A stretch of 59,328 nt of DNA from an uncultured Candidatus Saccharibacteria bacterium (GTDB taxonomy: Bacteria > Patescibacteriota > Saccharimonadia > Saccharimonadales > Saccharimonadaceae): positions 1 through 59,328 of the forward strand of contig CAMVRN010000007.1 in NCBI GenBank assembly GCA_947169915.1, written 5' to 3'. Below are positions 1 through 59,328 of this stretch, in pieces. Each line of letters begins with the position of its first letter. The stretch's first letter is position 1. Both the position numbers and the translations under genes were made by a program. The notes under the pieces were generated by a model, which saw only the letters and a list, made by a program, of their open reading frames with translations, did no database searches and was not told the origin of the DNA.

Positions 1-2
1 TA

Positions 3-173
3 AAGTACTATCTTCACAAATCCGAAGTTACGCTCCGTGGCGGCAAACCTCAGACTATCTACTTCTTCACTAAAGAGGCAAAAGGCGGCAAAGGCACTCC
101 TTGTGATCTTCCTGCAGACCGCGAAGTCAATGAGAACCCACGCAACGGCTTCTTGACTCTCAAGAAGAAATAA
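3..173 (+). CDS. C-terminal part of a small hypothetical protein
   Basis: The reading frame is open from the window edge and stops at TAA 171-173, giving the last 56 residues. It begins KYYLHKSEVTLRGGKPQTIY and ends FLTLKKK. It looks like a short, soluble, basic beta-rich protein with no membrane segment. I recall similar KYYLH...TIYFF proteins as conserved hypotheticals, but no function can be assigned. The start lies outside the window. A terminator hairpin follows at 204-228, so this is the last gene of its transcript. Confidence 0.75.
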   Translation, partial: KYYLHKSEVTLRGGKPQTIYFFTKEAKGGKGTPCDLPADREVNENPRNGFLTLKKK

Positions 174-203
174 GCTTTTAGTAGACTTATTTAGGTACAG
201 AAA

Positions 204-228
204 GCCGCCTCCAAAAGGGGCGGTTTTT
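204..228 (+). terminator. Rho-independent terminator
   Basis: CCGCC and GGCGG form a short GC stem around an A-rich loop, followed by five T. It closes the transcript of the partial gene upstream. Confidence 0.7.
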
Positions 229-260
229 CGTGGCTAAAGACCTTATGCTATAATGACTTT

Positions 261-1187
261 ATGGAACTAAATCTTTCAAATTTCTACACCTCTCTCGGTG
301 TAATCGCCATCATAATCCTTCTTGGTCTTTTTCTCGGCAAACGCAGCCTTATTACCGCCGAAACTAATAAAAATCTCATCAATCTTCTTCTTTCTGTCTT
401 CATGCCAGCCTCTCTCTTTTCTGCTTTTCCATCAACCTCAAACGAAAGTCTCCTCCACCTTTTCTTTATGGGTATGCTCGCCGGCGTCCTTGTTATGGTC
501 GGACTCATTCTCCTCTCTAAACTCATCTTCAATAAGAAACTTTGGAACAAATCCCTTGCCACCGAAGCGCAATTTGCCTTCATTTTTAACAACGCCACTT
601 TCCTAGGCTACCCCATCATCTCCACTACTTTTGGCGAAGAGGGAATTATCCCTTATTGCGGCTTTATTATTTCTTTCAATCTCGCCCTTTTCTCCTACGG
701 CATCTGGCTGTTCAAGCGTGCCGATTCGAAACACTTCCTAAGAAAAACGCTTCTGAACCCAAATATCATCGCAGTCGTCCTCGGCATGCTCGTCTTCCTC
801 TTTCATGTCGAAATCCCTACGCCAATCACCTCAACCGTAAAATACGTTGCTGGCGCCACTACCCCTCTCTCGCTCCTTTGTATCGGTTTCATGCTCTCAA
901 ACGCAGAAATCAAAAAAATTCTCCGCTCATGGCGTCTTCTTGTCATCTCGCTCATTCAGCTCTTTGTTGCTCCGTTCCTAACCTACACACTTCTCCGCCT
1001 CCTCAATTTCCCAAGTGAGGTTGTTGTCGTCTGTACGCTCATCCAAGCTCTCCCGACCGCTACGTCCCTCGGTCTTTTTGCAGAGAAATATGGTGGTCGC
1101 GTCGAAGAGTCTTCCGAACTTGTTGTCATCTCAACGATTTGTTCAATCATTACCCTTCCACTTGTCGTTGCCATTCTTTTTGGATAA
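261..1187 (+). CDS. AEC-family transporter (auxin efflux carrier/malate permease type)
   Basis: This is a 308-residue integral membrane protein with about ten hydrophobic segments split into two five-helix halves, the normal layout and length of the AEC (PF03547) family. The first half carries the polar break FIFNNATFLGYPII and the second carries VVVVCTLIQALPTATSLGLF, the positions where AEC proteins have their substrate-path crossover helices. Family members export or exchange small organic acids or amino acids; the substrate here cannot be read from sequence. The TATAAT box at 249-254, inside TATGCTATAAT, ends six bases before the ATG. The mRNA should therefore start at or next to the start codon, and there is no Shine-Dalgarno site. 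The gene is monocistronic, with a tRNA downstream. Confidence 0.85.
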   Translation: MELNLSNFYTSLGVIAIIILLGLFLGKRSLITAETNKNLINLLLSVFMPASLFSAFPSTSNESLLHLFFMGMLAGVLVMVGLILLSKLIFNKKLWNKSLATEAQFAFIFNNATFLGYPIISTTFGEEGIIPYCGFIISFNLALFSYGIWLFKRADSKHFLRKTLLNPNIIAVVLGMLVFLFHVEIPTPITSTVKYVAGATTPLSLLCIGFMLSNAEIKKILRSWRLLVISLIQLFVAPFLTYTLLRLLNFPSEVVVVCTLIQALPTATSLGLFAEKYGGRVEESSELVVISTICSIITLPLVVAILFG

Positions 1188-1216
1188 TGGTATATTATAA
1201 ACTGTGATTTGAGTTT

Positions 1217-1292
1217 GGGGGCATAGCTCAGTGGTTAGAGCAGTCGGCTCATAACCGATTGGTCCCTGGTTCAAGCCCAGGTGCCCCCACCA
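1217..1292 (+). tRNA. tRNA with CAT anticodon, probably tRNA-Ile2 (lysidine type)
   Basis: A full cloverleaf is present with an encoded CCA: acceptor GGGGGCA/TGCCCCC and anticodon loop CTCATAA. The paired 1-72 position excludes an initiator. The body TAGCTCAGTGGTTAGAGCA and the TTGGTC variable region match the bacterial Ile(CAU) tRNA better than elongator Met. The window has two other CAT tRNAs that fit initiator and elongator Met, and it contains tilS. The Ile2 assignment is an inference. Confidence 0.85.
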
Positions 1293-1402
1293 AATCCAAC
1301 ATACCCCACGGGGTATTTTTTAATGTTGTAAAAATTACATACGATTAATACCGAATAAAAGCATATTTTCCAGATAACGCAAAAATATTTTATAAAAAAG
1401 TC

Positions 1403-1430
1403 TTTACAAGTATTTCGGTTATGTTATTAT
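1403..1430 (+). promoter_or_regulatory. Promoter of the 1267-residue surface protein
   Basis: TTTACA (1403-1408), a 16-base spacer and TATTAT (1425-1430). The downstream sequence, TATTATAGC then AGTAGAGT, resembles that after the 11149-11177 promoter, suggesting common control of surface genes. The predicted leader is about 70-105 bases and A-rich. Confidence 0.65.
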
Positions 1431-1506
1431 AGCAGTAAGTAGAGTCATAGGGTTATAAACAAAAATTTATCAAACCTCTGGTCATAAATCTGGCAAAACA
1501 CAATGT

Positions 1507-4500
1507 TTGTGTCGGTTATGGCATAAAAGAAAAAATAAAAAGGTGTTAAGTTTAAAATCATCCTACCGTTTTAGAAAGACCCTCCTCTGTGTAACAACAG
1601 TGGGCTTTTGGGTTCTTGCCCTTCTCGTTCTGTCGATTTATCCGACCTTCGTTGCGAACTCCACTTTTGCCGACGATGATTATCCTGTAACTCCAACTCT
1701 TTCGATTTCCTCAAGTGGCGTTCTTAATTTCGATTTACACCCAGGCGAATTTAACAGTGGTACTCAAGAAGTAACCGTCAACACCTCCAACTACACTGGC
1801 TATACTGTCACTATTTCCGCCGAAGGCTCAACCGACCTCGTCAATCTAGAAAACGCTCAAAAAGTCATCCCGACTCTCACTCTCGACGCTGGGCAAGAAA
1901 GCAAAACTTCTGAAGAGTTCAGCTCCACTTCCTACGGCATCAGTACAAACGGCATCGACTTCAAACCAGCTATCAGTGGCGGAATCGTTAAAACGAGTGA
2001 ACTTTCAGGCTCCGATACCTTCGACCTCACTTTCGGCGCCAAAGTCTATACCGACCTTCCTTCCGGTGACTATCGAAAGACTTTCACTTTAACCGCCATC
2101 GCAAACGACGCTCTTTATGCGATTTACTACGAGAAAAACACCGAAGACGACGTAACAAACATGCCGGACCCGAACCCACAACCAGGTTCAACCTCCGGCT
2201 CTTCCGTCACGCTCTCAACCGCCGTTCCTGTTCGCTCTCGCTACGAGTTCCTAGGTTGGGATACTAATAGCGCAGCTCTAACTCCGACATATACCATCGG
2301 CGATTCTCTCACACTCGATAAGAAGACCGATAACGAGACCACGCTCTACGCTATTTGGGAACATACAAGCGAAACCTTTAACCTCGAATACAACTCAAAC
2401 GGCGGTACTGGTAACATCGGCACCGACTCCAACACCAATCGCGACGGCGAGTACACCTTCACGATTACCGACGAGGCTCCAACCAGAACTCACTACCAAC
2501 TTCTCGGTTGGTCAACCATCCCAACCGCTGACCGCCCAGAGTATCACGCTGGCGACACCATCTCTCGCTTCACTCCAGGCACTACCACTCTCTACGCCAT
2601 CTGGGGTTACGGCAACGACACTCTTCAAGGCTGGAGAAGCTGTTCTTCTCTCGGAACCGGAGCTTCCGTTTCTCTCCTAGATGCTCGCGACGGAAAGTCC
2701 TACACCGTCAAAAAACTTGCCGACGGCAACTGCTGGATGACCGACAACCTTCGCCTTGATTTCTCCGACATCACAGAAGAGATTTCTTATCGAAATACCA
2801 ACAACCCAGAACTATCTTTCGTTGACGAAATGAACGACAGTCCAGCTTCCTCAAACGACTTCACCGAGGGAACAGATAACGAACTTCGTTACAATTCCTC
2901 GAATCTCGGCGACGATACTCTCGACTCCGAAGGACACACTTACGAAGAATACGGCGTATATTATAACTGGCACACCGCAACCGCAGGGAACGGTACAACC
3001 GACACTGTCAACAGCGAAGCTGGTGGCGACCTCTGTCCTAAAGGCTGGCATCTCCCGTCCGGCACCGCAGAAGGTGAATACTACAACTTGAACTACGCCA
3101 TCAACGGTTCTAATCGCACCGACGCCGTTGCCTCCGCAAATCTCCGCGACGCCACCAACAACTTTACAAATTCTGGCCGCGCTTCAGACAATCAAATCAC
3201 GACTCGAGGCACAAATGGCTACTATTGGACTTCAACTGCCCAAACCGTTGCTCAAGCCCACACTTTAAGCTTCGGCGCAACCAGTGCTAACCCGGGCACC
3301 GACAGCGCCAAGAAGACCGAAGGTCGTACTGTTCGTTGTCTCTCTGGCACCCAATTCACTCTTCGTTATGACGAAAAAGGTGGTTCTGTGACCATCGGGA
3401 AAGAAATTGTCATGTCCGAAGAAGATGAACACGATTTCGTTATAAGCGAAACTCCGTCCAGAAAAACTGGCTACTACTTCCTCGGTTGGTCAACCAACCC
3501 AGACGCAACTGTTGCCGACTACCAACCAGGCGACACTATCACCGTCACCTCTTCCATCACCGTTCTCTACGCCGTCTGGGAAGAAGCAACTATCATTCCT
3601 GCCTCTGAGTTCCAATGCTCCTCGCTCGCAAACGTTGGTGATACGGCTTTCGTCCGCGATGTCCGTGACAACTCAATCTATACCGTCAACAAACTCGCCG
3701 ACGAGCAGTGCTGGATGACTGACAACCTTCGTCTCGACTTCTCGAACCTTGTCCAACCTATCTCCGCCTCAAACACCAACAACCCAACCGCTGACTTTAT
3801 AGCGGCAGCTAACCTCAGCCCAGTTTCTTCGTCAAGCTTCAAATCTTCGAACCGCCAATCTTTGAATTACAACACAGACAACATCGGAAGCACCACCATT
3901 GCCTCAACAGGTCACACCTATGACCATTTCGGTGTCTACTACAACTGGTACACCGCCACTGCCGGCAACGGCACAACCTCCATCATGAGTGGCGAAGCTG
4001 GTGGCGATATCTGTCCTAAGGGCTGGCACCTTCCATCTGGTGGTAGCGATGGCGACTTTATCAACTTGAACTACGCTATAAACGGCAACCTGACTAACGC
4101 CACAGCTTCCGCAAACCTTCGTAAGGCACCTAACAACTTCCTCTATTCTGGACGTTACAGTGGCACAAGTGCAGTAGGTCTTGATACTGGTGGACAATTC
4201 TGGGCTTCGACCGCATCTGCCAGCCTTAATGCTAATGGACTCACCATTGCTCCAAATAGTGTTTCTGCAGGCACTAACTCCATTGATAAATACACCGGAC
4301 GCGCTCTTCGTTGTATCCAAGGTACCGAGTATTCTCTCCGCTATGATTCTCGAGGAGGTAACTTCACCCCAGATTATCAAGCAGTTTCTTCCGAGAGTGG
4401 TTCCGCCGAATTTACAATCAACAATCGTGCCGTCCGCCACTCTGGCTACTACTTCCTCGGTTGGTCAACCAACCCAGACGCAACTGTTGCCGACTACCAA

Positions 4501-5310
4501 CCAGGCGACACTATCACCGTCACCTCTTCCATCACCGTTCTCTACGCCGTCTGGGAAGAAGCAACTATCATTCCTGCCTCTGAGTTCCAATGCTCCTCGC
4601 TCGCAAACGTTGGTGATACGGCTTTCGTCCGCGATGTCCGTGACAACTCAATCTATACCGTCAACAAACTCGCCGACGAGCAGTGCTGGATGACTGACAA
4701 CCTTCGTCTCGACTTCTCGAACCTTGTCCAACCTATCTCCGCCTCAAACACCAACAACCCAACCGCTGATTTTATAGCGGCAGCTCCAAACGCAGTATCT
4801 TCTAGCTCTTGGTGCACGAACAATCAAGACTCGACCTGCACGGATAAGATTCTCTTTAACTCTTCAAACATCGGAGTATCGACCTTCGATAGCGACGGCC
4901 ATACTTACGATGAATATGGTGTCTACTACAACTGGTACACCGCCACTGCCGGCAACGGCACAACCTCCATCATGAGTGGCGAAGCTGGTGGCGATATCTG
5001 TCCTAAGGGCTGGCGCCTTCCATACGGCGACGGCGATGGTGACTTTAATACTCTCATCTCTGCTTTGCCTGGTGCATCCATTTCAACCAGTCTCCGCACC
5101 GAGCCAAACAACTTCGTTCACTCCGGCTACTTCTACAATTCGTCTAGTAGCGAGCGTAATACTGTCGGCTATTATTGGACGCAAACCGCCGACCAAAACG
5201 CGAGCGAACCTAAAGCTATTAATCTTTACCTCTCCACAAGCAACGCAACCGCAAATGTCAGCCAAGTAAGATACCTCGGTTTTAATATTCGCTGTATTGC
5301 CGACACATAG
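1507..5310 (+). CDS. Large secreted modular protein: WxL-like N-domain, four InlB-type repeats, three FISUMP domains
   Basis: 1267 residues. A basic stretch and hydrophobic helix (residues about 22-55, ending NSTFA) form a long signal peptide or N-terminal anchor. Residues about 58-200 are a beta domain ending LPSGDYRKTFTLTAIAN, like the C-terminal strand of the small secreted proteins nearby. InlB/Listeria-Bacteroides-type repeats (GWDTN...LYAIWE) lie at about 201-287, 289-367, 618-696 and 941-1020. Three Fib_succ_major-type domains (about 375-615, 698-938, 1022-1267) each show WMTDNLRLDF, YGVYYNWHTATAGNGT or a variant, CPKGWHLP or CPKGWRLP, and a final RCL/RCI. No C-terminal anchor is visible. 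A host-adhesion role is inferred. The start is uncertain: TTG 1507 or GTG 1543, neither with a clear Shine-Dalgarno site. It is probably cotranscribed with the gene at 5390. Confidence 0.85.
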   Translation: MCRLWHKRKNKKVLSLKSSYRFRKTLLCVTTVGFWVLALLVLSIYPTFVANSTFADDDYPVTPTLSISSSGVLNFDLHPGEFNSGTQEVTVNTSNYTGYTVTISAEGSTDLVNLENAQKVIPTLTLDAGQESKTSEEFSSTSYGISTNGIDFKPAISGGIVKTSELSGSDTFDLTFGAKVYTDLPSGDYRKTFTLTAIANDALYAIYYEKNTEDDVTNMPDPNPQPGSTSGSSVTLSTAVPVRSRYEFLGWDTNSAALTPTYTIGDSLTLDKKTDNETTLYAIWEHTSETFNLEYNSNGGTGNIGTDSNTNRDGEYTFTITDEAPTRTHYQLLGWSTIPTADRPEYHAGDTISRFTPGTTTLYAIWGYGNDTLQGWRSCSSLGTGASVSLLDARDGKSYTVKKLADGNCWMTDNLRLDFSDITEEISYRNTNNPELSFVDEMNDSPASSNDFTEGTDNELRYNSSNLGDDTLDSEGHTYEEYGVYYNWHTATAGNGTTDTVNSEAGGDLCPKGWHLPSGTAEGEYYNLNYAINGSNRTDAVASANLRDATNNFTNSGRASDNQITTRGTNGYYWTSTAQTVAQAHTLSFGATSANPGTDSAKKTEGRTVRCLSGTQFTLRYDEKGGSVTIGKEIVMSEEDEHDFVISETPSRKTGYYFLGWSTNPDATVADYQPGDTITVTSSITVLYAVWEEATIIPASEFQCSSLANVGDTAFVRDVRDNSIYTVNKLADEQCWMTDNLRLDFSNLVQPISASNTNNPTADFIAAANLSPVSSSSFKSSNRQSLNYNTDNIGSTTIASTGHTYDHFGVYYNWYTATAGNGTTSIMSGEAGGDICPKGWHLPSGGSDGDFINLNYAINGNLTNATASANLRKAPNNFLYSGRYSGTSAVGLDTGGQFWASTASASLNANGLTIAPNSVSAGTNSIDKYTGRALRCIQGTEYSLRYDSRGGNFTPDYQAVSSESGSAEFTINNRAVRHSGYYFLGWSTNPDATVADYQPGDTITVTSSITVLYAVWEEATIIPASEFQCSSLANVGDTAFVRDVRDNSIYTVNKLADEQCWMTDNLRLDFSNLVQPISASNTNNPTADFIAAAPNAVSSSSWCTNNQDSTCTDKILFNSSNIGVSTFDSDGHTYDEYGVYYNWYTATAGNGTTSIMSGEAGGDICPKGWRLPYGDGDGDFNTLISALPGASISTSLRTEPNNFVHSGYFYNSSSSERNTVGYYWTQTADQNASEPKAINLYLSTSNATANVSQVRYLGFNIRCIADT
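3467..3810 (+). repeat. Direct repeat copy A within the surface-protein gene
   Basis: 344 bases repeated at 4442-4785 (offset 975) with a single difference that I can see, C at 3795 versus T at 4770. It covers the end of InlB repeat 3 and the start of FISUMP domain 2. Confidence 0.9.
4442..4785 (+). repeat. Direct repeat copy B within the surface-protein gene
   Basis: Second copy of 3467-3810. A further identical block of about 97 bases follows, 3931-4027 matching 4918-5014 at offset 987. The sequence between the blocks differs strongly. Confidence 0.9.
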
Positions 5311-5389
5311 GAAAGGAAATGATTATAAAAAAAGATTCGATAACCAAAAACCAAAATAAAAAACAAGAAAACAAAAAAGGAGAAAAATT

Positions 5390-5941
5390 ATGAAGAAACA
5401 ATCGAAAGTATTAATCGCACTAGGGCTCACCGCTAGCCTCGCGCTCTTACCAATCGGTGCTTTTGCCACGGATGACAATCTCGGTACCGACCAAGTCACT
5501 GTCACCGTAAGGACCGGCTGCTCGCTCTTTGCCGCTGATGGCGAAAGCGACTTTTCCGCTCTCTCAAACGTCTATTCTGGCTCCGTCGCTCCAGGCGAAA
5601 CCCTCGAAATCACCGCTGGTGGTAGCGGAAAGATAAACGCTTTTAACGTGAAGTGCAACGAAGACGGCACATACGCCATCTCCGCTCGAGCGACTGCCTT
5701 GACTCACACCAATGGAGAATACACTATTCCAGTCAATAGCTGGGGCCTAAAATACAACGGCAATTCCGAATACACGATGTTTAACGGTAACTCTCAAACC
5801 CTCGTCTCGAAATCTGGCACCGCTACTGGTTCAAACGAACTCTTCACAATTAATGGCTACAAGGTCAACACCACCGCTTCGACCAAATCCGGCGCCTACA
5901 CTGGAACCGTAACCTATACTCTAGTCTTCGACGGCGAATAA
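5390..5941 (+). CDS. Small secreted two-cysteine beta protein (WxL-like family)
   Basis: 183 residues with a clear signal peptide (MKKQSKVLIALGLTASLALL, cleavage near AFA-TDD). The mature part has one cysteine in VRTGCSLF and one in FNVKCNEDGTYAISA, and ends SGAYTGTVTYTLVFDGE. The same frame (C-S/T-I/L, then C-N-x3-G-F/Y, final Y-x-G-x-V-x-Y-x-L-V) recurs in the genes at 7115, 7973 and 11272. The last strand resembles the end of Firmicute WxL domains with Y in place of W. There is no membrane anchor, so it is probably secreted or held at the surface by the DUF916-like protein encoded next. AGGAG lies upstream of the ATG behind an A-rich leader. No promoter is obvious in the 79-base gap after the previous gene. 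No enzyme activity is suggested. Confidence 0.75.
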   Translation: MKKQSKVLIALGLTASLALLPIGAFATDDNLGTDQVTVTVRTGCSLFAADGESDFSALSNVYSGSVAPGETLEITAGGSGKINAFNVKCNEDGTYAISARATALTHTNGEYTIPVNSWGLKYNGNSEYTMFNGNSQTLVSKSGTATGSNELFTINGYKVNTTASTKSGAYTGTVTYTLVFDGE

Positions 5942-5995
5942 TCTTAACATTTCTTACCTCGACTCCCGCACTTTGTGCTACAATACTATTATTGT

Positions 5996-6934
5996 ATGAG
6001 GAGTCGAGGTTTGAAATTCAGTAGCCTAAAGAGAATCGCACTAATTTCTGTCCTGTTTATCGCAGGCCTTTTTATTTCTTTATTTTTCGAAGAGCCTTGT
6101 TTTGCTGGCACCAACTTCACAGTCTCCCCAATGTATCAAAAATACTCTTTCGCCGCCGGCGAGACGAAATCCTTCAGCTTCCGCGTCTACAATCCAATCG
6201 AATCCTCTTCTAACCTCGAGTTCGAACTCGAAGCTGAGCCATTTTTTAAAGACGATGACAACAATGTTCAGTTCTCCGCAAAGGAGGACTATTCTCTAAT
6301 CATCAACTGGGTCACCATCCCCGAAGCATCTGGCACCCTCAAACCAGGCGAGGGAAGAGACCTGAGCTTCTCTATTTCCGTCCCCTCAACCGCCCCTGCT
6401 GGCGGTCAATACGTCGCTATCTTAGTCAAAACTAAGGGCGACACGGTCGGCATTGTCAATCAAAACTTTTCCATGGCTCACCTCTTATATGCCGATGTCG
6501 CTGGTCAAACTCGCCACTCTGGCCTACTCGAGAACCCTGGCATGAAACCTCTTATCTTCTCTGGTAACATTTCTGCTTCCATTACCGCGAAGAACTCTGG
6601 TAATGTCCATGCCTACGCCTATCAAAGGTTAACCGTCACGAATCTCTTTGGCGAGAAGGTCTATTCTTCGCCAGATTCCGATACTGACAAACTCATCATG
6701 CCAGAGACCTCCCGTCAAATCTCCCTTGAATGGAGCGGAACCCCTTCAATCGGTCTCTTCCGCGCCGCCTATACCGTTGAATTTGAAGACGAGGTGACCA
6801 CCGTCGAGAAGATTATTCTTGTCTGCCCACTCTGGCTCTTGACCTTAGTCTTCATACTCCTTGCATCTGCCGTTATCGTTATCGTCAAAAAACTCAAAAA
6901 TCGCCACAAAACGATGGACCTGGCGGAAGTGTAA
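5996..6934 (+). CDS. Membrane-anchored DUF916/DUF3324-like surface protein
   Basis: 312 residues from ATG 5996, which has the first basic residues of a signal peptide; a start at 5975 would add seven residues with no benefit. A signal peptide (to about FAG-TNF) is followed by two Ig-like halves. The first has VSPMYQKYSFAAGETKSF and VPSTAPAGGQYVAILV. The second has LLYADVAGQTRHSG, NSGNVHAYAY, LFGEKVYSS and MPETSR. A single C-terminal transmembrane helix begins with CPLWLL and ends in a basic tail. This layout parallels the WxL-interacting DUF916/DUF3324 proteins of Firmicutes. Three more copies lie at 9344, 11981 and 19441. It sits directly after a small secreted protein, the pairing seen in WxL operons. 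A binding partnership is inferred. A TACAAT box lies 11 bases before the ATG. Confidence 0.75.
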   Translation: MRSRGLKFSSLKRIALISVLFIAGLFISLFFEEPCFAGTNFTVSPMYQKYSFAAGETKSFSFRVYNPIESSSNLEFELEAEPFFKDDDNNVQFSAKEDYSLIINWVTIPEASGTLKPGEGRDLSFSISVPSTAPAGGQYVAILVKTKGDTVGIVNQNFSMAHLLYADVAGQTRHSGLLENPGMKPLIFSGNISASITAKNSGNVHAYAYQRLTVTNLFGEKVYSSPDSDTDKLIMPETSRQISLEWSGTPSIGLFRAAYTVEFEDEVTTVEKIILVCPLWLLTLVFILLASAVIVIVKKLKNRHKTMDLAEV

Positions 6935-7030
6935 AAATTACAACATTTATTTTAGCAAAAAAATACTCTGTAAATTAGTTAAGAATGTTGTATAAAAAAC
7001 AACAAAATCACTAAATTTTCCTTAAAACTC

Positions 7031-7059
7031 TTGACGAGTTTTTTAAGGTATTTTAAAAT
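7031..7059 (+). promoter_or_regulatory. Promoter of secreted-protein gene 7115
   Basis: TTGACG, a 17-base spacer and TAAAAT (7054-7059). The leader to the ATG is about 50 bases and rich in A, containing ACCAAAATAAAAA as in the leader of the gene at 5390. GGAG lies before the start. The wider gap 6935-7114 otherwise holds AT-rich sequence with two copies of an AATGTTGTA motif. Confidence 0.7.
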
Positions 7060-7114
7060 GAGCTTAAGGTTTAACAAAAACCAAAATAAAAACAAAATGG
7101 AGTTATAAAAAAAC

Positions 7115-7744
7115 ATGCGAAAATCAACTAAGCTTATTGCTGGCTTGAGTGTTGTTGCCGGTCTTGGTGTTGCACTCGCCCCTCTTTCAACTTTTGCGGT
7201 TGTCCCAACCCGTACGGATAACCTATACATCAATAACACCGAAGCGTGTACGATTAACGGCGTCGCTCTCGATTCTTCTCAGGAAGCTTCTTCGTTCACC
7301 AACGTAGAAAACAATTACGACTGGGCTTATTCTCCAGGTCAGGAACACGATTTTACTCGCCGTACCTCTGGAACTGGCGGTTCTGAAAATGAAGGCGTTT
7401 TCCAAATTGTTTGTAACTACACAACTGGTTACAAAATCGTTGCGAACGCCACCAACCCAACCGACGGTAGCCACGATATTGAAGCAGGTACTACTGGTGA
7501 TGAATACTGGGCAGCCAGAATTGTCTCTAAGACTGGCAACATCGTCCCAGCCACTGGAATTACCGTTGGCACCAACTTCGCTATCACCAGCGCTAACCAA
7601 CCAGTTCTCGTGAACACCGGCTCCTCTGCCGCCGACCCAGGCGATTCCTTCAGCATGACCTATGCCGCGAAAACCTCTGAAAGCACCCCAGCTGGTACCT
7701 ACGAAGGTTCAGTAGCCTACACCCTCGTGAAGGGCGCTAACTAA
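7115..7744 (+). CDS. Small secreted two-cysteine beta protein (paralogue 2)
   Basis: 209 residues. The signal peptide, MRKSTKLIAGLSVVAGLGVA to STFA, is almost the same as that of the next gene. The mature part has NTEACTINGV and FQIVCNYTTGYKIVANATNP, the paired-cysteine signature of this local family, and ends TPAGTYEGSVAYTLVKGAN. It has no membrane anchor. It is closest to the gene at 7973, so a local duplication is likely, although the DNA has diverged. It has its own promoter at 7031-7059 and a strong terminator at 7762-7785, so it is transcribed alone. A structural surface subunit or ligand displayed through the DUF916-like anchors is a reasonable guess; no catalytic motif is seen. Confidence 0.75.
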   Translation: MRKSTKLIAGLSVVAGLGVALAPLSTFAVVPTRTDNLYINNTEACTINGVALDSSQEASSFTNVENNYDWAYSPGQEHDFTRRTSGTGGSENEGVFQIVCNYTTGYKIVANATNPTDGSHDIEAGTTGDEYWAARIVSKTGNIVPATGITVGTNFAITSANQPVLVNTGSSAADPGDSFSMTYAAKTSESTPAGTYEGSVAYTLVKGAN

Positions 7745-7761
7745 AAGGTTATTAACTCCAG

Positions 7762-7785
7762 AGCCCCCGAAAGGGGGCTTTTTTT
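7762..7785 (+). terminator. Rho-independent terminator
   Basis: AGCCCCC-GAAA-GGGGGCT with a T run, directly after the secreted-protein gene. Confidence 0.95.
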
Positions 7786-7894
7786 GAATACATTGAAAAG
7801 GTGAATATGTTTTTTTTACAACACATTTTCCAAAATCCGTATCTTAAATTAGCCTAAAAATGCTGGTTTTGGTAACAATTTTTGAAAAATACTA

Positions 7895-7923
7895 TTGCCA
7901 TAAGCACAAAAGTGTTATATTCT
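7895..7923 (+). promoter_or_regulatory. Probable promoter of secreted-protein gene 7973
   Basis: TTGCCA (7895-7900), 17 bases, TATTCT (7918-7923). The leader then holds ATACTAAAATAAAAAGGAAAAC before the ATG, like the other A-rich surface leaders. The -10 choice is uncertain; TATATT with a shorter spacer is possible. Confidence 0.5.
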
Positions 7924-7972
7924 AAAACTACAAAAAGGTCATAAATACTAAAATAAAAAGGAAAACATATTT

Positions 7973-8608
7973 ATGCGCAAATCGTCAAAACTAATCGCAG
8001 GACTTGGCGTTGTAGCCGGTCTTGGCGTCGCTCTTGCTCCTCTCGGAGTCTTCGCAGCTACACCGACCCGTCTAGATAACTTGCATATCACCAGCACCGA
8101 GGCTTGTTCTATCAACGGTGTCGAAATCAGTGCCGCTAACGCAGGAGACACTGCAACTGCATCAACCTTTACTGACCCAGTTAACCACTACGACTGGGCA
8201 TACGCTCCAGGCACCGAGTACGATTTTACTCGTCGTACAGAGGGTACAGGCACAGCTACAGAGAACACCTTCACCATCGTCTGTAACTACGCAGACGGTT
8301 TCAAAATCGTTGCAAACGCCGTCAACCCAACAAACGCCACCTTGGAACACACCATCGCGGCAGGTACCACTGGTCCAGAATACTGGGCAGCTAAAATCCT
8401 AAGCACAAGTGGAGGCATGGACACTGACTACACAGGAAATACTCCATTTGCTATCGATACGGCCAACCAGAAGATTGTCTTCGTCGAAGGCGCAACCCAA
8501 GCTACTGGCGCTTCCTTCTCGATGGGCTATGTCGCAAAGACTGCCGCTGATACCCCAGCAGGTACCTATGAAGGCTCAGTCTCCTACACCCTCGTTAAAG
8601 GCGCTTAG
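7973..8608 (+). CDS. Small secreted two-cysteine beta protein (paralogue 3)
   Basis: 211 residues with signal peptide MRKSSKLIAGLGVVAGLGVA to VFAA. The family signature is present in full: TEACSINGVEI, then FTIVCNYADGFKIVANAVNP, and the terminal strand TPAGTYEGSVSYTLVKGA. It aligns along its whole length with the protein at 7115. Differences are concentrated in the middle loops (insert SAANAGDTATA, and the KILSTSGGMDTDYTG region), which would fit surface variation on a conserved fold. AAAAGG precedes the start at slightly long spacing. The terminator at 8635-8662 ends the unit. Function is unknown; a display partner for the DUF916-like anchors is inferred from context. Confidence 0.75.
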   Translation: MRKSSKLIAGLGVVAGLGVALAPLGVFAATPTRLDNLHITSTEACSINGVEISAANAGDTATASTFTDPVNHYDWAYAPGTEYDFTRRTEGTGTATENTFTIVCNYADGFKIVANAVNPTNATLEHTIAAGTTGPEYWAAKILSTSGGMDTDYTGNTPFAIDTANQKIVFVEGATQATGASFSMGYVAKTAADTPAGTYEGSVSYTLVKGA

Positions 8609-8634
8609 TTGACTCTCGTCTAAAAAAGACCTTA

Positions 8635-8662
8635 AAGAAGCCACGAAAAGTGGCTTCTTTTT
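8635..8662 (+). terminator. Rho-independent terminator
   Basis: AAGAAGCCAC, an A-rich loop, GTGGCTTCTT and a T tract after the secreted-protein gene. Confidence 0.95.
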
Positions 8663-8719
8663 ATGGTTCTCTTTTCATAGTTTTTATGCTAACATATATC
8701 ATATAAGCTAGGAGGAATT

Positions 8720-9313
8720 TTGAAACAGGAACAAAACACTTTGGACTCTCGCGATGAACAGGAAAACCGCGGAGTCCTCGGCAAAATCATTTTGCCCCTC
8801 ATCGTCATCATTGTCGTCATAATAATCATTCTTTTGATGAAAGGGAAGACCACGGTCACAGGTGAACATCCCGAAGGCTTTCGCACCGAATCGCTTGTCT
8901 GCGAAGCAAATGGAAAGAATTACGAAAAGGTCTATGGTGTCTCTCCGACTTCCCGCAACGTCAAGGTCAGCATGATTTTCGAGAACGTCAATTCTCTTCA
9001 ATCCATGAACTTTAAATACACTCAAGATTTCTCTACCGCCGAGCATGCCGAATCCGCCAGACAGACCACCGCTGTCACCATCGGTCTCTCTCTTGAGGAA
9101 GCAGGATACAAAACCTTCGATTTTGAAAGCAAGGTAACCACTATCGATTCCGTCGTCCATCTCGACCTCGTCGCGAAGAAACAAGAGCTTGACACTAAAT
9201 CTGCTCCGTTCTTCATGATAAAGACTTCCGACAGTAATTCTCGCGTCCCAACCACCCTGACCGACTTCCGACAAAATTACGAGTCCCAGGGCTTTAAGTG
9301 TGAAATCAAATAA
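8720..9313 (+). CDS. Hypothetical single-pass membrane protein
   Basis: 197 residues from a TTG start fixed by AGGAGG at 8710-8715. The cytoplasmic N-terminus (about 22 residues, acidic and polar) is followed by a very hydrophobic helix (VIIVVIIIILLM, about 24-42). An extracellular domain of about 150 residues has two cysteines, LVCEANGKNY near its start and FKCEIK at its end, likely to pair. It contains alternating strands and a helix; no family is recognised. It lies 30 bases upstream of the DUF916-like gene at 9344, although a TACAAT box in that gap could start a second transcript. It belongs to the surface island by position. Confidence 0.7.
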   Translation: MKQEQNTLDSRDEQENRGVLGKIILPLIVIIVVIIIILLMKGKTTVTGEHPEGFRTESLVCEANGKNYEKVYGVSPTSRNVKVSMIFENVNSLQSMNFKYTQDFSTAEHAESARQTTAVTIGLSLEEAGYKTFDFESKVTTIDSVVHLDLVAKKQELDTKSAPFFMIKTSDSNSRVPTTLTDFRQNYESQGFKCEIK

Positions 9314-9343
9314 TATATGTTACAATAAAGAAAAAGGAGGTAA

Positions 9344-10252
9344 ATGAATCTTTCTAAAACCATCAAACGAATTGCCCAGAGCATCCTGCTAGCAGTGTTC
9401 CTTCTTGTGGCTTCAATCTCTCCCGCTTACGCCAAAGAAGGCGAAGCTGGACTAACCGTCTCTCCAATGTATCAGTTTAAGGTTCTCACCCCAGGTACGG
9501 TCGAACCAGGTTCATTCACAGTCTCGAACCCCGTAAACAACACCGAGACCGCGGCCTATGAGCTCACCATCCGACCATTTTCTTATGATGATGAAGATGG
9601 CGAAGTGCTCGAAGAATTCGAAGGACACTCCGAAATAGTCAATTGGATTAACATCGAAGGAGAGACCAGCGGCACCCTCGCTCCAAACGAATATCGCGAA
9701 ATCGCATTCACCATCAATGTCCCAGAAAATGCTCCAACCGGTGGTCAATACGCCGCCATCATCGTTCGTGCAGGCACTAGCCAAGTCGGGCCAATTTCTG
9801 AGACAATCGAGATTGCCCACCTCATTTATGCCGACGTTTCCGGCGAAACCGTCCACCAAGGTGAGATTGACTCCGTCAACGTCCCATCTTTCCTCTTCTC
9901 GGGAAACATCTCTGGTAGCTCAAGCGTCCATAACGCTGGCAACACCCACTCTTATGCCACCCATATCCTGAAAGTATCTCCACTCTTTGGCGGGGAAGAG
10001 TTCTATACTAACGAAGAGGAACCACAAACCAGCCTCATTATGCCAGACGCCACGCGCTATACCAGTGTCTCTTGGAACGAGACTCCATCTATCGGCATCT
10101 TTAGAGTAGTCTACACAGTGGAATACGAAGGCAAAACCATGGAAGTCAGTAAAGTCGTTATCGTCTGCCCACTCTGGCTTCTCATTGTCATTGCCCTCAT
10201 TGTCATCCTCCTGTTCTATCGCATCTTCTTCGGCAGGAAAAAGAACAAATAA
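9344..10252 (+). CDS. Membrane-anchored DUF916/DUF3324-like surface protein (paralogue 2)
   Basis: 302 residues, with AAAAGGAGG before the ATG. A signal peptide (cleavage near AYA-KEG) leads into VSPMYQFKVLTPGTVEPGSF, an acidic loop, then VPENAPTGGQYAAIIV, LIYADVSGETVHQG, FSGNISGSSSV, NAGNTHSYAT, LFGGEEFY and MPDATR. A C-terminal helix starts CPLWLL and ends in GRKKNK. It shares nearly every marker with the proteins at 5996 and 11981. The architecture matches two Ig-like modules on a membrane stalk, as in WxL-binding partner proteins of Gram-positives; the homology needs a profile search. A strong terminator follows. Confidence 0.75.
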   Translation: MNLSKTIKRIAQSILLAVFLLVASISPAYAKEGEAGLTVSPMYQFKVLTPGTVEPGSFTVSNPVNNTETAAYELTIRPFSYDDEDGEVLEEFEGHSEIVNWINIEGETSGTLAPNEYREIAFTINVPENAPTGGQYAAIIVRAGTSQVGPISETIEIAHLIYADVSGETVHQGEIDSVNVPSFLFSGNISGSSSVHNAGNTHSYATHILKVSPLFGGEEFYTNEEEPQTSLIMPDATRYTSVSWNETPSIGIFRVVYTVEYEGKTMEVSKVVIVCPLWLLIVIALIVILLFYRIFFGRKKNK

Positions 10253-10268
10253 TCCCACCTCACACATT

Positions 10269-10299
10269 AAAAACTCCCCTTAAAAAGAGGGGAGTTTTT
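10269..10299 (+). terminator. Rho-independent terminator
   Basis: AAACTCCCCTT paired with AGGGGAGTTTTT. It is T-flanked on the plus strand and A-flanked upstream, so it could work in both directions. Confidence 0.95.
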
Positions 10300-10326
10300 G
10301 TCGAAGCCAAAATGTCCAAAATGCTC

Positions 10327-10355
10327 TTGACAAAAACATAAACATGATGTATAAT
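10327..10355 (+). promoter_or_regulatory. Consensus promoter of gene 10425
   Basis: TTGACA, 17 bases, TATAAT (10350-10355): both boxes match the housekeeping sigma consensus. The leader is about 63 bases. Confidence 0.85.
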
Positions 10356-10424
10356 TATGTCAAGTTTCTTAAGCTTTTACGGCTAAGGACGGTGTTAATA
10401 AATTAAGAGTGTGAGTTATTTTAT

Positions 10425-11087
10425 ATGTTAAATTTAAAGAAATCCCTTTTTGGGTTAGCAGCACTAGCTGTTTCGGCTTCTGTTTTTGCTAATGCGTCCG
10501 TAGTTTCGGACACCTCAGCGATGGCCTCCCGTGTTGATTATCTTCACATCAACGTCGTCGGCGAATATCCAAGCATCTCTTTGGCTTCCGCCAAAACTGC
10601 TTCGAAAGACGAAATATCAATCGATTATCATTATCAACATTCCGATTCAATCGATTTCTATCTAACGTCAACCACTGACGACTCAGAAGAAATCTTTCTC
10701 GGTCGCGTTGAACCAAATGAAGAATTAGCTGGTTCTGCTTCGTTCAAACTCGATACGACTAAACTCGAAGCAAAGGACTACATCTTGACCGCTAAATCTT
10801 CTAGTGACCTCGGCTACTCTGAAGACTCTATTTCCTTCAGCGTCGCTCCAGAAAAAGCCGTCCTTGCTTCCGCTTCTGTTTCTTCCTCCGTTCTCAAATC
10901 TATCGAGAATGCAGCTGAAGCAAAAGCCGTTGACAACTCTACTACATCTTCCGACCGTGTCGTTTCCGGTACTATTCTCCTCGGCTTGATTTTAACCTTT
11001 GCTTTCTCCGCAATCAAAAAACTCAAATCCACGGAACAAATGATTCGCGAAGACCAACTCGAATTTGTTGACAAAGCACTAGCCTAA
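10425..11087 (+). CDS. Secreted protein with C-terminal membrane anchor, function unknown
   Basis: 220 residues. A signal peptide (MLNLKKSLFGLAALAVSASV, cleavage near ASV or AMA) is followed by a short Ig-like beta domain (HINVVGEYPSISL ... LEAKDYILTAKSSS), a Ser/Ala-rich stalk, a transmembrane helix (ILLGLILTFAFSAI) and a cytoplasmic tail of about 30 residues beginning KKLKSTEQ. No cysteine is seen in the ectodomain. It has its own near-perfect promoter and a terminator, so it is expressed independently and possibly strongly. It is not closely related to the DUF916-like anchors but has the same topology. It may be another surface-display or stalk protein; no function is claimed. Confidence 0.7.
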   Translation: MLNLKKSLFGLAALAVSASVFANASVVSDTSAMASRVDYLHINVVGEYPSISLASAKTASKDEISIDYHYQHSDSIDFYLTSTTDDSEEIFLGRVEPNEELAGSASFKLDTTKLEAKDYILTAKSSSDLGYSEDSISFSVAPEKAVLASASVSSSVLKSIENAAEAKAVDNSTTSSDRVVSGTILLGLILTFAFSAIKKLKSTEQMIREDQLEFVDKALA

Positions 11088-11102
11088 CTATCTTGTGGGA
11101 AA

Positions 11103-11136
11103 AGACGCTAGATTCCATAAATTTAGCGTCTTTTTT
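11103..11136 (+). terminator. Rho-independent terminator
   Basis: AGACGCTA paired with TAGCGTCT around a 13-base loop, followed by a T run. Confidence 0.9.
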
Positions 11137-11148
11137 ATGTTAAAACGC

Positions 11149-11177
11149 TTGCATTAATATTTCGCTTGTGCTATTAT
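11149..11177 (+). promoter_or_regulatory. Promoter of secreted-protein gene 11272
   Basis: TTGCAT, 17 bases, TATTAT (11172-11177). The following bases resemble those at the 1403-1430 promoter. The roughly 90-base leader includes an A-rich segment. Confidence 0.75.
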
Positions 11178-11271
11178 AGCTTCAGTAGAGTATAAAAGTT
11201 ATTTGTCGCAGGCAAAATAACAAAACATAAAAATACTAAAACTAACAGTCCCGGAAAGGTCTAAATTCATT

Positions 11272-11940
11272 ATGAATTTTCGCAGGCTAATTAATCGACT
11301 ATTCGTCGCCTGTTTCTTGGTCACGCTAGTTTCAGGCGTACTTCTTTTATCTCCAAAGTCTTCCGCTGCAAACAACGCTTCTCTCGTTTTTCGCGTCACT
11401 ATCCCAGAAGCATGTTCTCTCTCAGCAGGCACAACCCACAACGCATCAGTTATCCCAAGGCAAACCACTACCATCGGTACATCATATATTACCGCTATGT
11501 GTAACGATGCCTCTGGCTTCGCTATCTACGCTGTCGGCTCTAGCGGGGACAATATCGGCGACAACTATCTTCGCTCCACTACAAGCGCCAACTACATTGC
11601 GACCGGCGCCGCCGCTTCTCCAACTAACTCTCAATGGAATTTCAGAATCAACAACAACTCTGCTGTTTCAGGAAACTATACCCCAACCATCGTCACAGGT
11701 TTCGATTCTGCCCACGTCATCCCATCAACTTACACAAAAGTCGCTTATCGTAACAGCTTAACGGACCAGACGATTGGCATGAACTTCACTGCCACCTACA
11801 CCGTCTACACTTCCGGTACTCAAGCTCCAGAAACCTACGCTGGCAAGGTTAGCTACTTCCTCGTCCACCCACACACCCTCACGACCAACCCAGCCACCTA
11901 CACGGCAGATACCATCCCTGTCAACAGCTGGACATACTAA
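11272..11940 (+). CDS. Small secreted two-cysteine beta protein (paralogue 4)
   Basis: 222 residues with a signal peptide ending near SSA-ANN. The paired cysteines are in IPEACSLSAG and ITAMCNDASGFAIYAVG. The family C-terminal strand is ETYAGKVSYFLVHPH, but here it is followed by about 24 extra residues ending VNSWTY. The body is Asn/Ser/Thr-rich. GGAAAGG precedes the ATG at 11272 at long spacing. The DUF916-like gene at 11981 follows after 40 bases, repeating the order seen at 5390-6934. The protein is presumably secreted, with a disulfide-stabilised beta sandwich. The C-terminal extension distinguishes it from the paralogues. Confidence 0.75.
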   Translation: MNFRRLINRLFVACFLVTLVSGVLLLSPKSSAANNASLVFRVTIPEACSLSAGTTHNASVIPRQTTTIGTSYITAMCNDASGFAIYAVGSSGDNIGDNYLRSTTSANYIATGAAASPTNSQWNFRINNNSAVSGNYTPTIVTGFDSAHVIPSTYTKVAYRNSLTDQTIGMNFTATYTVYTSGTQAPETYAGKVSYFLVHPHTLTTNPATYTADTIPVNSWTY

Positions 11941-11980
11941 ACCGACTGACAAACCTTTGATTCTCTGATAAACTATTATC

Positions 11981-12868
11981 ATGGAGTCTCCTTCAAACAT
12001 CTTTACGATTATGCCCATGGGTCAGCAGGTTTTTCTGACTCCAGGCGAATCAACCCCTTGTTATATTTACGTCATTAACCCACAAGATTCCACAGAAGAC
12101 TTTAATTACAGGGTTAGTATTATTCCGTACGGCGTTACCGGCGAAGACTATGACATCGACATCATTAGCGAAACCAACCAAACTCTCATTAAGGATTGGA
12201 TTGTGATTGACGAGCCAACCGGTACAGTCTCACCTGGCGAAACCCGTCGAGTAGATTTGACTATCAATGTTCCCGAAAACGCCCCCGGTGGAGGCCAATA
12301 CTCCGCTATCGTTGTGAGCTCAGACGGAGAAGATTCTGCTAACTCAGAAGAGGGAAACGTCGCAATTACTTTTTCTTATGAGATGGCAAGCATTATCTAC
12401 GCTGATGTCGCCGGCGAAACAGTTCATGCCGGTTCTCTCGTTTCTCATTATCTTCCAAACTTCTCTACCACCTCAAACGTTTCTTTAAGTACAACTTTTG
12501 AAAACCACGGCAACGTCCATGAAACCGCCGTAATCTCTCTCGTCGTGTCCAACCTTTTCTCTGGCGAAGAAATCTTTTCATCCGAAGACTCAGAAACCAA
12601 TCTTTCCGAAGTTATAATGCCGTCAACCACGCGTCACCTCGTTCGTGAACTTTCAAACCTCCCCTCTCTTGGCGTGGTAACCGTGAAGGAAACCATCGAA
12701 TATATGGGCGAAGTCTCCAATTTTGAAGAACGCGTCTTAATTTGCCCACTTTGGTTCCTGATTCTTGTCGGAGCGACTATTCTAACACTCCTCGCCGCCA
12801 TCATCGCTCGACTCTTCAAGTTTCATAGCAAAACAAAAACCCTCCCGGAGGAGGATTTCGAAGATTAA
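11981..12868 (+). CDS. DUF916/DUF3324-like membrane protein lacking a visible signal peptide
   Basis: 295 residues. All family marks are present: FTIMPMGQQVFLTPGESTP, VPENAPGGGQYSAIVV, IIYADVAGETVHAG, NHGNVHET, LFSGEEIFS, MPSTTR and the C-terminal helix opening CPLWFL with an acidic tail. Unlike the other three copies, it begins directly with the first beta strand (MESPSNIFTI). An in-frame TAA at 11969-11971 rules out extending the start upstream in this frame. A TAAACT box at 11969-11974 sits six bases before the ATG, consistent with a leaderless start exactly here. How the ectodomain would be exported is unclear, so this may be a decayed copy or one inserted by its C-terminal helix. It follows the small secreted gene at 11272. 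Confidence 0.7.
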   Translation: MESPSNIFTIMPMGQQVFLTPGESTPCYIYVINPQDSTEDFNYRVSIIPYGVTGEDYDIDIISETNQTLIKDWIVIDEPTGTVSPGETRRVDLTINVPENAPGGGQYSAIVVSSDGEDSANSEEGNVAITFSYEMASIIYADVAGETVHAGSLVSHYLPNFSTTSNVSLSTTFENHGNVHETAVISLVVSNLFSGEEIFSSEDSETNLSEVIMPSTTRHLVRELSNLPSLGVVTVKETIEYMGEVSNFEERVLICPLWFLILVGATILTLLAAIIARLFKFHSKTKTLPEEDFED

Positions 12869-12892
12869 TTAACCCTTATTGAGGTTCCTGAC

Positions 12893-13825
12893 CTAAAGGA
12901 CTTTCTTTGGCATGCTCGTATTTAACGAACCACCAGTTCCTCTTGACGCGCCGTATTTATCGCGCCTTCTTTGCGCGGCTTGTTGCTTCTCAAGCAAAAG
13001 CTCATATTCGCTTTTTGTTTTTGCTGCCCGCCTTACACCAAAGGAGATATCAGCACCACTTAAACCTTGAACAAGCGGCATCGGCTCCGGTCTTGTTCTG
13101 CGCATAGCGGCTGGTCTTGCAGTCGCGCTTGCCCTTCTAACTACTGGCTTCGCGACCGGTCGAGAAACCGTCGGTCTATGTGCCACAACAGGTCTTTGGG
13201 CTTCAACTCTAGCAGGTCTTGCCTTTGCTACCGACTTTTTACCATGCTTATCTTGTTCTACGATTTTTTCAAGTTCTCTCTCAAAATCTTCAATTCCTTC
13301 TTCTTCCTTTTCTGGTTTTGGCGCAGGTCTAGAAACAACTTTACTCGGCACCTCTTTCCTTACGGCCGTCACTGCTTTTCTCGAAACTGGTTCCTCCGCC
13401 TTGCGTGCCGGAACTTTTACTCGCATGCAGTGACCTTCACCAAATGCGATAATCGGAAGCGCTACTACCGGGAACAAAACCAGAAACGGCACCCAAGCAT
13501 AGCTACGATTAAACTTTCTAACCAAAAAGACATAGAAGACAATTCTAATAATAAGATTGACACCAGGAACAATCATCAGGAGCGAGAGCGCAGGATGGAG
13601 TCCAATCTTAGAGAATAAAACTGTGAATCGATAAACTGGAACGATTGCAATCCCACCTCTCTCATGAATACGTTCGAGAATCGTCGAGAGACAAACAACC
13701 ATAATGAATACTACTGCAAGCGCAATCAGTAAAATCTCATATCTTTCATGAATAACGGTGTCGCAGAAATCAACAATTTCTTCCCAATTAAGATGGCTAA
13801 TAATGTTATCAATAAACTCTTTCAT
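12893..13825 (-). CDS. Multi-spanning membrane protein with long basic Ala/Pro/Arg-rich tail
   Basis: 310 residues. Four hydrophobic segments lie in the first 140 residues, including a GIAIVPVYRF and LLMIVPGVNLIIRIVFYVFLV pattern like DUF5684-type proteins (compare the gene at 24497). The remaining 170 residues are a cytoplasmic tail rich in Ala, Pro, Arg and Lys, with an acidic patch (EKEEEGIEDFERELEKIVEQ) and a basic end. The tail looks disordered and could bind nucleic acid or membrane surfaces; this is speculation. TATACT at 13834-13839 lies eight bases before the start, suggesting a leaderless message. It is convergent with the surface island. Confidence 0.65.
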   Translation of the reverse strand: MKEFIDNIISHLNWEEIVDFCDTVIHERYEILLIALAVVFIMVVCLSTILERIHERGGIAIVPVYRFTVLFSKIGLHPALSLLMIVPGVNLIIRIVFYVFLVRKFNRSYAWVPFLVLFPVVALPIIAFGEGHCMRVKVPARKAEEPVSRKAVTAVRKEVPSKVVSRPAPKPEKEEEGIEDFERELEKIVEQDKHGKKSVAKARPARVEAQRPVVAHRPTVSRPVAKPVVRRASATARPAAMRRTRPEPMPLVQGLSGADISFGVRRAAKTKSEYELLLEKQQAAQRRRDKYGASRGTGGSLNTSMPKKVL

Positions 13826-13886
13826 TACTATTTAGTATAGTTCATCAACCCGCGACCGTCAAACCATATGTGTTATAATAAAGCTA

Positions 13887-14312
13887 ATGGAAAAACTCAA
13901 AACCCGCCTCCGTCGTTTCTATTTCCGCATTAAACACGACTATCTGTCTTTTGATAACATTATTTTCTTTGTCGCCATTATCGTCTGTTTTTTCTGGACT
14001 TATAGTTCACTGTCTGCTACTGCCCGCAACTGGGAACTCGCCCAAAGACTCAACGTTCGTAAAAAAGAACTTGAGCTTCTTGAGCTCGAAGTTGAAACTA
14101 TGGAAGTCGAAAACGAATATTATCGCTCAATAGAATATCAAGAACTCTCTGCTCGCGCCAAACTCAACAAGATTTTCGAGGGAGAAGAGATGGTCTATCT
14201 CCCGCCAAATTCCGAGGAAGCCATCAACAAATACAACAACGCGGACCAAGAAGCCCCAGCTCCTGAGCCATCGAATTCTTCTCAATGGTTTTCCTTCCTC
14301 TTTGGTATCTAA
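13887..14312 (+). CDS. FtsB/DivIC-like septum formation initiator protein
   Basis: 141 residues. The short basic cytoplasmic N-terminus is followed by one transmembrane helix (about 26-44) and an acidic coiled coil of about 55 residues (RLNVRKKELELLELEVETME...). Then comes EYQELSARAKLNKIFEGEEMVYLPP, which matches the FtsB/DivIC pattern of a coil followed by a short beta segment. Such proteins link FtsL and FtsQ in the divisome. The C-terminal tail is Pro/Ser-rich. TATAAT at 13874-13879 ends seven bases before the ATG, giving a leaderless start. Length and topology fit; the family call rests on pattern only. Confidence 0.65.
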   Translation: MEKLKTRLRRFYFRIKHDYLSFDNIIFFVAIIVCFFWTYSSLSATARNWELAQRLNVRKKELELLELEVETMEVENEYYRSIEYQELSARAKLNKIFEGEEMVYLPPNSEEAINKYNNADQEAPAPEPSNSSQWFSFLFGI

Positions 14313-14355
14313 TGCCAATGTTGTAAAATTTGTCGAAAATGTTTATACTTAAATC

Positions 14356-14958
14356 ATGAACGATGATAATTTTTCTAATATTCCGGTTAGTGAGCTTGTG
14401 AAACGAGTTGACCCGGCAAAACTCCAGGCGGAGCTTGATAAGAACAACAAGAAGGACTCGTCGAAGAAGTCGAACACTCGCCTCTTCCTCATTATCGGCG
14501 GAATAATCCTCGCCATTGGCATCGGCGTCGGACTTTACTTCCTCTTAAGAAAACCTGCTCCAGAAAACACAGACGCTTCAGAAGAAGTTTCAGACGTCGT
14601 ATGGGAACCAGATGAAGATTCCACCGAACCAGCTCAAGATTTTATCAGCGACAAGCAAGCCATCGCTAACGACCCTGACGCGGATACTTCCGATAAAGTC
14701 CAAGCCCAAATCGAAATTGTAAATCTCTATTCTGTCATGGAACAATTCGATGAAGGCCTTGCTATTCTCGACAGCATCAATCGCGAGGAGCTTGCCTATA
14801 GCGACCTATTCAGCCTCTATAGCGCCTACTCATATCTCTACGAGCACTCTGGCGACGAAGCTAAGAAAGAAGAATACGACAAGAAAATCGACGAGCTCTT
14901 CAGCACTCGCTGGGAAGATTCCGACGAACAAGACGGAGAAGATACAGGAAACGAATAA
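14356..14958 (+). CDS. Bitopic membrane protein with extracellular TPR-like helices (1 of 3)
   Basis: 200 residues. The Lys/Ser-rich cytoplasmic N-terminus leads to a transmembrane helix (about 43-64, LFLIIGGIILAIGIGVGLYF). An acidic linker is followed by an alpha-helical domain of about 90 residues (DKVQAQIEIVNLYSVMEQFDEGLAILDS...) with TPR-like spacing. It ends in an acidic tail. It is followed after three bases by a second protein of the same design, and upstream of the prepilin genes there is a third. Context suggests an assembly or alignment role for the pilus, like PilN/PilO/PilP or a lipoprotein partner, but no sequence motif proves it. TATACT lies six bases before the ATG. Confidence 0.7.
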   Translation: MNDDNFSNIPVSELVKRVDPAKLQAELDKNNKKDSSKKSNTRLFLIIGGIILAIGIGVGLYFLLRKPAPENTDASEEVSDVVWEPDEDSTEPAQDFISDKQAIANDPDADTSDKVQAQIEIVNLYSVMEQFDEGLAILDSINREELAYSDLFSLYSAYSYLYEHSGDEAKKEEYDKKIDELFSTRWEDSDEQDGEDTGNE

Positions 14959-14961
14959 ACC

Positions 14962-15534
14962 ATGGCGAACAAGATTCACATTGACCCACTAGACCCGTTT
15001 GGCGAACACGAAGCGAAATACAAATCTAACGAAATTCGCCATTCTCGCTCGCGTCATTCGCGTTTCTTGTTCATCAACCGTTCAAGTGACAAAAAGGACA
15101 AAAAGAACAATATCCCGCTCATCGCCACTATTCTCAGCGTCGTTTTAGTTATCGCAATCGTTCTTATCGTCGTCAATCCATTCAAATCTGCTAAACCAAT
15201 CGAGGAAGTCAACCCGTTAGTCAATCCAACTGGTCGCGAAGCCTCAAGCGAATACACAGAAGAAATCAACGACCCGGCCCAACGCGCCATTGAACAAGAG
15301 CACATTGAAACCGTTCGTGCGCTTATTGAAGAGGGGAATTACGACCTCGCAAATGCCATGTTCGAAATCATCTACCCAGCCTACTTAGATGCTTGCGGAC
15401 GCTATGATTATTGGCGTTCGGCCGTCGAGCTCATCGACAACTTCGAAGGTTTTTCGAAAAAAATTACTCGCGAAGACGCCGATAGATTCACTCAAGACAA
15501 TCTCTCGCAATGCACAACTCCATCGAATGAATAA
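14962..15534 (+). CDS. Bitopic membrane protein with helical ectodomain (2 of 3)
   Basis: 190 residues, starting three bases after the preceding stop, so coupled translation is likely. A long basic N-terminus (HSRSRHSRFLFINRSSDKKDKKN) precedes one transmembrane helix (about 52-72). The outer part has a helical-hairpin segment (ALIEEGNYDLANAMFEIIYPAYLDACGRYDYWRSAVELID) of TPR type. It has one cysteine there and one near the C-terminus (LSQCTTPSNE). It shares layout but little sequence with its two neighbours. A role in the pilus apparatus is inferred from position only. Confidence 0.65.
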   Translation: MANKIHIDPLDPFGEHEAKYKSNEIRHSRSRHSRFLFINRSSDKKDKKNNIPLIATILSVVLVIAIVLIVVNPFKSAKPIEEVNPLVNPTGREASSEYTEEINDPAQRAIEQEHIETVRALIEEGNYDLANAMFEIIYPAYLDACGRYDYWRSAVELIDNFEGFSKKITREDADRFTQDNLSQCTTPSNE

Positions 15535-15582
15535 ATCTTACTTACTTGAAAAACAACGCTAAAAAACTTATACTTAATTTAT

Positions 15583-16065
15583 ATGGATAGCCACAAAGAA
15601 GAGGACATCATCTTACCTGAAACCGAAGGCATTATTCATGACGACACTCCTCCCGTGAAACCTCATAAACCAAAAAAACAAATCCATATTTCCATGCCGA
15701 TTGTTTTTGCGGCGCTCGGTTTTATAGTTTTAGTTATCGCCGTCACCGTCATCATCACGACAAAGAGTTCCGAACCCGCTCCAACTCAAGTTTCGACCAA
15801 CGATAATTATTACGACCGTGATGAATTTAGCTCTGCCATGTCGCTCGCCGAAAGCCGCGCTCAAACAGGCGATTATATCGGCGCAAAAGCCTATCTCGAA
15901 AATTACAACCGAACCGAGATGATGACCTACGCTCAGAAATATCGTTTCTATCAAATTATGACTCTCGTCTATTCACCTTCTGGTCTAAACGACCCGAACC
16001 GCGCCGCCGAATATAATCGCCTTGCAGAAGAAGCACGGCAGGAAATCCTTGCGGGGAAAGAATAA
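15583..16065 (+). CDS. Bitopic membrane protein with TPR-like ectodomain (3 of 3)
   Basis: 160 residues. The cytoplasmic segment is acidic then basic (PHKPKKQIHIS). One transmembrane helix (about 35-57) is followed by an ectodomain with SSAMSLAESRAQTGDYIGAKAYLENYNRTEM and a second helix pair, the signature spacing of one or two TPR units. Its stop overlaps the start of the first prepilin gene (TAATG), a strong sign of joint translation and function in pilus assembly. TATACT at 15569-15574 lies eight bases before the ATG. No other function is suggested. Confidence 0.7.
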   Translation: MDSHKEEDIILPETEGIIHDDTPPVKPHKPKKQIHISMPIVFAALGFIVLVIAVTVIITTKSSEPAPTQVSTNDNYYDRDEFSSAMSLAESRAQTGDYIGAKAYLENYNRTEMMTYAQKYRFYQIMTLVYSPSGLNDPNRAAEYNRLAEEARQEILAGKE

Positions 16066-16886
16066 TGAAAAAACTTCATACAAAACAAGGTTTTACTATT
16101 ATCGAGGTCTCCCTTTTCCTTGCACTTTCTGGCTTCCTCATGGTCGGCCTTATGGTCGGAACCAACATGTCAATTTCTCGCCAACGTTATAACGATTCGT
16201 TGAACAGCTTCGGCGAATTCTTACGCGGCATCTATGCCGACGTCATCAACGTATCGAACGACGAACCACTTTCTGAAAATCCAGGTCGTACTACTACCGC
16301 GATTTACGGTAAATATATTTCAATCGGCGAAAAGGACGAAGAAGGTGTTTTTGATGGTACTCTCCATATTTACGATGTCGTAGGCTACGCCATCAGCTCG
16401 TCTAGCGCCTCCACCTCAAGAGTTATCGACGCTCTCCGTAGCAGCAATATCGACGTCAATATCTTCGACACAAGCGATTGTACTTTTGCGTCGTCTTGTA
16501 ACAATAAATTCTATCGCCACGTAACCTACAAAATCCCTTGGGACGCTTCAATCGAGAATCCTGACGGCACTCTATTTAACGGTGGTATTCTCGTTGTCCG
16601 CTCGCCAATCACGGGAGGCATTCGAACCTATATCTACGAAGGTTATGCCCCAAGCTTCAACCTAGCTCTTGAAGACAGTAGCGCCGCGGAAGATTTTCGT
16701 ACTATTTTGACCGGCATCAGTAACGGCTCGTCTGGCGGAGAACGCGCACTTAATATGTGCATCGACTCTCCAGACAACGACAATTACAATCGCCGAAACG
16801 TCCGACTCATGGCTCGTGCGAACAACTCGACTGGCATCATGTTAATGCCACTCGATGCCGACGATAGCGCCTGTTTAGGTAGATGA
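16065..16886 (+). CDS. Type IV pilus minor prepilin-like protein
   Basis: 273 residues. The class III signal MKKLHTKQGFTIIEVSLFLA has the prepilin peptidase site G-F, glutamate at +5 and the hydrophobic assembly helix. The globular part is about 240 residues and contains two cysteine pairs, one in FDTSDCTFASSCNN. It is larger than a major pilin, as in PilV/PilW-type minor pilins or pseudopilins that sit at the pilus tip. It overlaps the preceding gene by one base and stops with TGATAA. It forms a set with the next two genes. Confidence 0.8.
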   Translation: MKKLHTKQGFTIIEVSLFLALSGFLMVGLMVGTNMSISRQRYNDSLNSFGEFLRGIYADVINVSNDEPLSENPGRTTTAIYGKYISIGEKDEEGVFDGTLHIYDVVGYAISSSSASTSRVIDALRSSNIDVNIFDTSDCTFASSCNNKFYRHVTYKIPWDASIENPDGTLFNGGILVVRSPITGGIRTYIYEGYAPSFNLALEDSSAAEDFRTILTGISNGSSGGERALNMCIDSPDNDNYNRRNVRLMARANNSTGIMLMPLDADDSACLGR

Positions 16887-16927
16887 TAAATCTTTATAAT
16901 TCATTTCGTTTATGCTAAAATAACAAT

Positions 16928-17917
16928 ATGAACTTTGCTCAGAAGGGAACAAAGAAAGGTTTTACACTCATTGAGCTTTCTTTTGCTATCGCTTTTATTT
17001 CCGTCCTTCTGATTACTATTACCCTCATCACGAGCGAAATCGTTTCAATTTACCGCAAAGGTTATTCAATCAAAACCGTCAACCAAGTCGGTCGTGATGT
17101 TATCGAAGACATCCAAAATTCCATCACCGAATCCCCTCCGGCTTCCATTGCGTCCTTCTGTTCGGCGCACTACTCAGGAGAGACTCAATCTGGCAGTCGC
17201 GAAAACTGCGACGGCGAAACAAGCAACAAAGGTTTCTATTCCGTTTATCAACAATACTATGACGAAGTTCATTTGCGTGGTTCTGAAGGGGACTCAGACG
17301 GCGATGGCTATCGCGACGAAGCCGACTATGTTCCAACCGGTGGCATTTTCTGCTCTGGAAAATACACTTACATTTGGAACACCGGCTATCTCTTCAACAC
17401 CGACGGCGCTTACAAATTCAGCGAAGCAGACGTTTCAAAACTTCGCCTTAACGTCGAATACGATTTATCAACCGGTGGTTCTACCGAACATGTTTCCACA
17501 AACAACTTCCGCCTGCTAAAAATCGAGGACAGCTCCCGCGCAATATGTACCGCAACCCTAGTCGGAGAAAATGGCTATCCGTCATCCAATCAAGTTCTTC
17601 GCTCTCCAGGTAGTATTAACCCAGCCGTCAATCCAGTCGTCAATATCCCGTTCACTATCTCAGTCGCACCAGAAGAAGTTCTTTCCGAAACCGACGCCTC
17701 GCTAGCACTTTATGATTTTGTTGTTTTCCAACCAGCCCGCGTAACTAGCACCAACCGCCTACTCTTCTCCGGTTCATTCATCCTCGCCACCATCACCGGC
17801 GGAGTTGATATCATGACCTCGTCCAATTTCTGCGAAGTGCCGTCCAACTTCAGCGCGGACTTCAGCTATTGTGCTATTAATAAATTTAACTTTACCATTC
17901 AAGCATCAGGAAGCTAA
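16928..17917 (+). CDS. Type IV pilus minor prepilin-like protein (PilW-like)
   Basis: 329 residues. The prepilin leader MNFAQKGTKKGFTLIELSFA has cleavage at G-F and glutamate at +5. After the assembly helix the protein has a large beta-rich globular domain with several cysteines and an Asp-rich segment, GDSDGDGYRDEAD, that resembles a calcium-binding loop. Such loops occur in some tip pilins and adhesins. The TAAAAT box inside TATGCTAAAAT at 16916-16921 ends six bases before the ATG, so it has its own leaderless start. The PilX-like gene follows after nine bases. Confidence 0.8.
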   Translation: MNFAQKGTKKGFTLIELSFAIAFISVLLITITLITSEIVSIYRKGYSIKTVNQVGRDVIEDIQNSITESPPASIASFCSAHYSGETQSGSRENCDGETSNKGFYSVYQQYYDEVHLRGSEGDSDGDGYRDEADYVPTGGIFCSGKYTYIWNTGYLFNTDGAYKFSEADVSKLRLNVEYDLSTGGSTEHVSTNNFRLLKIEDSSRAICTATLVGENGYPSSNQVLRSPGSINPAVNPVVNIPFTISVAPEEVLSETDASLALYDFVVFQPARVTSTNRLLFSGSFILATITGGVDIMTSSNFCEVPSNFSADFSYCAINKFNFTIQASGS

Positions 17918-17926
17918 GGAGGAATA

Positions 17927-19246
17927 ATGCTAAAAATGAAACAGAAATTCAAACAAGGTGCCACTTCGATTTACGTGGTCGTTATTTCCACCTTGCTTTT
18001 TAGCGTTATTACAGTCAGCTTCATCCGCATCATTATCAGCGAGACTAACCGCACCACGAGCGACGAGCTCGCGCAATCTGCCTACGATTCAGCTCTCGCT
18101 GGCGTAGAAGACACTAAGACCGCCTTAAAGTCCTATTACGAATGTCTAGCCGCCGAAACCGATGAAAATGGTTGCGACGTTATAAAACATTATATTCAAG
18201 AAGGCTTCCGCACGACCGACCTTGAACCGAACGACCCAGATTATGGTTACTGTGATGCTATTTCTCAAGCCCTCGGGCGTATCGGCGAAAGTGAAAACAA
18301 AGAAGTTATTATTCAAGAAAAAGACTCCTCTCAAAACGAGGACGATATCATCCAAGCCTACACCTGTGTCACCATTGACGATACTCTCGCTGATTATCGT
18401 GCAACTCTAAGCTCCGGCAACTCGCTCCGCGTCATTCCTCTGAAAACCCCGAACCCAGAAAACGTTACAGGCATCCAAATCTCTTGGTACACCGAAGACG
18501 ATGGCGTTGCCTTTTCTGGCTTGAACTACGCGAACCAAAATTCCTTCAACAAACTCAGCGAAGGGACTCCGATTCCTCCAACCATTACCGCCGAAATCAT
18601 CCAAACCGGACCAACGTATAATATCGACCAATTTAACAACACCGAAAACGGAGAAACTAACCGCGGTACTGTCGTCCTCGTTCCTGCAAGACAGGGAACG
18701 GCCGGTGCCAAAACCCACATCACTAAAGACGTTCTCCTCGATTCCAACGACCACTCTTACGACCGTTCTACGACGAACGTTCCACAAAAAATCTCCTGCG
18801 AAGAAGAGGAATTTGCTTGTACGGCATCCTTCGCACTTCCTAACCCAATCGGTGGTGGAGACCGCAACCCGGACACCTTCTTCCTTGTCATTTCGCTTCC
18901 ATACGGACAACCAACCACCACCTTCTCAGTTCAACTTTGCCAAGACCACGACGCAATCCCAGGCGACTGCGAAGGCGACAATGCTATCGCTGAATTCAAG
19001 GGCGCACAAATCGCCGTTGACTCAACCGGTCGTGCCAATGATATGTATTCTCGTGTCGAAGCTCGCGTAGAGTTTAACGATATCTTCTTCCCATTCCCAG
19101 AATTCGCCGTTCAAGCTACCAGTCCTGGTGATGACGCCATCAAAAAGAACTTCTATGTTACAAGTAACTGTTTCAAGACCAATGCAGACGGTTCCATCTC
19201 GCCTTGTAGTACCGACCCAGACGAAAACGACACAGGCGAGAACTAA
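17927..19246 (+). CDS. PilX-like pilus assembly protein
   Basis: 439 residues, with AAGGAGG ten bases before the ATG. The N-terminus, KQKFKQGATSIYVVVISTLL and the helix that follows, has the PilX layout: G-A at a possible cleavage point, no TFIE motif, then an assembly helix. SAYDSALAGVEDTKTALKSY then matches the stretch typical of PilX N-domains. The remaining 370 residues are a large, Asn/Thr/Asp-rich extracellular part. Together with the two prepilins it probably forms the pilus tip or priming complex. It is much longer than the usual PilX, which suggests an added adhesin-like domain. Confidence 0.7.
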   Translation: MLKMKQKFKQGATSIYVVVISTLLFSVITVSFIRIIISETNRTTSDELAQSAYDSALAGVEDTKTALKSYYECLAAETDENGCDVIKHYIQEGFRTTDLEPNDPDYGYCDAISQALGRIGESENKEVIIQEKDSSQNEDDIIQAYTCVTIDDTLADYRATLSSGNSLRVIPLKTPNPENVTGIQISWYTEDDGVAFSGLNYANQNSFNKLSEGTPIPPTITAEIIQTGPTYNIDQFNNTENGETNRGTVVLVPARQGTAGAKTHITKDVLLDSNDHSYDRSTTNVPQKISCEEEEFACTASFALPNPIGGGDRNPDTFFLVISLPYGQPTTTFSVQLCQDHDAIPGDCEGDNAIAEFKGAQIAVDSTGRANDMYSRVEARVEFNDIFFPFPEFAVQATSPGDDAIKKNFYVTSNCFKTNADGSISPCSTDPDENDTGEN

Positions 19247-19248
19247 GC

Positions 19249-19277
19249 TTGACAAAAATAGCCCCGTGGTGTATCAT
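19249..19277 (+). promoter_or_regulatory. Promoter of initiator tRNA
   Basis: TTGACA, 17 bases, TATCAT (19272-19277), 24 bases before the mature tRNA 5' end. Confidence 0.8.
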
Positions 19278-19300
19278 ATATAGGTAATTTTTGAATGCGT

Positions 19301-19377
19301 CGCGGGGTAGAGCAGCCTGGTAGCTCGTTTGGCTCATAACCAAAAGGTCGTTCGTTCAAATCGAACCCCCGCCACCA
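19301..19377 (+). tRNA. Initiator tRNA-fMet (CAT)
   Basis: The acceptor has the diagnostic unpaired C1/C72, followed by six pairs (GCGGGG/CCCCGC). The anticodon loop is CTCATAA and CCA is encoded. The anticodon stem is TTTGG/CCAAA, so only two of the usual three initiator G-C pairs are present. Confidence 0.95.
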
Positions 19378-19440
19378 TTTTTTTATTTGCCACTTTTTTC
19401 TGTTTAAGGTATAATCATTCTATATTAAAGGAGGTAACAA

Positions 19441-20418
19441 ATGCATCATCGTCACTCTGTTTTTATCGCGACAGTGCTTGGCGCTTTAATCCTAGCCTTA
19501 GGTTTTACGACTTCTCTTGCCCATGCTGAAGAGTCAAATGACGAGACAATCGATAGTCCATCTGCCACTCTCGAAATTTCCCCAGTAACTAAACGTCTCG
19601 CCATGGATGCAGGTGAGCGCAGAACCACCTCCATTACCGTGAAAAACAACGGCACAACCGAACTCTCGTTTTATGTCTATGCGAAACCATATTCTAACGC
19701 CGTAGACGGCGACAAACAAGATTTCGAAACGGAAAATACTTACTCTCAGATTTACCGCTGGATTTCCATTGAGGATTCCGATGGGGAATATGTCACAAGA
19801 GCCGAATACAAACTCGCGCCGAAAGCCTCGGTTGAAGTGAACTACATTATCGAAGTCCCAGAAAGCGCCTCTGCTGGCGGACAATATGCTGCTATCTTTG
19901 TCGAAGCAAAGCCAGAAAGCGATGGTCAAGGTGTTATTCAAACCATCTCTCGTGCTGGCATGATTCTCTACGCTAGTGTCAACGGCGAAACAATTCGCTC
20001 CGCGCAAGTAAATGATATTAACGCAAGCGCCGCTGCCATCGGTAGTAACATTAATGTCCGTTTCACAGTTTCAAACGAAGGAAACATCGATTTCCAAGCA
20101 GCCACCGAAATCACAGTTTCATCTCTTTTCGGTAAAGAGCTGTACCGCGGTAATAGTGTATCGACGGTTCTTCCAGAAACCACCAGAACCGTCTATACAG
20201 AATGGGGCGGCACTCCGTCCTTCGGTCTTTATCGTCTCGACTATAACATCGACGCACTAAACATCAACGCAAAGGGAACTAGATACGTTCTTGTTCTAAG
20301 CCCACTTCTCTTCGCTCTTCTCATTATTCTTGTCATCGCGACCGCAATTGCCATCTTCTTCCTTATACGCAAGCACCATCAGAACAAGATTCCAAAGAAT
20401 ATCGACGGTATCTCCTAG
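19441..20418 (+). CDS. Membrane-anchored DUF916/DUF3324-like surface protein (paralogue 4)
   Basis: 325 residues, with AAAGGAGG before the ATG and TATAAT at 19410-19415. The signal peptide (cleavage near AHA-EES) leads into LEISPVTKRLAMDAGERRT and VKNNGTTELSF. It continues with VPESASAGGQYAAIFV, ILYASVNGETIRS, NEGNIDFQA, LFGKELY, LPETTR and WGGTPSFGLYRLDY. A C-terminal helix and basic tail follow. The CPLWLL motif of the other copies is here LSPLLF, so this is the most divergent member. It has no small secreted protein directly upstream; the pilus cluster and tRNA lie before it. Its likely role is the same as the others, as a cell-wall or membrane docking protein for secreted partners. Confidence 0.75.
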   Translation: MHHRHSVFIATVLGALILALGFTTSLAHAEESNDETIDSPSATLEISPVTKRLAMDAGERRTTSITVKNNGTTELSFYVYAKPYSNAVDGDKQDFETENTYSQIYRWISIEDSDGEYVTRAEYKLAPKASVEVNYIIEVPESASAGGQYAAIFVEAKPESDGQGVIQTISRAGMILYASVNGETIRSAQVNDINASAAAIGSNINVRFTVSNEGNIDFQAATEITVSSLFGKELYRGNSVSTVLPETTRTVYTEWGGTPSFGLYRLDYNIDALNINAKGTRYVLVLSPLLFALLIILVIATAIAIFFLIRKHHQNKIPKNIDGIS

Positions 20419-20434
20419 AGAAACCCCTGAACTA

Positions 20435-20463
20435 TTTACACATAGTATCGTATATGATAATAT
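20435..20463 (+). promoter_or_regulatory. Possible promoter of a hairpin RNA
   Basis: TTTACA, 17 bases, TAATAT (20458-20463), between two convergent genes, with no reading frame downstream on this strand. The predicted transcript would start close to 20470, at the foot of the hairpin. Confidence 0.45.
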
Positions 20464-20471
20464 ATAAATAG

Positions 20472-20527
20472 AACCTCAGGGCGACGGTAAATTGCCCCCC
20501 CAATTTACCGTCACCCCGAGGTTTTTT
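20472..20527 (+). terminator. Long hairpin terminator, possibly a stand-alone small RNA
   Basis: The outer stem is AACCTC/GAGGTT. The inner perfect 12-base-pair stem is GACGGTAAATTG/CAATTTACCGTC, closed by a loop of six C. A T run follows on the plus strand. It would terminate the anchor gene at 19441; in the other direction the complement also ends near the lamin-tail gene stop. The upstream promoter-like sequence allows a separate transcript of about 57 bases. Confidence 0.8.
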
Positions 20528-20528
20528 G

Positions 20529-22031
20529 TTAGTTATGCGCGAAACGAACTTTTAATTCATCGCGATATTGAAAAGCAATATAACCAATTCCCGCCACCAC
20601 AACGGAGATGATTGCGAAGATTGCCGTCATCTCGGTTTTTTCCTGGAATGTTTCGGGAACGAGCGAATAATCTGCGCCCGTATTCTCTACGATTTTTCTG
20701 CATCGATTTGTTTCTAGATTTCTTTCGTAGCCTTCAGCGCACGGCTTTAACTCTGTCGAGGCGGTCGAAGCGTAACTTTTACAGCGTCCAGTTAGCGGGT
20801 TTCTATATTTTCCCTCAGGACACGCCGCGAGTGCGGTAGCTATAGTAGTTTCCGTTACGCAGTTACCCGTATTTAGATTAAGCACTTTTCCTACAGGACA
20901 GGTCTTGAATTGTTGATATGTATTATCTTCGCCAGGTGTTAGTCTATACGTTTGCTCCCATTTTTCGCCCCCGTCTGATTTATATCCAAACATCGCATAG
21001 CTCATCCCACGTCTTTGCCCACTATAATAGGTCAAATTATCGACAACTTCTCCGTCAGTATCTATTATCTCGAGCATGTTAGAAGAAGTCGGATTCTTTG
21101 TTATTGTTGTCCCCCAGTTTTCTTCTGGATACAAAGTTGTGAAACCATGAGACTTGACTACACCTGTCAGCGCATAGTTTTTGTTCTTATAACGGACGAA
21201 ACAACCATCCAAGTCTAATCCTTCCTCGCCCCTATTAAAGAGTTCGACAAATTGTTCGGTGCTTTGGTTCTCAAAATAGGAGAACACCTCCGAGAACTCG
21301 AGTGTTCGACATTTCGGTTCAATCATTTCGTCCTCTGGTTCATTATGCTTAAGACCAGGACTCATAGCGTCGAATAAAGGTAAATAATCTGTTCTATGCT
21401 CGAAATCTCCAATCTCTTCTTCGTTAATCTCGCGAACCAAAGTCGTAGGCTTCTTTGAGCTAAAAGTTGCATAGCAATCAGTTTCTTTTGTCCCCCAACA
21501 AAGGGAATCGAAAACCTCGTCAACATACTTGAGTTTTAGTCGCCCCGCACTTTGAGACATGTTTCTCGTATAGGTCACATCGGCGACCATTATTTCGCCA
21601 GCATTCTTTACTTCGTCGGAACTCGCTAGACGCAGAAGGAGAGACTCGCCGACCATCTCGTCCCCGTCCGAGAATTCGTACACGGTGTATTCACTTCCAG
21701 ACGAAGTCTCGTAAATGACCGAAAGACCGGCGAGCGAAATTGAAGAAGTAGGGAGTTTTGTTAGTTCAAAGAACTCTCCCGCGTAAGGGTCTGAAAACCC
21801 TGGATTGTAACTTTTTATCAGAACATTTGCGAATTTATGCCCATCTTCATCCTCTCTTATTGCGACTAAAACCTCGTCGGCTTCGGCGGATGGAGAATTA
21901 TTAGTTTCAATCTCATCAGTAGTTTTAGTTTCTACTAAATCCGAGGTCGCAAAAACCTCGTAACACGGTGCTAATAATCCAGCTAGGAAAGCCAGACAAA
22001 TCTCTAAATAAACATACCTCATCTTTTGCAT
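20529..22031 (-). CDS. Lamin-tail-domain surface protein with Cys-repeat stalk
   Basis: 500 residues. After a signal peptide (to about VFA-TSD) there are two lamin-tail-like beta domains. The first is about 50-200, with GEFFELTKLPTSSISLAGL. The second is about 240-370, with EQFVELFNRGEEGLDLDGC. Three short cysteine repeats follow at about 375-460: CPVGKVLNLNTGNC, CPEGKYRNPLTGRC and CAEGYERNLETNRC. A transmembrane helix and short tail end the protein. Bacterial lamin-tail domains are extracellular binding modules of unknown ligand. TAGACT lies seven bases before the ATG (leaderless type). The gene stands alone between a hairpin terminator and a divergent membrane-protein gene. Confidence 0.8.
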   Translation of the reverse strand: MQKMRYVYLEICLAFLAGLLAPCYEVFATSDLVETKTTDEIETNNSPSAEADEVLVAIREDEDGHKFANVLIKSYNPGFSDPYAGEFFELTKLPTSSISLAGLSVIYETSSGSEYTVYEFSDGDEMVGESLLLRLASSDEVKNAGEIMVADVTYTRNMSQSAGRLKLKYVDEVFDSLCWGTKETDCYATFSSKKPTTLVREINEEEIGDFEHRTDYLPLFDAMSPGLKHNEPEDEMIEPKCRTLEFSEVFSYFENQSTEQFVELFNRGEEGLDLDGCFVRYKNKNYALTGVVKSHGFTTLYPEENWGTTITKNPTSSNMLEIIDTDGEVVDNLTYYSGQRRGMSYAMFGYKSDGGEKWEQTYRLTPGEDNTYQQFKTCPVGKVLNLNTGNCVTETTIATALAACPEGKYRNPLTGRCKSYASTASTELKPCAEGYERNLETNRCRKIVENTGADYSLVPETFQEKTEMTAIFAIISVVVAGIGYIAFQYRDELKVRFAHN

Positions 22032-22113
22032 GGAGGTAAGTCTAGCACGCGAAGTATTTTAGATACAAGCATAACTTTTAAAATTCATTACGCTTGTGTT
22101 ATAATATGCTTGT

Positions 22114-22818
22114 ATGGAGGCCCATATTTCATTTGGTATCGTTATATTCAGCGGTTTACTTGCTGCATGTCTGCAAGTCTCACTCGGGACTCTCCTTCTC
22201 TTATATCACGCATCATTCGGAAAAAATATCCGCGTAAAAACAAAGAAGCTCGCTTCAAGTTTTATTTCCGGCGTTACTCTTATGAACTTCCTTCTTCTTG
22301 GTACGGCAATCTTTCTTGTAAACTCTCTATTTCCAGGTGGTCTTTTGCCTAGATACTTCTTCTATATTATTCTTGGCATTCTTGTTGTTCTGGCTTTCTT
22401 TGCATGGCTTTTCTATTACAAGCGAAAAGGGACAACCGAGCTATGGCTACCTCGTCGTCTAGCGCGTTACATCGACACACGTGCAAAAACCACAAACGAC
22501 ATTTCCGAAGGGTTTTCTCTCGGGCTTCTCGTCCCGTTGGCAGAAATTGTCTTTACTCTTCCGCTCATCGTACTTTCCGCCGACGCTATTCTCCGCCTCG
22601 ACACTCTCTATCAGGCCTTAGGCCTCGTCGTCTTCACCATCTTTGGTTCACTTCCTTTGCTTGTAATGCGCATTTTTATCCGCAGAGGACACAACGTTGC
22701 CGAAGTTCAACGCTGGCGCCTCAAGAACAAGACTTTCTTCCGCATTTTTACCGGAGCAGGGTTTATGGTCTTCGCTATCTTCTTATACGCATTTGTAATT
22801 CTCAAAGGAGTGTCATAA
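22114..22818 (+). CDS. Six-helix membrane protein, transporter-like
   Basis: 234 residues with about six transmembrane helices. Two similar halves each start with a helix of the type FGIVIFSGLLAACLQVSLGT / GFSLGLLVPLAEIVFTLPLI, separated by a basic loop. The duplicated three-helix pattern with short loops is reminiscent of the LysE/DsbD-CcdA group, but there is no cysteine pair as in CcdA and no motif is decisive. TATAAT in TGTGTTATAAT at 22100-22105 ends eight bases before the ATG. The stop overlaps the start of the next small gene (TAATG), and a flavoprotein follows, so the three genes form one operon and may share a redox or export function. Confidence 0.6.
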   Translation: MEAHISFGIVIFSGLLAACLQVSLGTLLLLYHASFGKNIRVKTKKLASSFISGVTLMNFLLLGTAIFLVNSLFPGGLLPRYFFYIILGILVVLAFFAWLFYYKRKGTTELWLPRRLARYIDTRAKTTNDISEGFSLGLLVPLAEIVFTLPLIVLSADAILRLDTLYQALGLVVFTIFGSLPLLVMRIFIRRGHNVAEVQRWRLKNKTFFRIFTGAGFMVFAIFLYAFVILKGVS

Positions 22819-23069
22819 TGGCTTCATCAGAAAAACTTTTCTCTCCCGATGAGCTAGTTTCCTTACTTCGCTCCGAATCACGTTCAATCGGTCTCCCAGA
22901 AAACTCAACTGAGCCTATCATTGAACGCGTCGTTCATGCCGTTCTTGTTTGGCTAGAAAACCGTAACATAATAACAAAAAGCGATTTAGAAAGGGTCGTT
23001 GGTTCCGAACTCGATAAATACTCCCCAGACCTCGCACTAGTTTATCGAAATCGTGAAAAGATTATCTAA
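22818..23069 (+). CDS. Small helical protein, ATP-cone-like pattern
   Basis: 83 residues from an ATG overlapping the previous stop by one base, with AAAGGAG seven bases upstream. The sequence is soluble and mainly helical (FSPDELVSLLRSESRSIGLP, IIERVVHAVLVWLENRNIIT). The second half, ERVVGSELDKYSPDLALVYR, resembles the end of ATP-cone domains. The usual N-terminal beta-hairpin with the nucleotide-contacting K-R-DG motif is missing, so this may be a degenerate cone or only a look-alike. It is the middle gene of a three-gene operon with a membrane protein and a flavoprotein. Confidence 0.6.
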   Translation: MASSEKLFSPDELVSLLRSESRSIGLPENSTEPIIERVVHAVLVWLENRNIITKSDLERVVGSELDKYSPDLALVYRNREKII

Positions 23070-23070
23070 G

Positions 23071-24444
23071 ATGGGCAGAAAATTTGATTACGATTTAATA
23101 GTGATAGGCTCTGGGCCAGCAGGAACCTCTGCGGCGCTCGTTGCTGCGAAAGCTGGCCAAAAAGTTGCCATTATTGAAGCAGGAAAATGGGGCGGTTCAT
23201 CGCTGAACTCTACTGATATTCCAGCCCAAGCAGCTTTTCAGTTCTCGCACCTTCTTCAAGAAGCGAAACGCGGCTCTCGCTTTGGTATCTCAAGCTCTTC
23301 GCTTCGCTATAATTATCCAACAGTTCAGAATTGGAAACACCTCGCTACACGCCGTGCGGGAGCAGGCTCAAAAAAGATTTTTGAGTCTGCAAAAATCGCA
23401 TGTTTCTCTGGATTTGCTTCTTTCTTATCTCCATACGAAGTCGCAGTGAAAGACCTTATTCTCTCTGCTCCGAAATTCGTTGTCGCTACTGGTGCCAAAC
23501 TAGAATATGGCGATATCTCTGGTGTTGAGTCTGCAACATGCTACACTCCATCAGATGCGCTTTCACTCCCGCGTCCTCCAAAATCAGTCTTTATTGTCGG
23601 CGCTGGCCCCACTGGCGTTGAACTTGCAAATTACTTTGCTGAACTCGGCACTCAAGTCATGATTGGCGAACTCGAAGGTGGCATTCTTCCACATGAAGAC
23701 AGGGAAGTAGGACGTATTTTGACTCAATACTTCGAAACGACATTCCGCATGAAAATCCTAACTAATACTCGCATTGTCGCCGTCCAAAAAAGCAATAAAC
23801 CAGGGATGCAACGAATTATCTTCCGCCGTGGCGGTCAGGAGAAATATGCTGAATCTACCGCCATTGTTCTTGCAACTGGAAGCAAGCCAGTCACGAACCT
23901 AAGCCTAGAAAACGCCGGTGTAAACTACGATGAGGATGGAATCTATGTCGACGATTACCTCCGCACCAATTCAAAGCATATTTACGCCGCCGGTGATTGT
24001 ATCGGCGAAGATTCATCGGTTGAACGGGCCTCCTATGAAGGAATGCTTGCAGCCACGAACTTGATAGGGCGCCATAGACTCGCAAGAAACTACGACGGCT
24101 TCGTACGAATAACGAACACCAACCCATCTGTCGCAACCGCAGGCTTAACCGAAAATGAATGTAGCCTAAAGCGAATCAAAATCAAAAAATCTGTCGTTCC
24201 ATTGTCATCCGTCTCATCGGCAAACACTACTGATTTCCGCTTCGGCTTTGTAAAAATTCTCATCGACTCAAAGAGCCGCATTATTGGCGCGACAATCGTC
24301 TGTCCTCATGCGGAACTTATGATTGGAGAACTCAATCTCGCTATAAAAAACAAGCTCTTGATTTCTCAGTTAGCTAACCTTTCTCATGTCTCAGCATCCT
24401 GGTCGGAACTAATCCACATTTCCGCCCACAATCTTGCTAAATAG
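23071..24444 (+). CDS. Class I FAD/NAD(P) disulfide-reductase-like flavoprotein without redox cysteines
   Basis: 457 residues from ATG 23071; an in-frame GTG at 23053 would overlap the previous gene. The FAD-binding motif is DLIVIGSGPAGTSAALVAAK, the NAD motif is VFIVGAGPTGVELANYFAEL and the second FAD motif is IYAAGDCIG. A C-terminal dimerisation domain follows, so the fold and length match dihydrolipoamide dehydrogenase or mercuric reductase. The active-site disulfide CxxxxC, normally in GGTCLNVGCIPSK, is here GGSSLNSTDIPAQ with no cysteine. The usual C-terminal HPT catalytic histidine position reads HVSASWSE. It should bind FAD and NAD(P) but cannot run the classic disulfide reaction. A diaphorase-like or NADH oxidase-like activity is possible. 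Confidence 0.85.
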   Translation: MGRKFDYDLIVIGSGPAGTSAALVAAKAGQKVAIIEAGKWGGSSLNSTDIPAQAAFQFSHLLQEAKRGSRFGISSSSLRYNYPTVQNWKHLATRRAGAGSKKIFESAKIACFSGFASFLSPYEVAVKDLILSAPKFVVATGAKLEYGDISGVESATCYTPSDALSLPRPPKSVFIVGAGPTGVELANYFAELGTQVMIGELEGGILPHEDREVGRILTQYFETTFRMKILTNTRIVAVQKSNKPGMQRIIFRRGGQEKYAESTAIVLATGSKPVTNLSLENAGVNYDEDGIYVDDYLRTNSKHIYAAGDCIGEDSSVERASYEGMLAATNLIGRHRLARNYDGFVRITNTNPSVATAGLTENECSLKRIKIKKSVVPLSSVSSANTTDFRFGFVKILIDSKSRIIGATIVCPHAELMIGELNLAIKNKLLISQLANLSHVSASWSELIHISAHNLAK

Positions 24445-24496
24445 CAAGTTTTATGCTACATTTAAGGTAATAATTAATTTAATCAAAGGATTAAAA

Positions 24497-24916
24497 ATGT
24501 ACACATATTCAACTTATCCAACTGCGACTTATTCAAGTTCAGCTGCTAGCGCGGGAATCTTTGCCGGCTTCTTCGGCTTCTTCATGTTCCTCGTTATCAT
24601 TGCTTGGGTTGTTCTAACAATCGTCGCTGAGTGGAAAATCTTCAAGAAGGCAGGAAAAGAGGGATGGAAAGCTCTTATCCCAGTCTACAATGCATACACA
24701 TTGCTCCAAATCCTCAACATGGAACCAATGCTATGCTTCCTTACCCTTCTCCCAGGCGCAAACTTCATGCTTGGCATTGTTATGTGCGTCAAACTCGCTA
24801 AATCCTTTGGTAAAGGCACTGGCTTTGCAATCGGCCTTATCCTTCTCGAGCCAATCTTCGAGATGATTCTCGCCTTTGGAGATGCGAAGTACAAACAACT
24901 TCCTTCTTCCAAATAA
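24497..24916 (+). CDS. DUF5684-like four-helix membrane protein
   Basis: 139 residues from ATG 24497, chosen because AAAGGA precedes it and the upstream extension has no support. A Tyr/Ser/Thr-rich extracellular start (YTYSTYPTATYSSS) is followed by a helix, then EWKIFKKAGKEGWKALIPVYNAYTLLQIL. Two more helices follow around LLPGANFMLGIVMCVKLAKSFGKGTGFAIGLILL, and the end is YKQLPSSK. This G-W-x-A-x-I-P-x-Y-N pattern is typical of small DUF5684 membrane proteins found near signal peptidases in many bacteria; their function is unknown. The terminator at 24937-24962 ends the transcript. Confidence 0.75.
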   Translation: MYTYSTYPTATYSSSAASAGIFAGFFGFFMFLVIIAWVVLTIVAEWKIFKKAGKEGWKALIPVYNAYTLLQILNMEPMLCFLTLLPGANFMLGIVMCVKLAKSFGKGTGFAIGLILLEPIFEMILAFGDAKYKQLPSSK

Positions 24917-24936
24917 TACAGATTAGCGTATTTCAA

Positions 24937-24962
24937 GACCCCGCGCACGTCGCGGGGTTTTT
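24937..24962 (+). terminator. Rho-independent terminator
   Basis: ACCCCGCG-CACGT-CGCGGGGT followed by T residues. Confidence 0.95.
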
Positions 24963-24988
24963 GATGAAAAACGATAAATTCCCCTAGA

Positions 24989-25015
24989 CTAGCACTCTTG
25001 ACAAACGAGTGCTAG
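24989..25015 (+). promoter_or_regulatory. CIRCE operator 1 (HrcA site)
   Basis: CTAGCACTC, a 9-base spacer, GAGTGCTAG: a perfect inverted repeat matching the CIRCE consensus TTAGCACTC-N9-GAGTGCTAA. The -35 box TTGACA lies in the spacer. Confidence 0.95.
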
Positions 25016-25026
25016 TTTGCTACTAT
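24998..25026 (+). promoter_or_regulatory. dnaK promoter
   Basis: TTGACA (24998-25003) inside CIRCE 1, 17 bases, TACTAT (25021-25026). HrcA bound to CIRCE would cover the -35 box. Confidence 0.85.
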
Positions 25027-25037
25027 GAATATAGAAA

Positions 25038-25064
25038 TTAGCACTCCTCTAAATAGACTGCTAA
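25038..25064 (+). promoter_or_regulatory. CIRCE operator 2, one mismatch
   Basis: TTAGCACTC, 9 bases, GACTGCTAA, differing from consensus at one base of the right arm. It lies just after the predicted transcription start, in the dnaK leader. Confidence 0.85.
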
Positions 25065-25104
25065 CGAATATTTGAAAAAGAACATAATATAAGGAGGAAT
25101 CTTT

Positions 25105-26997
25105 ATGTCAAAAATCATCGGTATCGACCTCGGAACCACGAACTCGGCTTTTGCATATATGGTTGCGGGCAAACCAGAAGTAATCACTAACAGCGAAGGT
25201 GACCGCACCACCCCATCCGTTGTTGCTGTCACTAAAAAAGGTGACCGCCTCGTCGGTAAGGTTGCTCAACGTCAACGTGTTACTAACCCAAAGAATACTA
25301 TCTACGGCATTAAACGCCTTATCGGTCGTAAATATAGCGACAAAGAGGTCCAAAAAGACCTCGACATCATGCCCTATAAAATCGTAGAAAAAGGCCATGG
25401 TGTCGGTGTTGAGATGGATGAAAAAGTCTACACTCCAGAACAAATCTCTGCTATGGTTCTTTCTAAAATCAAGGCCGACGCAGAAGCTTTTCTTGGCGAA
25501 GATGTTACCGAAGCCATCATTACTGTCCCAGCGTACTTCGACGATTCTCAACGTCAAGCCACTAAAGATGCTGGAAAAATTGCAGGTCTTGAGGTTAAAC
25601 GCATTATTCCAGAACCAACAGCTGCCGCTCTCGCTTACGGCTTAAACAAGAAAGATAACGAAAAGATTGCCGTCTTCGACCTTGGTGGTGGCACTTTCGA
25701 TGTTTCCATTCTTGAGCTAGGCGACGGTGTCTTTGAGGTGAAAGCAACCAACGGTGATACTCACCTTGGTGGCGAGGACTTTGATAACGTTATCGTTAAT
25801 TATCTCTGCGACGAGTTTAAGAAAGAATCTGGTATTGATATCAAGAAAGAGCCAGCCGCCATGCAGCGTATTAAAGACGAAGCGGAGAAGGCCAAAAAGG
25901 AACTTTCCTCTACGACATCCGTCGAAATCAACTTACCATTCCTAACTGCTGATGCTGATGGTCCAAAGCACTTCGAGCACACTTTGACTCGTGCTAAACT
26001 TGAAGAGCTTGTCGCTGACCTTATCGACCGACTCGAAGACCCTGTCCGCAAGGCTCTCAAAGATGCTAAACTTTCCGAAAAAGAAATCGACGAAATCGTC
26101 ATGGTTGGCGGTATGACTCGTATGCCTGCTGTTGTTGAAAAGGTTAAAAAGATTTTCGGCAAAGACCCAATGCAAGGCGTTAACCCTGACGAAGTCGTTG
26201 CTGTTGGCGCTGCTATTGAAGGCGGTGTCCTCCAAGGTGATGTCAAAGATGTTCTTCTCCTCGATGTTACCCCACTTTCACTTGGTATTGAAACTATGGG
26301 CGGTGTTTGCACCAAACTCATCGACAGGAACACTACTATCCCAACCTCTAAATCTCAAATCTTCTCCACGGCTTCCGACAACCAGCCACAAGTTGAGATT
26401 CACGTCCTTCAAGGCGAACGCGAATTCGCACAAGACAACAAATCTCTCGGTCGCTTTATTCTCGATGGTATCGCTCCGGCGCCTCGTGGTATCCCACAAA
26501 TCGAAGTTACTTTCAACCTTGATGCCAACGGTATCTTGAATGTTACCGCAAAAGATAAGGGAACTGGCAAGGAGCAATCCATCACCATCACCAACTCTGG
26601 CAATATGAGCAAGGAAGATATTGAAAAGGCTCAAAAAGAGGCTGAACTTCACGCAGACGAAGATAAAAAGAAACGCGAAGCAACCGACGCTCGCAACGTT
26701 CTTGAGAACAAAGTCTATCAATTCGAGAAGATGCCAGATGAATATAAAGACAAAATATCCGATGAAGATAAAGATACAATCAAGAAAGCCTGCGAAGCAG
26801 CTAAAGAAGTTTTGAAAGACGAAACTGCCGACAAAGATAAACTTGAAGAGGCTACCAAAGACCTCGACAATCGCATCATGCCAATCGGTGCAAAACTTTA
26901 TCAAGCAGCAAGTTCCGACGCTTCTTCCTCTGAATCTTCCGACGATAAAAAGTCCGATGGCTCTGACGAGCCAGTCGAAGGCGAAGTCGTTAAATAA
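25105..26997 (+). CDS. dnaK: Chaperone DnaK (Hsp70)
   Basis: 630 residues, close to full family length. ATPase-domain signatures are [13 protein letters not shown] near the start, [15 protein letters not shown]-type (here [15 protein letters not shown], near residue 192) and [10 protein letters not shown] (near 333). The linker [19 protein letters not shown] leads into the substrate-binding beta domain, a helical lid and an acidic Ser/Asp-rich end with VEGEVVK. AAGGAGG precedes the ATG. Two CIRCE operators and a consensus-like promoter lie upstream, so heat-inducible HrcA repression is expected. grpE and hrcA are not in the window, and dnaJ is 22 kb away with its own CIRCE. A hairpin follows the gene. 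Confidence 0.98.
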
Positions 26998-27020
26998 TTT
27001 GCGACTACACCACTTATAAG

Positions 27021-27053
27021 AATAGGGCCTCTTTTGCAAAAGGAGGCCCTATT
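27021..27053 (+). terminator. Hairpin after dnaK that also holds the next promoter's -35 box
   Basis: AATAGGGCCTC and GAGGCCCTATT flank TTTTGCAAAAG, a long near-perfect inverted repeat. No T tract follows. TTGCAA in the loop (27034-27039) is spaced 17 bases from TATAAT 27057-27062, the -10 box of the next gene. Confidence 0.7.
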
Positions 27054-27068
27054 AAGTATAATTAGAAT

Positions 27069-27722
27069 ATGGAAAAATCATCTTTAAGAATAGAAAAGGC
27101 CACTTCAGCCATCGTGCTCTTGTGTGTCGGTGTCTGCCTTGTAATTTGGGCAGATAAACTAACCGATTGGATTCTAATCGCACTCGGAATCATCTCGTTC
27201 ATTTATGCGGGAATTAATCTATTAAGATTCATGAAAGCAAAGCCAGGAGAGCGCACAGAAGTGTCGTTATTCGGCGTTATTCTGGCCGCAGCAGTTGGCG
27301 CCCTACTCGTTTCCCGCGCTGACTTCGTAAAAGAAGCAATTTCGTTTATTATTGGCATCTATATCATTCTTACTTGCACTACTCAAGCTCTGGGCATATC
27401 AGCGCTTCGCCGTCGCACGGGGCTAATGCTGGGTAACTACATCTGGTCAGTCATCGGCATCATTGTTGGCATCTTCTGTATTACTGGCCGTTTTATCGTT
27501 CCAGATGCCATAGCAACCATCATGGGCATTGCGCTTATTATCTACGCTCTCTCTTATCTCATCGGCTTCACCACGTTTAAAAAGGCGGAAGAAAGCCAAC
27601 CCAAGAAAACTACCGACCACCTACGAATCGAAGAGGCAGTTATAGTCAAAGAAGCAAAAACCAAGAAACCGAAGAAATCCTCTGAAGCCAAAGAAAAAAG
27701 CTCGAAAAAAACCAAAAAATAG
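27069..27722 (+). CDS. HdeD/DUF308-like membrane protein
   Basis: 217 residues. Six transmembrane helices in paired fashion (IVLLCVGVCLVIWADKLTDW, LIALGIISFIYAGINLLRF and so on) are followed by a Lys-rich cytoplasmic tail of about 45 residues. The repeated G-I-x-x-I-Y-x-x-I-x-L pattern matches DUF308/HdeD proteins, which are linked to acid or general stress in enterobacteria; that role is not shown here. The TATAAT box at 27057-27062 ends six bases before the ATG (leaderless). The basic tail is unusual for the family. Acetate kinase follows after 32 bases. Confidence 0.75.
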   Translation: MEKSSLRIEKATSAIVLLCVGVCLVIWADKLTDWILIALGIISFIYAGINLLRFMKAKPGERTEVSLFGVILAAAVGALLVSRADFVKEAISFIIGIYIILTCTTQALGISALRRRTGLMLGNYIWSVIGIIVGIFCITGRFIVPDAIATIMGIALIIYALSYLIGFTTFKKAEESQPKKTTDHLRIEEAVIVKEAKTKKPKKSSEAKEKSSKKTKK

Positions 27723-27754
27723 TATATAATATACAGCAGTTTATAAGGAGTTAT

Positions 27755-29023
27755 ATGAAAAATCCACGTCTCATTTTGATTACAAACCCTGGTTCGAGCT
27801 CTCGAAAATATGCTCTCTACCGCGAAGATGAACTTCTTTGCTCGCTTCACTTCGAATTCGAAGGGAAAAAGGTCGTCTGCACATTAAAACGCGCTGATGG
27901 TTCAAAGAAAAAACTCAAAGAAACCTATGCAGACCTAAACTCTACTGTAGGAGCTCTCAACGAAATCCTCACCGCCGAAGGATATCTTGGTGGTGTTAGC
28001 AAAATTGACGCAATCCTTGCTCGTATCGTTGCAACTGGTGAATATTTTACGGAAGACCATATTGTCGACAAGGAATGTTTGAAATATCTCGAAATCGCCA
28101 AGAAACGCACCCCGCTTCATGTTCCAGTTGTCGCGAACGAAATCGAAGCATTCGTTAAGGAGTTCAAAGGCACCCCAGTTCTTGCCATTTCTGACTCTTC
28201 CTTCCATGCTGCTCGCCCAGATTTGACCGAGTACTACGCAATCGATAAAGATCTTGCTGACAAATACGAAATCAAACGCTATGGCGCCCATGGTCTTTCC
28301 GTTGGCTCCATCGTTAATTACATGACCTCCGAAGACATCTTGCCAGAAAAACTCATCGTCTGCCATATCGGCTCTGGTTCTTCAATCACCGCTGTCTACA
28401 AAGGTCAATCACTTGATACGACTATGGGCTACACTCCGCTTGAAGGCCTCATGATGTCCACCCGCTCTGGCTCTATCGACCCAGCTGCTGCTCTCGCCAT
28501 CAAGCGTGCCATGAAATTCACTGATGACGAAGACTTGGAACAGTATCTAAACAAGAAATGTGGTCTTCTTGGCGTTTCCGGCCAAACCGACGATATGCGC
28601 GAGATTATCCGTCTTCGCGATGAGGGTGATGACCGTGCAACCTTTGCACACGCCATGTTTGTCTATCGCATCCAATCCGAAATTGGTCGCATGGCCGCAT
28701 CTCTCGGTGGTGTCGACGCTATCGTCTTCACCGCAACCATCGGTGAACGTTCTGACGAAATCCGCCGCTGTGTCGCCAAGAAACTTGGCTACCTCGGCTT
28801 CGAACTCGATAATGAAAAGAACGAATCTGAACTCGAAAATCGTCACGAGAACATCGCGACAGAAAACTCCAAGCCAATCTATGTCATCCGTACTGACGAA
28901 TTCGAAGAAATGATTCGACGCGCAAAAGCCATTCTCGATGCAGACAAATGCGAATGTGGCTGTGGTTGCGATAAAGGCATGTGCAACTGTAAAGATTGCA
29001 AATGCGAAGATTGTAATAATTAA
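27755..29023 (+). CDS. ackA: Acetate kinase with C-terminal cysteine-rich extension
   Basis: 422 residues, with AAGGAG before the ATG. ITNPGSSSRKYALY is the N-terminal phosphate-binding motif, IVCHIGSGSSITAV the adenosine motif, and TTMGYTPLEGLMMSTRSGSIDP the second family signature. The catalytic Arg (LARIVATGE) and Asp (AISDSSFH) regions are present. It converts acetyl phosphate plus ADP to acetate plus ATP, a probable ATP source in a reduced genome. After the normal end the protein continues with nine cysteines in about 25 residues, in CEC, CGC, CNC and CKC style motifs. Such a tail should bind metal ions and is not part of ordinary acetate kinases. No phosphotransacetylase gene is in the window. 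The stop overlaps the next start. Confidence 0.95.
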   Translation: MKNPRLILITNPGSSSRKYALYREDELLCSLHFEFEGKKVVCTLKRADGSKKKLKETYADLNSTVGALNEILTAEGYLGGVSKIDAILARIVATGEYFTEDHIVDKECLKYLEIAKKRTPLHVPVVANEIEAFVKEFKGTPVLAISDSSFHAARPDLTEYYAIDKDLADKYEIKRYGAHGLSVGSIVNYMTSEDILPEKLIVCHIGSGSSITAVYKGQSLDTTMGYTPLEGLMMSTRSGSIDPAAALAIKRAMKFTDDEDLEQYLNKKCGLLGVSGQTDDMREIIRLRDEGDDRATFAHAMFVYRIQSEIGRMAASLGGVDAIVFTATIGERSDEIRRCVAKKLGYLGFELDNEKNESELENRHENIATENSKPIYVIRTDEFEEMIRRAKAILDADKCECGCGCDKGMCNCKDCKCEDCNN

Positions 29024-29598
29024 TGGAACAAGTTTCTCATCAAGAAACCGAAGAAATCCTCCGTCTAGCAAAACTCTCCTTATTGCAAACGGGGGATTTT
29101 GTCGAGCTCGGATGTTACAAAGGCGACACATCGATACTCCTTGCGAAGCTCCTAAAAGACGAGAAATCTGATAAGAAGCTTTGGCTCTACGACTCTTTCG
29201 CTGGGCTCCCAGAAAAAACCGCAGAAGATTCCTCGACCGCAGGGGAACAGTTCAAAGCAGGCGAATTATTCGTCTCGAAACGAGAAGTAATCGACAAATT
29301 TCGTCGCGCCAATCTCCCTCTCCCGATTATTAAAAAAGCATTCTTTGAAGATTTGAATCCTGACGCCGATATCCCCGAGGAAATATCCTTTGGGTTTTTG
29401 GACGGAGACCTGTACGGCTCGATAAAAACCTCCCTCAAACTTGTTTTTCCGAAGCTTTCAAAAAAGGGAATAATCATCGTTCACGATTATAACAATCCGG
29501 AATTACCAGGCTCCGCAAGAGCAGTTGATGAATTCCTTCGAACACATCCAGAATTTCGTCTAACCCAAAAACACACCCTAGCCATTTTAAGTCGCTAG
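29023..29598 (+). CDS. TylF/MycF-like class I methyltransferase
   Basis: 191 residues from an ATG overlapping the ackA stop by one base. SAM-binding motif I is GDFVELGCYKGDTSILLAKL. The acidic end of beta-2 is LWLYDSFAGLPE, and FGFLDGDLYGSIKTSL plus GIIIVHDYNNPELPGS form the metal and substrate segment typical of TylF O-methyltransferases. The family is about 250 residues; this copy is shorter at the N-terminus. The substrate is unknown, but sugars or glycan-linked groups are common for the family. It is translationally coupled to ackA, with no evident functional link. Its end overlaps that of the convergent Clp gene by four bases. Confidence 0.75.
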   Translation: MEQVSHQETEEILRLAKLSLLQTGDFVELGCYKGDTSILLAKLLKDEKSDKKLWLYDSFAGLPEKTAEDSSTAGEQFKAGELFVSKREVIDKFRRANLPLPIIKKAFFEDLNPDADIPEEISFGFLDGDLYGSIKTSLKLVFPKLSKKGIIIVHDYNNPELPGSARAVDEFLRTHPEFRLTQKHTLAILSR

Positions 29599-31982
29599 AC
29601 TTCTTGGAGCATATCAAGAGTAATTGTAATAACGGCTCCGCTTTCTGCTTCGCCTTCCAAAACTTTCTTTGCAATGATGTTTTCAACGGTCTTTTGCATA
29701 GTTCTCTTAAGTGGCCTTGCACCCATCTTTGGGTCGTATCCACGTTCAGCAAGTTCTTCAGCGACACCCTCACCAAGTTCAACCTTAATTTTCCTTGGCT
29801 CAAGGGTTTTATTAATTGACTTCATATTAAGCTCAACAATTCGTACGAGCTCAGGCTTACCAAGTGGAGTAAAGATACAAATCTCATCGAAACGGTTAAG
29901 GAACTCTGGTCTAAATTCACCAGAATCAATCAATTCGTTTGTGAGTTCTTCCTTGACTTGAAGCAAGTCTTTGCCCTCATCGAGATATTGGCGAATCTTG
30001 TCTGCTCCAGCGTTGCTAGTCGCAATTACGATAGCATCTTTGAAGCTCACTTCGTGGTTTTTAGCATCGCGGAGTACGCCCTCGTCAAGGAGCTGAAGAA
30101 GCGTCGTAAGCACGGCTGGATGTGCTTTTTCAATTTCATCAAGAAGAATAACAGAAAATGGATGTGTCATTACTTGCGCAGTAAGGCTTGTTTCATTATC
30201 TTTACCCTCCTCGATAAGACGTTTAACATCAGTCTCAGTTACGAATTCGTTCATGTCTAGACGTATCAAATTATCTTCGCCATTGAAATAAACTTCCGCG
30301 AGCGATTTAGAAAGTTCTGTTTTACCAACGCCAGTTGGACCAAGGAACAAGAATGTGCCGATTGGTTTCTTTTGGTTTCTAACTCCTGCGGCCGAACGTC
30401 GCATAGCATCAGAAACAGTTTTGACGGCAAACTCCTGGTCGACCATTCTGTCATGAATCAATGATTCAAGATTCAACAACTTCTCGCGGTCATCATCTTC
30501 CGTTCCAGAAGATAACTTAACGCCTCTAGTTTTTTCGATTGCCACACTAATCGTTTCCGCAGTCACAAGACCACCAGTTGCATAGTTTGCGGCACTCTCA
30601 AGCAAGTTGAGTGCCTTCCCCGGCATTTCGATATCATTAATATACCGAGCACTTAAGCGATTTGCTTCTTTGAGTGCAAGGTATTGATAAGTGACATTGT
30701 ATTTTGCCTCTAGCGTCAGAATCTCATCCTGCATGATACTCATCGTTTGCTTCTCATCCGCCGGCTCAACAAGCACTCGATTGAGTTTATTGGCTAGGCT
30801 ACTATTTTTAGCAGAGATTTCGAGATAACTCTGCTCGTTCATTGTAAGAATAATTCTAAGTCTTCCAGAATCGATAAACGGCATCAAGATATTCGAAATA
30901 TTAACTGCGCCAACTTCTTCTTTGAAGAATAGCTCTGCATTTTTGAGACAAAGGATAATGTTTTTTGCTAAGTATGCTTCGTTAAATACTAAGGTCACAA
31001 GCCCCTCCAACTCGCCACGTTCGCCAGCTGAAGCAATCAACGCACTCGCATCAAGCGAAACGACTTGTCGATACTTCAAGCTACTTGGAACTTTCGCATC
31101 GGCATCCATTAGTTCTTCTGCAAAAGCCTCAACGATGGTTTCACGCCCAGTCCCCTCCGCGCCAACAAGTGCGATGTTCTGTCGGCCACCTTTTGAAAAA
31201 GCCTCAATCATCTTTTCCACAATTTCGCGGTGGCTTGCCATGTGAACTTTGGTACGAATCCGATGCTTTCTACTCTCGGAAATATTCACGCTATATCGCG
31301 ACAAAGTCGGAGTATAGCCGAAAGAAAAATCACGTGCAATCCCGCCATCTCGACGCTTTTCGCCAGAGCTTTTAAGAAGACCATAGAGGTGGTTGTACCA
31401 GTTTACGCCATCAACTAAATCGTTTAATTCTAAACGTTTCTCATTGAGTAATCGTTCATGCTCGGGATGCGTTGCGATTATCGCAGCGACAATCAACCCG
31501 CCAGAAACAACTTCCGCATCAATCTGGGCACGCATCTCACACGCCTTGTCGAAAATCGGACCCATATCTTCAGGTATTCCATAAGCAACAGACTGAACGA
31601 AATCTTGAGTGATTCCAAAACGAACAGCGAGGAATTTTCCGCTTCTAGTCTTGTAGACTTTCTCTGCAAACTGCAAAGGATTTGGATTGCGCCCAAGTGC
31701 ATTCATCACATTTGCAGACAGTAAATCGTTTATATCGCCACCCTTACCAATCGGCACACGGAACAAATCACTCTTACTCCAAAGAAGCACGGCTACGCTA
31801 ATCATCGATACTATTGTACAGAGCCAACCAACAGGATTTTTCTCTAGGAAGATTAAATACCCGAATCCTCCGATTCCAAGAAAGAACAGCAACCAAAGAG
31901 AGAATCGAACTCCTGAATTATTAAGGACTTTTCCTAGGCGTGCCTTCTTTGCGCGAATCGAATTGTATCTGAATTCACTCAT
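29595..31982 (-). CDS. Membrane-anchored Clp/Hsp100 ATPase with degenerate first ATPase domain
   Basis: 795 residues from ATG 31982, which overlaps the upstream stop (TGATG). Two transmembrane helices (about 28-46 and 50-67) precede a ClpN-like helical domain. The first AAA domain has GAEGTGRE in place of Walker A GxxGxGKT, and LCLKNAEL where Walker B normally has DE, so it probably does not hydrolyse ATP. The second is intact: FLGPTGVGKTEL, VILLDEIEKAHP, sensor ATSNAG, and the ClpB/ClpC C-terminal GYDPKMGARPLKRTMQ. No IGF/L loop for ClpP docking is evident, and the end (TLDMLQEV) lacks a clear tail motif. It is presumably a membrane-tethered unfoldase. It forms an operon with two small membrane proteins. 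Confidence 0.85.
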   Translation of the reverse strand: MSEFRYNSIRAKKARLGKVLNNSGVRFSLWLLFFLGIGGFGYLIFLEKNPVGWLCTIVSMISVAVLLWSKSDLFRVPIGKGGDINDLLSANVMNALGRNPNPLQFAEKVYKTRSGKFLAVRFGITQDFVQSVAYGIPEDMGPIFDKACEMRAQIDAEVVSGGLIVAAIIATHPEHERLLNEKRLELNDLVDGVNWYNHLYGLLKSSGEKRRDGGIARDFSFGYTPTLSRYSVNISESRKHRIRTKVHMASHREIVEKMIEAFSKGGRQNIALVGAEGTGRETIVEAFAEELMDADAKVPSSLKYRQVVSLDASALIASAGERGELEGLVTLVFNEAYLAKNIILCLKNAELFFKEEVGAVNISNILMPFIDSGRLRIILTMNEQSYLEISAKNSSLANKLNRVLVEPADEKQTMSIMQDEILTLEAKYNVTYQYLALKEANRLSARYINDIEMPGKALNLLESAANYATGGLVTAETISVAIEKTRGVKLSSGTEDDDREKLLNLESLIHDRMVDQEFAVKTVSDAMRRSAAGVRNQKKPIGTFLFLGPTGVGKTELSKSLAEVYFNGEDNLIRLDMNEFVTETDVKRLIEEGKDNETSLTAQVMTHPFSVILLDEIEKAHPAVLTTLLQLLDEGVLRDAKNHEVSFKDAIVIATSNAGADKIRQYLDEGKDLLQVKEELTNELIDSGEFRPEFLNRFDEICIFTPLGKPELVRIVELNMKSINKTLEPRKIKVELGEGVAEELAERGYDPKMGARPLKRTMQKTVENIIAKKVLEGEAESGAVITITLDMLQEV

Positions 31983-32359
31983 CAGAATACTACTCCGCGC
32001 ATATACAAAATAACCGCACCGACAATAAGAAGTGGCATAAGTGGCCACGCAATCGCAAGAATAATCCCAGTAATTGCCCGAAATAGTAGTGCTATCGTGC
32101 CAGCAATAAGCAAAGCAAAGCGAACTGTTGCTCCGACCAGTCTAGAAACCAATAAATCAACCCATGCACGAAAACGGAGATTAAGTGGCAAATTTCCACG
32201 TTCCTCTGCGGCGATTTGTCTGAACGGCGCGAACAGATTTCGAATAAGAAGCCTAATCGAAAAGAAGTCGATGGCGTCTTTCAAACGGTCGACAAATCTC
32301 TCGAGATATTCGCGAAAGCCTCGACCGTACCACCATTGAATAAAGCTTACGACTAGCAT
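31982..32359 (-). CDS. Small membrane protein, partner of the membrane Clp ATPase
   Basis: 125 residues if started at ATG 32359, which lies six bases after a TAGAAT box (32366-32371). An ATG at 32365 would leave no room for a transcript start. There is one N-terminal hydrophobic segment and an amphipathic, basic middle (YLERFVDRLKDAIDFFSIRLLIRNLFAPFRQ). A pair of C-terminal helices (FALLIAGTIALLFRAITGIILAIAWPLMPLLIVGAVILY) follows. Its stop overlaps the Clp start by one base, so joint translation and physical partnership are likely. No family is recognised. Confidence 0.7.
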   Translation of the reverse strand: MLVVSFIQWWYGRGFREYLERFVDRLKDAIDFFSIRLLIRNLFAPFRQIAAEERGNLPLNLRFRAWVDLLVSRLVGATVRFALLIAGTIALLFRAITGIILAIAWPLMPLLIVGAVILYMRGVVF

Positions 32360-32377
32360 AAGCATATTCTATCATTT

Positions 32378-32929
32378 TCACTTAACTTTTACTAGATGAT
32401 AAGCCTTGAACTCTTTGACTTCTTTTGTTTCTTTGACTTCGTAGCCTTGGAAGATTTCTTGCGTAAAATCTACGGTTTCGTCTTTCCCAGCCATGTACCA
32501 ATACGAATCGTCACCCGACGCAAAATCCATCATTGTCTGCACTGGGTTTACAGCCGTCACGTATGCAGAAGTCTGATAGAATAAATCTTTTGTTGCAGTA
32601 ACAATCGTTTCGCTATTATCAGCGGCAACTTTCGAGATTTGTGCAACCAAATCTTTCGGGTCTGTCCTCATGTTGTATAGTCCGAGCGCATTGAGTCCAA
32701 CCATTATCACAAGACCGATAATTAGAATCACTACAGCCTTGCGAATAATTCTAAATAATGCTAATAGGATTATCGCTGCTATCGCAATAAGGGTAATTTT
32801 AATTACTGGCACAGGAAGCCCCCAATCGTACGCCCATTTTGCCATAAATGCCGATGTTCCACTAGATAGATACGGAAGCGCCAAACCCACGATTATGACG
32901 GATAAAATAAACACTAAAATCTTCTTCAT
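32378..32929 (-). CDS. Hypothetical membrane protein (three helices, secreted C-domain)
   Basis: 183 residues. Two to three hydrophobic helices (IVGLALPYLSS, IKITLIAIAAIILLALFRII, AVVILIIGLVIMVGLNALGL) occupy the first 90 residues. A soluble part of about 90 residues follows, with DPKDLVAQISKVAADNSETI and a terminal charged region (GYEVKETKEVKEFKAYHLVK). A TAAAAT box lies six bases before the ATG (leaderless). It is 18 bases upstream of the Clp partner gene, so it may be the first gene of that operon. No function is assigned. Confidence 0.7.
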   Translation of the reverse strand: MKKILVFILSVIIVGLALPYLSSGTSAFMAKWAYDWGLPVPVIKITLIAIAAIILLALFRIIRKAVVILIIGLVIMVGLNALGLYNMRTDPKDLVAQISKVAADNSETIVTATKDLFYQTSAYVTAVNPVQTMMDFASGDDSYWYMAGKDETVDFTQEIFQGYEVKETKEVKEFKAYHLVKVK

Positions 32930-32999
32930 GAGCTCATTTTAACAATTTTAAAAAGGTTTGTCGACAATTTAGGGAAAATATGATAGAATAAATAAAGTC

Positions 33000-33075
33000 C
33001 AGGGTGTGGCGCAGTTGGTAGCGCGCAGCGTTCGGGACGCTGAGGTCGTCGGTTCAAGTCCGATCACCCTGACCA
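33000..33075 (+). tRNA. tRNA-Pro (CGG)
   Basis: Acceptor CAGGGTG/CACCCTG, anticodon stem CAGCG/CGCTG with loop TTCGGGA, encoded CCA. First of a tandem Pro pair. Confidence 0.95.
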
Positions 33076-33088
33076 TTAAAAATTATAC

Positions 33089-33164
33089 CGGGGTTTGGCG
33101 CAGTTGGTAGCGCGCGCGCTTTGGGAGCGTGAGGTCAGCAGTTCGAGTCTGCTAACCCCGACCA
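33089..33164 (+). tRNA. tRNA-Pro (TGG)
   Basis: Acceptor CGGGGTT/AACCCCG, anticodon loop TTTGGGA, encoded CCA, 13 bases after the previous tRNA and probably cotranscribed. Confidence 0.95.
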
Positions 33165-33168
33165 TATA

Positions 33169-33193
33169 AAAAGGCCCATAGGGCCCTTTTTTA
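33169..33193. terminator. Bidirectional terminator
   Basis: AAAGGCCC-ATA-GGGCCCTTTTTT lies between the tRNA pair and the convergent P-type ATPase. T runs are present on both strands. Confidence 0.9.
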
Positions 33194-35527
33194 ATCGCTA
33201 ATTCTGTTTGCTAGTTTTGTAAGCGGCTTTTTCAGGAGCTTTGGTAGATATATTAGAAGAGGATAGGAGATTACACCAAGCCCAACACTAAGTGCAATAG
33301 TAGTGAAAGAAATATTATCCGACAATCTAAATATCCATCTCAGGAACAAGAAACAAGAACTAAGCCCGACAAGACATCCAGCATAGACAACCGCACGATA
33401 AGTATCAAATGGACAGCAGATTCGGTAAAGATAAATCATCCCGACCATCGCAAACGCGAAGGTGCAAGCGGTAGACATTTCTTCTGCTGGAATTCCAAAT
33501 GCGCCTCCTAGTAGTATCATAAGAAACACGACAACCACACATGCAATTCCGCCTGGAATTGCCTTGCCGAGAATGTTTGACATGAATCGCCCCTTAATCA
33601 AATCTTCGTTTGGCATTTGCGCAAGGAAGAAAGATGGAAGACCAATCGTCCACACAGACAACATCGAAATCTGCGCCGGAAGCATTGGATAAGAAACGCC
33701 GAGCGCTAAAGTTAAAATCGCTGCAATCAAAGAAAAGACATTTTTTACGATAAATAAGCTTCCCGACCTCTCCAGGTTGTTAACAACTCTTCGTCCCTCG
33801 CGAACCACCTGAGGCATCTTAGAAAAGTCCGAATCGAGTAGTACGAGCTGCGCCGCGTGAACCGCCGCATCGCTTCCAGAGGCCATCGCGATGCTACAAT
33901 CTGCATCTTTGAGCGCCAAGACATCGTTTACGCCATCACCAGTCATTGCAACTTTATGACCACTAGCCTGCAGGGCTTTTACGAATTTGCGTTTTTGTTC
34001 CGGCGTCACGCGCCCGAACACCGTATAGCTTTCGACCGCGTTTTGTATGTCTTTGCCAGTTTTGAGCGTCGAAGCGTCAACATATTTTTCGGCACCTTCA
34101 ATGCCGGCTTGCTTGGCAACCTCAGAAACCGTAAGTGGATTATCTCCAGAAATAACTTTTATCTTCACGCCTTGTTCTCGGAAATATTTAAAAGTCTCGG
34201 GAGCTGTTTCGCGTACAGGATTTTCAAGCACAATCATTGCGAGCGGATTTATCGCGTCTTTCAATTCTCCGCCATCCAGTTCTTTGTCGTAGCCGCCAAA
34301 AACTACCACACGGTATCCCTTACGCGTATACTTTTGAATCTCTTTCTTGTATTTTTCGAATTTATCCCTTAGTACAAATTCTGGTGCACCGAGCACGTAG
34401 TTTTCCTTATTGAACTGCACTGCACTGTACTTGTACTTTGAGGAAAAACTAAATACTTTTTTTGCTTCTTTTCTTGCACTACCTTTGAAATATCTCTTCA
34501 GCGCCATCATTGTAGCATTATCGTTTGATAGCGCATGCACAAAATCAGCAATTCTTTCATTTATATCTTTTTCTTCGCTAATCGGTATCCATTCGCGGAC
34601 TGTCATATCTGGACTTGTAACCGTACCAGTTTTGTCAACGCACAAAACGTCAACTCGCGCCAATGTCTCGATGCATTTCATCTCATGAATCAAAACTCTA
34701 TTCTGAGCAAGCTTTACCGCACCGATTGCAAGAGATACGCTCGCAAGAAGGAACAATCCTTCCGGAATCATGCCAAGCACAGCAGCCGCCATATTCTGCA
34801 CACTCGCATCAAGTGGTAGATGGTTAATGAAATGTTGATGTGCAAATAAGAGCAGCCCAATCGGGATAATTGCGATACCAGCCATTTTTACGATGTTATT
34901 TAGAGAGCGAATTATTTCAGACTGCTCGCCCGTCTTTATGGCTTTAGCCTGAAGAGTTAGCTTGGAAGCATACGAGTCTTCTCCGACTCGTGTTAATTTT
35001 GCGTAGCAATTGCCGGAAACGATAAAACTCCCCGATAATAATTCTGCGTTTTTACCTTTTTGAACTTCGTCAGCCTCGCCAGTGATTAGTGCCTCATTAA
35101 CCGAAACAGTTCCGTCTAAGACAATTGCATCGGCAGGAATTTGATTGCCAGCCTCGAATAAAACAATATCGTCTAAGACTAGTTCGTTTACTGGAGTCTC
35201 TGTGACTTTGTCGCCTCTGAGTGTTTTGATTTTTTGGACGTTTAAGACTGTTAAGTTGTCTAGTACCTTCTTCGTGCGAAGCTCTTGAATGATGCCAATG
35301 AGTGTGTTCGCGAGAATCACTCCTAGAAAAGTTAAATCACGATATGAACGGACAAGGATTAGAATCGTCGCAAGAATTGCGAATACACCATTAAAATAAG
35401 TAAAAGTGTTATCAAAAATAACTCGAGCTACCGATTTTGATGGCGCCTTGACGGGTTTATTATCTTGCCCAGCCTTTATTCTTTCGCGGACTTCCTCCGC
35501 AGACAACCCACTATATTTTTCTTGCAT
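33191..35527 (-). CDS. Cation-translocating P-type ATPase (CtpE-like)
   Basis: 778 residues. The phosphorylation motif is LCVDKTGTVT. The actuator motif TGEA appears in EALITGEADEV. The hinge MTGDGVNDVLALKDADCSIAM follows the nucleotide domain, and PEGL in GMIPEGLFLL marks the transmembrane ion site. About ten helices are present. It has no N-terminal heavy-metal domain and lacks the CPx motif. The overall pattern is P2/P3-like and resembles the CtpE group, for which calcium uptake has been proposed; the ion is not certain here. It starts only nine bases after the 3' end of tRNA-Arg on the same strand, so its mRNA may arise by tRNA processing. Confidence 0.9.
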   Translation of the reverse strand: MQEKYSGLSAEEVRERIKAGQDNKPVKAPSKSVARVIFDNTFTYFNGVFAILATILILVRSYRDLTFLGVILANTLIGIIQELRTKKVLDNLTVLNVQKIKTLRGDKVTETPVNELVLDDIVLFEAGNQIPADAIVLDGTVSVNEALITGEADEVQKGKNAELLSGSFIVSGNCYAKLTRVGEDSYASKLTLQAKAIKTGEQSEIIRSLNNIVKMAGIAIIPIGLLLFAHQHFINHLPLDASVQNMAAAVLGMIPEGLFLLASVSLAIGAVKLAQNRVLIHEMKCIETLARVDVLCVDKTGTVTSPDMTVREWIPISEEKDINERIADFVHALSNDNATMMALKRYFKGSARKEAKKVFSFSSKYKYSAVQFNKENYVLGAPEFVLRDKFEKYKKEIQKYTRKGYRVVVFGGYDKELDGGELKDAINPLAMIVLENPVRETAPETFKYFREQGVKIKVISGDNPLTVSEVAKQAGIEGAEKYVDASTLKTGKDIQNAVESYTVFGRVTPEQKRKFVKALQASGHKVAMTGDGVNDVLALKDADCSIAMASGSDAAVHAAQLVLLDSDFSKMPQVVREGRRVVNNLERSGSLFIVKNVFSLIAAILTLALGVSYPMLPAQISMLSVWTIGLPSFFLAQMPNEDLIKGRFMSNILGKAIPGGIACVVVVFLMILLGGAFGIPAEEMSTACTFAFAMVGMIYLYRICCPFDTYRAVVYAGCLVGLSSCFLFLRWIFRLSDNISFTTIALSVGLGVISYPLLIYLPKLLKKPLTKLANRISD

Positions 35528-35536
35528 ACTATTCTA

Positions 35537-35613
35537 TGGTACACCCGGAGGGGTTCGAACCCACGACCTCTTGTTCCGAAGACAAGCGCTCTAATCCGCT
35601 GAGCTACGGGTGC
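35537..35613 (-). tRNA. tRNA-Arg (TCG)
   Basis: Acceptor GCACCCG/CGGGTGT with a G-T first pair, anticodon stem CTTGT/ACAAG, loop CTTCGGA (anticodon TCG), encoded CCA. The ATPase gene follows nine bases downstream. Confidence 0.95.
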
Positions 35614-35666
35614 TAGATTACTTTATTTTATCATAAAATCAGAAAATATATGATACAATAGGGTTA

Positions 35667-36161
35667 ATGTTCTGGGATGAAGAAGCGTCAGAAAATGACA
35701 AAAAAATCAAAAGCTTAGACGAGGACTTTCAAAAACTCCTCGGAGATTTAATGGGGGATTATCTTTCTGAAATCGAAAAACATTTCGATTCATTAGACAA
35801 GGAGCTAAATGACGCCAAGAAGTTTGACGCCTTCGGTAACGAAATCACGCCTGAGGGGAAAGATGATGAAGTCTGGGAATACTTTGCTCAGAAAAATCTT
35901 TGGGAAAACATCTTCACGAAGCAGTACAAAACCAAGCAAGACCGTTACTTGAATCGTCTTGAAGATTTTCTTTCGGCGACAATTGACAATCCCGAGAAGC
36001 ATCTCGAGAGTTTTGGCCATGGCTTGCTATGGCGCTATTATGCGAAAGTTTCCGCAGCCGACGGTTCAATTACATACGATTATATGAAAACTGATGACCC
36101 GCTTGCTCCGCTCTATATAACCCTTAAAACTTTCTATAATCAAATTAAATCAAAGGACTAA
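35667..36161 (+). CDS. Hypothetical acidic helical protein
   Basis: 164 residues, with no signal peptide or membrane helix. It is strongly acidic and helical (DEDFQKLLGDLMGDYLSEIEKHFDSLDKELNDAKKF), with a Trp/Tyr-rich C-terminal half (LWENIFTKQYKTKQDRYLNR, GHGLLWRYYAKVSAADGS). No family is recognised. TACAAT in TATGATACAAT at 35654-35659 ends seven bases before the ATG (leaderless). The FNT gene starts three bases after its stop, so it may be a cytoplasmic partner or regulator of that channel. Confidence 0.65.
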   Translation: MFWDEEASENDKKIKSLDEDFQKLLGDLMGDYLSEIEKHFDSLDKELNDAKKFDAFGNEITPEGKDDEVWEYFAQKNLWENIFTKQYKTKQDRYLNRLEDFLSATIDNPEKHLESFGHGLLWRYYAKVSAADGSITYDYMKTDDPLAPLYITLKTFYNQIKSKD

Positions 36162-36164
36162 AAC

Positions 36165-36767
36165 ATGTTTGAACTCATCAAAAAGTCCATCGGAGCATCT
36201 CTTCTTATTGGACTTGGCAATTTTGCACTTCTAAAATTAGGCAACCCCATTGGTCCAATCATTTTTGCCTTTGGGCTTCTTGGCGTTTGTTATCTAGGTC
36301 TCAATCTTTTCACTGGTAAATGTGGCTTTCTTTTCGAAGATAAACTAAAGGTAAAAGACCTAGCAATTATTCTCATTATCAACCTAATTGCGGGCTATCT
36401 CGTCGGCTTGTTGTTCTCTCTAGCCGACCCGACAATAGTTGATGCTGCCGCTTCAAAAGTTGACTCTTGGGAATTCACTCTGCCTTTCTTCGTTAAATCC
36501 TTCCTCTGTGGCGTCATTATGTATCTCGCCGTAAAAATGTACAAAAAGGGAACTCCACTCGGAATTATCTTTGGCATCCCTCTGTTTATCTTCTGCGGGT
36601 TCCAGCACTGCATCGCAAACGTTATTACCCTTGGCGTTGCTACTACGTTTTCTTGGTCGCTAATCCTAGCTATTCTAGGTAACTTCATTGGCGCCGTCTT
36701 CATGAGCTGGATTGCTGTCGAGGCTACAAAGTCAAAAACAACCGCCAAACAAAAATCCCGCCAATAG
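36165..36767 (+). CDS. Formate/nitrite transporter (FNT) family channel
   Basis: 200 residues, six transmembrane helices. FTGKCGFLF matches the first FNT signature region, and FCGFQHCIANVI matches the central-histidine signature (F-x-G-x-x-H-x-x-A/V-N). The second histidine-loop half is conserved with AxxxxGN-type GNFIGAVF. At 200 residues it is shorter than FocA or NirC (about 280), with short loops. FNT channels move formate, nitrite, hydrosulfide or other small monovalent anions; export of acid end products such as acetate, lactate or formate is plausible here. It is coupled to the hypothetical gene upstream. Confidence 0.85.
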   Translation: MFELIKKSIGASLLIGLGNFALLKLGNPIGPIIFAFGLLGVCYLGLNLFTGKCGFLFEDKLKVKDLAIILIINLIAGYLVGLLFSLADPTIVDAAASKVDSWEFTLPFFVKSFLCGVIMYLAVKMYKKGTPLGIIFGIPLFIFCGFQHCIANVITLGVATTFSWSLILAILGNFIGAVFMSWIAVEATKSKTTAKQKSRQ

Positions 36768-36779
36768 GCAGGACTTTTG

Positions 36780-36881
36780 TTAACGACCGTCTTTGTGACG
36801 CAAGTGTTTGCGTTTGTCGCTGTGTTTGTGGTTGTTATTGCGGTTAAGCTTTGCAATAACTTTATCGAGTTTCTTTCGCAT
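36780..36881 (-). CDS. 33-residue very basic peptide
   Basis: The minus-strand ORF MRKKLDKVIAKLNRNNNHKH... ends DGR-stop. It has 13 Lys/Arg and five His among 33 residues, and an amphipathic first half followed by a His/Lys-rich half. The TATAAT box in TGTGATATAAT (36890-36895) ends eight bases before the ATG, the same arrangement as at many other genes here, which argues that it is expressed. It may be a ribosome-associated or nucleic-acid-binding peptide by composition; no family is known to me. It converges on the FNT gene across a hairpin with stem TCCCGCC/GGCAGGA. Confidence 0.55.
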   Translation of the reverse strand: MRKKLDKVIAKLNRNNNHKHSDKRKHLRHKDGR

Positions 36882-36948
36882 AATAAAAAATTATATCACA
36901 GAGAAGCGATTTTGGCAAAACGTCTGTTTGTATGATATAATCATAAGC

Positions 36949-38556
36949 ATGAACGAAGAAGAACTTCAAGCAAAGCGTCGCGAAAACGAAGAAAACGCGA
37001 CCGCTAATCGTGCGCGCATTTTAGGCCTCCCATATCTAGATACTCGAGATTTTGAAAGCACGATGCCACTCGCCAATGGCTTGCTTGATAAGGAGGAAAT
37101 GCATAAAAACTTCATTCTCCCTCTTTCTCGCGGCGGCAACGGCGAACACTATCAATTCATGATTACTAGTCAAACTCCGCGCCACATAATAAGCTCTATT
37201 CGTGAAGATTACGAAAAAGAAGGCGAACGCGTTGATTTCTTCCTCATTTCAGGTTCCGCTTTCCGCGTCATTATGCTCCGTTACGACCCACCACGCGAAG
37301 TGACTTATGACGATATTCGCATCTCGAACGAAGGCGATTCGGACACGATTTCTGAAGTTTCCGAAACCTTGAATTCAGTTTCTTCTGAAAAAATCTTTGA
37401 CTTCCTTCTAGACCAAGCAGATAAACTTGGTGCATCCGATATCCATATCGAAAACCTTCGCGGAGAAATTCGTATTCGTATGCGCGTTGACGGCCTCCTG
37501 CATCCCGTCGCAAACTTGAGCAAAGACCGCTATCGCGTTATTATGGGCGAATTATCATCGCGCGCTAACGTTTCCGCAGCTAGCATGAAGCCACAGTCCG
37601 GTCATCTCCAAACCGAAATCCACCGCGAAAAATCCTCCCACATTCTGAACGTCCGTGTCGAGACCGTTCCGACGATGTACGGGCAAGATGCCGTACTTCG
37701 TTTGTTTAATTTCGATGAATCCTTACTCCAGCTTGACTTGTTAGGTCTTTCCGAAAGCGAAAGATTAGAGATTGAAGAAGTCATTCGCAAACCTCGCGGA
37801 CTTGTTCTTATGGTCGGTCCAACTGGTTCCGGTAAATCCACCACGCTTTATTCTATGCTAAACGCTTTGAACACGACCGACAAGAAAATCATCACCCTCG
37901 AGGACCCAATCGAGTATGGAATTACTGGTATTTCTCAAATTCCAATTAAGACCAACGATGGCGGCTCGTTCGCGGAAGGTCTCCGTTCCGTTCTTCGTCT
38001 TGACCCTGACGTAGTCATGGTCGGTGAGATTCGCGATGCCGATACAGCCAAAACCGCAATCCAGGCCTCAATCACTGGCCACTTAGTTTTGAGCTCTTTC
38101 CATGCTGACTCGTCATCTGCTGCCTTCTCTCGCATGATTGACCTTATCGGCACCAACCCAATCTTTGCAAACTCCATCCGCCTAGTAGTCGCCCAGCGCC
38201 TTGTTCGTAAACTTACCGATGAAAAAGAAGAGTACGAACCAGATGATGTCGTTAAGGACTATATTCGTGAAACTCTAAAAGGCGTAGACGGGTTCAATCC
38301 AGACGATATTAAACTCTACCGCCCGACACCAACCGAAGAACATCCGTTTGGATATAGTGGTCGCGCCGTAATCATGGAACAGCTAGTTGTTTCTGATGAA
38401 ATTTCCGACTTCCTTCGCGGAAGCGTTGCAGAAGCAAACGCAAAGAAAATCGAAGGGGTCGCCAAACGCAACGGTATGTTGACTCTAGAACAAAAAGGCC
38501 TCTTGATGGCACTCAATGGAACGACTACCCTCGAAGAGGTCTCTCGCGTAATTTAA
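36949..38556 (+). CDS. pilB: PilB/GspE-type secretion ATPase
   Basis: 535 residues from ATG 36949, chosen because the TATAAT box in TATGATATAAT (36936-36941) ends seven bases upstream and the longer frame adds an implausible N-terminus. The N-terminal domain is of N2 type, with a conserved QADKLGASDIHIE segment. Walker A is VMVGPTGSGKSTTL, the Asp box is ITLEDPIEY, Walker B is LRLDPDVVMVGEIRD, and the His box is TGHLVLSSFHA. The zinc tetracysteine found in many PilB/GspE proteins is absent. It would power extension of the pili whose minor pilins are encoded at 16-19 kb. No pilC, pilT or major pilin gene is in the window. Confidence 0.92.
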   Translation: MNEEELQAKRRENEENATANRARILGLPYLDTRDFESTMPLANGLLDKEEMHKNFILPLSRGGNGEHYQFMITSQTPRHIISSIREDYEKEGERVDFFLISGSAFRVIMLRYDPPREVTYDDIRISNEGDSDTISEVSETLNSVSSEKIFDFLLDQADKLGASDIHIENLRGEIRIRMRVDGLLHPVANLSKDRYRVIMGELSSRANVSAASMKPQSGHLQTEIHREKSSHILNVRVETVPTMYGQDAVLRLFNFDESLLQLDLLGLSESERLEIEEVIRKPRGLVLMVGPTGSGKSTTLYSMLNALNTTDKKIITLEDPIEYGITGISQIPIKTNDGGSFAEGLRSVLRLDPDVVMVGEIRDADTAKTAIQASITGHLVLSSFHADSSSAAFSRMIDLIGTNPIFANSIRLVVAQRLVRKLTDEKEEYEPDDVVKDYIRETLKGVDGFNPDDIKLYRPTPTEEHPFGYSGRAVIMEQLVVSDEISDFLRGSVAEANAKKIEGVAKRNGMLTLEQKGLLMALNGTTTLEEVSRVI

Positions 38557-38930
38557 TCTAACTTTAATTTCCCTTGGATTTCTTTAAACTCAGCTTCGGA
38601 AAGCTTGAGCGTAACTCCATGCTTCCAATTTGGGTCAATCGGCATAAGATGCACATGCGCATGCGGAACATCCGTACCAACAACTTTCATGACAATTCTT
38701 GCTCCGAGTACTTCTTCCATATGCTTCGCTAGCTTTTTTACTGCATGGAAGAGCGAATCGTAGTCTTCGTCTGACAGTTCATAAACCTTATCGACCTCGG
38801 CTTTTGGGATGACGAGAGTATGGCCTTTCGACTCAGGCGCAATGTCTAGAAAAGCTAGATTCTTCTCATCTTCATAGATTTTGTAGCAGGGAATCTCCCC
38901 TCTGATGATTTTAGAAAAAACGTTGTCCAT
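38553..38930 (-). CDS. HIT-family nucleotide hydrolase
   Basis: 125 residues from ATG 38930 (MDNVFSKIIRGEIPCYKIYE), supported by TATAAT in TATGCTATAAT ending seven bases upstream. A longer frame exists but has no support. HIT signature: VPHAHVHLMP. The NLAFLDIAPESKGHTLVIPK segment is typical of the Hint branch. These enzymes hydrolyse purine nucleoside phosphoramidates or AMP conjugates. Its end overlaps the pilB end by four bases, convergently. Confidence 0.93.
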   Translation of the reverse strand: MDNVFSKIIRGEIPCYKIYEDEKNLAFLDIAPESKGHTLVIPKAEVDKVYELSDEDYDSLFHAVKKLAKHMEEVLGARIVMKVVGTDVPHAHVHLMPIDPNWKHGVTLKLSEAEFKEIQGKLKLD

Positions 38931-39016
38931 ATCTAGAATTATAGCATAAACCATCTTTATGTTTCCCTTGAATCTGATATAATAAAAACACATTCAAATA
39001 TTAACGAGGTAATGCT

Positions 39017-40069
39017 ATGGCAAACAAATCAACGGTGGAAACAGCAGATAAAAGTGATAAAGGCAGTAAGAAAGACGACGCTCGCGCACAAGCACTAAAT
39101 CTCGCTATCTCTCAAATCACCAAATCCTTTGGTGACGGTTCAATTATGAAACTTGGTGACGCAAAAAAAATTGACGTCCAGCTTATCCCATCCGGCTCAC
39201 TCTCTCTTGACCTTGCTCTAGGCGGTGGCTATCCAAAGGGTCGCATCATCGAAATCTATGGTCCTGAGTCTTCTGGAAAAACGACCCTGACTCTTCATGC
39301 AATTGCAGAAATCCAAAAACAGGGCGGAACGGCAGCATTTATCGATGCTGAGCACGCTCTCGACCCAGCTTACGCAAAACGCATTGGCGTAGACACGGCA
39401 AATCTTCTTATCTCCCAGCCAGATAACGGGGAACAAGCACTCGAAATCTGCGAAACGCTTGTTCGCTCTGGTGCAGTTGACCTTATCGTTGTTGACTCTG
39501 TCGCCGCACTCGTACCTCAAGCTGAAATTGATGGAGACATGGGCGACGCGCAGATGGGCCTTCAGGCACGCCTCATGTCCCAAGCGATGCGTAAACTCAC
39601 TGGTATCATCAGCAAGTCCAAAGCGACCGTTATTTTCATTAACCAAATCCGCATGAAAATTGGCGTGATGTTTGGTAATCCAGAAACAACGACCGGTGGC
39701 AACGCACTTAAATTCTACGCCTCCGTTCGTCTCGATATCCGACGCATTGGTCAAATCAAAGAAGGCGACAATATCACTGGCAACCGTACAAAAGTCAAAG
39801 TCGTTAAAAATAAAATTGCCGCACCGTTCCGTACAGCAGAATTCGACATCATGTACAACGAAGGCATCTCCAAAGTTGGCGATATACTGGACTTGGCAGT
39901 CCAATACGGTATCATCGAGAAAGCAGGGGCTTTCCTAAAGTATAACGGCGAGACAATCGGCCAAGGACGTGAAGCCGTAAAGAAACTCTTCCGTGAAAAA
40001 CCAGAATTCATGGATGAAATCGATAAAAAAGTTCGCGCAGAAGCGGCTCGTCGCGAAAACGAAGACTAA
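39017..40069 (+). CDS. recA: Recombinase RecA
   Basis: 350 residues, standard length. Walker A is [10 protein letters not shown], followed by FIDAEHALD and Walker [11 protein letters not shown]. The L1/L2 regions include [20 protein letters not shown] and [22 protein letters not shown] short acidic/basic end follows. It forms nucleoprotein filaments for homologous recombination and the SOS response. GAGG precedes the ATG. The Nudix gene follows after 11 bases and recX after that, so this is a recA-Nudix-recX operon. No LexA box was recognised. Confidence 0.98.
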
Positions 40070-40080
40070 AGGAGAACAAG

Positions 40081-40581
40081 GTGGGAGAAACCGTAAAACC
40101 ATACGCATACTACGATAAACTAGGCAACGTCATGAGTGAAGGACCTCTTGAGGGAGGCGCCTGTGTTTGGCTAATCAAACGCGAAGGAGACAAGGTTTTT
40201 GTCTTGTTTCAAAAACGAGCCGAAGGAATAACTAACGGAGGTTATTATGATGCGTCCGCTGGCGGTCATATCGACGAAGGTGAAGACCCGATTACGGCCG
40301 CTATTCGTGAAACACGCGAAGAGATTGGTCTAAACATTACCGCAGACGAGCTAAATTTTGTTTGTACCTATGCGACTGACAAGAAATACATTTCTGTCTA
40401 TCTCTCCGATAGAACCAACAAAAATGACGAGTTAGTCTTGAATCATGACGAAGTAGAAGTCGTTGAATGGGTTTCTCTCGAAGACTTTGACTTATTTGTT
40501 CGTGCGCGCGTTAAACCTCCGCTACGCGAACTCGTCCCGCATCTTCCAGTCCTTCGCTATTACATTGAAAACTATCTATAA
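40081..40581 (+). CDS. Nudix hydrolase, IPP-isomerase-like subgroup
   Basis: 166 residues from GTG 40081 with AAAGGAG nine bases upstream. The Nudix box is GGHIDEGEDPITAAIRETRE followed by EIGL. The preceding YYDASAGGHI and FVLFQKRAEGITNGG patterns place it with the IDI-like Nudix subgroup (YfcD type), which cleaves nucleoside diphosphate derivatives. The substrate is unknown; a clean-up role for damaged nucleotides would suit its place between recA and recX. The stop overlaps the recX start (TAATG). Confidence 0.9.
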   Translation: MGETVKPYAYYDKLGNVMSEGPLEGGACVWLIKREGDKVFVLFQKRAEGITNGGYYDASAGGHIDEGEDPITAAIRETREEIGLNITADELNFVCTYATDKKYISVYLSDRTNKNDELVLNHDEVEVVEWVSLEDFDLFVRARVKPPLRELVPHLPVLRYYIENYL

Positions 40582-41381
40582 TGGAGATTATAAATTTAAA
40601 TAGCGAATCCGCAGAAACCAAGTCTTCGGATTCTGCTCAGAAATCACAAAAAAATGAAATCACGGACATCAAATCCGCGGTTAAAAATCAGAATCGTGTC
40701 AATGTTTTTATTGACGGCGAATTTAGTTTTTCATTAGATATCGCACAGGTCGTAGACTACCATCTAAAAATCGGAAAAAATCTCGAGCCGTCAGAAATAG
40801 AAAAACTTAAACGCGCATCTGTATATGGAAAACTCTATGCACAAACTCTAGAATGGGTTTTAACACGTCCACACTCAATCAAAGAAACTCGCGACCATCT
40901 AAAGAACAAACTATTCAAACTAAACATCGATAACAAACGGCGAGCAGAGAATCGTGAACGCGCAAAAACCGACCCTGAGTTTAAAAAACTCGCGCGTGAC
41001 TACAAAATTCGCACACGGGAACGAGAGGTTTACACAGAGGAAGATATTGAGCAAGTCATTTCGAAGCTGGCAGAAAAAGGGTATCTCGACGACCGTAATT
41101 TCGCTACATGGTTTATAGAAAATCGTTTTGCTAGTAAAGGCGTTTCAGAAAAACGTCTTCGTCTAGAATTAACAGAAAAAGGAGTCGATGCAGGTCTAAT
41201 CGAAGAATTGCTCGCAAATTCTCCTCGCGACGAAGCCGAAGAAATTAAAAAAGTTATCAAGAAAAAAGGAAACAAAACGGACTCCCAAAAACTTTTCGCA
41301 TATTTAATTCGACACGGTTTTTCAATTGACTTGTCCCGCGAACTTGTCGCGGAATTCTACAGAGATACTACCGATTTCTAA
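40581..41381 (+). CDS. recX: Regulatory protein RecX
   Basis: 266 residues, overlapping the Nudix gene by one base. An N-terminal Ser/Lys-rich part of about 35 residues is followed by a small beta segment (RVNVFIDGEFSFSLDIAQV). The RecX three-helix repeats come next (YAQTLEWVLTRPHSIKETRDHL; EDIEQVISKLAEKGYLDDRNFATWFIENR; KGVSEKRLRLELTEKGVDAGLIEE; and a last repeat). RecX binds and restrains RecA filaments, and recA-recX linkage is common. The middle insert rich in Lys/Arg (about 110-150) is longer than usual. Confidence 0.9.
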   Translation: MEIINLNSESAETKSSDSAQKSQKNEITDIKSAVKNQNRVNVFIDGEFSFSLDIAQVVDYHLKIGKNLEPSEIEKLKRASVYGKLYAQTLEWVLTRPHSIKETRDHLKNKLFKLNIDNKRRAENRERAKTDPEFKKLARDYKIRTREREVYTEEDIEQVISKLAEKGYLDDRNFATWFIENRFASKGVSEKRLRLELTEKGVDAGLIEELLANSPRDEAEEIKKVIKKKGNKTDSQKLFAYLIRHGFSIDLSRELVAEFYRDTTDF

Positions 41382-41408
41382 TAAAGCATTACTATTGCTA
41401 CGAAGATT

Positions 41409-42008
41409 TTATTCTTTCTGCTTCTCGATTCTATTTGCAGAAAAATCCGGCTCTCTGAATGGGTTTACAAAATTTGGCACAAAATCATCCTTCGTAGCAC
41501 GTTTACGGATTTTATCCTCTTCATCCTTCACAATAATTTTATAGTCATTAACTTCTAAAATTTCTTTTCTAGGAATAGTTAGTTCTGGGTCAATTATCGC
41601 TTTTACAACCGGACGTTTTACGATTAACTGATGCACCGTAAAGGTATCAGTATCGACAATGTAATCAATTATTTTTCCGAGTTTGGAACCTTTCTTCGTT
41701 TCGACTTTTAGACCTATCAAAGAAAAATTCAGTTTTAGAATCTTATCAAGTTTGATAACGTCACCTTCGTTAACGAATGTTTCAATCGAATCGACAATCA
41801 TTCCCATGTTGGAGAACTCGCGCACATCACGCGTCTCTAAAATATCTCCAGCTTCGGGGTCATTATGAATTGCAGGTCCATCAACGAAAAAAGCAATGAT
41901 TTTTAGCTTTTCCGGGTCTACAACCTCCGAGTCCGTCCAAGCAATCGGACCACCGACATGCAAACTCAAAACAGGAAACCCCATCAATCGAGAAGCGCTT
42001 ATTAACAT
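41409..42008 (-). CDS. PRC-barrel domain protein
   Basis: 199 residues, soluble. Two PRC-barrel-like modules are seen: ISASRLMGFPVLSLHVGGPI to about residue 90, and LKLNFSLIGLKVETKKGSKLGKIIDYIVD to about 160, each a short beta barrel. The C-terminal 35 residues are charged and disordered. PRC barrels occur in RimM and photosynthetic reaction centre H subunits and bind RNA or protein partners; the present role is unknown. TAAAAT lies six bases before the ATG (leaderless). tilS lies upstream on the same strand. Confidence 0.85.
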   Translation of the reverse strand: MLISASRLMGFPVLSLHVGGPIAWTDSEVVDPEKLKIIAFFVDGPAIHNDPEAGDILETRDVREFSNMGMIVDSIETFVNEGDVIKLDKILKLNFSLIGLKVETKKGSKLGKIIDYIVDTDTFTVHQLIVKRPVVKAIIDPELTIPRKEILEVNDYKIIVKDEEDKIRKRATKDDFVPNFVNPFREPDFSANRIEKQKE

Positions 42009-42020
42009 AACCTTATTTTA

Positions 42021-42878
42021 TCACACTTCCAATTTAAAATCTTTTCGGTTTAGTTTTATGAGTTTATCATTTGGTAAATTGAACTGCTTACCTGTTCTGT
42101 ATGTCCGAATGGCTTTTAAAAAATCGAAGATTTGCGGCCTTGTCGCAGAAACATCAATTTTGAGCAATGCTGCTCTTAATATTTCTAGCGAAACATTATC
42201 GTCAAGTTGAGCGAACGACCTTCGCTCAAACTCTAAATCACGAGGAATAAGCTCTCTAGTCGTTAAATCAATTTTCTCATAAATCTGTTTTTGTTTTTTC
42301 CATAATTCGTAGAGAGCATTTTTATCCTTTGCTTCCATTTTTGCAACTAAAGACCGCACGCGATTCCTCAAATATTTATCCGAAGTATTCGTCGGGTCTT
42401 GTCTGAAAGAAATCGCATGCTTGCTCGCATATTTTAGAATATCATTTTTTCCAAACTTTTCTCTAAAGAACCCATCAATAAACGGACGTCTAACCCCAGG
42501 GCTATTTAAAACGGCTAATCCTCTCGGTCCAGTTCCGCGAAGACAGTTAATCGCAATCGATTCAATCAAATCATCAAGATGATGCGCCGTGAAAATATCA
42601 CCACTCTCTTTTTTAGCGACCTTTTTTAGGAACCCATAACGTTTTTCACGAGCTTGTTCCTCGCTAGCATTTACTGGTAAAGTAGCCTTTTCCATATAAA
42701 CCTTGACGCCGTACTTCTTTGCTGCCTTTTCAACGAATTCGGCATCATCAAAAGAAGACTCGCGCATCCCGTGATCAAAAGTCGCGACCACGAGTTCGTC
42801 GGCGGGGAATTGTTTAACCATCATATCAAGCATCACCATCGAGTCCACACCTCCCGATACTGCCAGAATCATTTTCAT
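42021..42878 (-). CDS. tilS: tRNA(Ile)-lysidine synthase TilS (short form)
   Basis: 285 residues. The PP-loop motif is MILAVSGGVDSMVMLDMM, followed by FDHGMRESSFDDAEFV, FTAHHLDDLIESIAINCLRG, RPFIDGFFREKFG and RQDPTNTSDKYLRNRVR, the standard TilS core. It attaches lysine to C34 of tRNA-Ile(CAU) so that it reads AUA. The C-terminal domains of long TilS proteins are nearly absent, as in the short Aquifex-like form. TATAAT in TATGATATAAT ends six bases before the ATG (leaderless). A likely substrate is the CAU tRNA at 1217-1292. Confidence 0.93.
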   Translation of the reverse strand: MKMILAVSGGVDSMVMLDMMVKQFPADELVVATFDHGMRESSFDDAEFVEKAAKKYGVKVYMEKATLPVNASEEQAREKRYGFLKKVAKKESGDIFTAHHLDDLIESIAINCLRGTGPRGLAVLNSPGVRRPFIDGFFREKFGKNDILKYASKHAISFRQDPTNTSDKYLRNRVRSLVAKMEAKDKNALYELWKKQKQIYEKIDLTTRELIPRDLEFERRSFAQLDDNVSLEILRAALLKIDVSATRPQIFDFLKAIRTYRTGKQFNLPNDKLIKLNRKDFKLEV

Positions 42879-42914
42879 GCCAAAATTATATCATATCAGG
42901 TATAATATACCTAA

Positions 42915-43133
42915 ATGAGAATATCTGTAAAAGTTAAACCAAACTCAAAGGCCAGCCCAAAAGTCGAGAGGCTGAGCGATTCCGACTTTATAGTTTATAT
43001 CAGAGAAAAGCCAAAAGACGGAGAAGCGAACGCTGCACTAATAAAAATACTCTCTGATTACTTTGATGTTCCGAAAACTTCGATAAAAATAAAATCAGGC
43101 GCCACTTCACGCCAGAAAATCATCGAACTATAA
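42915..43133 (+). CDS. DUF167/YggU-family protein
   Basis: 72 residues: MRISVKVKPNSKASPKVERL, then REKPKDGEANAALIKILSDY, then IKIKSGATSRQKII, the complete DUF167 pattern (P-x-D-G-x-A-N; G-x-x-S-R-x-K). The family has a known fold but no settled function. TATAAT at 42901-42906 ends eight bases before the ATG (leaderless). It diverges from tilS; the two -10 boxes lie within 21 bases. Confidence 0.93.
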   Translation: MRISVKVKPNSKASPKVERLSDSDFIVYIREKPKDGEANAALIKILSDYFDVPKTSIKIKSGATSRQKIIEL

Positions 43134-43137
43134 CTGT

Positions 43138-43212
43138 TGGTAGGGCAGGTTGGAATCGAACCAGCATTGTATCCTTAGAGGGGATATGTCCTATCCGTTG
43201 AACGACTGCCCC
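43138..43212 (-). tRNA. tRNA-Arg (TCT)
   Basis: Acceptor GGGGCAG/CTGCCCT with a G-T first pair, anticodon stem TATCC/GGATA, loop CCTCTAA (anticodon TCT), encoded CCA. Confidence 0.93.
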
Positions 43213-43235
43213 AGATTGAACATATATATTATATA

Positions 43236-43961
43236 CTATTTTACCTTCTTTGAGAAGAAGTACTCTACTGTACCGCTCTCTGTATTTGGACTGAGCAGTT
43301 TTCTCTCCGACAATATTTTCTGCGTCTGTCGAGCTACCCCATCTCCTCCATCAAGAAGCGAAGCATTAGGGAAGAAGGATTTAATCTGCTCACTTGCAAG
43401 CGGATAATGTGTGCACCCAAGAATTACAATGTCGACTTCTTCTGGTTTTTCTACATTTTTAAAGTTTTTGACTAAACATTCATGAATTCGGTCGGCATCT
43501 GTTGTTTCAATCGCCTCCGCGAGCCCTATACATGGCAGATTTACAATTTGCTGGTTCGGACGGATATTTTGTTCGATTAGTTCTTGCGTTCTCGGTGAAT
43601 GGGCCGTTCCTTCCGTAGAAAGAAGCAATAACATCTTTTTACCCGTACCGCAAGCAAGCTTTACGGCCGGTTCCGTACCAACAAACGGTATGTTCGGATA
43701 TAATTCTCTCAAATATTCAATCGTTTGTGTCGTTGCTGTGTTGCAAGCTACGATAATAATCTTCGCACCTTTTTTAATCAAAAAATCCGTTGCATTTCGA
43801 ACAATGCTCTTTAGCTCATCGATGTTTTTTGTCCCGAAAGGACAGTTTGCAGAATCCCCAAAAAACACATAATTCTCATTCGGAAGAAGCTTCCGAACTG
43901 ATTTTAGAATTGTGGTTCCACCGATTCCTGAATCAAAAACTCCAATCGGCGAGCTATTCAT
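43236..43961 (-). CDS. murI: Glutamate racemase
   Basis: 241 residues from ATG 43961 (MNSSPIGVFDSGIGGTTILK); the longer frame lies inside the upstream gene. Both catalytic cysteines are present, in VACNTATTQ and VILGCTHYPL, along with FFGDSANCPFG, YPNIPFVGTEPAVKLA and LLDGGDGVARQT. It supplies D-glutamate for peptidoglycan, so the cell is expected to keep a wall. The start overlaps the end of the methyltransferase gene by eight bases, indicating coupling. The length is slightly below the usual 260-270. Confidence 0.95.
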   Translation of the reverse strand: MNSSPIGVFDSGIGGTTILKSVRKLLPNENYVFFGDSANCPFGTKNIDELKSIVRNATDFLIKKGAKIIIVACNTATTQTIEYLRELYPNIPFVGTEPAVKLACGTGKKMLLLLSTEGTAHSPRTQELIEQNIRPNQQIVNLPCIGLAEAIETTDADRIHECLVKNFKNVEKPEEVDIVILGCTHYPLASEQIKSFFPNASLLDGGDGVARQTQKILSERKLLSPNTESGTVEYFFSKKVK

Positions 43962-44742
43962 TTTCTGCGGGCTTTTCCAGTTTATAGTAAATCGAAGGAG
44001 CAAAACGAATTGGCGCAAGCACTGGCTGTGCAACTTTTTCCATCTTTCCAAGTACTTTAGTTCCAAAAACCTTTTTGAGTTTTCCAGAACGGAAATTGGA
44101 AACCGATAAGACCTTTAAGGTCTTAAACCCCTGTTCCTTGAACATTTCTTCCAAGTATTTTGGATGGTAATTATACATGCTCAAATCCTTAAGCCAAGAT
44201 TGCGACTTCTCGAATGGATTAATATCAGACTTTTTAAACCAGTATCTAAACATTTTCGGCAAAGTTTTCTTGTTCGCGATTTCAATCACGGCAACTCCAC
44301 CTGGCTTCAAAATGCGATAAAGTTCCTCGATGACTTTTCTCATGTCCTTAAAATGATGTGTAGCGCGAATCATCATCAAGCCATCGAAACTTGCATTCTT
44401 GAAAGGCAAATCATAAATATCACCTTGTTTTGTTTTAATTCTGTCACCATAGGTCTTTTTCGCATCGGCAAGCTCAGTCTTCGAATAGTCAAAAATTGTC
44501 GCATTCTTCGCGCGCCCTAGATATTCATCTGCGAGTCTTCCATATCCACCCGCAATATCCACAAAATCATCCATCGATTCAGGAAGTAAGCGACGAATTG
44601 CGATTCTGTCTGCTAAATCTTCATAGTCACGCTTGCCGTCTTCCCAAAAAATCTTCTTATAATCATAGCCATTGTAATCGGCAAGAATTTCGTGGTCAGG
44701 ATTTGTATCTTTCTTCTTCTCGGTTTTTTTCTCTTGTGTCAT
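43954..44742 (-). CDS. Class I SAM-dependent methyltransferase (Methyltransf_11 type)
   Basis: 262 residues. The Lys-rich start is followed by motif I (FVDIAGGYGRLADEYLG), motif II (ATIFDYSKTEL), FKNASFDGLMMIRATHHF (motif IV) and LYRILKPGGVAVIEIANK (motif V/VI), as in UbiE/Methyltransf_11 enzymes. The C-terminal part (RFAPSIYYKLEKP) has basic and hydrophobic patches and could touch the membrane. The substrate is unknown. TATAAT in GTGCTATAAT ends six bases before the ATG (leaderless). It is coupled to murI. Confidence 0.85.
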   Translation of the reverse strand: MTQEKKTEKKKDTNPDHEILADYNGYDYKKIFWEDGKRDYEDLADRIAIRRLLPESMDDFVDIAGGYGRLADEYLGRAKNATIFDYSKTELADAKKTYGDRIKTKQGDIYDLPFKNASFDGLMMIRATHHFKDMRKVIEELYRILKPGGVAVIEIANKKTLPKMFRYWFKKSDINPFEKSQSWLKDLSMYNYHPKYLEEMFKEQGFKTLKVLSVSNFRSGKLKKVFGTKVLGKMEKVAQPVLAPIRFAPSIYYKLEKPAENE

Positions 44743-44784
44743 GCGTCAATTATAGCACGTACATCCCTATTTGTCGCAATTTCG

Positions 44785-45951
44785 CTACGCGCTTATTTCG
44801 CGAATTCGCCCCTGTTTTTCTTCGATAAGAGCTTCATATTCGCGCACCACTTTCTTCATAATTTCGTCCCAAGAAACAGGAATCGTCTCTTTTGCTCTAG
44901 AACCTATTTTTTCAAGGTCCGGCAACCATTCAACTATTTTGTTTGCAATAGTTTCTGGGTTGTCGTCTGGCGCAATCAGGGCATTATTGCCATCTCGGAA
45001 GTTTTCCGCAGAACAGGAGCCATCAATCACTAGTCCAGGCGTTCCGACCGAAGCTGCTTCACGCAATACCATTGGCGCGCTGTCGTAAAGCGATGGGAAA
45101 ACCAATAAATCACCCAGTGAATAAAGAGCCATAATTTCTGCACGGTCATCGATATGTCCAAGGAACTTCACTTCATTCCTAAGCCCCAAGTCTCTCGCTT
45201 GTTTAACGAGTTTTTCAAAATCAGGGCCATCACCTGCAGTAACAAAGCGGAATTTCACCCCCCTCCGTTTCAAAACTGCACATGCCTCAAGTGCACTCTC
45301 GATATTTTTTTGTTTATTGTGCCTTCCGACAAATACGAATGTAGGCACTCCGTCTTTAATCCCAGCTCGCTTTTGCATCCTCGCGAGCATTTTATTATCA
45401 ACCGGTTCTATATTCGTTCCGTTTTCCATCACAGTAATCTTTCCGCCGAATCCATAACTCCTTAAAACTTCTGCCGTCCCATCATTCACGGCCCAAACCG
45501 CATCGCACTTCTCGTAAAAATCAATCACCGTCTTTTTCAATAAAACTTTCGAGAGGTGTTTCGAATGAGTTCTTTGCAAAAAATCATCATAGTATTTTGA
45601 GTGAAACGTCGAGACGAGCGGAACGTTTAGTTTTTTTGCAATTCTAAGCGCCTCGCTTCCCGCAATGAATGGACTTTGTGCATGGACAATGTCAAATGGA
45701 ATATCGTCCAACGCTTTTCGGTATTTAATACCAAGCGCCGGAAGTCCAACATGCCACTGTTCTGTTGGCATCTTGAAACCCGGCGAAAAAATAGTATTAA
45801 GGTCCGGATATTCTGGTGCTTTAGGATTCTTTGGCGCAATATAATAAGCCGCATGTCCCATCTTCGACAAAGTACTACAGTAAGAAAAAGTTACCCTCGC
45901 AACCCCGTCCAGCGTTGGTGGGTAAGAGTCGCAAAACTGCCCAACAATCAT
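44785..45951 (-). CDS. GT4-family glycosyltransferase
   Basis: 388 residues, two Rossmann domains. The N-terminal acceptor domain begins IVGQFCDSYPPTLDGVARVT, with IVHAQSPFIAGSEALRIAKK and VSTFHSKYYDDF. The donor domain has VFVGRHNKQKNIESALEA, FLGHIDDRAEIMALYSLGDL and FPSLYDSAPMVLREAASVGT. The pattern is of the diacylglycerol glucosyltransferase/PimB type. It likely adds a sugar to a membrane lipid or surface glycan. It starts three bases after the stop of the PH-domain gene, and no Shine-Dalgarno site is seen. Confidence 0.88.
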   Translation of the reverse strand: MIVGQFCDSYPPTLDGVARVTFSYCSTLSKMGHAAYYIAPKNPKAPEYPDLNTIFSPGFKMPTEQWHVGLPALGIKYRKALDDIPFDIVHAQSPFIAGSEALRIAKKLNVPLVSTFHSKYYDDFLQRTHSKHLSKVLLKKTVIDFYEKCDAVWAVNDGTAEVLRSYGFGGKITVMENGTNIEPVDNKMLARMQKRAGIKDGVPTFVFVGRHNKQKNIESALEACAVLKRRGVKFRFVTAGDGPDFEKLVKQARDLGLRNEVKFLGHIDDRAEIMALYSLGDLLVFPSLYDSAPMVLREAASVGTPGLVIDGSCSAENFRDGNNALIAPDDNPETIANKIVEWLPDLEKIGSRAKETIPVSWDEIMKKVVREYEALIEEKQGRIREISA

Positions 45952-45954
45952 TGT

Positions 45955-46524
45955 TTATTTTTCCTTTTGGTTGTGTACCAAATGGGCAATTAATTCTATT
46001 TCGTCACTCGGCGTATCAACAAGCGGAAACGTATAAGTCGTCTCATCGCCAATGGTCGACATTCGAATCGTTCCATAAGAAAGCAGATGGTCGAGAACAC
46101 CGTTTTGTTTGAACGAAACATCCTCAATTTTCGACAAATCAATGATATTGACAGATTTCGTAAATAGGGAATCGACTTTGTAATGAATAAGTCTTTTGTT
46201 TGTTACAAAAAGTTTATTAGCGACATAAACTTTCGACGCCATGAGTGCCGCGATAATAATCATAATTAAGAGACAAAGCGTGAACATCCAAAAGTAGGAC
46301 ATTGTCTTACTATCAATCGAGCTCGAACGCGAGAGTGCACTAATAATCATCGCAAATACGATTCCGAGTGTCGCCAATATAAATAGAGCAGTAACCCAGA
46401 TTAAAATAAGGCCCGCCTTAGTGCGAGCGATTGCAAGCTCTACGTATTCTCCATCTTCTAAAGAAAGAAAAGGAAAATCTTTTTTCGACCGAGCGTGTCT
46501 GATTCTTACCAATGACGCTTTCAT
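45955..46524 (-). CDS. Bacterial PH-domain (bPH2/DUF304-like) membrane protein
   Basis: 189 residues. A short beta segment (FPFLSLEDGEYVELAIARTK) is followed by two transmembrane helices (about 38-60 and 74-96). A bPH2 domain comes next: ANKLFVTNKRLIHYKVDSLF, INIIDLSKIEDVSFKQNG-type and GTIRMSTIGDETTYTFPLVD. This layout is standard for YdbS/YdbT-like proteins of unknown function. The glycosyltransferase gene follows after three bases. TATATA or TATAAT boxes lie 6-11 bases before the ATG. Confidence 0.85.
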   Translation of the reverse strand: MKASLVRIRHARSKKDFPFLSLEDGEYVELAIARTKAGLILIWVTALFILATLGIVFAMIISALSRSSSIDSKTMSYFWMFTLCLLIMIIIAALMASKVYVANKLFVTNKRLIHYKVDSLFTKSVNIIDLSKIEDVSFKQNGVLDHLLSYGTIRMSTIGDETTYTFPLVDTPSDEIELIAHLVHNQKEK

Positions 46525-46552
46525 ATCTTATATATATTATATCATAAAAAAG

Positions 46553-46627
46553 TGGTCGGGGATACCAGGTTCGAACTGGCGACCTCACGCCCCCCAGGCG
46601 TGCGCGCTACCACTGCGCTAATCCCCG
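46553..46627 (-). tRNA. tRNA-Pro (GGG)
   Basis: Acceptor CGGGGAT/ATCCCCG, anticodon stem CACGC/GCGTG, loop CTGGGGG (anticodon GGG), encoded CCA. With 33000 and 33089 it completes CGG, TGG and GGG. Confidence 0.93.
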
Positions 46628-46637
46628 CCATAAAAAA

Positions 46638-46725
46638 TGGCGGAAGCGAGAGGATTCGAACCTCCGAGACCTTACGGCCCACACGATTTCGAGTCGTGCG
46701 CCTTCAACCACTCGGCCACGCTTCC
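46638..46725 (-). tRNA. tRNA-Ser (CGA)
   Basis: Acceptor GGAAGCG/CGCTTCC, anticodon stem ACGA/TCGT around CTCGAAA (anticodon CGA), a long variable arm, discriminator G and encoded CCA. Confidence 0.93.
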
Positions 46726-46762
46726 GTGAACTATTTTAACATATTTATAGGTCTAATTGAAA

Positions 46763-48268
46763 CTATACGGCGTAATCTGCACCGTCTAAATCGTCATAGC
46801 CAAGGAATCGCCACGAAGAATCACCGTCCGTTCTCGGCAATAGGTCTTTCGCGCGACGTCGTCGATTGCTTTCAAAGTAACCACCCTCAGGACGTGGCGC
46901 TCCGCCTGTCGCTACTGCTCTATTCCCAAAATAGCCACCTTCTGGACGTACTGCTCCACCTGTTGCCACTGGTTCTTCAAAATATCTCCCCTCATCGTGC
47001 TCTGCCGGTCGTCCATTTCGAACACGCGCCTCTTCCGTTCTAGGTCTCGGAGTATCTGGTCTAATTCTCGCCTCGTCTGGCCTTCGAGAAGGTTCGGCTA
47101 CTCGCGGTCTCGGAGCATCATTCTTGTAGCTACCAAAGTATTTTTTTAGATTCGAAAAGAAACCTTTGGAACGACGCTCATGCTTTTCTGAACGATATCG
47201 TCTAGCCGGTGGTTCTGGTGCTCTTTCGGTTCTAGAAGTATCTGTTTCGCGGCGCATATCAGAAGCACGCTCTTCTCCAACTGAACCTTCAGCCTCGCGA
47301 CGCGTGCCAGGAACATGTTCTCCTTCTGCTACACCCTCCGCCTCTGCGCGTCTGACTGCAAGGTCAAATTCGCTCGGCTCACCAGCATCGCCTTCAACTA
47401 CCCTAAACCTACGTCTCCTAGCATGAGCTTCGCTCTCGTGCTCTTCGTCCGAAGAAGCGTCAGCAACAGCCTCAGCAAAATCACGAGAATCAGGCACTCT
47501 CAACAGCTCATCGCTCTCGGAGAAATCTCTATTAAACTCATCTTCGAGGCCGTTTATAAGGTCTTTCTGTTTTTGCATCAGAGCATCCGTGTAAACCGAA
47601 TTTGCAATCCACAAGGTATATTCTCGAGTTTCTTTGTCCATAGACTCAGGGAGTGCAGCGAAAACTTTTTCGGCATATTCATCGCCAGAAAGATTTGCTA
47701 AAGCACTAAGAAATTCACGACGTTGCTGTCGTTTAAAGCGATAGTTTACACCACTAAGTGCCGTTTGCATTGCATTTTCGTCTCCAGCTTCAGCACGAAG
47801 AAAACCGCGAATAAACAAGTTCTGGTCTCTGCGCCTGCACCTTTCTTTAAAGTGTTCGTCAGTCTCGCCTTCCCATCGTTCTTCAAGAATAGAAGGTTTC
47901 ATATCGGAAAATGACAACTCGACACCACCAAGTGTGATAGGGCTTTCAATTTCAGTTGGTTCAACCTCAATCCTTGGCGCGACACCTTCAGGGGTCGGTT
48001 CCGTAACGCTCTCAGCAGGAGTTTCGTCCGTGGATGCATCAGCTTCACTATCAGAAGAGGCTGTTTCTGCTGCTCCACTGGCCTCAGCACGTCTACGCTC
48101 TTCAGCTATCTTCCTTTTTGCCATCTCTTCAATTTTTCCTTGGTCAAAACCAACACTCAGCATTTCCTCATACGATAGCTTTCTAATTGCATTAAGCCCT
48201 GTCCCTTCGCCAGAATCACTGGTTTCGGCAGGACTTTCCTCTCTTCGAATAGGCCTTAATCTTTCCAT
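46763..48268 (-). CDS. Large hydrophilic, partly disordered protein of unknown function
   Basis: 501 residues, with no signal peptide or transmembrane helix. The N-terminal 120 residues are acidic and Ser/Glu-rich. A helical region at about 130-250 (DEHFKERCRRRDQNLFIRGF, LSALANLSGDEYAEKVFAAL) may be folded. Residues 270-501 are Arg/Glu/Pro-rich with repeated PEGGYF units (ATGGAVRPEGGYFGNR, ATGGAPRPEGGYFESN), ending RFLGYDDLDGADYAV. The repeats could be short binding motifs. A TACAAT box lies nine bases before the ATG. No family is recognised. It lies upstream of two tRNA genes on the same strand. Confidence 0.7.
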   Translation of the reverse strand: MERLRPIRREESPAETSDSGEGTGLNAIRKLSYEEMLSVGFDQGKIEEMAKRKIAEERRRAEASGAAETASSDSEADASTDETPAESVTEPTPEGVAPRIEVEPTEIESPITLGGVELSFSDMKPSILEERWEGETDEHFKERCRRRDQNLFIRGFLRAEAGDENAMQTALSGVNYRFKRQQRREFLSALANLSGDEYAEKVFAALPESMDKETREYTLWIANSVYTDALMQKQKDLINGLEDEFNRDFSESDELLRVPDSRDFAEAVADASSDEEHESEAHARRRRFRVVEGDAGEPSEFDLAVRRAEAEGVAEGEHVPGTRREAEGSVGEERASDMRRETDTSRTERAPEPPARRYRSEKHERRSKGFFSNLKKYFGSYKNDAPRPRVAEPSRRPDEARIRPDTPRPRTEEARVRNGRPAEHDEGRYFEEPVATGGAVRPEGGYFGNRAVATGGAPRPEGGYFESNRRRRAKDLLPRTDGDSSWRFLGYDDLDGADYAV

Positions 48269-48364
48269 ACTATTCCCATTGTAACACGCTTATGCCAAAA
48301 TTGCCAGATTTTTCCGCTAAAATGCCCCTACCCATAATGGTAAATATGTGGTAAAATATACGTG

Positions 48365-48444
48365 TCGCGTATACCGCGATGAACATTTAATTTTCTAGGT
48401 GGATGTTGTAACGAGGTTAATAAAACCCTCGTGAAAATATCCAC
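48365..48444 (+). other. Structured non-coding segment before tRNA-Arg
   Basis: TCGCG-TATAC-CGCGA (48365-48379) and a nested hairpin with outer stem GTGGAT/ATCCAC and inner stem CGAGG/CCTCG (48399-48444). A TAAAAT box occurs shortly upstream. No reading frame is convincing. It could be a small RNA or a processed leader of the tRNA. Confidence 0.45.
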
Positions 48445-48446
48445 AT

Positions 48447-48523
48447 GTGCCCGTAGCTCAGATGGATAGAGCGTCAGCTTGCGGAGCTGAAGGTCGCACG
48501 TTCGACTCGTGTCGGGCATACCA
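48447..48523 (+). tRNA. tRNA-Arg (GCG)
   Basis: Acceptor GTGCCCG/CGGGCAT with a G-T first pair, anticodon stem TCAGC/GCTGA, loop TTGCGGA (anticodon GCG), encoded CCA. Most bacteria use ACG (inosine) here. Confidence 0.93.
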
Positions 48524-48550
48524 TATAACCTAGAAATTGAATAATATAAA

Positions 48551-48576
48551 AAGACTCTCTCTTGAGAGTCTTTTTT
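48551..48576 (+). terminator. Rho-independent terminator
   Basis: AAGACTCTC-TCTT-GAGAGTCTTTTTT after the tRNA-Arg gene. Confidence 0.95.
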
Positions 48577-48592
48577 GTGTTATAATGACCTC

Positions 48593-49360
48593 ATGATGGA
48601 TAATTCAATGACTGCCCCTAAAACCGAAAAGAAAACGAAACCCACATTCAAATCAAAAGTCCAACGCGCCCGTGCGAAATTCTTGTCGAGCTATTATGGC
48701 AATCCAATAAGAGACATGAAACTCATCTGCATCACTGGCACTTCCGGAAAAGCCACTGTTGCTCACTTCGTTCACGAAATCCTTCGTGCGTCCGGCCAAC
48801 ATGTCGCTGTACTCGCTTCCGATAACCCCATTAAGCTCTCAACTCTACATAAATTTCTAAACGAAGCATGGAAAGCTGGCTCTTCATATGTCGTTGTGAC
48901 CGCACCAGCAGAATCTTTAAAGAACAATGTTTTCTACGGCCTTCCCGTCCATGTCGCTGCAATCACTGATTTTGTCCCAGCCTCCCTCAACGCCCCAACT
49001 CCAGAAGAATTCTCCGCAGACGAATCAACACTTTTCGCCATGAACCCAGAAATCGTCGTTCTAAACGAAGACGACGCAAACTACTCTTTCTTCTCCCGCT
49101 TCGTAGGTCGCACCGACACTCTTACCTATGGAACGCCTCGCTCCTCAACCCTCCGCATCGATAGCGCAAAACTCTACAAAAAGGGAACCGAAGCGAATAT
49201 TTCTCTTGGTTCTTCACGCTTCTCAGTTGCAAGCTTTCTAACTGGACAACCAATCGTATCCTATATGGCCTGCGCAGCCACCGTCGCCACAGCTTTACAC
49301 ATCTCTAATGAGGTCATCGCCGACGGTATTGCTAACTACAATCCTGACGACGTCAAATAA
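48593..49360 (+). CDS. Truncated Mur-ligase-like protein
   Basis: 255 residues from ATG 48593; the TATAAT box in TGTGTTATAAT (48581-48586) ends six bases upstream, favouring this over ATG 48596. A basic N-terminus is followed by ICITGTSGKATVAHFVHEIL, the Mur-ligase P-loop with Ala where GTxGKTT has Thr. HVAAITDFVPASLNAP sits where Mur ligases have the N-x-x-x-D-H-L-D segment. IVVLNEDDANYSFF and the end of a central domain follow. The C-terminal ligase domain is missing, and the intact reading frame and promoter argue against a recent pseudogene. It may bind nucleotide or a UDP-sugar without ligating. dnaJ follows after a CIRCE site. Confidence 0.75.
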   Translation: MMDNSMTAPKTEKKTKPTFKSKVQRARAKFLSSYYGNPIRDMKLICITGTSGKATVAHFVHEILRASGQHVAVLASDNPIKLSTLHKFLNEAWKAGSSYVVVTAPAESLKNNVFYGLPVHVAAITDFVPASLNAPTPEEFSADESTLFAMNPEIVVLNEDDANYSFFSRFVGRTDTLTYGTPRSSTLRIDSAKLYKKGTEANISLGSSRFSVASFLTGQPIVSYMACAATVATALHISNEVIADGIANYNPDDVK

Positions 49361-49361
49361 A

Positions 49362-49388
49362 CTAGCACTCTTGCATTTTGACTGCTAA
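49362..49388 (+). promoter_or_regulatory. CIRCE operator of dnaJ
   Basis: CTAGCACTC, 9 bases, GACTGCTAA, with the same right-arm variant as CIRCE 2 of dnaK. It begins two bases after the Mur-like gene ends. Confidence 0.92.
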
Positions 49389-49399
49389 TTTAATATAAT
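49371..49399 (+). promoter_or_regulatory. dnaJ promoter, leaderless
   Basis: TTGCAT in the CIRCE spacer, 17 bases, TATAAT (49394-49399). The ATG is at 49406, the expected transcription start itself. Confidence 0.88.
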
Positions 49400-49405
49400 G
49401 GTCAC

Positions 49406-50332
49406 ATGGCAAAACGTGACTATTATGAAGTATTAGGTGTGTCAAAAAATGCATCTGATGATGAAATTAAGAAAGCCTACCGCAAACTTGCGATTAAATA
49501 TCATCCCGACAAAAACCCAGGTGATAAATCTGCTGAAGAAAAGTTCAAAGAGGCTACTGAGGCCTACGAAGTCTTAAACGACAAACAAAAACGTGCACGC
49601 TATGACCAGTTTGGTCACGCAGGCGTGGGCGGAAATGGCGGAAATCCATTTGGCGGAGGCAACCCCTTCGGACAAAATGGAGGCTTCGATTTCAACGGCC
49701 AAAGTTTCCAATTCAATTTTGGTGGAGCTGGTGGTGGACTCGACGATATTCTGGGTGACCTATTCGGCTTTGGTGGTGGAAGGCGTCATCGCGTTCCGCG
49801 AGGTCAAGATTATGAAACGCAAGTCATTATCGATTTTAAAGACGCCGTCTTTGGCGTTACCCGTGATGTTGTAGCTCCTGACTCTGGAAAGAAAATCAAA
49901 GTCAAAATTCCTGCTGGTATTGATGATGGCATGGCAATTCGTCTCAGTGGCAAAGGTGGACCCGCTCCGAAAGGTGGAGAACCTGGCGACTTATACGTTC
50001 GCATTCGTGTAAAACCAGACAAGAACCTCACAAGGGAAGGAAACATTATTCTCTCCGAAGCAGTCATTTCCATGGCGGATGCAGCCCTCGGTTGCGAACT
50101 CGATGTCGACACCGTTGATGGTAAGGTCACGATGAAAGTTCCAGCTGGAACCCAGAGCGGCACGCCATTCCGTCTTTCTGGCCATGGTGTTCCAATGCGA
50201 GCTGATGGAGACAGAGGACCACATATCGTCACAATTATTGTTGAAACACCAAAGAATCTTTCTAAGCGTCAAAAAGAACTCCTAGAAGAATTTCGCGACG
50301 CAAAAAGCAAGAAACACGGCTTCTGGGGTTAA
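49406..50332 (+). CDS. dnaJ: DnaJ/CbpA-type co-chaperone without zinc domain
   Basis: 308 residues. The J domain (residues 1-70, [20 protein letters not shown] and YHPDKNPG with the HPD motif) leads into a Gly/Phe-rich linker (about 72-125). The two C-terminal beta domains include [20 protein letters not shown] and [13 protein letters not shown]. The four CxxCxGxG zinc repeats of class I DnaJ are absent, so this is a class II, CbpA-like protein; it may be the only DnaJ, since it has a CIRCE operator. It stimulates DnaK ATPase and delivers substrates. Its mRNA is predicted to be leaderless. Confidence 0.95.
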
Positions 50333-50410
50333 TGTTGTAAAAAATACAATAAAAAATACCTTAAAGGGTGGTATAATACCTCTAATATATCTGTATAACG
50401 GAGGTAATAC

Positions 50411-50620
50411 ATGGAGACAATCCGACAAATGCTACTCAGAAACGGTCTCATCGCGGACGATGGCAGTTACATCACCGACGCGGTGCTCCGCAATGAGCTT
50501 TGCATTTGCGACAAGCACGGCTACGTCACTCACCGCATCGAAAAGGCCTCGAACGGGGTCGATTTATTAATCAGAAACTGCAAAACCAGGCTCGTCGATT
50601 ACCGCCTTAAGCTTGCTTGA
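50411..50620 (+). CDS. Small hypothetical protein
   Basis: 69 residues, with GGAGG seven bases before the ATG and a TATAAT box some 30 bases upstream. The sequence is mixed helix and strand (TIRQMLLRNGLIADDGSYIT, LCICDKHGYVTHRIEKASNG) with three cysteines, two in CIC. It ends with a TGA stop. It is too short for a confident family; a metal-binding or small regulatory protein is possible. It lies between dnaJ and tRNA-Met and has its own promoter. Confidence 0.65.
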   Translation: METIRQMLLRNGLIADDGSYITDAVLRNELCICDKHGYVTHRIEKASNGVDLLIRNCKTRLVDYRLKLA

Positions 50621-50657
50621 CGAAGAGGGGTTTTTAGCGTATATTATATACACGCGT

Positions 50658-50734
50658 GGTACCGTAGCTCAGATGGTTAGAGCGTGGGACTCATAAGCCC
50701 AAGGTCACTGGTTCGATTCCAGTCGGTACTACCA
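50658..50734 (+). tRNA. tRNA-Met (CAT), elongator
   Basis: Acceptor GGTACCG/CGGTACT with G-T first pair, anticodon loop CTCATAA, encoded CCA, body GTAGCTCAGATGGTTAGAGC as in elongator Met. The last anticodon-stem pair is an A-G mismatch. Confidence 0.92.
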
Positions 50735-50785
50735 TTTTTTAACTCCTCTGGAGTTATTTTTCTAAAATGGCATTATAATATAGAT

Positions 50786-51970
50786 ATGATAATTGAAAAA
50801 TTAGTTCCAGGCGGTCAAGGCCTTGCTCGAATTACAGACGAAAACAGTCCTCACAATGGAAAAGTTGCTTTCCTCTGGAATGCTTTGCCAGGCGAGATGG
50901 TTTCTGAATATGAAATTACAAAAAAGAAATCGCATTATATCGAAGGAATTGCCACTAAAATCGAAGCCTCGTCCCCGCATCGTCTAGAACCAAAAGATAC
51001 ATGCTATCTATCAACTTCGCCTTGGCAAATCCTAGACTTCGAATATGAACTTGAACAAAAACGTCTACTTATCATTGAATCCCTAAGCCAAGCACACATT
51101 AGCCTCCCAGAACAGGTCGAAGTTGAGCCGACAGTCACAGACGGCGTTGAGTGGAACTATCGAAACAAAATGGAATACGCACTTTATTGGGACAACAACT
51201 CTCAAAAAATCAAACTCGCCTTCCACGGTCGCGGCACTCACCTGAAAATCCCAATTGAATCAAGCTCAATAGAACGCAAGGAGATTTTTGAAGAAGCTAA
51301 AAACATCATCGATGCGCTTAATGAAAAACACGATGAGGCACGAAAGTACCAGTCGCTCCTTTTGCGCGCGAACCAAAAAGGTGAAGTCTCTGGAGGTTTA
51401 TTCGTCAATCATGAACCGCACCCTATTTTCAAGAACCTAACAGATACAATCATTAATCGCGAATATAGCTATAGCCCAAACGGTTTCTTTCAAATCAATC
51501 TTCCCGTTTACGAGCTAGCTCTCCGTGAAATCGCAAAAGAAATAACAACTGAGAAAGTTTTGGACCTCTATTCCGGCGTTGGCACTATCGGCCTTTCTGT
51601 TGCTCGAGATAAAGATTTGACTCTCGTTGAGAGCAACAAAGACGCCTACCGCGAACTTGAAAATAACTGTAAAAACAGTGACGCTCACCCAGTTCTTGCA
51701 AAAAGCGAAGAAGTCACGGAGTACATCGAACACGACCAAACCGTCATTCTTGACCCACCTCGAAGCGGGTGCGAGAAAAGACTTATTGATAAACTGCTAG
51801 AAACAACTCCGGAAAAAATTGTCTATCTTTCTTGCAACCCTGCCACTCAAGCTCGTGATGTTTCAATGTTGTCAGAAAAATACTCAATTACTCGTGTAGT
51901 GCCGTTTAACTTCTTCCCAAAGACTCCTCATATAGAAAACCTCATCATTCTTAGCCACAAAACAGCCTAA
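50786..51970 (+). CDS. TrmA/RlmC/RlmD-like uracil-C5 RNA methyltransferase
   Basis: 394 residues from ATG 50786 (MIIEKLVPGGQGLARI), six bases after TATAAT 50774-50779; a longer frame runs back through the tRNA. An N-terminal TRAM-like barrel is followed by a central domain and a SAM fold (VLDLYSGVGTIGLSVA, VILDPPRSGCEKRLID). The catalytic-nucleophile segment is YLSCNPATQARDVSML. The four-cysteine iron-sulfur cluster of RlmD is absent (only DTCYLSTSPWQ remains), as in some Gram-positive members. It makes 5-methyluridine in tRNA or rRNA; the target is not decidable from sequence. Confidence 0.9.
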   Translation: MIIEKLVPGGQGLARITDENSPHNGKVAFLWNALPGEMVSEYEITKKKSHYIEGIATKIEASSPHRLEPKDTCYLSTSPWQILDFEYELEQKRLLIIESLSQAHISLPEQVEVEPTVTDGVEWNYRNKMEYALYWDNNSQKIKLAFHGRGTHLKIPIESSSIERKEIFEEAKNIIDALNEKHDEARKYQSLLLRANQKGEVSGGLFVNHEPHPIFKNLTDTIINREYSYSPNGFFQINLPVYELALREIAKEITTEKVLDLYSGVGTIGLSVARDKDLTLVESNKDAYRELENNCKNSDAHPVLAKSEEVTEYIEHDQTVILDPPRSGCEKRLIDKLLETTPEKIVYLSCNPATQARDVSMLSEKYSITRVVPFNFFPKTPHIENLIILSHKTA

Positions 51971-52008
51971 GCCTCTCAAAAATTACAGGTGTGCTATAAT
52001 TTTTCTAT

Positions 52009-53034
52009 ATGGCCATCCAAAGAAGTACAGAGCGTATTGTTGATACTAATCCTCACGACGATGACTCGGAAGAACAAGTTTTTGAGAAATCTCTTCGTCC
52101 GACAAGTTTTTCTGAATATATTGGGCAAGAACACCTAAAAACGAATTTAAAACTTGCAATTGACGCCGTAAAAAAACGCAATGATGGAACAACTCTTGAC
52201 CATGTTTTATTGTATGGTCCTCCAGGACTAGGCAAAACCACCATGGCTAACGTCATCGCCCACGAACTTGGCGCAAATCTCCGCGTGACATCCGGCCCTG
52301 CCATTGAGCGGGCAGGAGACCTTGCAAGCATTCTAACAAATCTCCAAGATGGCGACGTACTGTTTATTGATGAAATCCACCGCCTTCGCCGTGTAGTAGA
52401 AGAAATCCTTTACTCTGCGATGGAAGATTATAAACTCGACATTGTCATTGGCAAGGGCCCTGCCGCTCGCTCCGTTCGTCTTGACCTCCCACACTTTACC
52501 GTTATTGGCGCAACGACTCGCACAGGTTCACTTGCTGGTCCGCTTCGTGACCGTTTCGGCATTATTCATAGATTAGAATACTATCGGCTCGACGAAATCG
52601 GACAAATTGTTGCTCGCACCGCCGACCTTCTCGGAAAGAAGATATCTCCAGACGCAATTGAAATTATTTCGACCCGTTGTCGCCTTACGCCTCGTATTGC
52701 CAACCGCATCGTCAAACGCGTTCGCGATTACGCAGATGTAAATGGCGATGGAATAATCGATAAACCAGTAGCCGAATCCGCGCTTGAAATGATGGAGATA
52801 GACGAATTTGGCCTCGACCCAGCCGACCGCAACATGCTCTCTCTTATGATAGAAAACTACGGCGACCGTCCAGTTGGTCTTACGACCATCGCCGCACTTA
52901 CTGGCGACGAAGCGAACACTATTGAGGATTACTATGAACCATACCTTCTTCAACTCGGTTTTCTTGAACGCACCCCTAAGGGACGCGTCGTCACACCAAA
53001 GGCTCGCGAGCATCTGAACAAGATGAAAAAATAA
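52009..53034 (+). CDS. ruvB: Holliday junction helicase subunit RuvB
   Basis: 341 residues, standard length. The start, [20 protein letters not shown], is diagnostic. Walker A is [16 protein letters not shown], Walker B is [10 protein letters not shown], sensor 1 is [10 protein letters not shown], the arginine finger lies in PLRDRFGI, and the winged-helix end has GVGLTTIA-type sequence (here [12 protein letters not shown]) and [19 protein letters not shown] in GTGCTATAAT ends eight bases before the ATG. It works with RuvA and RuvC, neither of which is in this window. Confidence 0.98.
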
Positions 53035-53058
53035 CCTAATTATGTTATAATATTATTT

Positions 53059-54837
53059 ATGAATCCTGAAAAAATTCGTAATTTCTGTATCATTGCCCAT
53101 ATCGACCATGGTAAGTCTACTCTTGCTGACCGCATGATGGAAATTACGAACACAGTTAGTAAAAGGGAAATGAAAGCCCAACTTCTCGATTCGATGGAAC
53201 TCGAGCGAGAGAAAGGCATTACAATCAAACTTACCCCTGTCCAAATGCACTATAAAGGCTGTGAGCTTAATCTTATTGATACCCCAGGTCACGTTGATTT
53301 TTCCTACGAGGTATCTCGCTCGCTTCAAGCTGTCGAAACAGCAGTCTTGGTCGTTGATGCAACTCAAGGTATACAAGCTCAAACTCTTGCGAACGTCTAT
53401 CTTGCCTTAGAACAAGATTTGTACATAATTCCAGTAATCAATAAAATTGACCTCCCAGCCGCCAACGTTGAAAAAGTCAAAAAAGAAATCATGAATCTTC
53501 TTGGATGTAGCGAAGACGAAATAATTGGCGTTTCCGCAAAGACCGGACTGAACGTCGAAAAGGTTCTAGATGCTATTATTGAACGCGCCCCAGCTCCTAA
53601 AAGCAGTAATGAATCTAATCTTCGCGCGCTAATCTTCGATAGCTATTTCGACGATTACCGTGGCGTTGTTCTCTACGTTCGCATCTTCGGAGGTCGTCTC
53701 GACAAGAATGCTGCTATCCATATGATGGCAAACGAAACGAATGGTCTTGCCTTAGAAATTGGAACCCTAAAACCAGAAATGTCGCCAAAAGATACTCTTG
53801 AAGAAGGAGAAATTGGTTATATCGTTACGAACCTAAAAACTACACGCGAGGCAAAAGTCGGCGACACAGTTACGCTTCAAAAATCTCCTGCCTCATCCCC
53901 GCTCCCAGGCTATAAAAACGTTCTTCCATTCGTCTACGCGGGATTCTTCCCAGTATCAAACGAAGACTATAAAACTCTCAAAGAAGCTCTCGAAAAGCTA
54001 TCTCTTTCCGATTCTGCACTTCAATTCGAGCCAGAAAACTCTCCAATTCTAGGCTTCGGTCTTCGTATCGGCTTTCTCGGCCTCCTTCATATGGACATCA
54101 TTCGCGAACGCCTAGAACGCGAATTTGGCCTCGATTTAGTCGTCACAAACCCATCGACTAATTATAAAATTATTATGAATAACGGCGAGGAACTGGAAAT
54201 TAAATCTGCTTCCGACCTTCCAGACATCTCTGAAGTTCGTGAGATTCGCGAACCATGGGTTAAAGGAGAAATCATCCTCCCTCGCAACATGATTGGTTCC
54301 GTTCTGAATCTCATCGTTGAAAAACGTGGACTTCAAAAAAATCTCAGTTATATCGAAGACCGTGCGGTAATTGATTTTGAAGCGCCAATGGCAAACCTTT
54401 TGACAGATTTTTACGACCAGTTAAAATCTATCACTTCTGGTTATGCATCTTTCAACTACGAACTAGCAGATTATCGTACTGAAGACCTTGTCCGTGTCGA
54501 TTTCCTTATTGCCGGCTCGAAAAATGACGCTTTGTCTGTCATGTGCCACCGTACCGAAGCAGACGCAATCGGTCGTTCCGTAACTAAGAAACTAAAAGAA
54601 ATTATCCCGCGTCAAAACTTTGAAGTTGCTCTTCAAGCGGCAATCGGCGCACGCATTATTGCGAGGGAAACAATCGGCGCCTATCGAAAAGATGTCACGG
54701 TAAAAATCCATACTGGCGACCGCGACCGCAAAGCGAAACTGCTTGAAAAACAAAAACGCGGTAAAGCACGTATGAAACGCTTCGGAAAAATCGATATTCC
54801 ATCAGATGCTTTTACTGTGATGTTGAAGCGTGATTAA
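53059..54837 (+). CDS. lepA: Elongation factor 4 (LepA)
   Basis: 592 residues, normal length. G1 is AHIDHGKSTLADRM, G3 is DTPGHVDFSYEV and G4 is NKIDLPAA. The EF-G-like domains III and V lack domain IV. The LepA-specific C-terminal domain follows (GSKNDALSVMCHRTEADAIG, QAAIGARIIARETIGAYRKD, KRGKARMKRFGKIDIP). It is a ribosomal GTPase that back-translocates or remodels stalled ribosomes. TATAAT in TATGTTATAAT ends seven bases before the ATG. The end overlaps the convergent kinase gene by 26 bases. Confidence 0.98.
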   Translation: MNPEKIRNFCIIAHIDHGKSTLADRMMEITNTVSKREMKAQLLDSMELEREKGITIKLTPVQMHYKGCELNLIDTPGHVDFSYEVSRSLQAVETAVLVVDATQGIQAQTLANVYLALEQDLYIIPVINKIDLPAANVEKVKKEIMNLLGCSEDEIIGVSAKTGLNVEKVLDAIIERAPAPKSSNESNLRALIFDSYFDDYRGVVLYVRIFGGRLDKNAAIHMMANETNGLALEIGTLKPEMSPKDTLEEGEIGYIVTNLKTTREAKVGDTVTLQKSPASSPLPGYKNVLPFVYAGFFPVSNEDYKTLKEALEKLSLSDSALQFEPENSPILGFGLRIGFLGLLHMDIIRERLEREFGLDLVVTNPSTNYKIIMNNGEELEIKSASDLPDISEVREIREPWVKGEIILPRNMIGSVLNLIVEKRGLQKNLSYIEDRAVIDFEAPMANLLTDFYDQLKSITSGYASFNYELADYRTEDLVRVDFLIAGSKNDALSVMCHRTEADAIGRSVTKKLKEIIPRQNFEVALQAAIGARIIARETIGAYRKDVTVKIHTGDRDRKAKLLEKQKRGKARMKRFGKIDIPSDAFTVMLKRD

Positions 54838-55456
54838 CTGCAAACTGATAAATCTTATTAATAAGTTCTGCGAAAACTACATCCCGCTCTGCGTCGCCAT
54901 TAACTTCTATAAGTAAACCAAGCGCACGATAATGAAGAAGCACTGGTGCGGTTTTTCTTCTAAATTCGTCAATCCGATTTTGGAAAACCTCCGGTTTCTC
55001 ATCGTCAATTCTATGGCCACGGTCTTTAAGTACCGAAACACTTTGCCAGCGGTTTAACACATCGGCTTCTGAAACATTAAGAATAACCGCTGCTTTGATT
55101 GGGTGTCCAGATTGTTCGGCTTTATCCATTACAGCATCTTCCTCACCAGACCATCTTCCAATCGAAGATAAGACTAGCGGGAAATCCTTTAATTCTGGCT
55201 TGTCAAAATAAGGCAACACCCACTTCATGAAAACATCCGTCGGAGCCATATCTCCCTTATCCGTATAATGTTGCCTAGTTAACTCTTCGTTCGCGCGAAT
55301 AATCAATCCAGAAGAAAGGAACTTTCCTCCTATCGCCTCCGCAAGCCTCATGCCAACAGTATCTTTTCCGGACATTGGTAGTCCGAAAACATTTATCGAA
55401 CCCGTCCCTAACCATTGTTTTATATAAAGAATTTTCTGACCAAAATCTGTATCCAT
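54812..55456 (-). CDS. Adenylate-kinase-like nucleoside monophosphate kinase
   Basis: 214 residues. P-loop: INVFGLPMSGKDTVGMRLAE. The NMP-binding region is GGKFLSSGLIIRANEELTRQ, followed by LVLSSIGRWSGEEDAVMDKA and AVILNVSEADVLNRWQ. The arginine-bearing lid/end is HRIDDEKPEVFQNRIDEFRR. This resembles adenylate kinase (GxPGxGKxT) with M and D substitutions in the loop and a short lid. A family of divergent Adk-like proteins has such features; nucleotide specificity is uncertain. A TATATT box lies six bases before the ATG. Confidence 0.8.
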   Translation of the reverse strand: MDTDFGQKILYIKQWLGTGSINVFGLPMSGKDTVGMRLAEAIGGKFLSSGLIIRANEELTRQHYTDKGDMAPTDVFMKWVLPYFDKPELKDFPLVLSSIGRWSGEEDAVMDKAEQSGHPIKAAVILNVSEADVLNRWQSVSVLKDRGHRIDDEKPEVFQNRIDEFRRKTAPVLLHYRALGLLIEVNGDAERDVVFAELINKIYQFAVNHASTSQ

Positions 55457-55537
55457 AACTATAATATATCACATCTAACCAAAGAAACCACAAACAGCTA
55501 CTCAGAATTTTGATTAAACTTATGTTATTATAAGAAT

Positions 55538-56785
55538 ATGAAAGACGCTATTAATATCGACTATGCATTATCTGCTGAACTAATAGAAAATATCAAAAAA
55601 GACCCAATGGGTGATTGGTTCGACATTCCAGACAATCACTCGAAGGAAGAACTTCAAAAAATTAAAGAAGTCGCCGAAAAAGTTCGAAACGAATCTGACT
55701 ACCTTGTTTGTATCGGTATCGGCGGGAGTTACTTAGGAGCCCGTGCAATTTACGAAGCACTTGATTTGAGCGAGACCGCAAAATGCAAACTTCTCTTTGC
55801 CGGTAATTCCATGAGCTCACGCGCACTGAAAAAAGTTTTGAAAAAAATAGAAGGTAAAGATTTTTCCATTAACGTCATTTCAAAATCCGGCACAACCTTA
55901 GAGCCGGCCATCGCGTTTCGCGTTCTAAAACAAGCGCTTATCGATAAGTACGGCGAAGAAGGAGCCAAGAAGCGCATCGTAGCAACGACCGACCCAGAAA
56001 CGGGCGCTCTTCATGACGAAGCTAAGAAGAATGGTTACGAAACATTTGAAATTCCATTTGGTGTCGGCGGAAGATATTCAGTTCTCACAGCGGTCGGATT
56101 ATTCCCACTTGCTGTCGCAGGTTGCAATATCGACAAACTCCTCGAAGGAGCTCGCAATTGTAAAGACACTCAACTCAACCTCAATGCACTAGAAAACTCC
56201 ATGCTTGTTTCCTATGCGTTCTCGCGCTTTTATCTATACGATGAATGTGGATGCGATACAGAAGTCCTTGCTAGTTTCGAGCCAAATTTAATGTATTTTA
56301 ACGAATGGTGGAAACAACTTTTTGGGGAATCTGAAGGCAAAAATCACCAAGGTATTTTCCCAGCTTCCGTCATCTATTCGACCGACCTCCATTCTCTTGG
56401 TCAATATATGCAAGAAGGCCGTCGCAATATTTTCGAAACCTTCATTAAACTCTCTCCAGAAAAAGACCCGCTCACGGTTCCAGACCTAAAAGATGACTCA
56501 GATGGACTTGCTTATGTTGAGGGCAAAGCGTTCACAGAAATAACTGACAAGGCGCTCGAAGCGACAATCAAAGCTCATGACGCCGGCGGTATTTCAACCT
56601 TCACGATTGAAGTCCTAGACAGCGAATCGGAAAGTGGTATTTCCGAACTATCACTCGGGTTCTTAATCTTCTTTTTCGAAACCGCATGCGCAATGTCATC
56701 CATGCTCCATGGCGTCAATCCATTCGACCAACCAGGCGTAGAAAAATATAAAAAAGAAATGTTTCATTTACTAGGAAAGGAATAA
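55538..56785 (+). CDS. pgi: Glucose-6-phosphate isomerase
   Basis: 415 residues. VCIGIGGSYLGARAIYEAL and INVISKSGTTLEPAIAFRVL are the substrate-phosphate motifs. FGVGGRYSVLTAVGLFPLAV is PGI signature 1, and ESEGKNHQGIFPAS supplies the catalytic Glu/His region. The length fits the short Gram-positive-type PGI (about 430-450). It interconverts glucose 6-phosphate and fructose 6-phosphate. A TATTAT box in TATGTTATTAT ends six bases before the ATG. The carbamate kinase gene follows after one base. Confidence 0.97.
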   Translation: MKDAINIDYALSAELIENIKKDPMGDWFDIPDNHSKEELQKIKEVAEKVRNESDYLVCIGIGGSYLGARAIYEALDLSETAKCKLLFAGNSMSSRALKKVLKKIEGKDFSINVISKSGTTLEPAIAFRVLKQALIDKYGEEGAKKRIVATTDPETGALHDEAKKNGYETFEIPFGVGGRYSVLTAVGLFPLAVAGCNIDKLLEGARNCKDTQLNLNALENSMLVSYAFSRFYLYDECGCDTEVLASFEPNLMYFNEWWKQLFGESEGKNHQGIFPASVIYSTDLHSLGQYMQEGRRNIFETFIKLSPEKDPLTVPDLKDDSDGLAYVEGKAFTEITDKALEATIKAHDAGGISTFTIEVLDSESESGISELSLGFLIFFFETACAMSSMLHGVNPFDQPGVEKYKKEMFHLLGKE

Positions 56786-56786
56786 A

Positions 56787-57728
56787 ATGGTCAAAAAACG
56801 CGTAGTTATTGCTCTCGGTGGAAATGCTCTTCAGAAAAATGGAGAGGTCTCTGCAGAGGCCCAAAAGGCGGTTGCGAAAAAAGTTGGAGAATTAATCGCC
56901 GACCTATCGTCAAAATACGAAATAATCGTAGCACACGGAAACGGTCCACAAGTCGGAAATATCTTAATCCACGAGGAGCAAGCCGCTTCTGACAAGGCTC
57001 CCGCCATGCCGCTCGAAACCGCTGTTGCTATGTCGCAAGGTCAAATTGGCTACTGGCTTGCACAATCTATCCAAAACGCCTTTTTGAAAGAGGGAAAAAC
57101 GAAAAAGGTTGCGACCGTCGTGACTCAAGTCGAAGTCGATAAAAAAGACCCGGCCTTCAAAAACCCAACCAAACCAGTAGGCCAATTCTATACTGAAAAA
57201 GAAGCCTTGAAATTAGCTAAGGAAAAAGGTTGGATTGTTAAGGAAGACTCTGGCCGAGGTTATCGCCGCGTCGTTCCAAGTCCAAAGCCAAAGTCTATTG
57301 TCGAAAAACGTGAAATCCTCGACCTCGTAAAATCCGGCGCAATCGTTATTGCTGCTGGAGGCGGTGGTGTTCCGATTTACCGCACTAAAATCCTTCACAC
57401 CATCAAGGGTGTCGATGCAGTCATCGATAAAGACTTTGCCGCAGAAAAACTCGCCGAACTTATTAAGGCCGATATATTTGTTTCGGTTACGGCTGTTAAC
57501 AACGCATATATAAATTTTGGCACTCCAGAACAATCGGCACTAAAAAACCTCACCTCGAAAGAAGCGGATTACTACAGCAAACAAGGATTCTTTAAAGCTG
57601 GTTCCATGCTCCCGAAAGTCACTGCCGCAACTGAATTTGCGAAGAAGGGAAAAGTCGGCATTATCTGCTCGCTCGATAATTTGGAAGATGCTTTGAAGCT
57701 GAAAGCTGGAACAATTATTACTCGATAA
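56787..57728 (+). CDS. arcC: Carbamate kinase
   Basis: 313 residues. The start RVVIALGGNALQKNG is the signature of the family. Next come VAHGNGPQVGNILI, MSQGQIGYWLAQSI, VVTQVEVDKKDPAFKNPTKP, GRGYRRVVPSPKP, IVIAAGGGGVPIY, GVDAVIDKDFAAEKLA and FKAGSMLPKVTAA, all standard. It converts carbamoyl phosphate plus ADP to ATP, the last step of arginine deiminase fermentation. arcA and arcB are not in this window. AGGAAAGG lies within the pgi end before the ATG, so the two genes form an operon. Confidence 0.97.
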   Translation: MVKKRVVIALGGNALQKNGEVSAEAQKAVAKKVGELIADLSSKYEIIVAHGNGPQVGNILIHEEQAASDKAPAMPLETAVAMSQGQIGYWLAQSIQNAFLKEGKTKKVATVVTQVEVDKKDPAFKNPTKPVGQFYTEKEALKLAKEKGWIVKEDSGRGYRRVVPSPKPKSIVEKREILDLVKSGAIVIAAGGGGVPIYRTKILHTIKGVDAVIDKDFAAEKLAELIKADIFVSVTAVNNAYINFGTPEQSALKNLTSKEADYYSKQGFFKAGSMLPKVTAATEFAKKGKVGIICSLDNLEDALKLKAGTIITR

Positions 57729-57797
57729 AATGCGCCAGATTTTACTTTTGCACTTTGCTTGAAAATGCTTAAGCTTACATATATAATTTAAACGTAG

Positions 57798-59328
57798 ATG
57801 GGTCAGAATATTTTTTGTCAAAAACTTAAAAAATCATTCCTGATTATTTTGTCTGCTATACTCATCATCCCAGTCGTTATTAGTGCGCTCGTCCTCTCTT
57901 CTGAAGTTTTGGCCGCCACAGAGTCGTGCGCGGGGCAAGACGAAGACTGCAGAATCATTAAGGTTACCGCCGCGGGTGGCGCCAGCGTCTCGCCAGAGCA
58001 GCTAGCAATAGTCATTAAAGATGGGCTCATAAGTTACAGCAGTAGCATAGATGGAAGTATAGTTAATTTCATATCTGGCTCTGTCAATAAATACATAGAG
58101 GCCCCAAGTGGCACAGAAATAGAACACATCTACATATATAGCTTTGACGGGTCGACATTAATCGCCGACAGCGCCGTCTCAAAACAAAGTAGCGGATTGA
58201 TTACTGTTCCAGGCACTTCAATAGAAGACACCGGAGAGGATGAAGGAGCTCAGGACGAATTCGCCGTAACGTTGGATAATAAATGCGGGAAAGAGGGATA
58301 TGCTGAGGAAGACTATTGCACAGTCAAGATAAAGATGGTGCATGCTGACTCTTTTGATTCATACGGTAATCCGCTGGGAGAAGTGTCTCATTTTCCTCCA
58401 GAGAGAACAATTACGCTCAGTAAAACCGGCACCGAGATTTATGCAGAAGTCTCCAGAGATTCATACGGAATGTACAGTTTTAAACTAATCGTAGATGGCG
58501 CTACTGTTGAATCATTGGTGTCCCGTGGCTCAGTCTATAACATTTTTATAAATGAGCCTGGAGTAAATGGCGCACTAGTTTTTTCGACGAACGACCAAGT
58601 TACATCGACCTGCCAAATTATGGAGAAAGACATCGGAGCCTCTAGCGGTCATCCTATCACGAATGGAACTTGCAGACTCAGACCAGACGAAAACGAAAAG
58701 ACTCATTATATCAGGGTTAAGTTTATGGATAATACCGCAGAAACTCCAACGTGCCACGGCGCCGCAGGAGAAATCGGTTGGATTATTTGTCCTATTCTTG
58801 AACTTGCTGCTAGTGCTAGCCAATGGGCTTTCAAAGAAGTCGTCGAACCATCTCTCCGTCTTCGCTCTCAACTCTTCGACACGACAGGCGCCAACAATGG
58901 TACATTCCGCGCGTGGGGAACATTCCGTGATATGGCAAACATCATCTTTGCCATCCTTCTCATCTTCGTCATTATTTCCCAAGTCACAGGTGTCGGTATC
59001 GATAATTATGGCATCAAGAAGACTCTTCCTAACCTCATCCTTGCCGCCATACTCGTAAACCTCTCCTTCTATATTTGCCAAGGTCTTGTTGACATTTCTA
59101 ACATTGCGGGGTCGGGAGTGTATAACCTGTTAAACGATATACCCATCACTGTCGAATCTAGCGCCATAGGTGGCCTAGCATTTACAACGAGCATCATTAA
59201 TACAGTGGCTCTAGCCATTACCGGAGGTGTTGTCGCGAGCTTAGTTGCGGGCGGATTCTGGACCATGATTCAGGGTGCTCTTCTCGCCGTTCTCCCAGCC
59301 TTCATCTCCGCATTCTTAGGTATTCTTT
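57798..59328 (+). CDS. TrbL/VirB6-like secretion membrane protein (5' part, cut by window end)
   Basis: The frame is open for 510 codons to the window edge. A signal peptide or first helix (SFLIILSAILIIPVVISALV) is followed by an extracellular region of about 300 residues with cysteines (ESCAGQDEDC, NKCGKEGYAEEDYC, STCQIM, GTCRLR). Then come AGEIGWIICPILELAASAS, WGTFRDMANIIFAILLIFVI, ISQVTGVGIDNYGIKKTLPN and several more helices. This core matches the TrbL/VirB6 proteins that, in Saccharibacteria, sit beside VirB4-like ATPases. It probably forms part of an inner-membrane secretion or conjugation pore. TATAAT 57782-57787 lies ten bases before the ATG. The N-domain uses ATA and AGT codons more than the conserved core. 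Confidence 0.75.
   Translation, partial: MGQNIFCQKLKKSFLIILSAILIIPVVISALVLSSEVLAATESCAGQDEDCRIIKVTAAGGASVSPEQLAIVIKDGLISYSSSIDGSIVNFISGSVNKYIEAPSGTEIEHIYIYSFDGSTLIADSAVSKQSSGLITVPGTSIEDTGEDEGAQDEFAVTLDNKCGKEGYAEEDYCTVKIKMVHADSFDSYGNPLGEVSHFPPERTITLSKTGTEIYAEVSRDSYGMYSFKLIVDGATVESLVSRGSVYNIFINEPGVNGALVFSTNDQVTSTCQIMEKDIGASSGHPITNGTCRLRPDENEKTHYIRVKFMDNTAETPTCHGAAGEIGWIICPILELAASASQWAFKEVVEPSLRLRSQLFDTTGANNGTFRAWGTFRDMANIIFAILLIFVIISQVTGVGIDNYGIKKTLPNLILAAILVNLSFYICQGLVDISNIAGSGVYNLLNDIPITVESSAIGGLAFTTSIINTVALAITGGVVASLVAGGFWTMIQGALLAVLPAFISAFLGIL

What the first reader, a model, noticed from the sequence alone, without database searches (positions are those of the whole stretch)
3467..5014. 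Recent module duplication in the FISUMP/InlB surface protein
344 bases are repeated 975 bases apart with one visible difference, and a further 97 bases at offset 987 are identical, while the intervening variable parts differ. This suggests recent duplication or gene conversion of conserved shells around variable cores, a route to antigenic or ligand variation.
Basis: seen in the sequence. Interest (0 to 1): 0.6.

Follow-up and report, generated by a model that had tools for sequence, protein, structure and literature searches.

The report
Patchy gene conversion in surface adhesin
Two old neighbouring repeat units of a surface protein in a tiny gut Saccharibacterium have recently had two conserved stretches copied from one to the other, while the parts in between stayed different; this is an ordinary kind of local DNA exchange, and nothing found here shows that it works as a variation switch.

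Summary
3467-3810 equals 4442-4785 with one silent mismatch at 3795, and 3931-4027 equals 4918-5014 with none. Both lie in a 1255-aa secreted protein of a Saccharibacteria genome (1543-5310, +) that carries tandem [InlB B-repeat + FISUMP] modules M1, M2 and M3. It is not a recent duplication of a module. Inside the two identical tracts, 4-fold degenerate sites match 80/80. In the rest of the same modules they match 13/38, the saturated level also seen between unrelated genes. Outside the tracts M2 is closer to M1 than to M3. The best reading is old modules with two short, recent gene-conversion tracts at the segments conserved across the whole family. It is the only case among 44 multi-module genes sampled. 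There are no silent cassettes and no reverse transcriptase in the genome, so antigenic or ligand variation is not supported. Caveat: contig ends overlap by exactly 55 bp, the mark of a k=55 short-read assembly. Interior mismatches may have been smoothed, and the phase of the variable cores was set by read pairs. Near-identity still holds at positions the assembler could not smooth (1 difference in 207). Modest interest.

The parts
1543..5310 (+). Whole gene: secreted multi-module protein, 1255 aa; N-terminal signal/TM segment, four InlB-type B-repeats (PF09479), three FISUMP domains (PF09603/TIGR02145)
   Evidence: ORF 1507-5310; GTG start at 1543 preferred; PF09603 96.2 bits, PF09479 79.3 bits; TIGR02145 153 bits
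2380..3354 (+). Module M1 (B-repeat + FISUMP), not homogenised; 60% nt identity to M2/M3 over the A segment
3355..4329 (+). Module M2 (B-repeat + FISUMP)
4330..5307 (+). Module M3 (B-repeat + FISUMP), C-terminal module
   Evidence: structure model
3467..3810 (+). Tract A, copy in M2: second half of B-repeat, linker and first part of FISUMP; 344 bp, one silent difference (3795) from its partner
4442..4785 (+). Tract A, copy in M3
3811..3930 (+). Variable core B of M2 (120 bp); family-wide poorly conserved, gap-rich
4786..4917 (+). Variable core B of M3 (132 bp); low-confidence, mostly coil in the model
3931..4027 (+). Tract C, copy in M2: conserved GVYYNWYTATAGNG..GGDICPKGW core, 97 bp
4918..5014 (+). 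Tract C, copy in M3, identical
4028..4441 (+). D segment of M2 and start of the next B-repeat (E): unique sequence, so the join M2-D to M3-A is read directly and not inferred through a repeat
5015..5307 (+). D segment of M3, diverged from D of M2 (37% aa; 4-fold sites 7/23)

Best explanation
M2 and M3 are old paralogous modules of one adhesin-like surface protein. Recently, RecA-type homologous recombination copied two stretches between them (direction unknown), about 344 bp (A) and about 97 bp (C). These are where the modules are most alike because the family is conserved there. The dissimilar cores (B) and C-terminal halves (D) could not pair and were left untouched. Shown: the near-identity, its sharp edges, saturation elsewhere, conflicting relationships of the segments, presence of RecA. 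Inferred: non-reciprocal transfer as the process, its two-event nature, and that it has no programmed function. The protein itself is most likely a cell-surface binding protein with lectin-like FISUMP heads on B-repeat spacers (inferred from domains and a predicted fold).
For: A and C match 63/63 and 17/17 at 4-fold sites between M2 and M3, while B, D and E match 3/8, 7/23 and 3/7. The background is 0.33 for other genes in the same genome and 0.34 for other within-gene module pairs. D is 50% identical in protein for M1-M2 but 37% for M2-M3; outside A and C, matches at polymorphic columns are M1-M2 106, M2-M3 86, M1-M3 77 of 353, so the tracts and the rest give different relationships. The FISUMP part of A, and C, are the conserved columns across 176 FISUMP domains (mean information 2.17 and 2.44 bits against 1.52 and 1.59 for B and D), where homologous pairing is most likely. 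RecA is encoded at 39017-40069. No other matching DNA in the genome, so the partner module is the only visible donor.
Against: Two separate tracts are needed, both between the same two modules. The direction cannot be told: similarity of A+C to other domains follows B of M3 but D of M2, which could also hint at wrong phasing of the B cores. No close strain is in the collections, so the event cannot be dated on a tree. The assembly is short-read.
Confidence: 0.7

Rival explanations
1. Recent duplication of a whole module, followed by replacement of B, D and E in one copy with diverged cassettes from other strains (allelic recombination).
For: A and C are identical at all 80 testable 4-fold sites, as expected of a fresh duplicate; within-gene modules are somewhat more alike than between-gene ones (median 36% against 29%).
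Against: Needs at least three replacements that each stop at the edges of A and C, and no donor exists in the genome. D of M2 groups with neighbouring M1 rather than looking foreign.
Confidence: 0.17
2. Assembly effect: two module copies (or two strain alleles) differing by a few percent in A and C were smoothed to identity, or B cores were joined in the wrong order, by a k=55 de Bruijn assembler.
For: Six pairs of contig ends overlap by exactly 55 bp, as in SPAdes-type output at k=55 (from general knowledge); 328 bp exceeds that k; the only mismatch lies 16 bp from the end of the tract, where bubble removal cannot act.
Against: In the 207 positions within 55 bp of a fork (ends of A, all of C) there is one difference, 0.5% (95% interval 0.01-2.7%), against 50% or more elsewhere in the modules. 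D of M2 and E are unique sequence, so the three-module order is the only walk using every piece. Thus near-identity and tandem order stand; exact identity and B phase do not have independent proof.
Confidence: 0.1
3. Programmed variation: cassette-based antigenic variation (vls/MgPar-like) or a diversity-generating retroelement acting on the lectin-like FISUMP domain.
For: FISUMP (Fib_succ_major) is a reported DGR target domain (PMC4159848), and conserved frames with variable regions are typical of cassette systems (PMC3828179; PMC2169797).
Against: No reverse transcriptase in the genome, though the same search finds one in 60 of 199 family members. B and D differences are of all types, not adenine-linked. 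No silent copies elsewhere. 4-fold sites in B and D are at the saturated background, as for old paralogues. Not seen in other genes.
Confidence: 0.03

Closest known systems
Gene conversion / concerted evolution among paralogous repeats, e.g. Borrelia vls cassettes (PMC3828179)
   Same: Conserved parts homogenised within one genome while variable regions stay different; short patchy tracts
   Different: No silent cassette array, no evidence of repeated events; a single pair of tracts inside one gene
Mycoplasma genitalium mgpC/MgPar recombination (PMC2169797)
   Same: Segmental homologous exchange in an adhesin gene of a very small genome
   Different: There a variable region is supplied by dispersed partial copies; here no other copy was found in the genome and the variable cores were not exchanged
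FISUMP (TIGR02145 / PF09603) proteins with InlB B-repeats (PF09479)
   Same: Same domains by profile and, for the B-repeat, by predicted fold (InlB B-repeat 2y5p, Z 7.0)
   Different: Tandem alternation of B-repeat and FISUMP; relatives are widespread in this genus (99 of 100 genomes)
Legionella Lcl C-terminal domain and C-type-lectin-like folds
   Same: Predicted FISUMP fold aligns over 107 residues (8q4e, Z 7.4, rmsd 2.8)
   Different: 16% sequence identity, Z below 8; a shared fold shows no ligand

Membership tests
FISUMP domain (PF09603 / TIGR02145) | Score above curated cut-off | tested here: met
   PF09603 96.2 bits (cut-off 33.9), three stretches; TIGR02145 153 bits (cut-off 41.65)
InlB B-repeat / Listeria-Bacteroides repeat (PF09479; TIGR02543) | Score above curated cut-off | tested here: met
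   PF09479 79.3 bits (cut-off 27), four stretches; the narrower TIGR02543 is below its cut-off, 16.9 against 20.95
Recent whole-module duplication | Low synonymous divergence across the entire unit | tested here: not met
   4-fold sites: A 63/63 and C 17/17, but B 3/8, D 7/23, E 3/7
Gene conversion between paralogues | Tracts of identity bounded by diverged sequence, with conflicting relationships of tract and flanks | tested here: met
   Runs of 127 and 22 polymorphic columns against a permutation maximum of 20; outside the tracts M2 is nearer M1
Gene conversion between paralogues | Non-reciprocal transfer, with unconverted ancestor known | not testable with these tools
   No close strain held: DNA matches in the genus are short and diverged
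Cassette-based antigenic variation (vls / MgPar type) | Silent homologous copies elsewhere in the genome | tested here: not met
   Whole-gene DNA search of the genome (96% complete) finds only the gene itself; the unassembled 4% is not covered
Cassette-based antigenic variation (vls / MgPar type) | Variants within a population | not testable with these tools
   No reads or conspecific strains available
Diversity-generating retroelement target | Reverse transcriptase in the genome | tested here: not met
   No PF00078 match; control positive in 60 of 199 relatives
Diversity-generating retroelement target | Differences confined to template adenines | tested here: not met
   All substitution types in B and D, e.g. 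D: CT 44, AG 34, AC 28, AT 20
C-type-lectin-like fold | Predicted fold matches solved members | tested here: inconclusive
   Lcl C-terminal domain Z 7.4, snake C-type lectins Z about 6, identity 16% or less; model mean pLDDT 75
Pam pilus system (neighbouring gene 7115-7744) | Pilin C-terminal profile NF058581 above curated cut-off | tested here: inconclusive
   E 7e-5 but 22.9 bits against a cut-off of 55; genome search rang nowhere, controls included

The most novel reading that the evidence does not exclude
The conserved A and C frames are kept identical by recurrent conversion so that they serve as crossover points for swapping the lectin-like B and D cores between modules and strains, a modular ligand-variation scheme in host-dependent Saccharibacteria without cassettes or retroelements.
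Probability: 0.06. Interest if true: 0.55.

Novelty: new member of a known kind. Interest (0 to 1): 0.22.

Why it matters
It is a clear example that intragenic gene conversion acts on tandem surface-protein modules in a reduced Saccharibacteria genome that keeps recA, and a caution that identical shells around different cores need not mean recent duplication or a variation system. If strain data showed the cores being shuffled between fixed frames, it would matter for how these host-dependent bacteria change partners.

Tried and rejected
Whole-module recent duplication: rejected on synonymous sites and conflicting segment relationships. Purifying selection as the cause of identity: rejected, since 4-fold sites are identical too, while M1 differs from M2 in A at 13 of 30 comparable 4-fold sites. 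Diversity-generating retroelement: no reverse transcriptase, no adenine bias. Silent cassettes or other donors in the genome: none. Recurrent homogenisation in the genus: within-gene 4-fold identity elsewhere equals background (0.34 against 0.33); only short tandem repeats of 63-70 bp were found in two other loci (L038, L111). Direction of transfer: similarity profiles gave no consistent answer. Independent copy of the tract in IMG/VR: none. Solved-structure search by sequence: only weak hits. No paper found on FISUMP or gene conversion in Saccharibacteria. Pam pilus: no paper held and the profile search of the genome was uninformative.

Full report
WHAT WAS CLAIMED AND WHAT IS THERE. At offset 975, 3467-3794 is identical to 4442-4769 (328 bp); position 3795 differs (C/T, synonymous); 15 further bases match to 3810. 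At offset 987, 3931-4027 is identical to 4918-5014 (97 bp). On both sides identity falls at once to 0.44-0.50. In a permutation test on the columns that vary among the three modules, the two tracts are runs of 127 and 22 matching columns; the longest run in 10,000 shuffles was 20.

THE GENE. The repeats lie in one gene, 1543 (GTG) to 5310, encoding a 1255-residue protein with an N-terminal signal-like hydrophobic segment, three FISUMP domains (PF09603, TIGR02145) and four InlB-type B-repeats (PF09479). It has three B-repeat + FISUMP modules, M1 2380-3354, M2 3355-4329, M3 4330-5307. The genome is 770 kb in 12 contigs; named relatives of the protein in other genomes are Candidatus Saccharibacteria from ruminant guts, and 99 of 100 genomes of the genus hold a relative. 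A second gene of this type in the genome is at contig C5, but no other DNA in the genome resembles this gene. An AlphaFold2 model of M3 (mean pLDDT 75) aligns with the InlB B-repeat over residues 1-79 (2y5p, Z 7.0) and with the Legionella Lcl C-terminal domain and snake C-type lectins over residues about 90-326 (Z 7.4 and about 6). These Z values are middling, so the lectin-like fold is likely but not proven, and the ligand is unknown.

WHY IT IS NOT A RECENT MODULE DUPLICATION. A fresh duplicate would be alike along its whole length. At 4-fold degenerate sites M2 and M3 match 63/63 in A and 17/17 in C but only 3/8 in B (3811-3930), 7/23 in D (4028-4329) and 3/7 in E (3355-3466). Elsewhere in this family such sites match at about 0.34 within genes, 0.33 between genes of one genome and 0.31 between genomes, that is, at saturation. 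The parts between and beside the tracts are therefore as old as any other module pair. They also disagree with the tracts about kinship: D protein identity is 50% for M1-M2, 37% for M2-M3 and 34% for M1-M3, and outside the tracts M2 shares more variable positions with M1 (106/353) than with M3 (86/353).

WHY GENE CONVERSION IS THE BEST READING. Over 176 FISUMP domains of the genus and relatives, the A and C segments are the conserved ones (2.17 and 2.44 bits per column) and B and D the variable ones (1.52 and 1.59). Homologous pairing between old paralogues would succeed first in A and C, and the 120/132-bp B cores would block extension (inference). RecA is encoded in this window at 39017-40069. 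The alternative, duplication followed by replacement of B, D and E, needs at least three foreign insertions ending exactly at the edges of A and C, with no donor in the genome. The direction of transfer could not be determined: similarity of A+C to other domains follows B of M3 but D of M2. That mixed result may be noise, or may hint that the B cores are exchanged in the assembly.

HOW FAR THE ASSEMBLY CAN BE TRUSTED. Six pairs of contig ends, including the start of this window's contig, overlap by exactly 55 bp. From general knowledge this is the mark of a SPAdes-type short-read assembly with final k=55. Such an assembler merges a 328-bp repeat into one graph edge, separates it by read pairs, and may remove small bubbles, hiding interior mismatches. 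The one mismatch seen is 16 bp from the end of the tract, where no bubble can form. Counting only positions that cannot be smoothed (55 bp at each end of A, and C) gives one difference in 207, 0.5% with a 95% interval of 0.01-2.7%. So the near-identity is real, though 'exactly identical' is not assured. The piece 4028-4441 is unique and joins M2 directly to the second A copy, so the tandem order is not an artefact of the repeat; only the order of the two B cores depends on read pairs. This paragraph is inference from the sequence, since no reads were available.

IS IT A VARIATION SYSTEM? Nothing supports it. FISUMP domains are known targets of diversity-generating retroelements (PMC4159848), so this was tested: the genome has no reverse transcriptase, although the same search finds one in 60 of 199 family members, and the B and D differences are of all types and not adenine-linked. 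There are no silent cassettes of the vls or MgPar kind (PMC3828179; PMC2169797). No second example was found in the other multi-module genes: 44 multi-module genes and 226 within-gene pairs were in the alignment, and only short tandem repeats turned up in two other loci. The event made two modules more alike, not more different.

VERDICT. A real and unusually clear patchwork, best read as sporadic gene conversion between old modules of an adhesin-like protein; ordinary in kind. Strain sequences or long reads would settle the rest.

Noticed in passing
window 5390-10252: Downstream surface-protein cluster: small secreted proteins (5390-5941; tandem paralogues 7115-7744 and 7973-8608), two proteins with signal peptide and C-terminal TM (5975-6934, 9344-10252; faint WxL-interacting/NPCBM-like hits) and 8720-9313. 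A similar set follows the FISUMP gene in G087:C8 (L098).
   Followed up: partly
window 7115-7744: Weak match to NCBIfam CPR_Pam_pilin_C (NF058581, E 7e-5, 22.9 bits against a cut-off of 55), suggesting a pilin-like subunit near the adhesin-like gene.
   Followed up: partly
window 1-59328: The window is one whole contig (C7, 59328 bp); its first 55 bases equal the last 55 of contig C8, so the neighbouring contig is known.
   Followed up: yes
L096 1-5844 (G000:C5): Second multi-module FISUMP gene of the genome, at least 1947 aa and cut by the contig start; no near-identical internal repeats.
   Followed up: partly
L010, L012, L027 (G088:C6, G048:C1, G065:C1): Some FISUMP relatives in the genus match across an in-frame stop (one TAG or TAA); could be pseudogenes, joined neighbours or assembly errors.
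   Followed up: no
window 1217-1292: tRNA-Met (anticodon CAT) just upstream of the gene.
   Followed up: no
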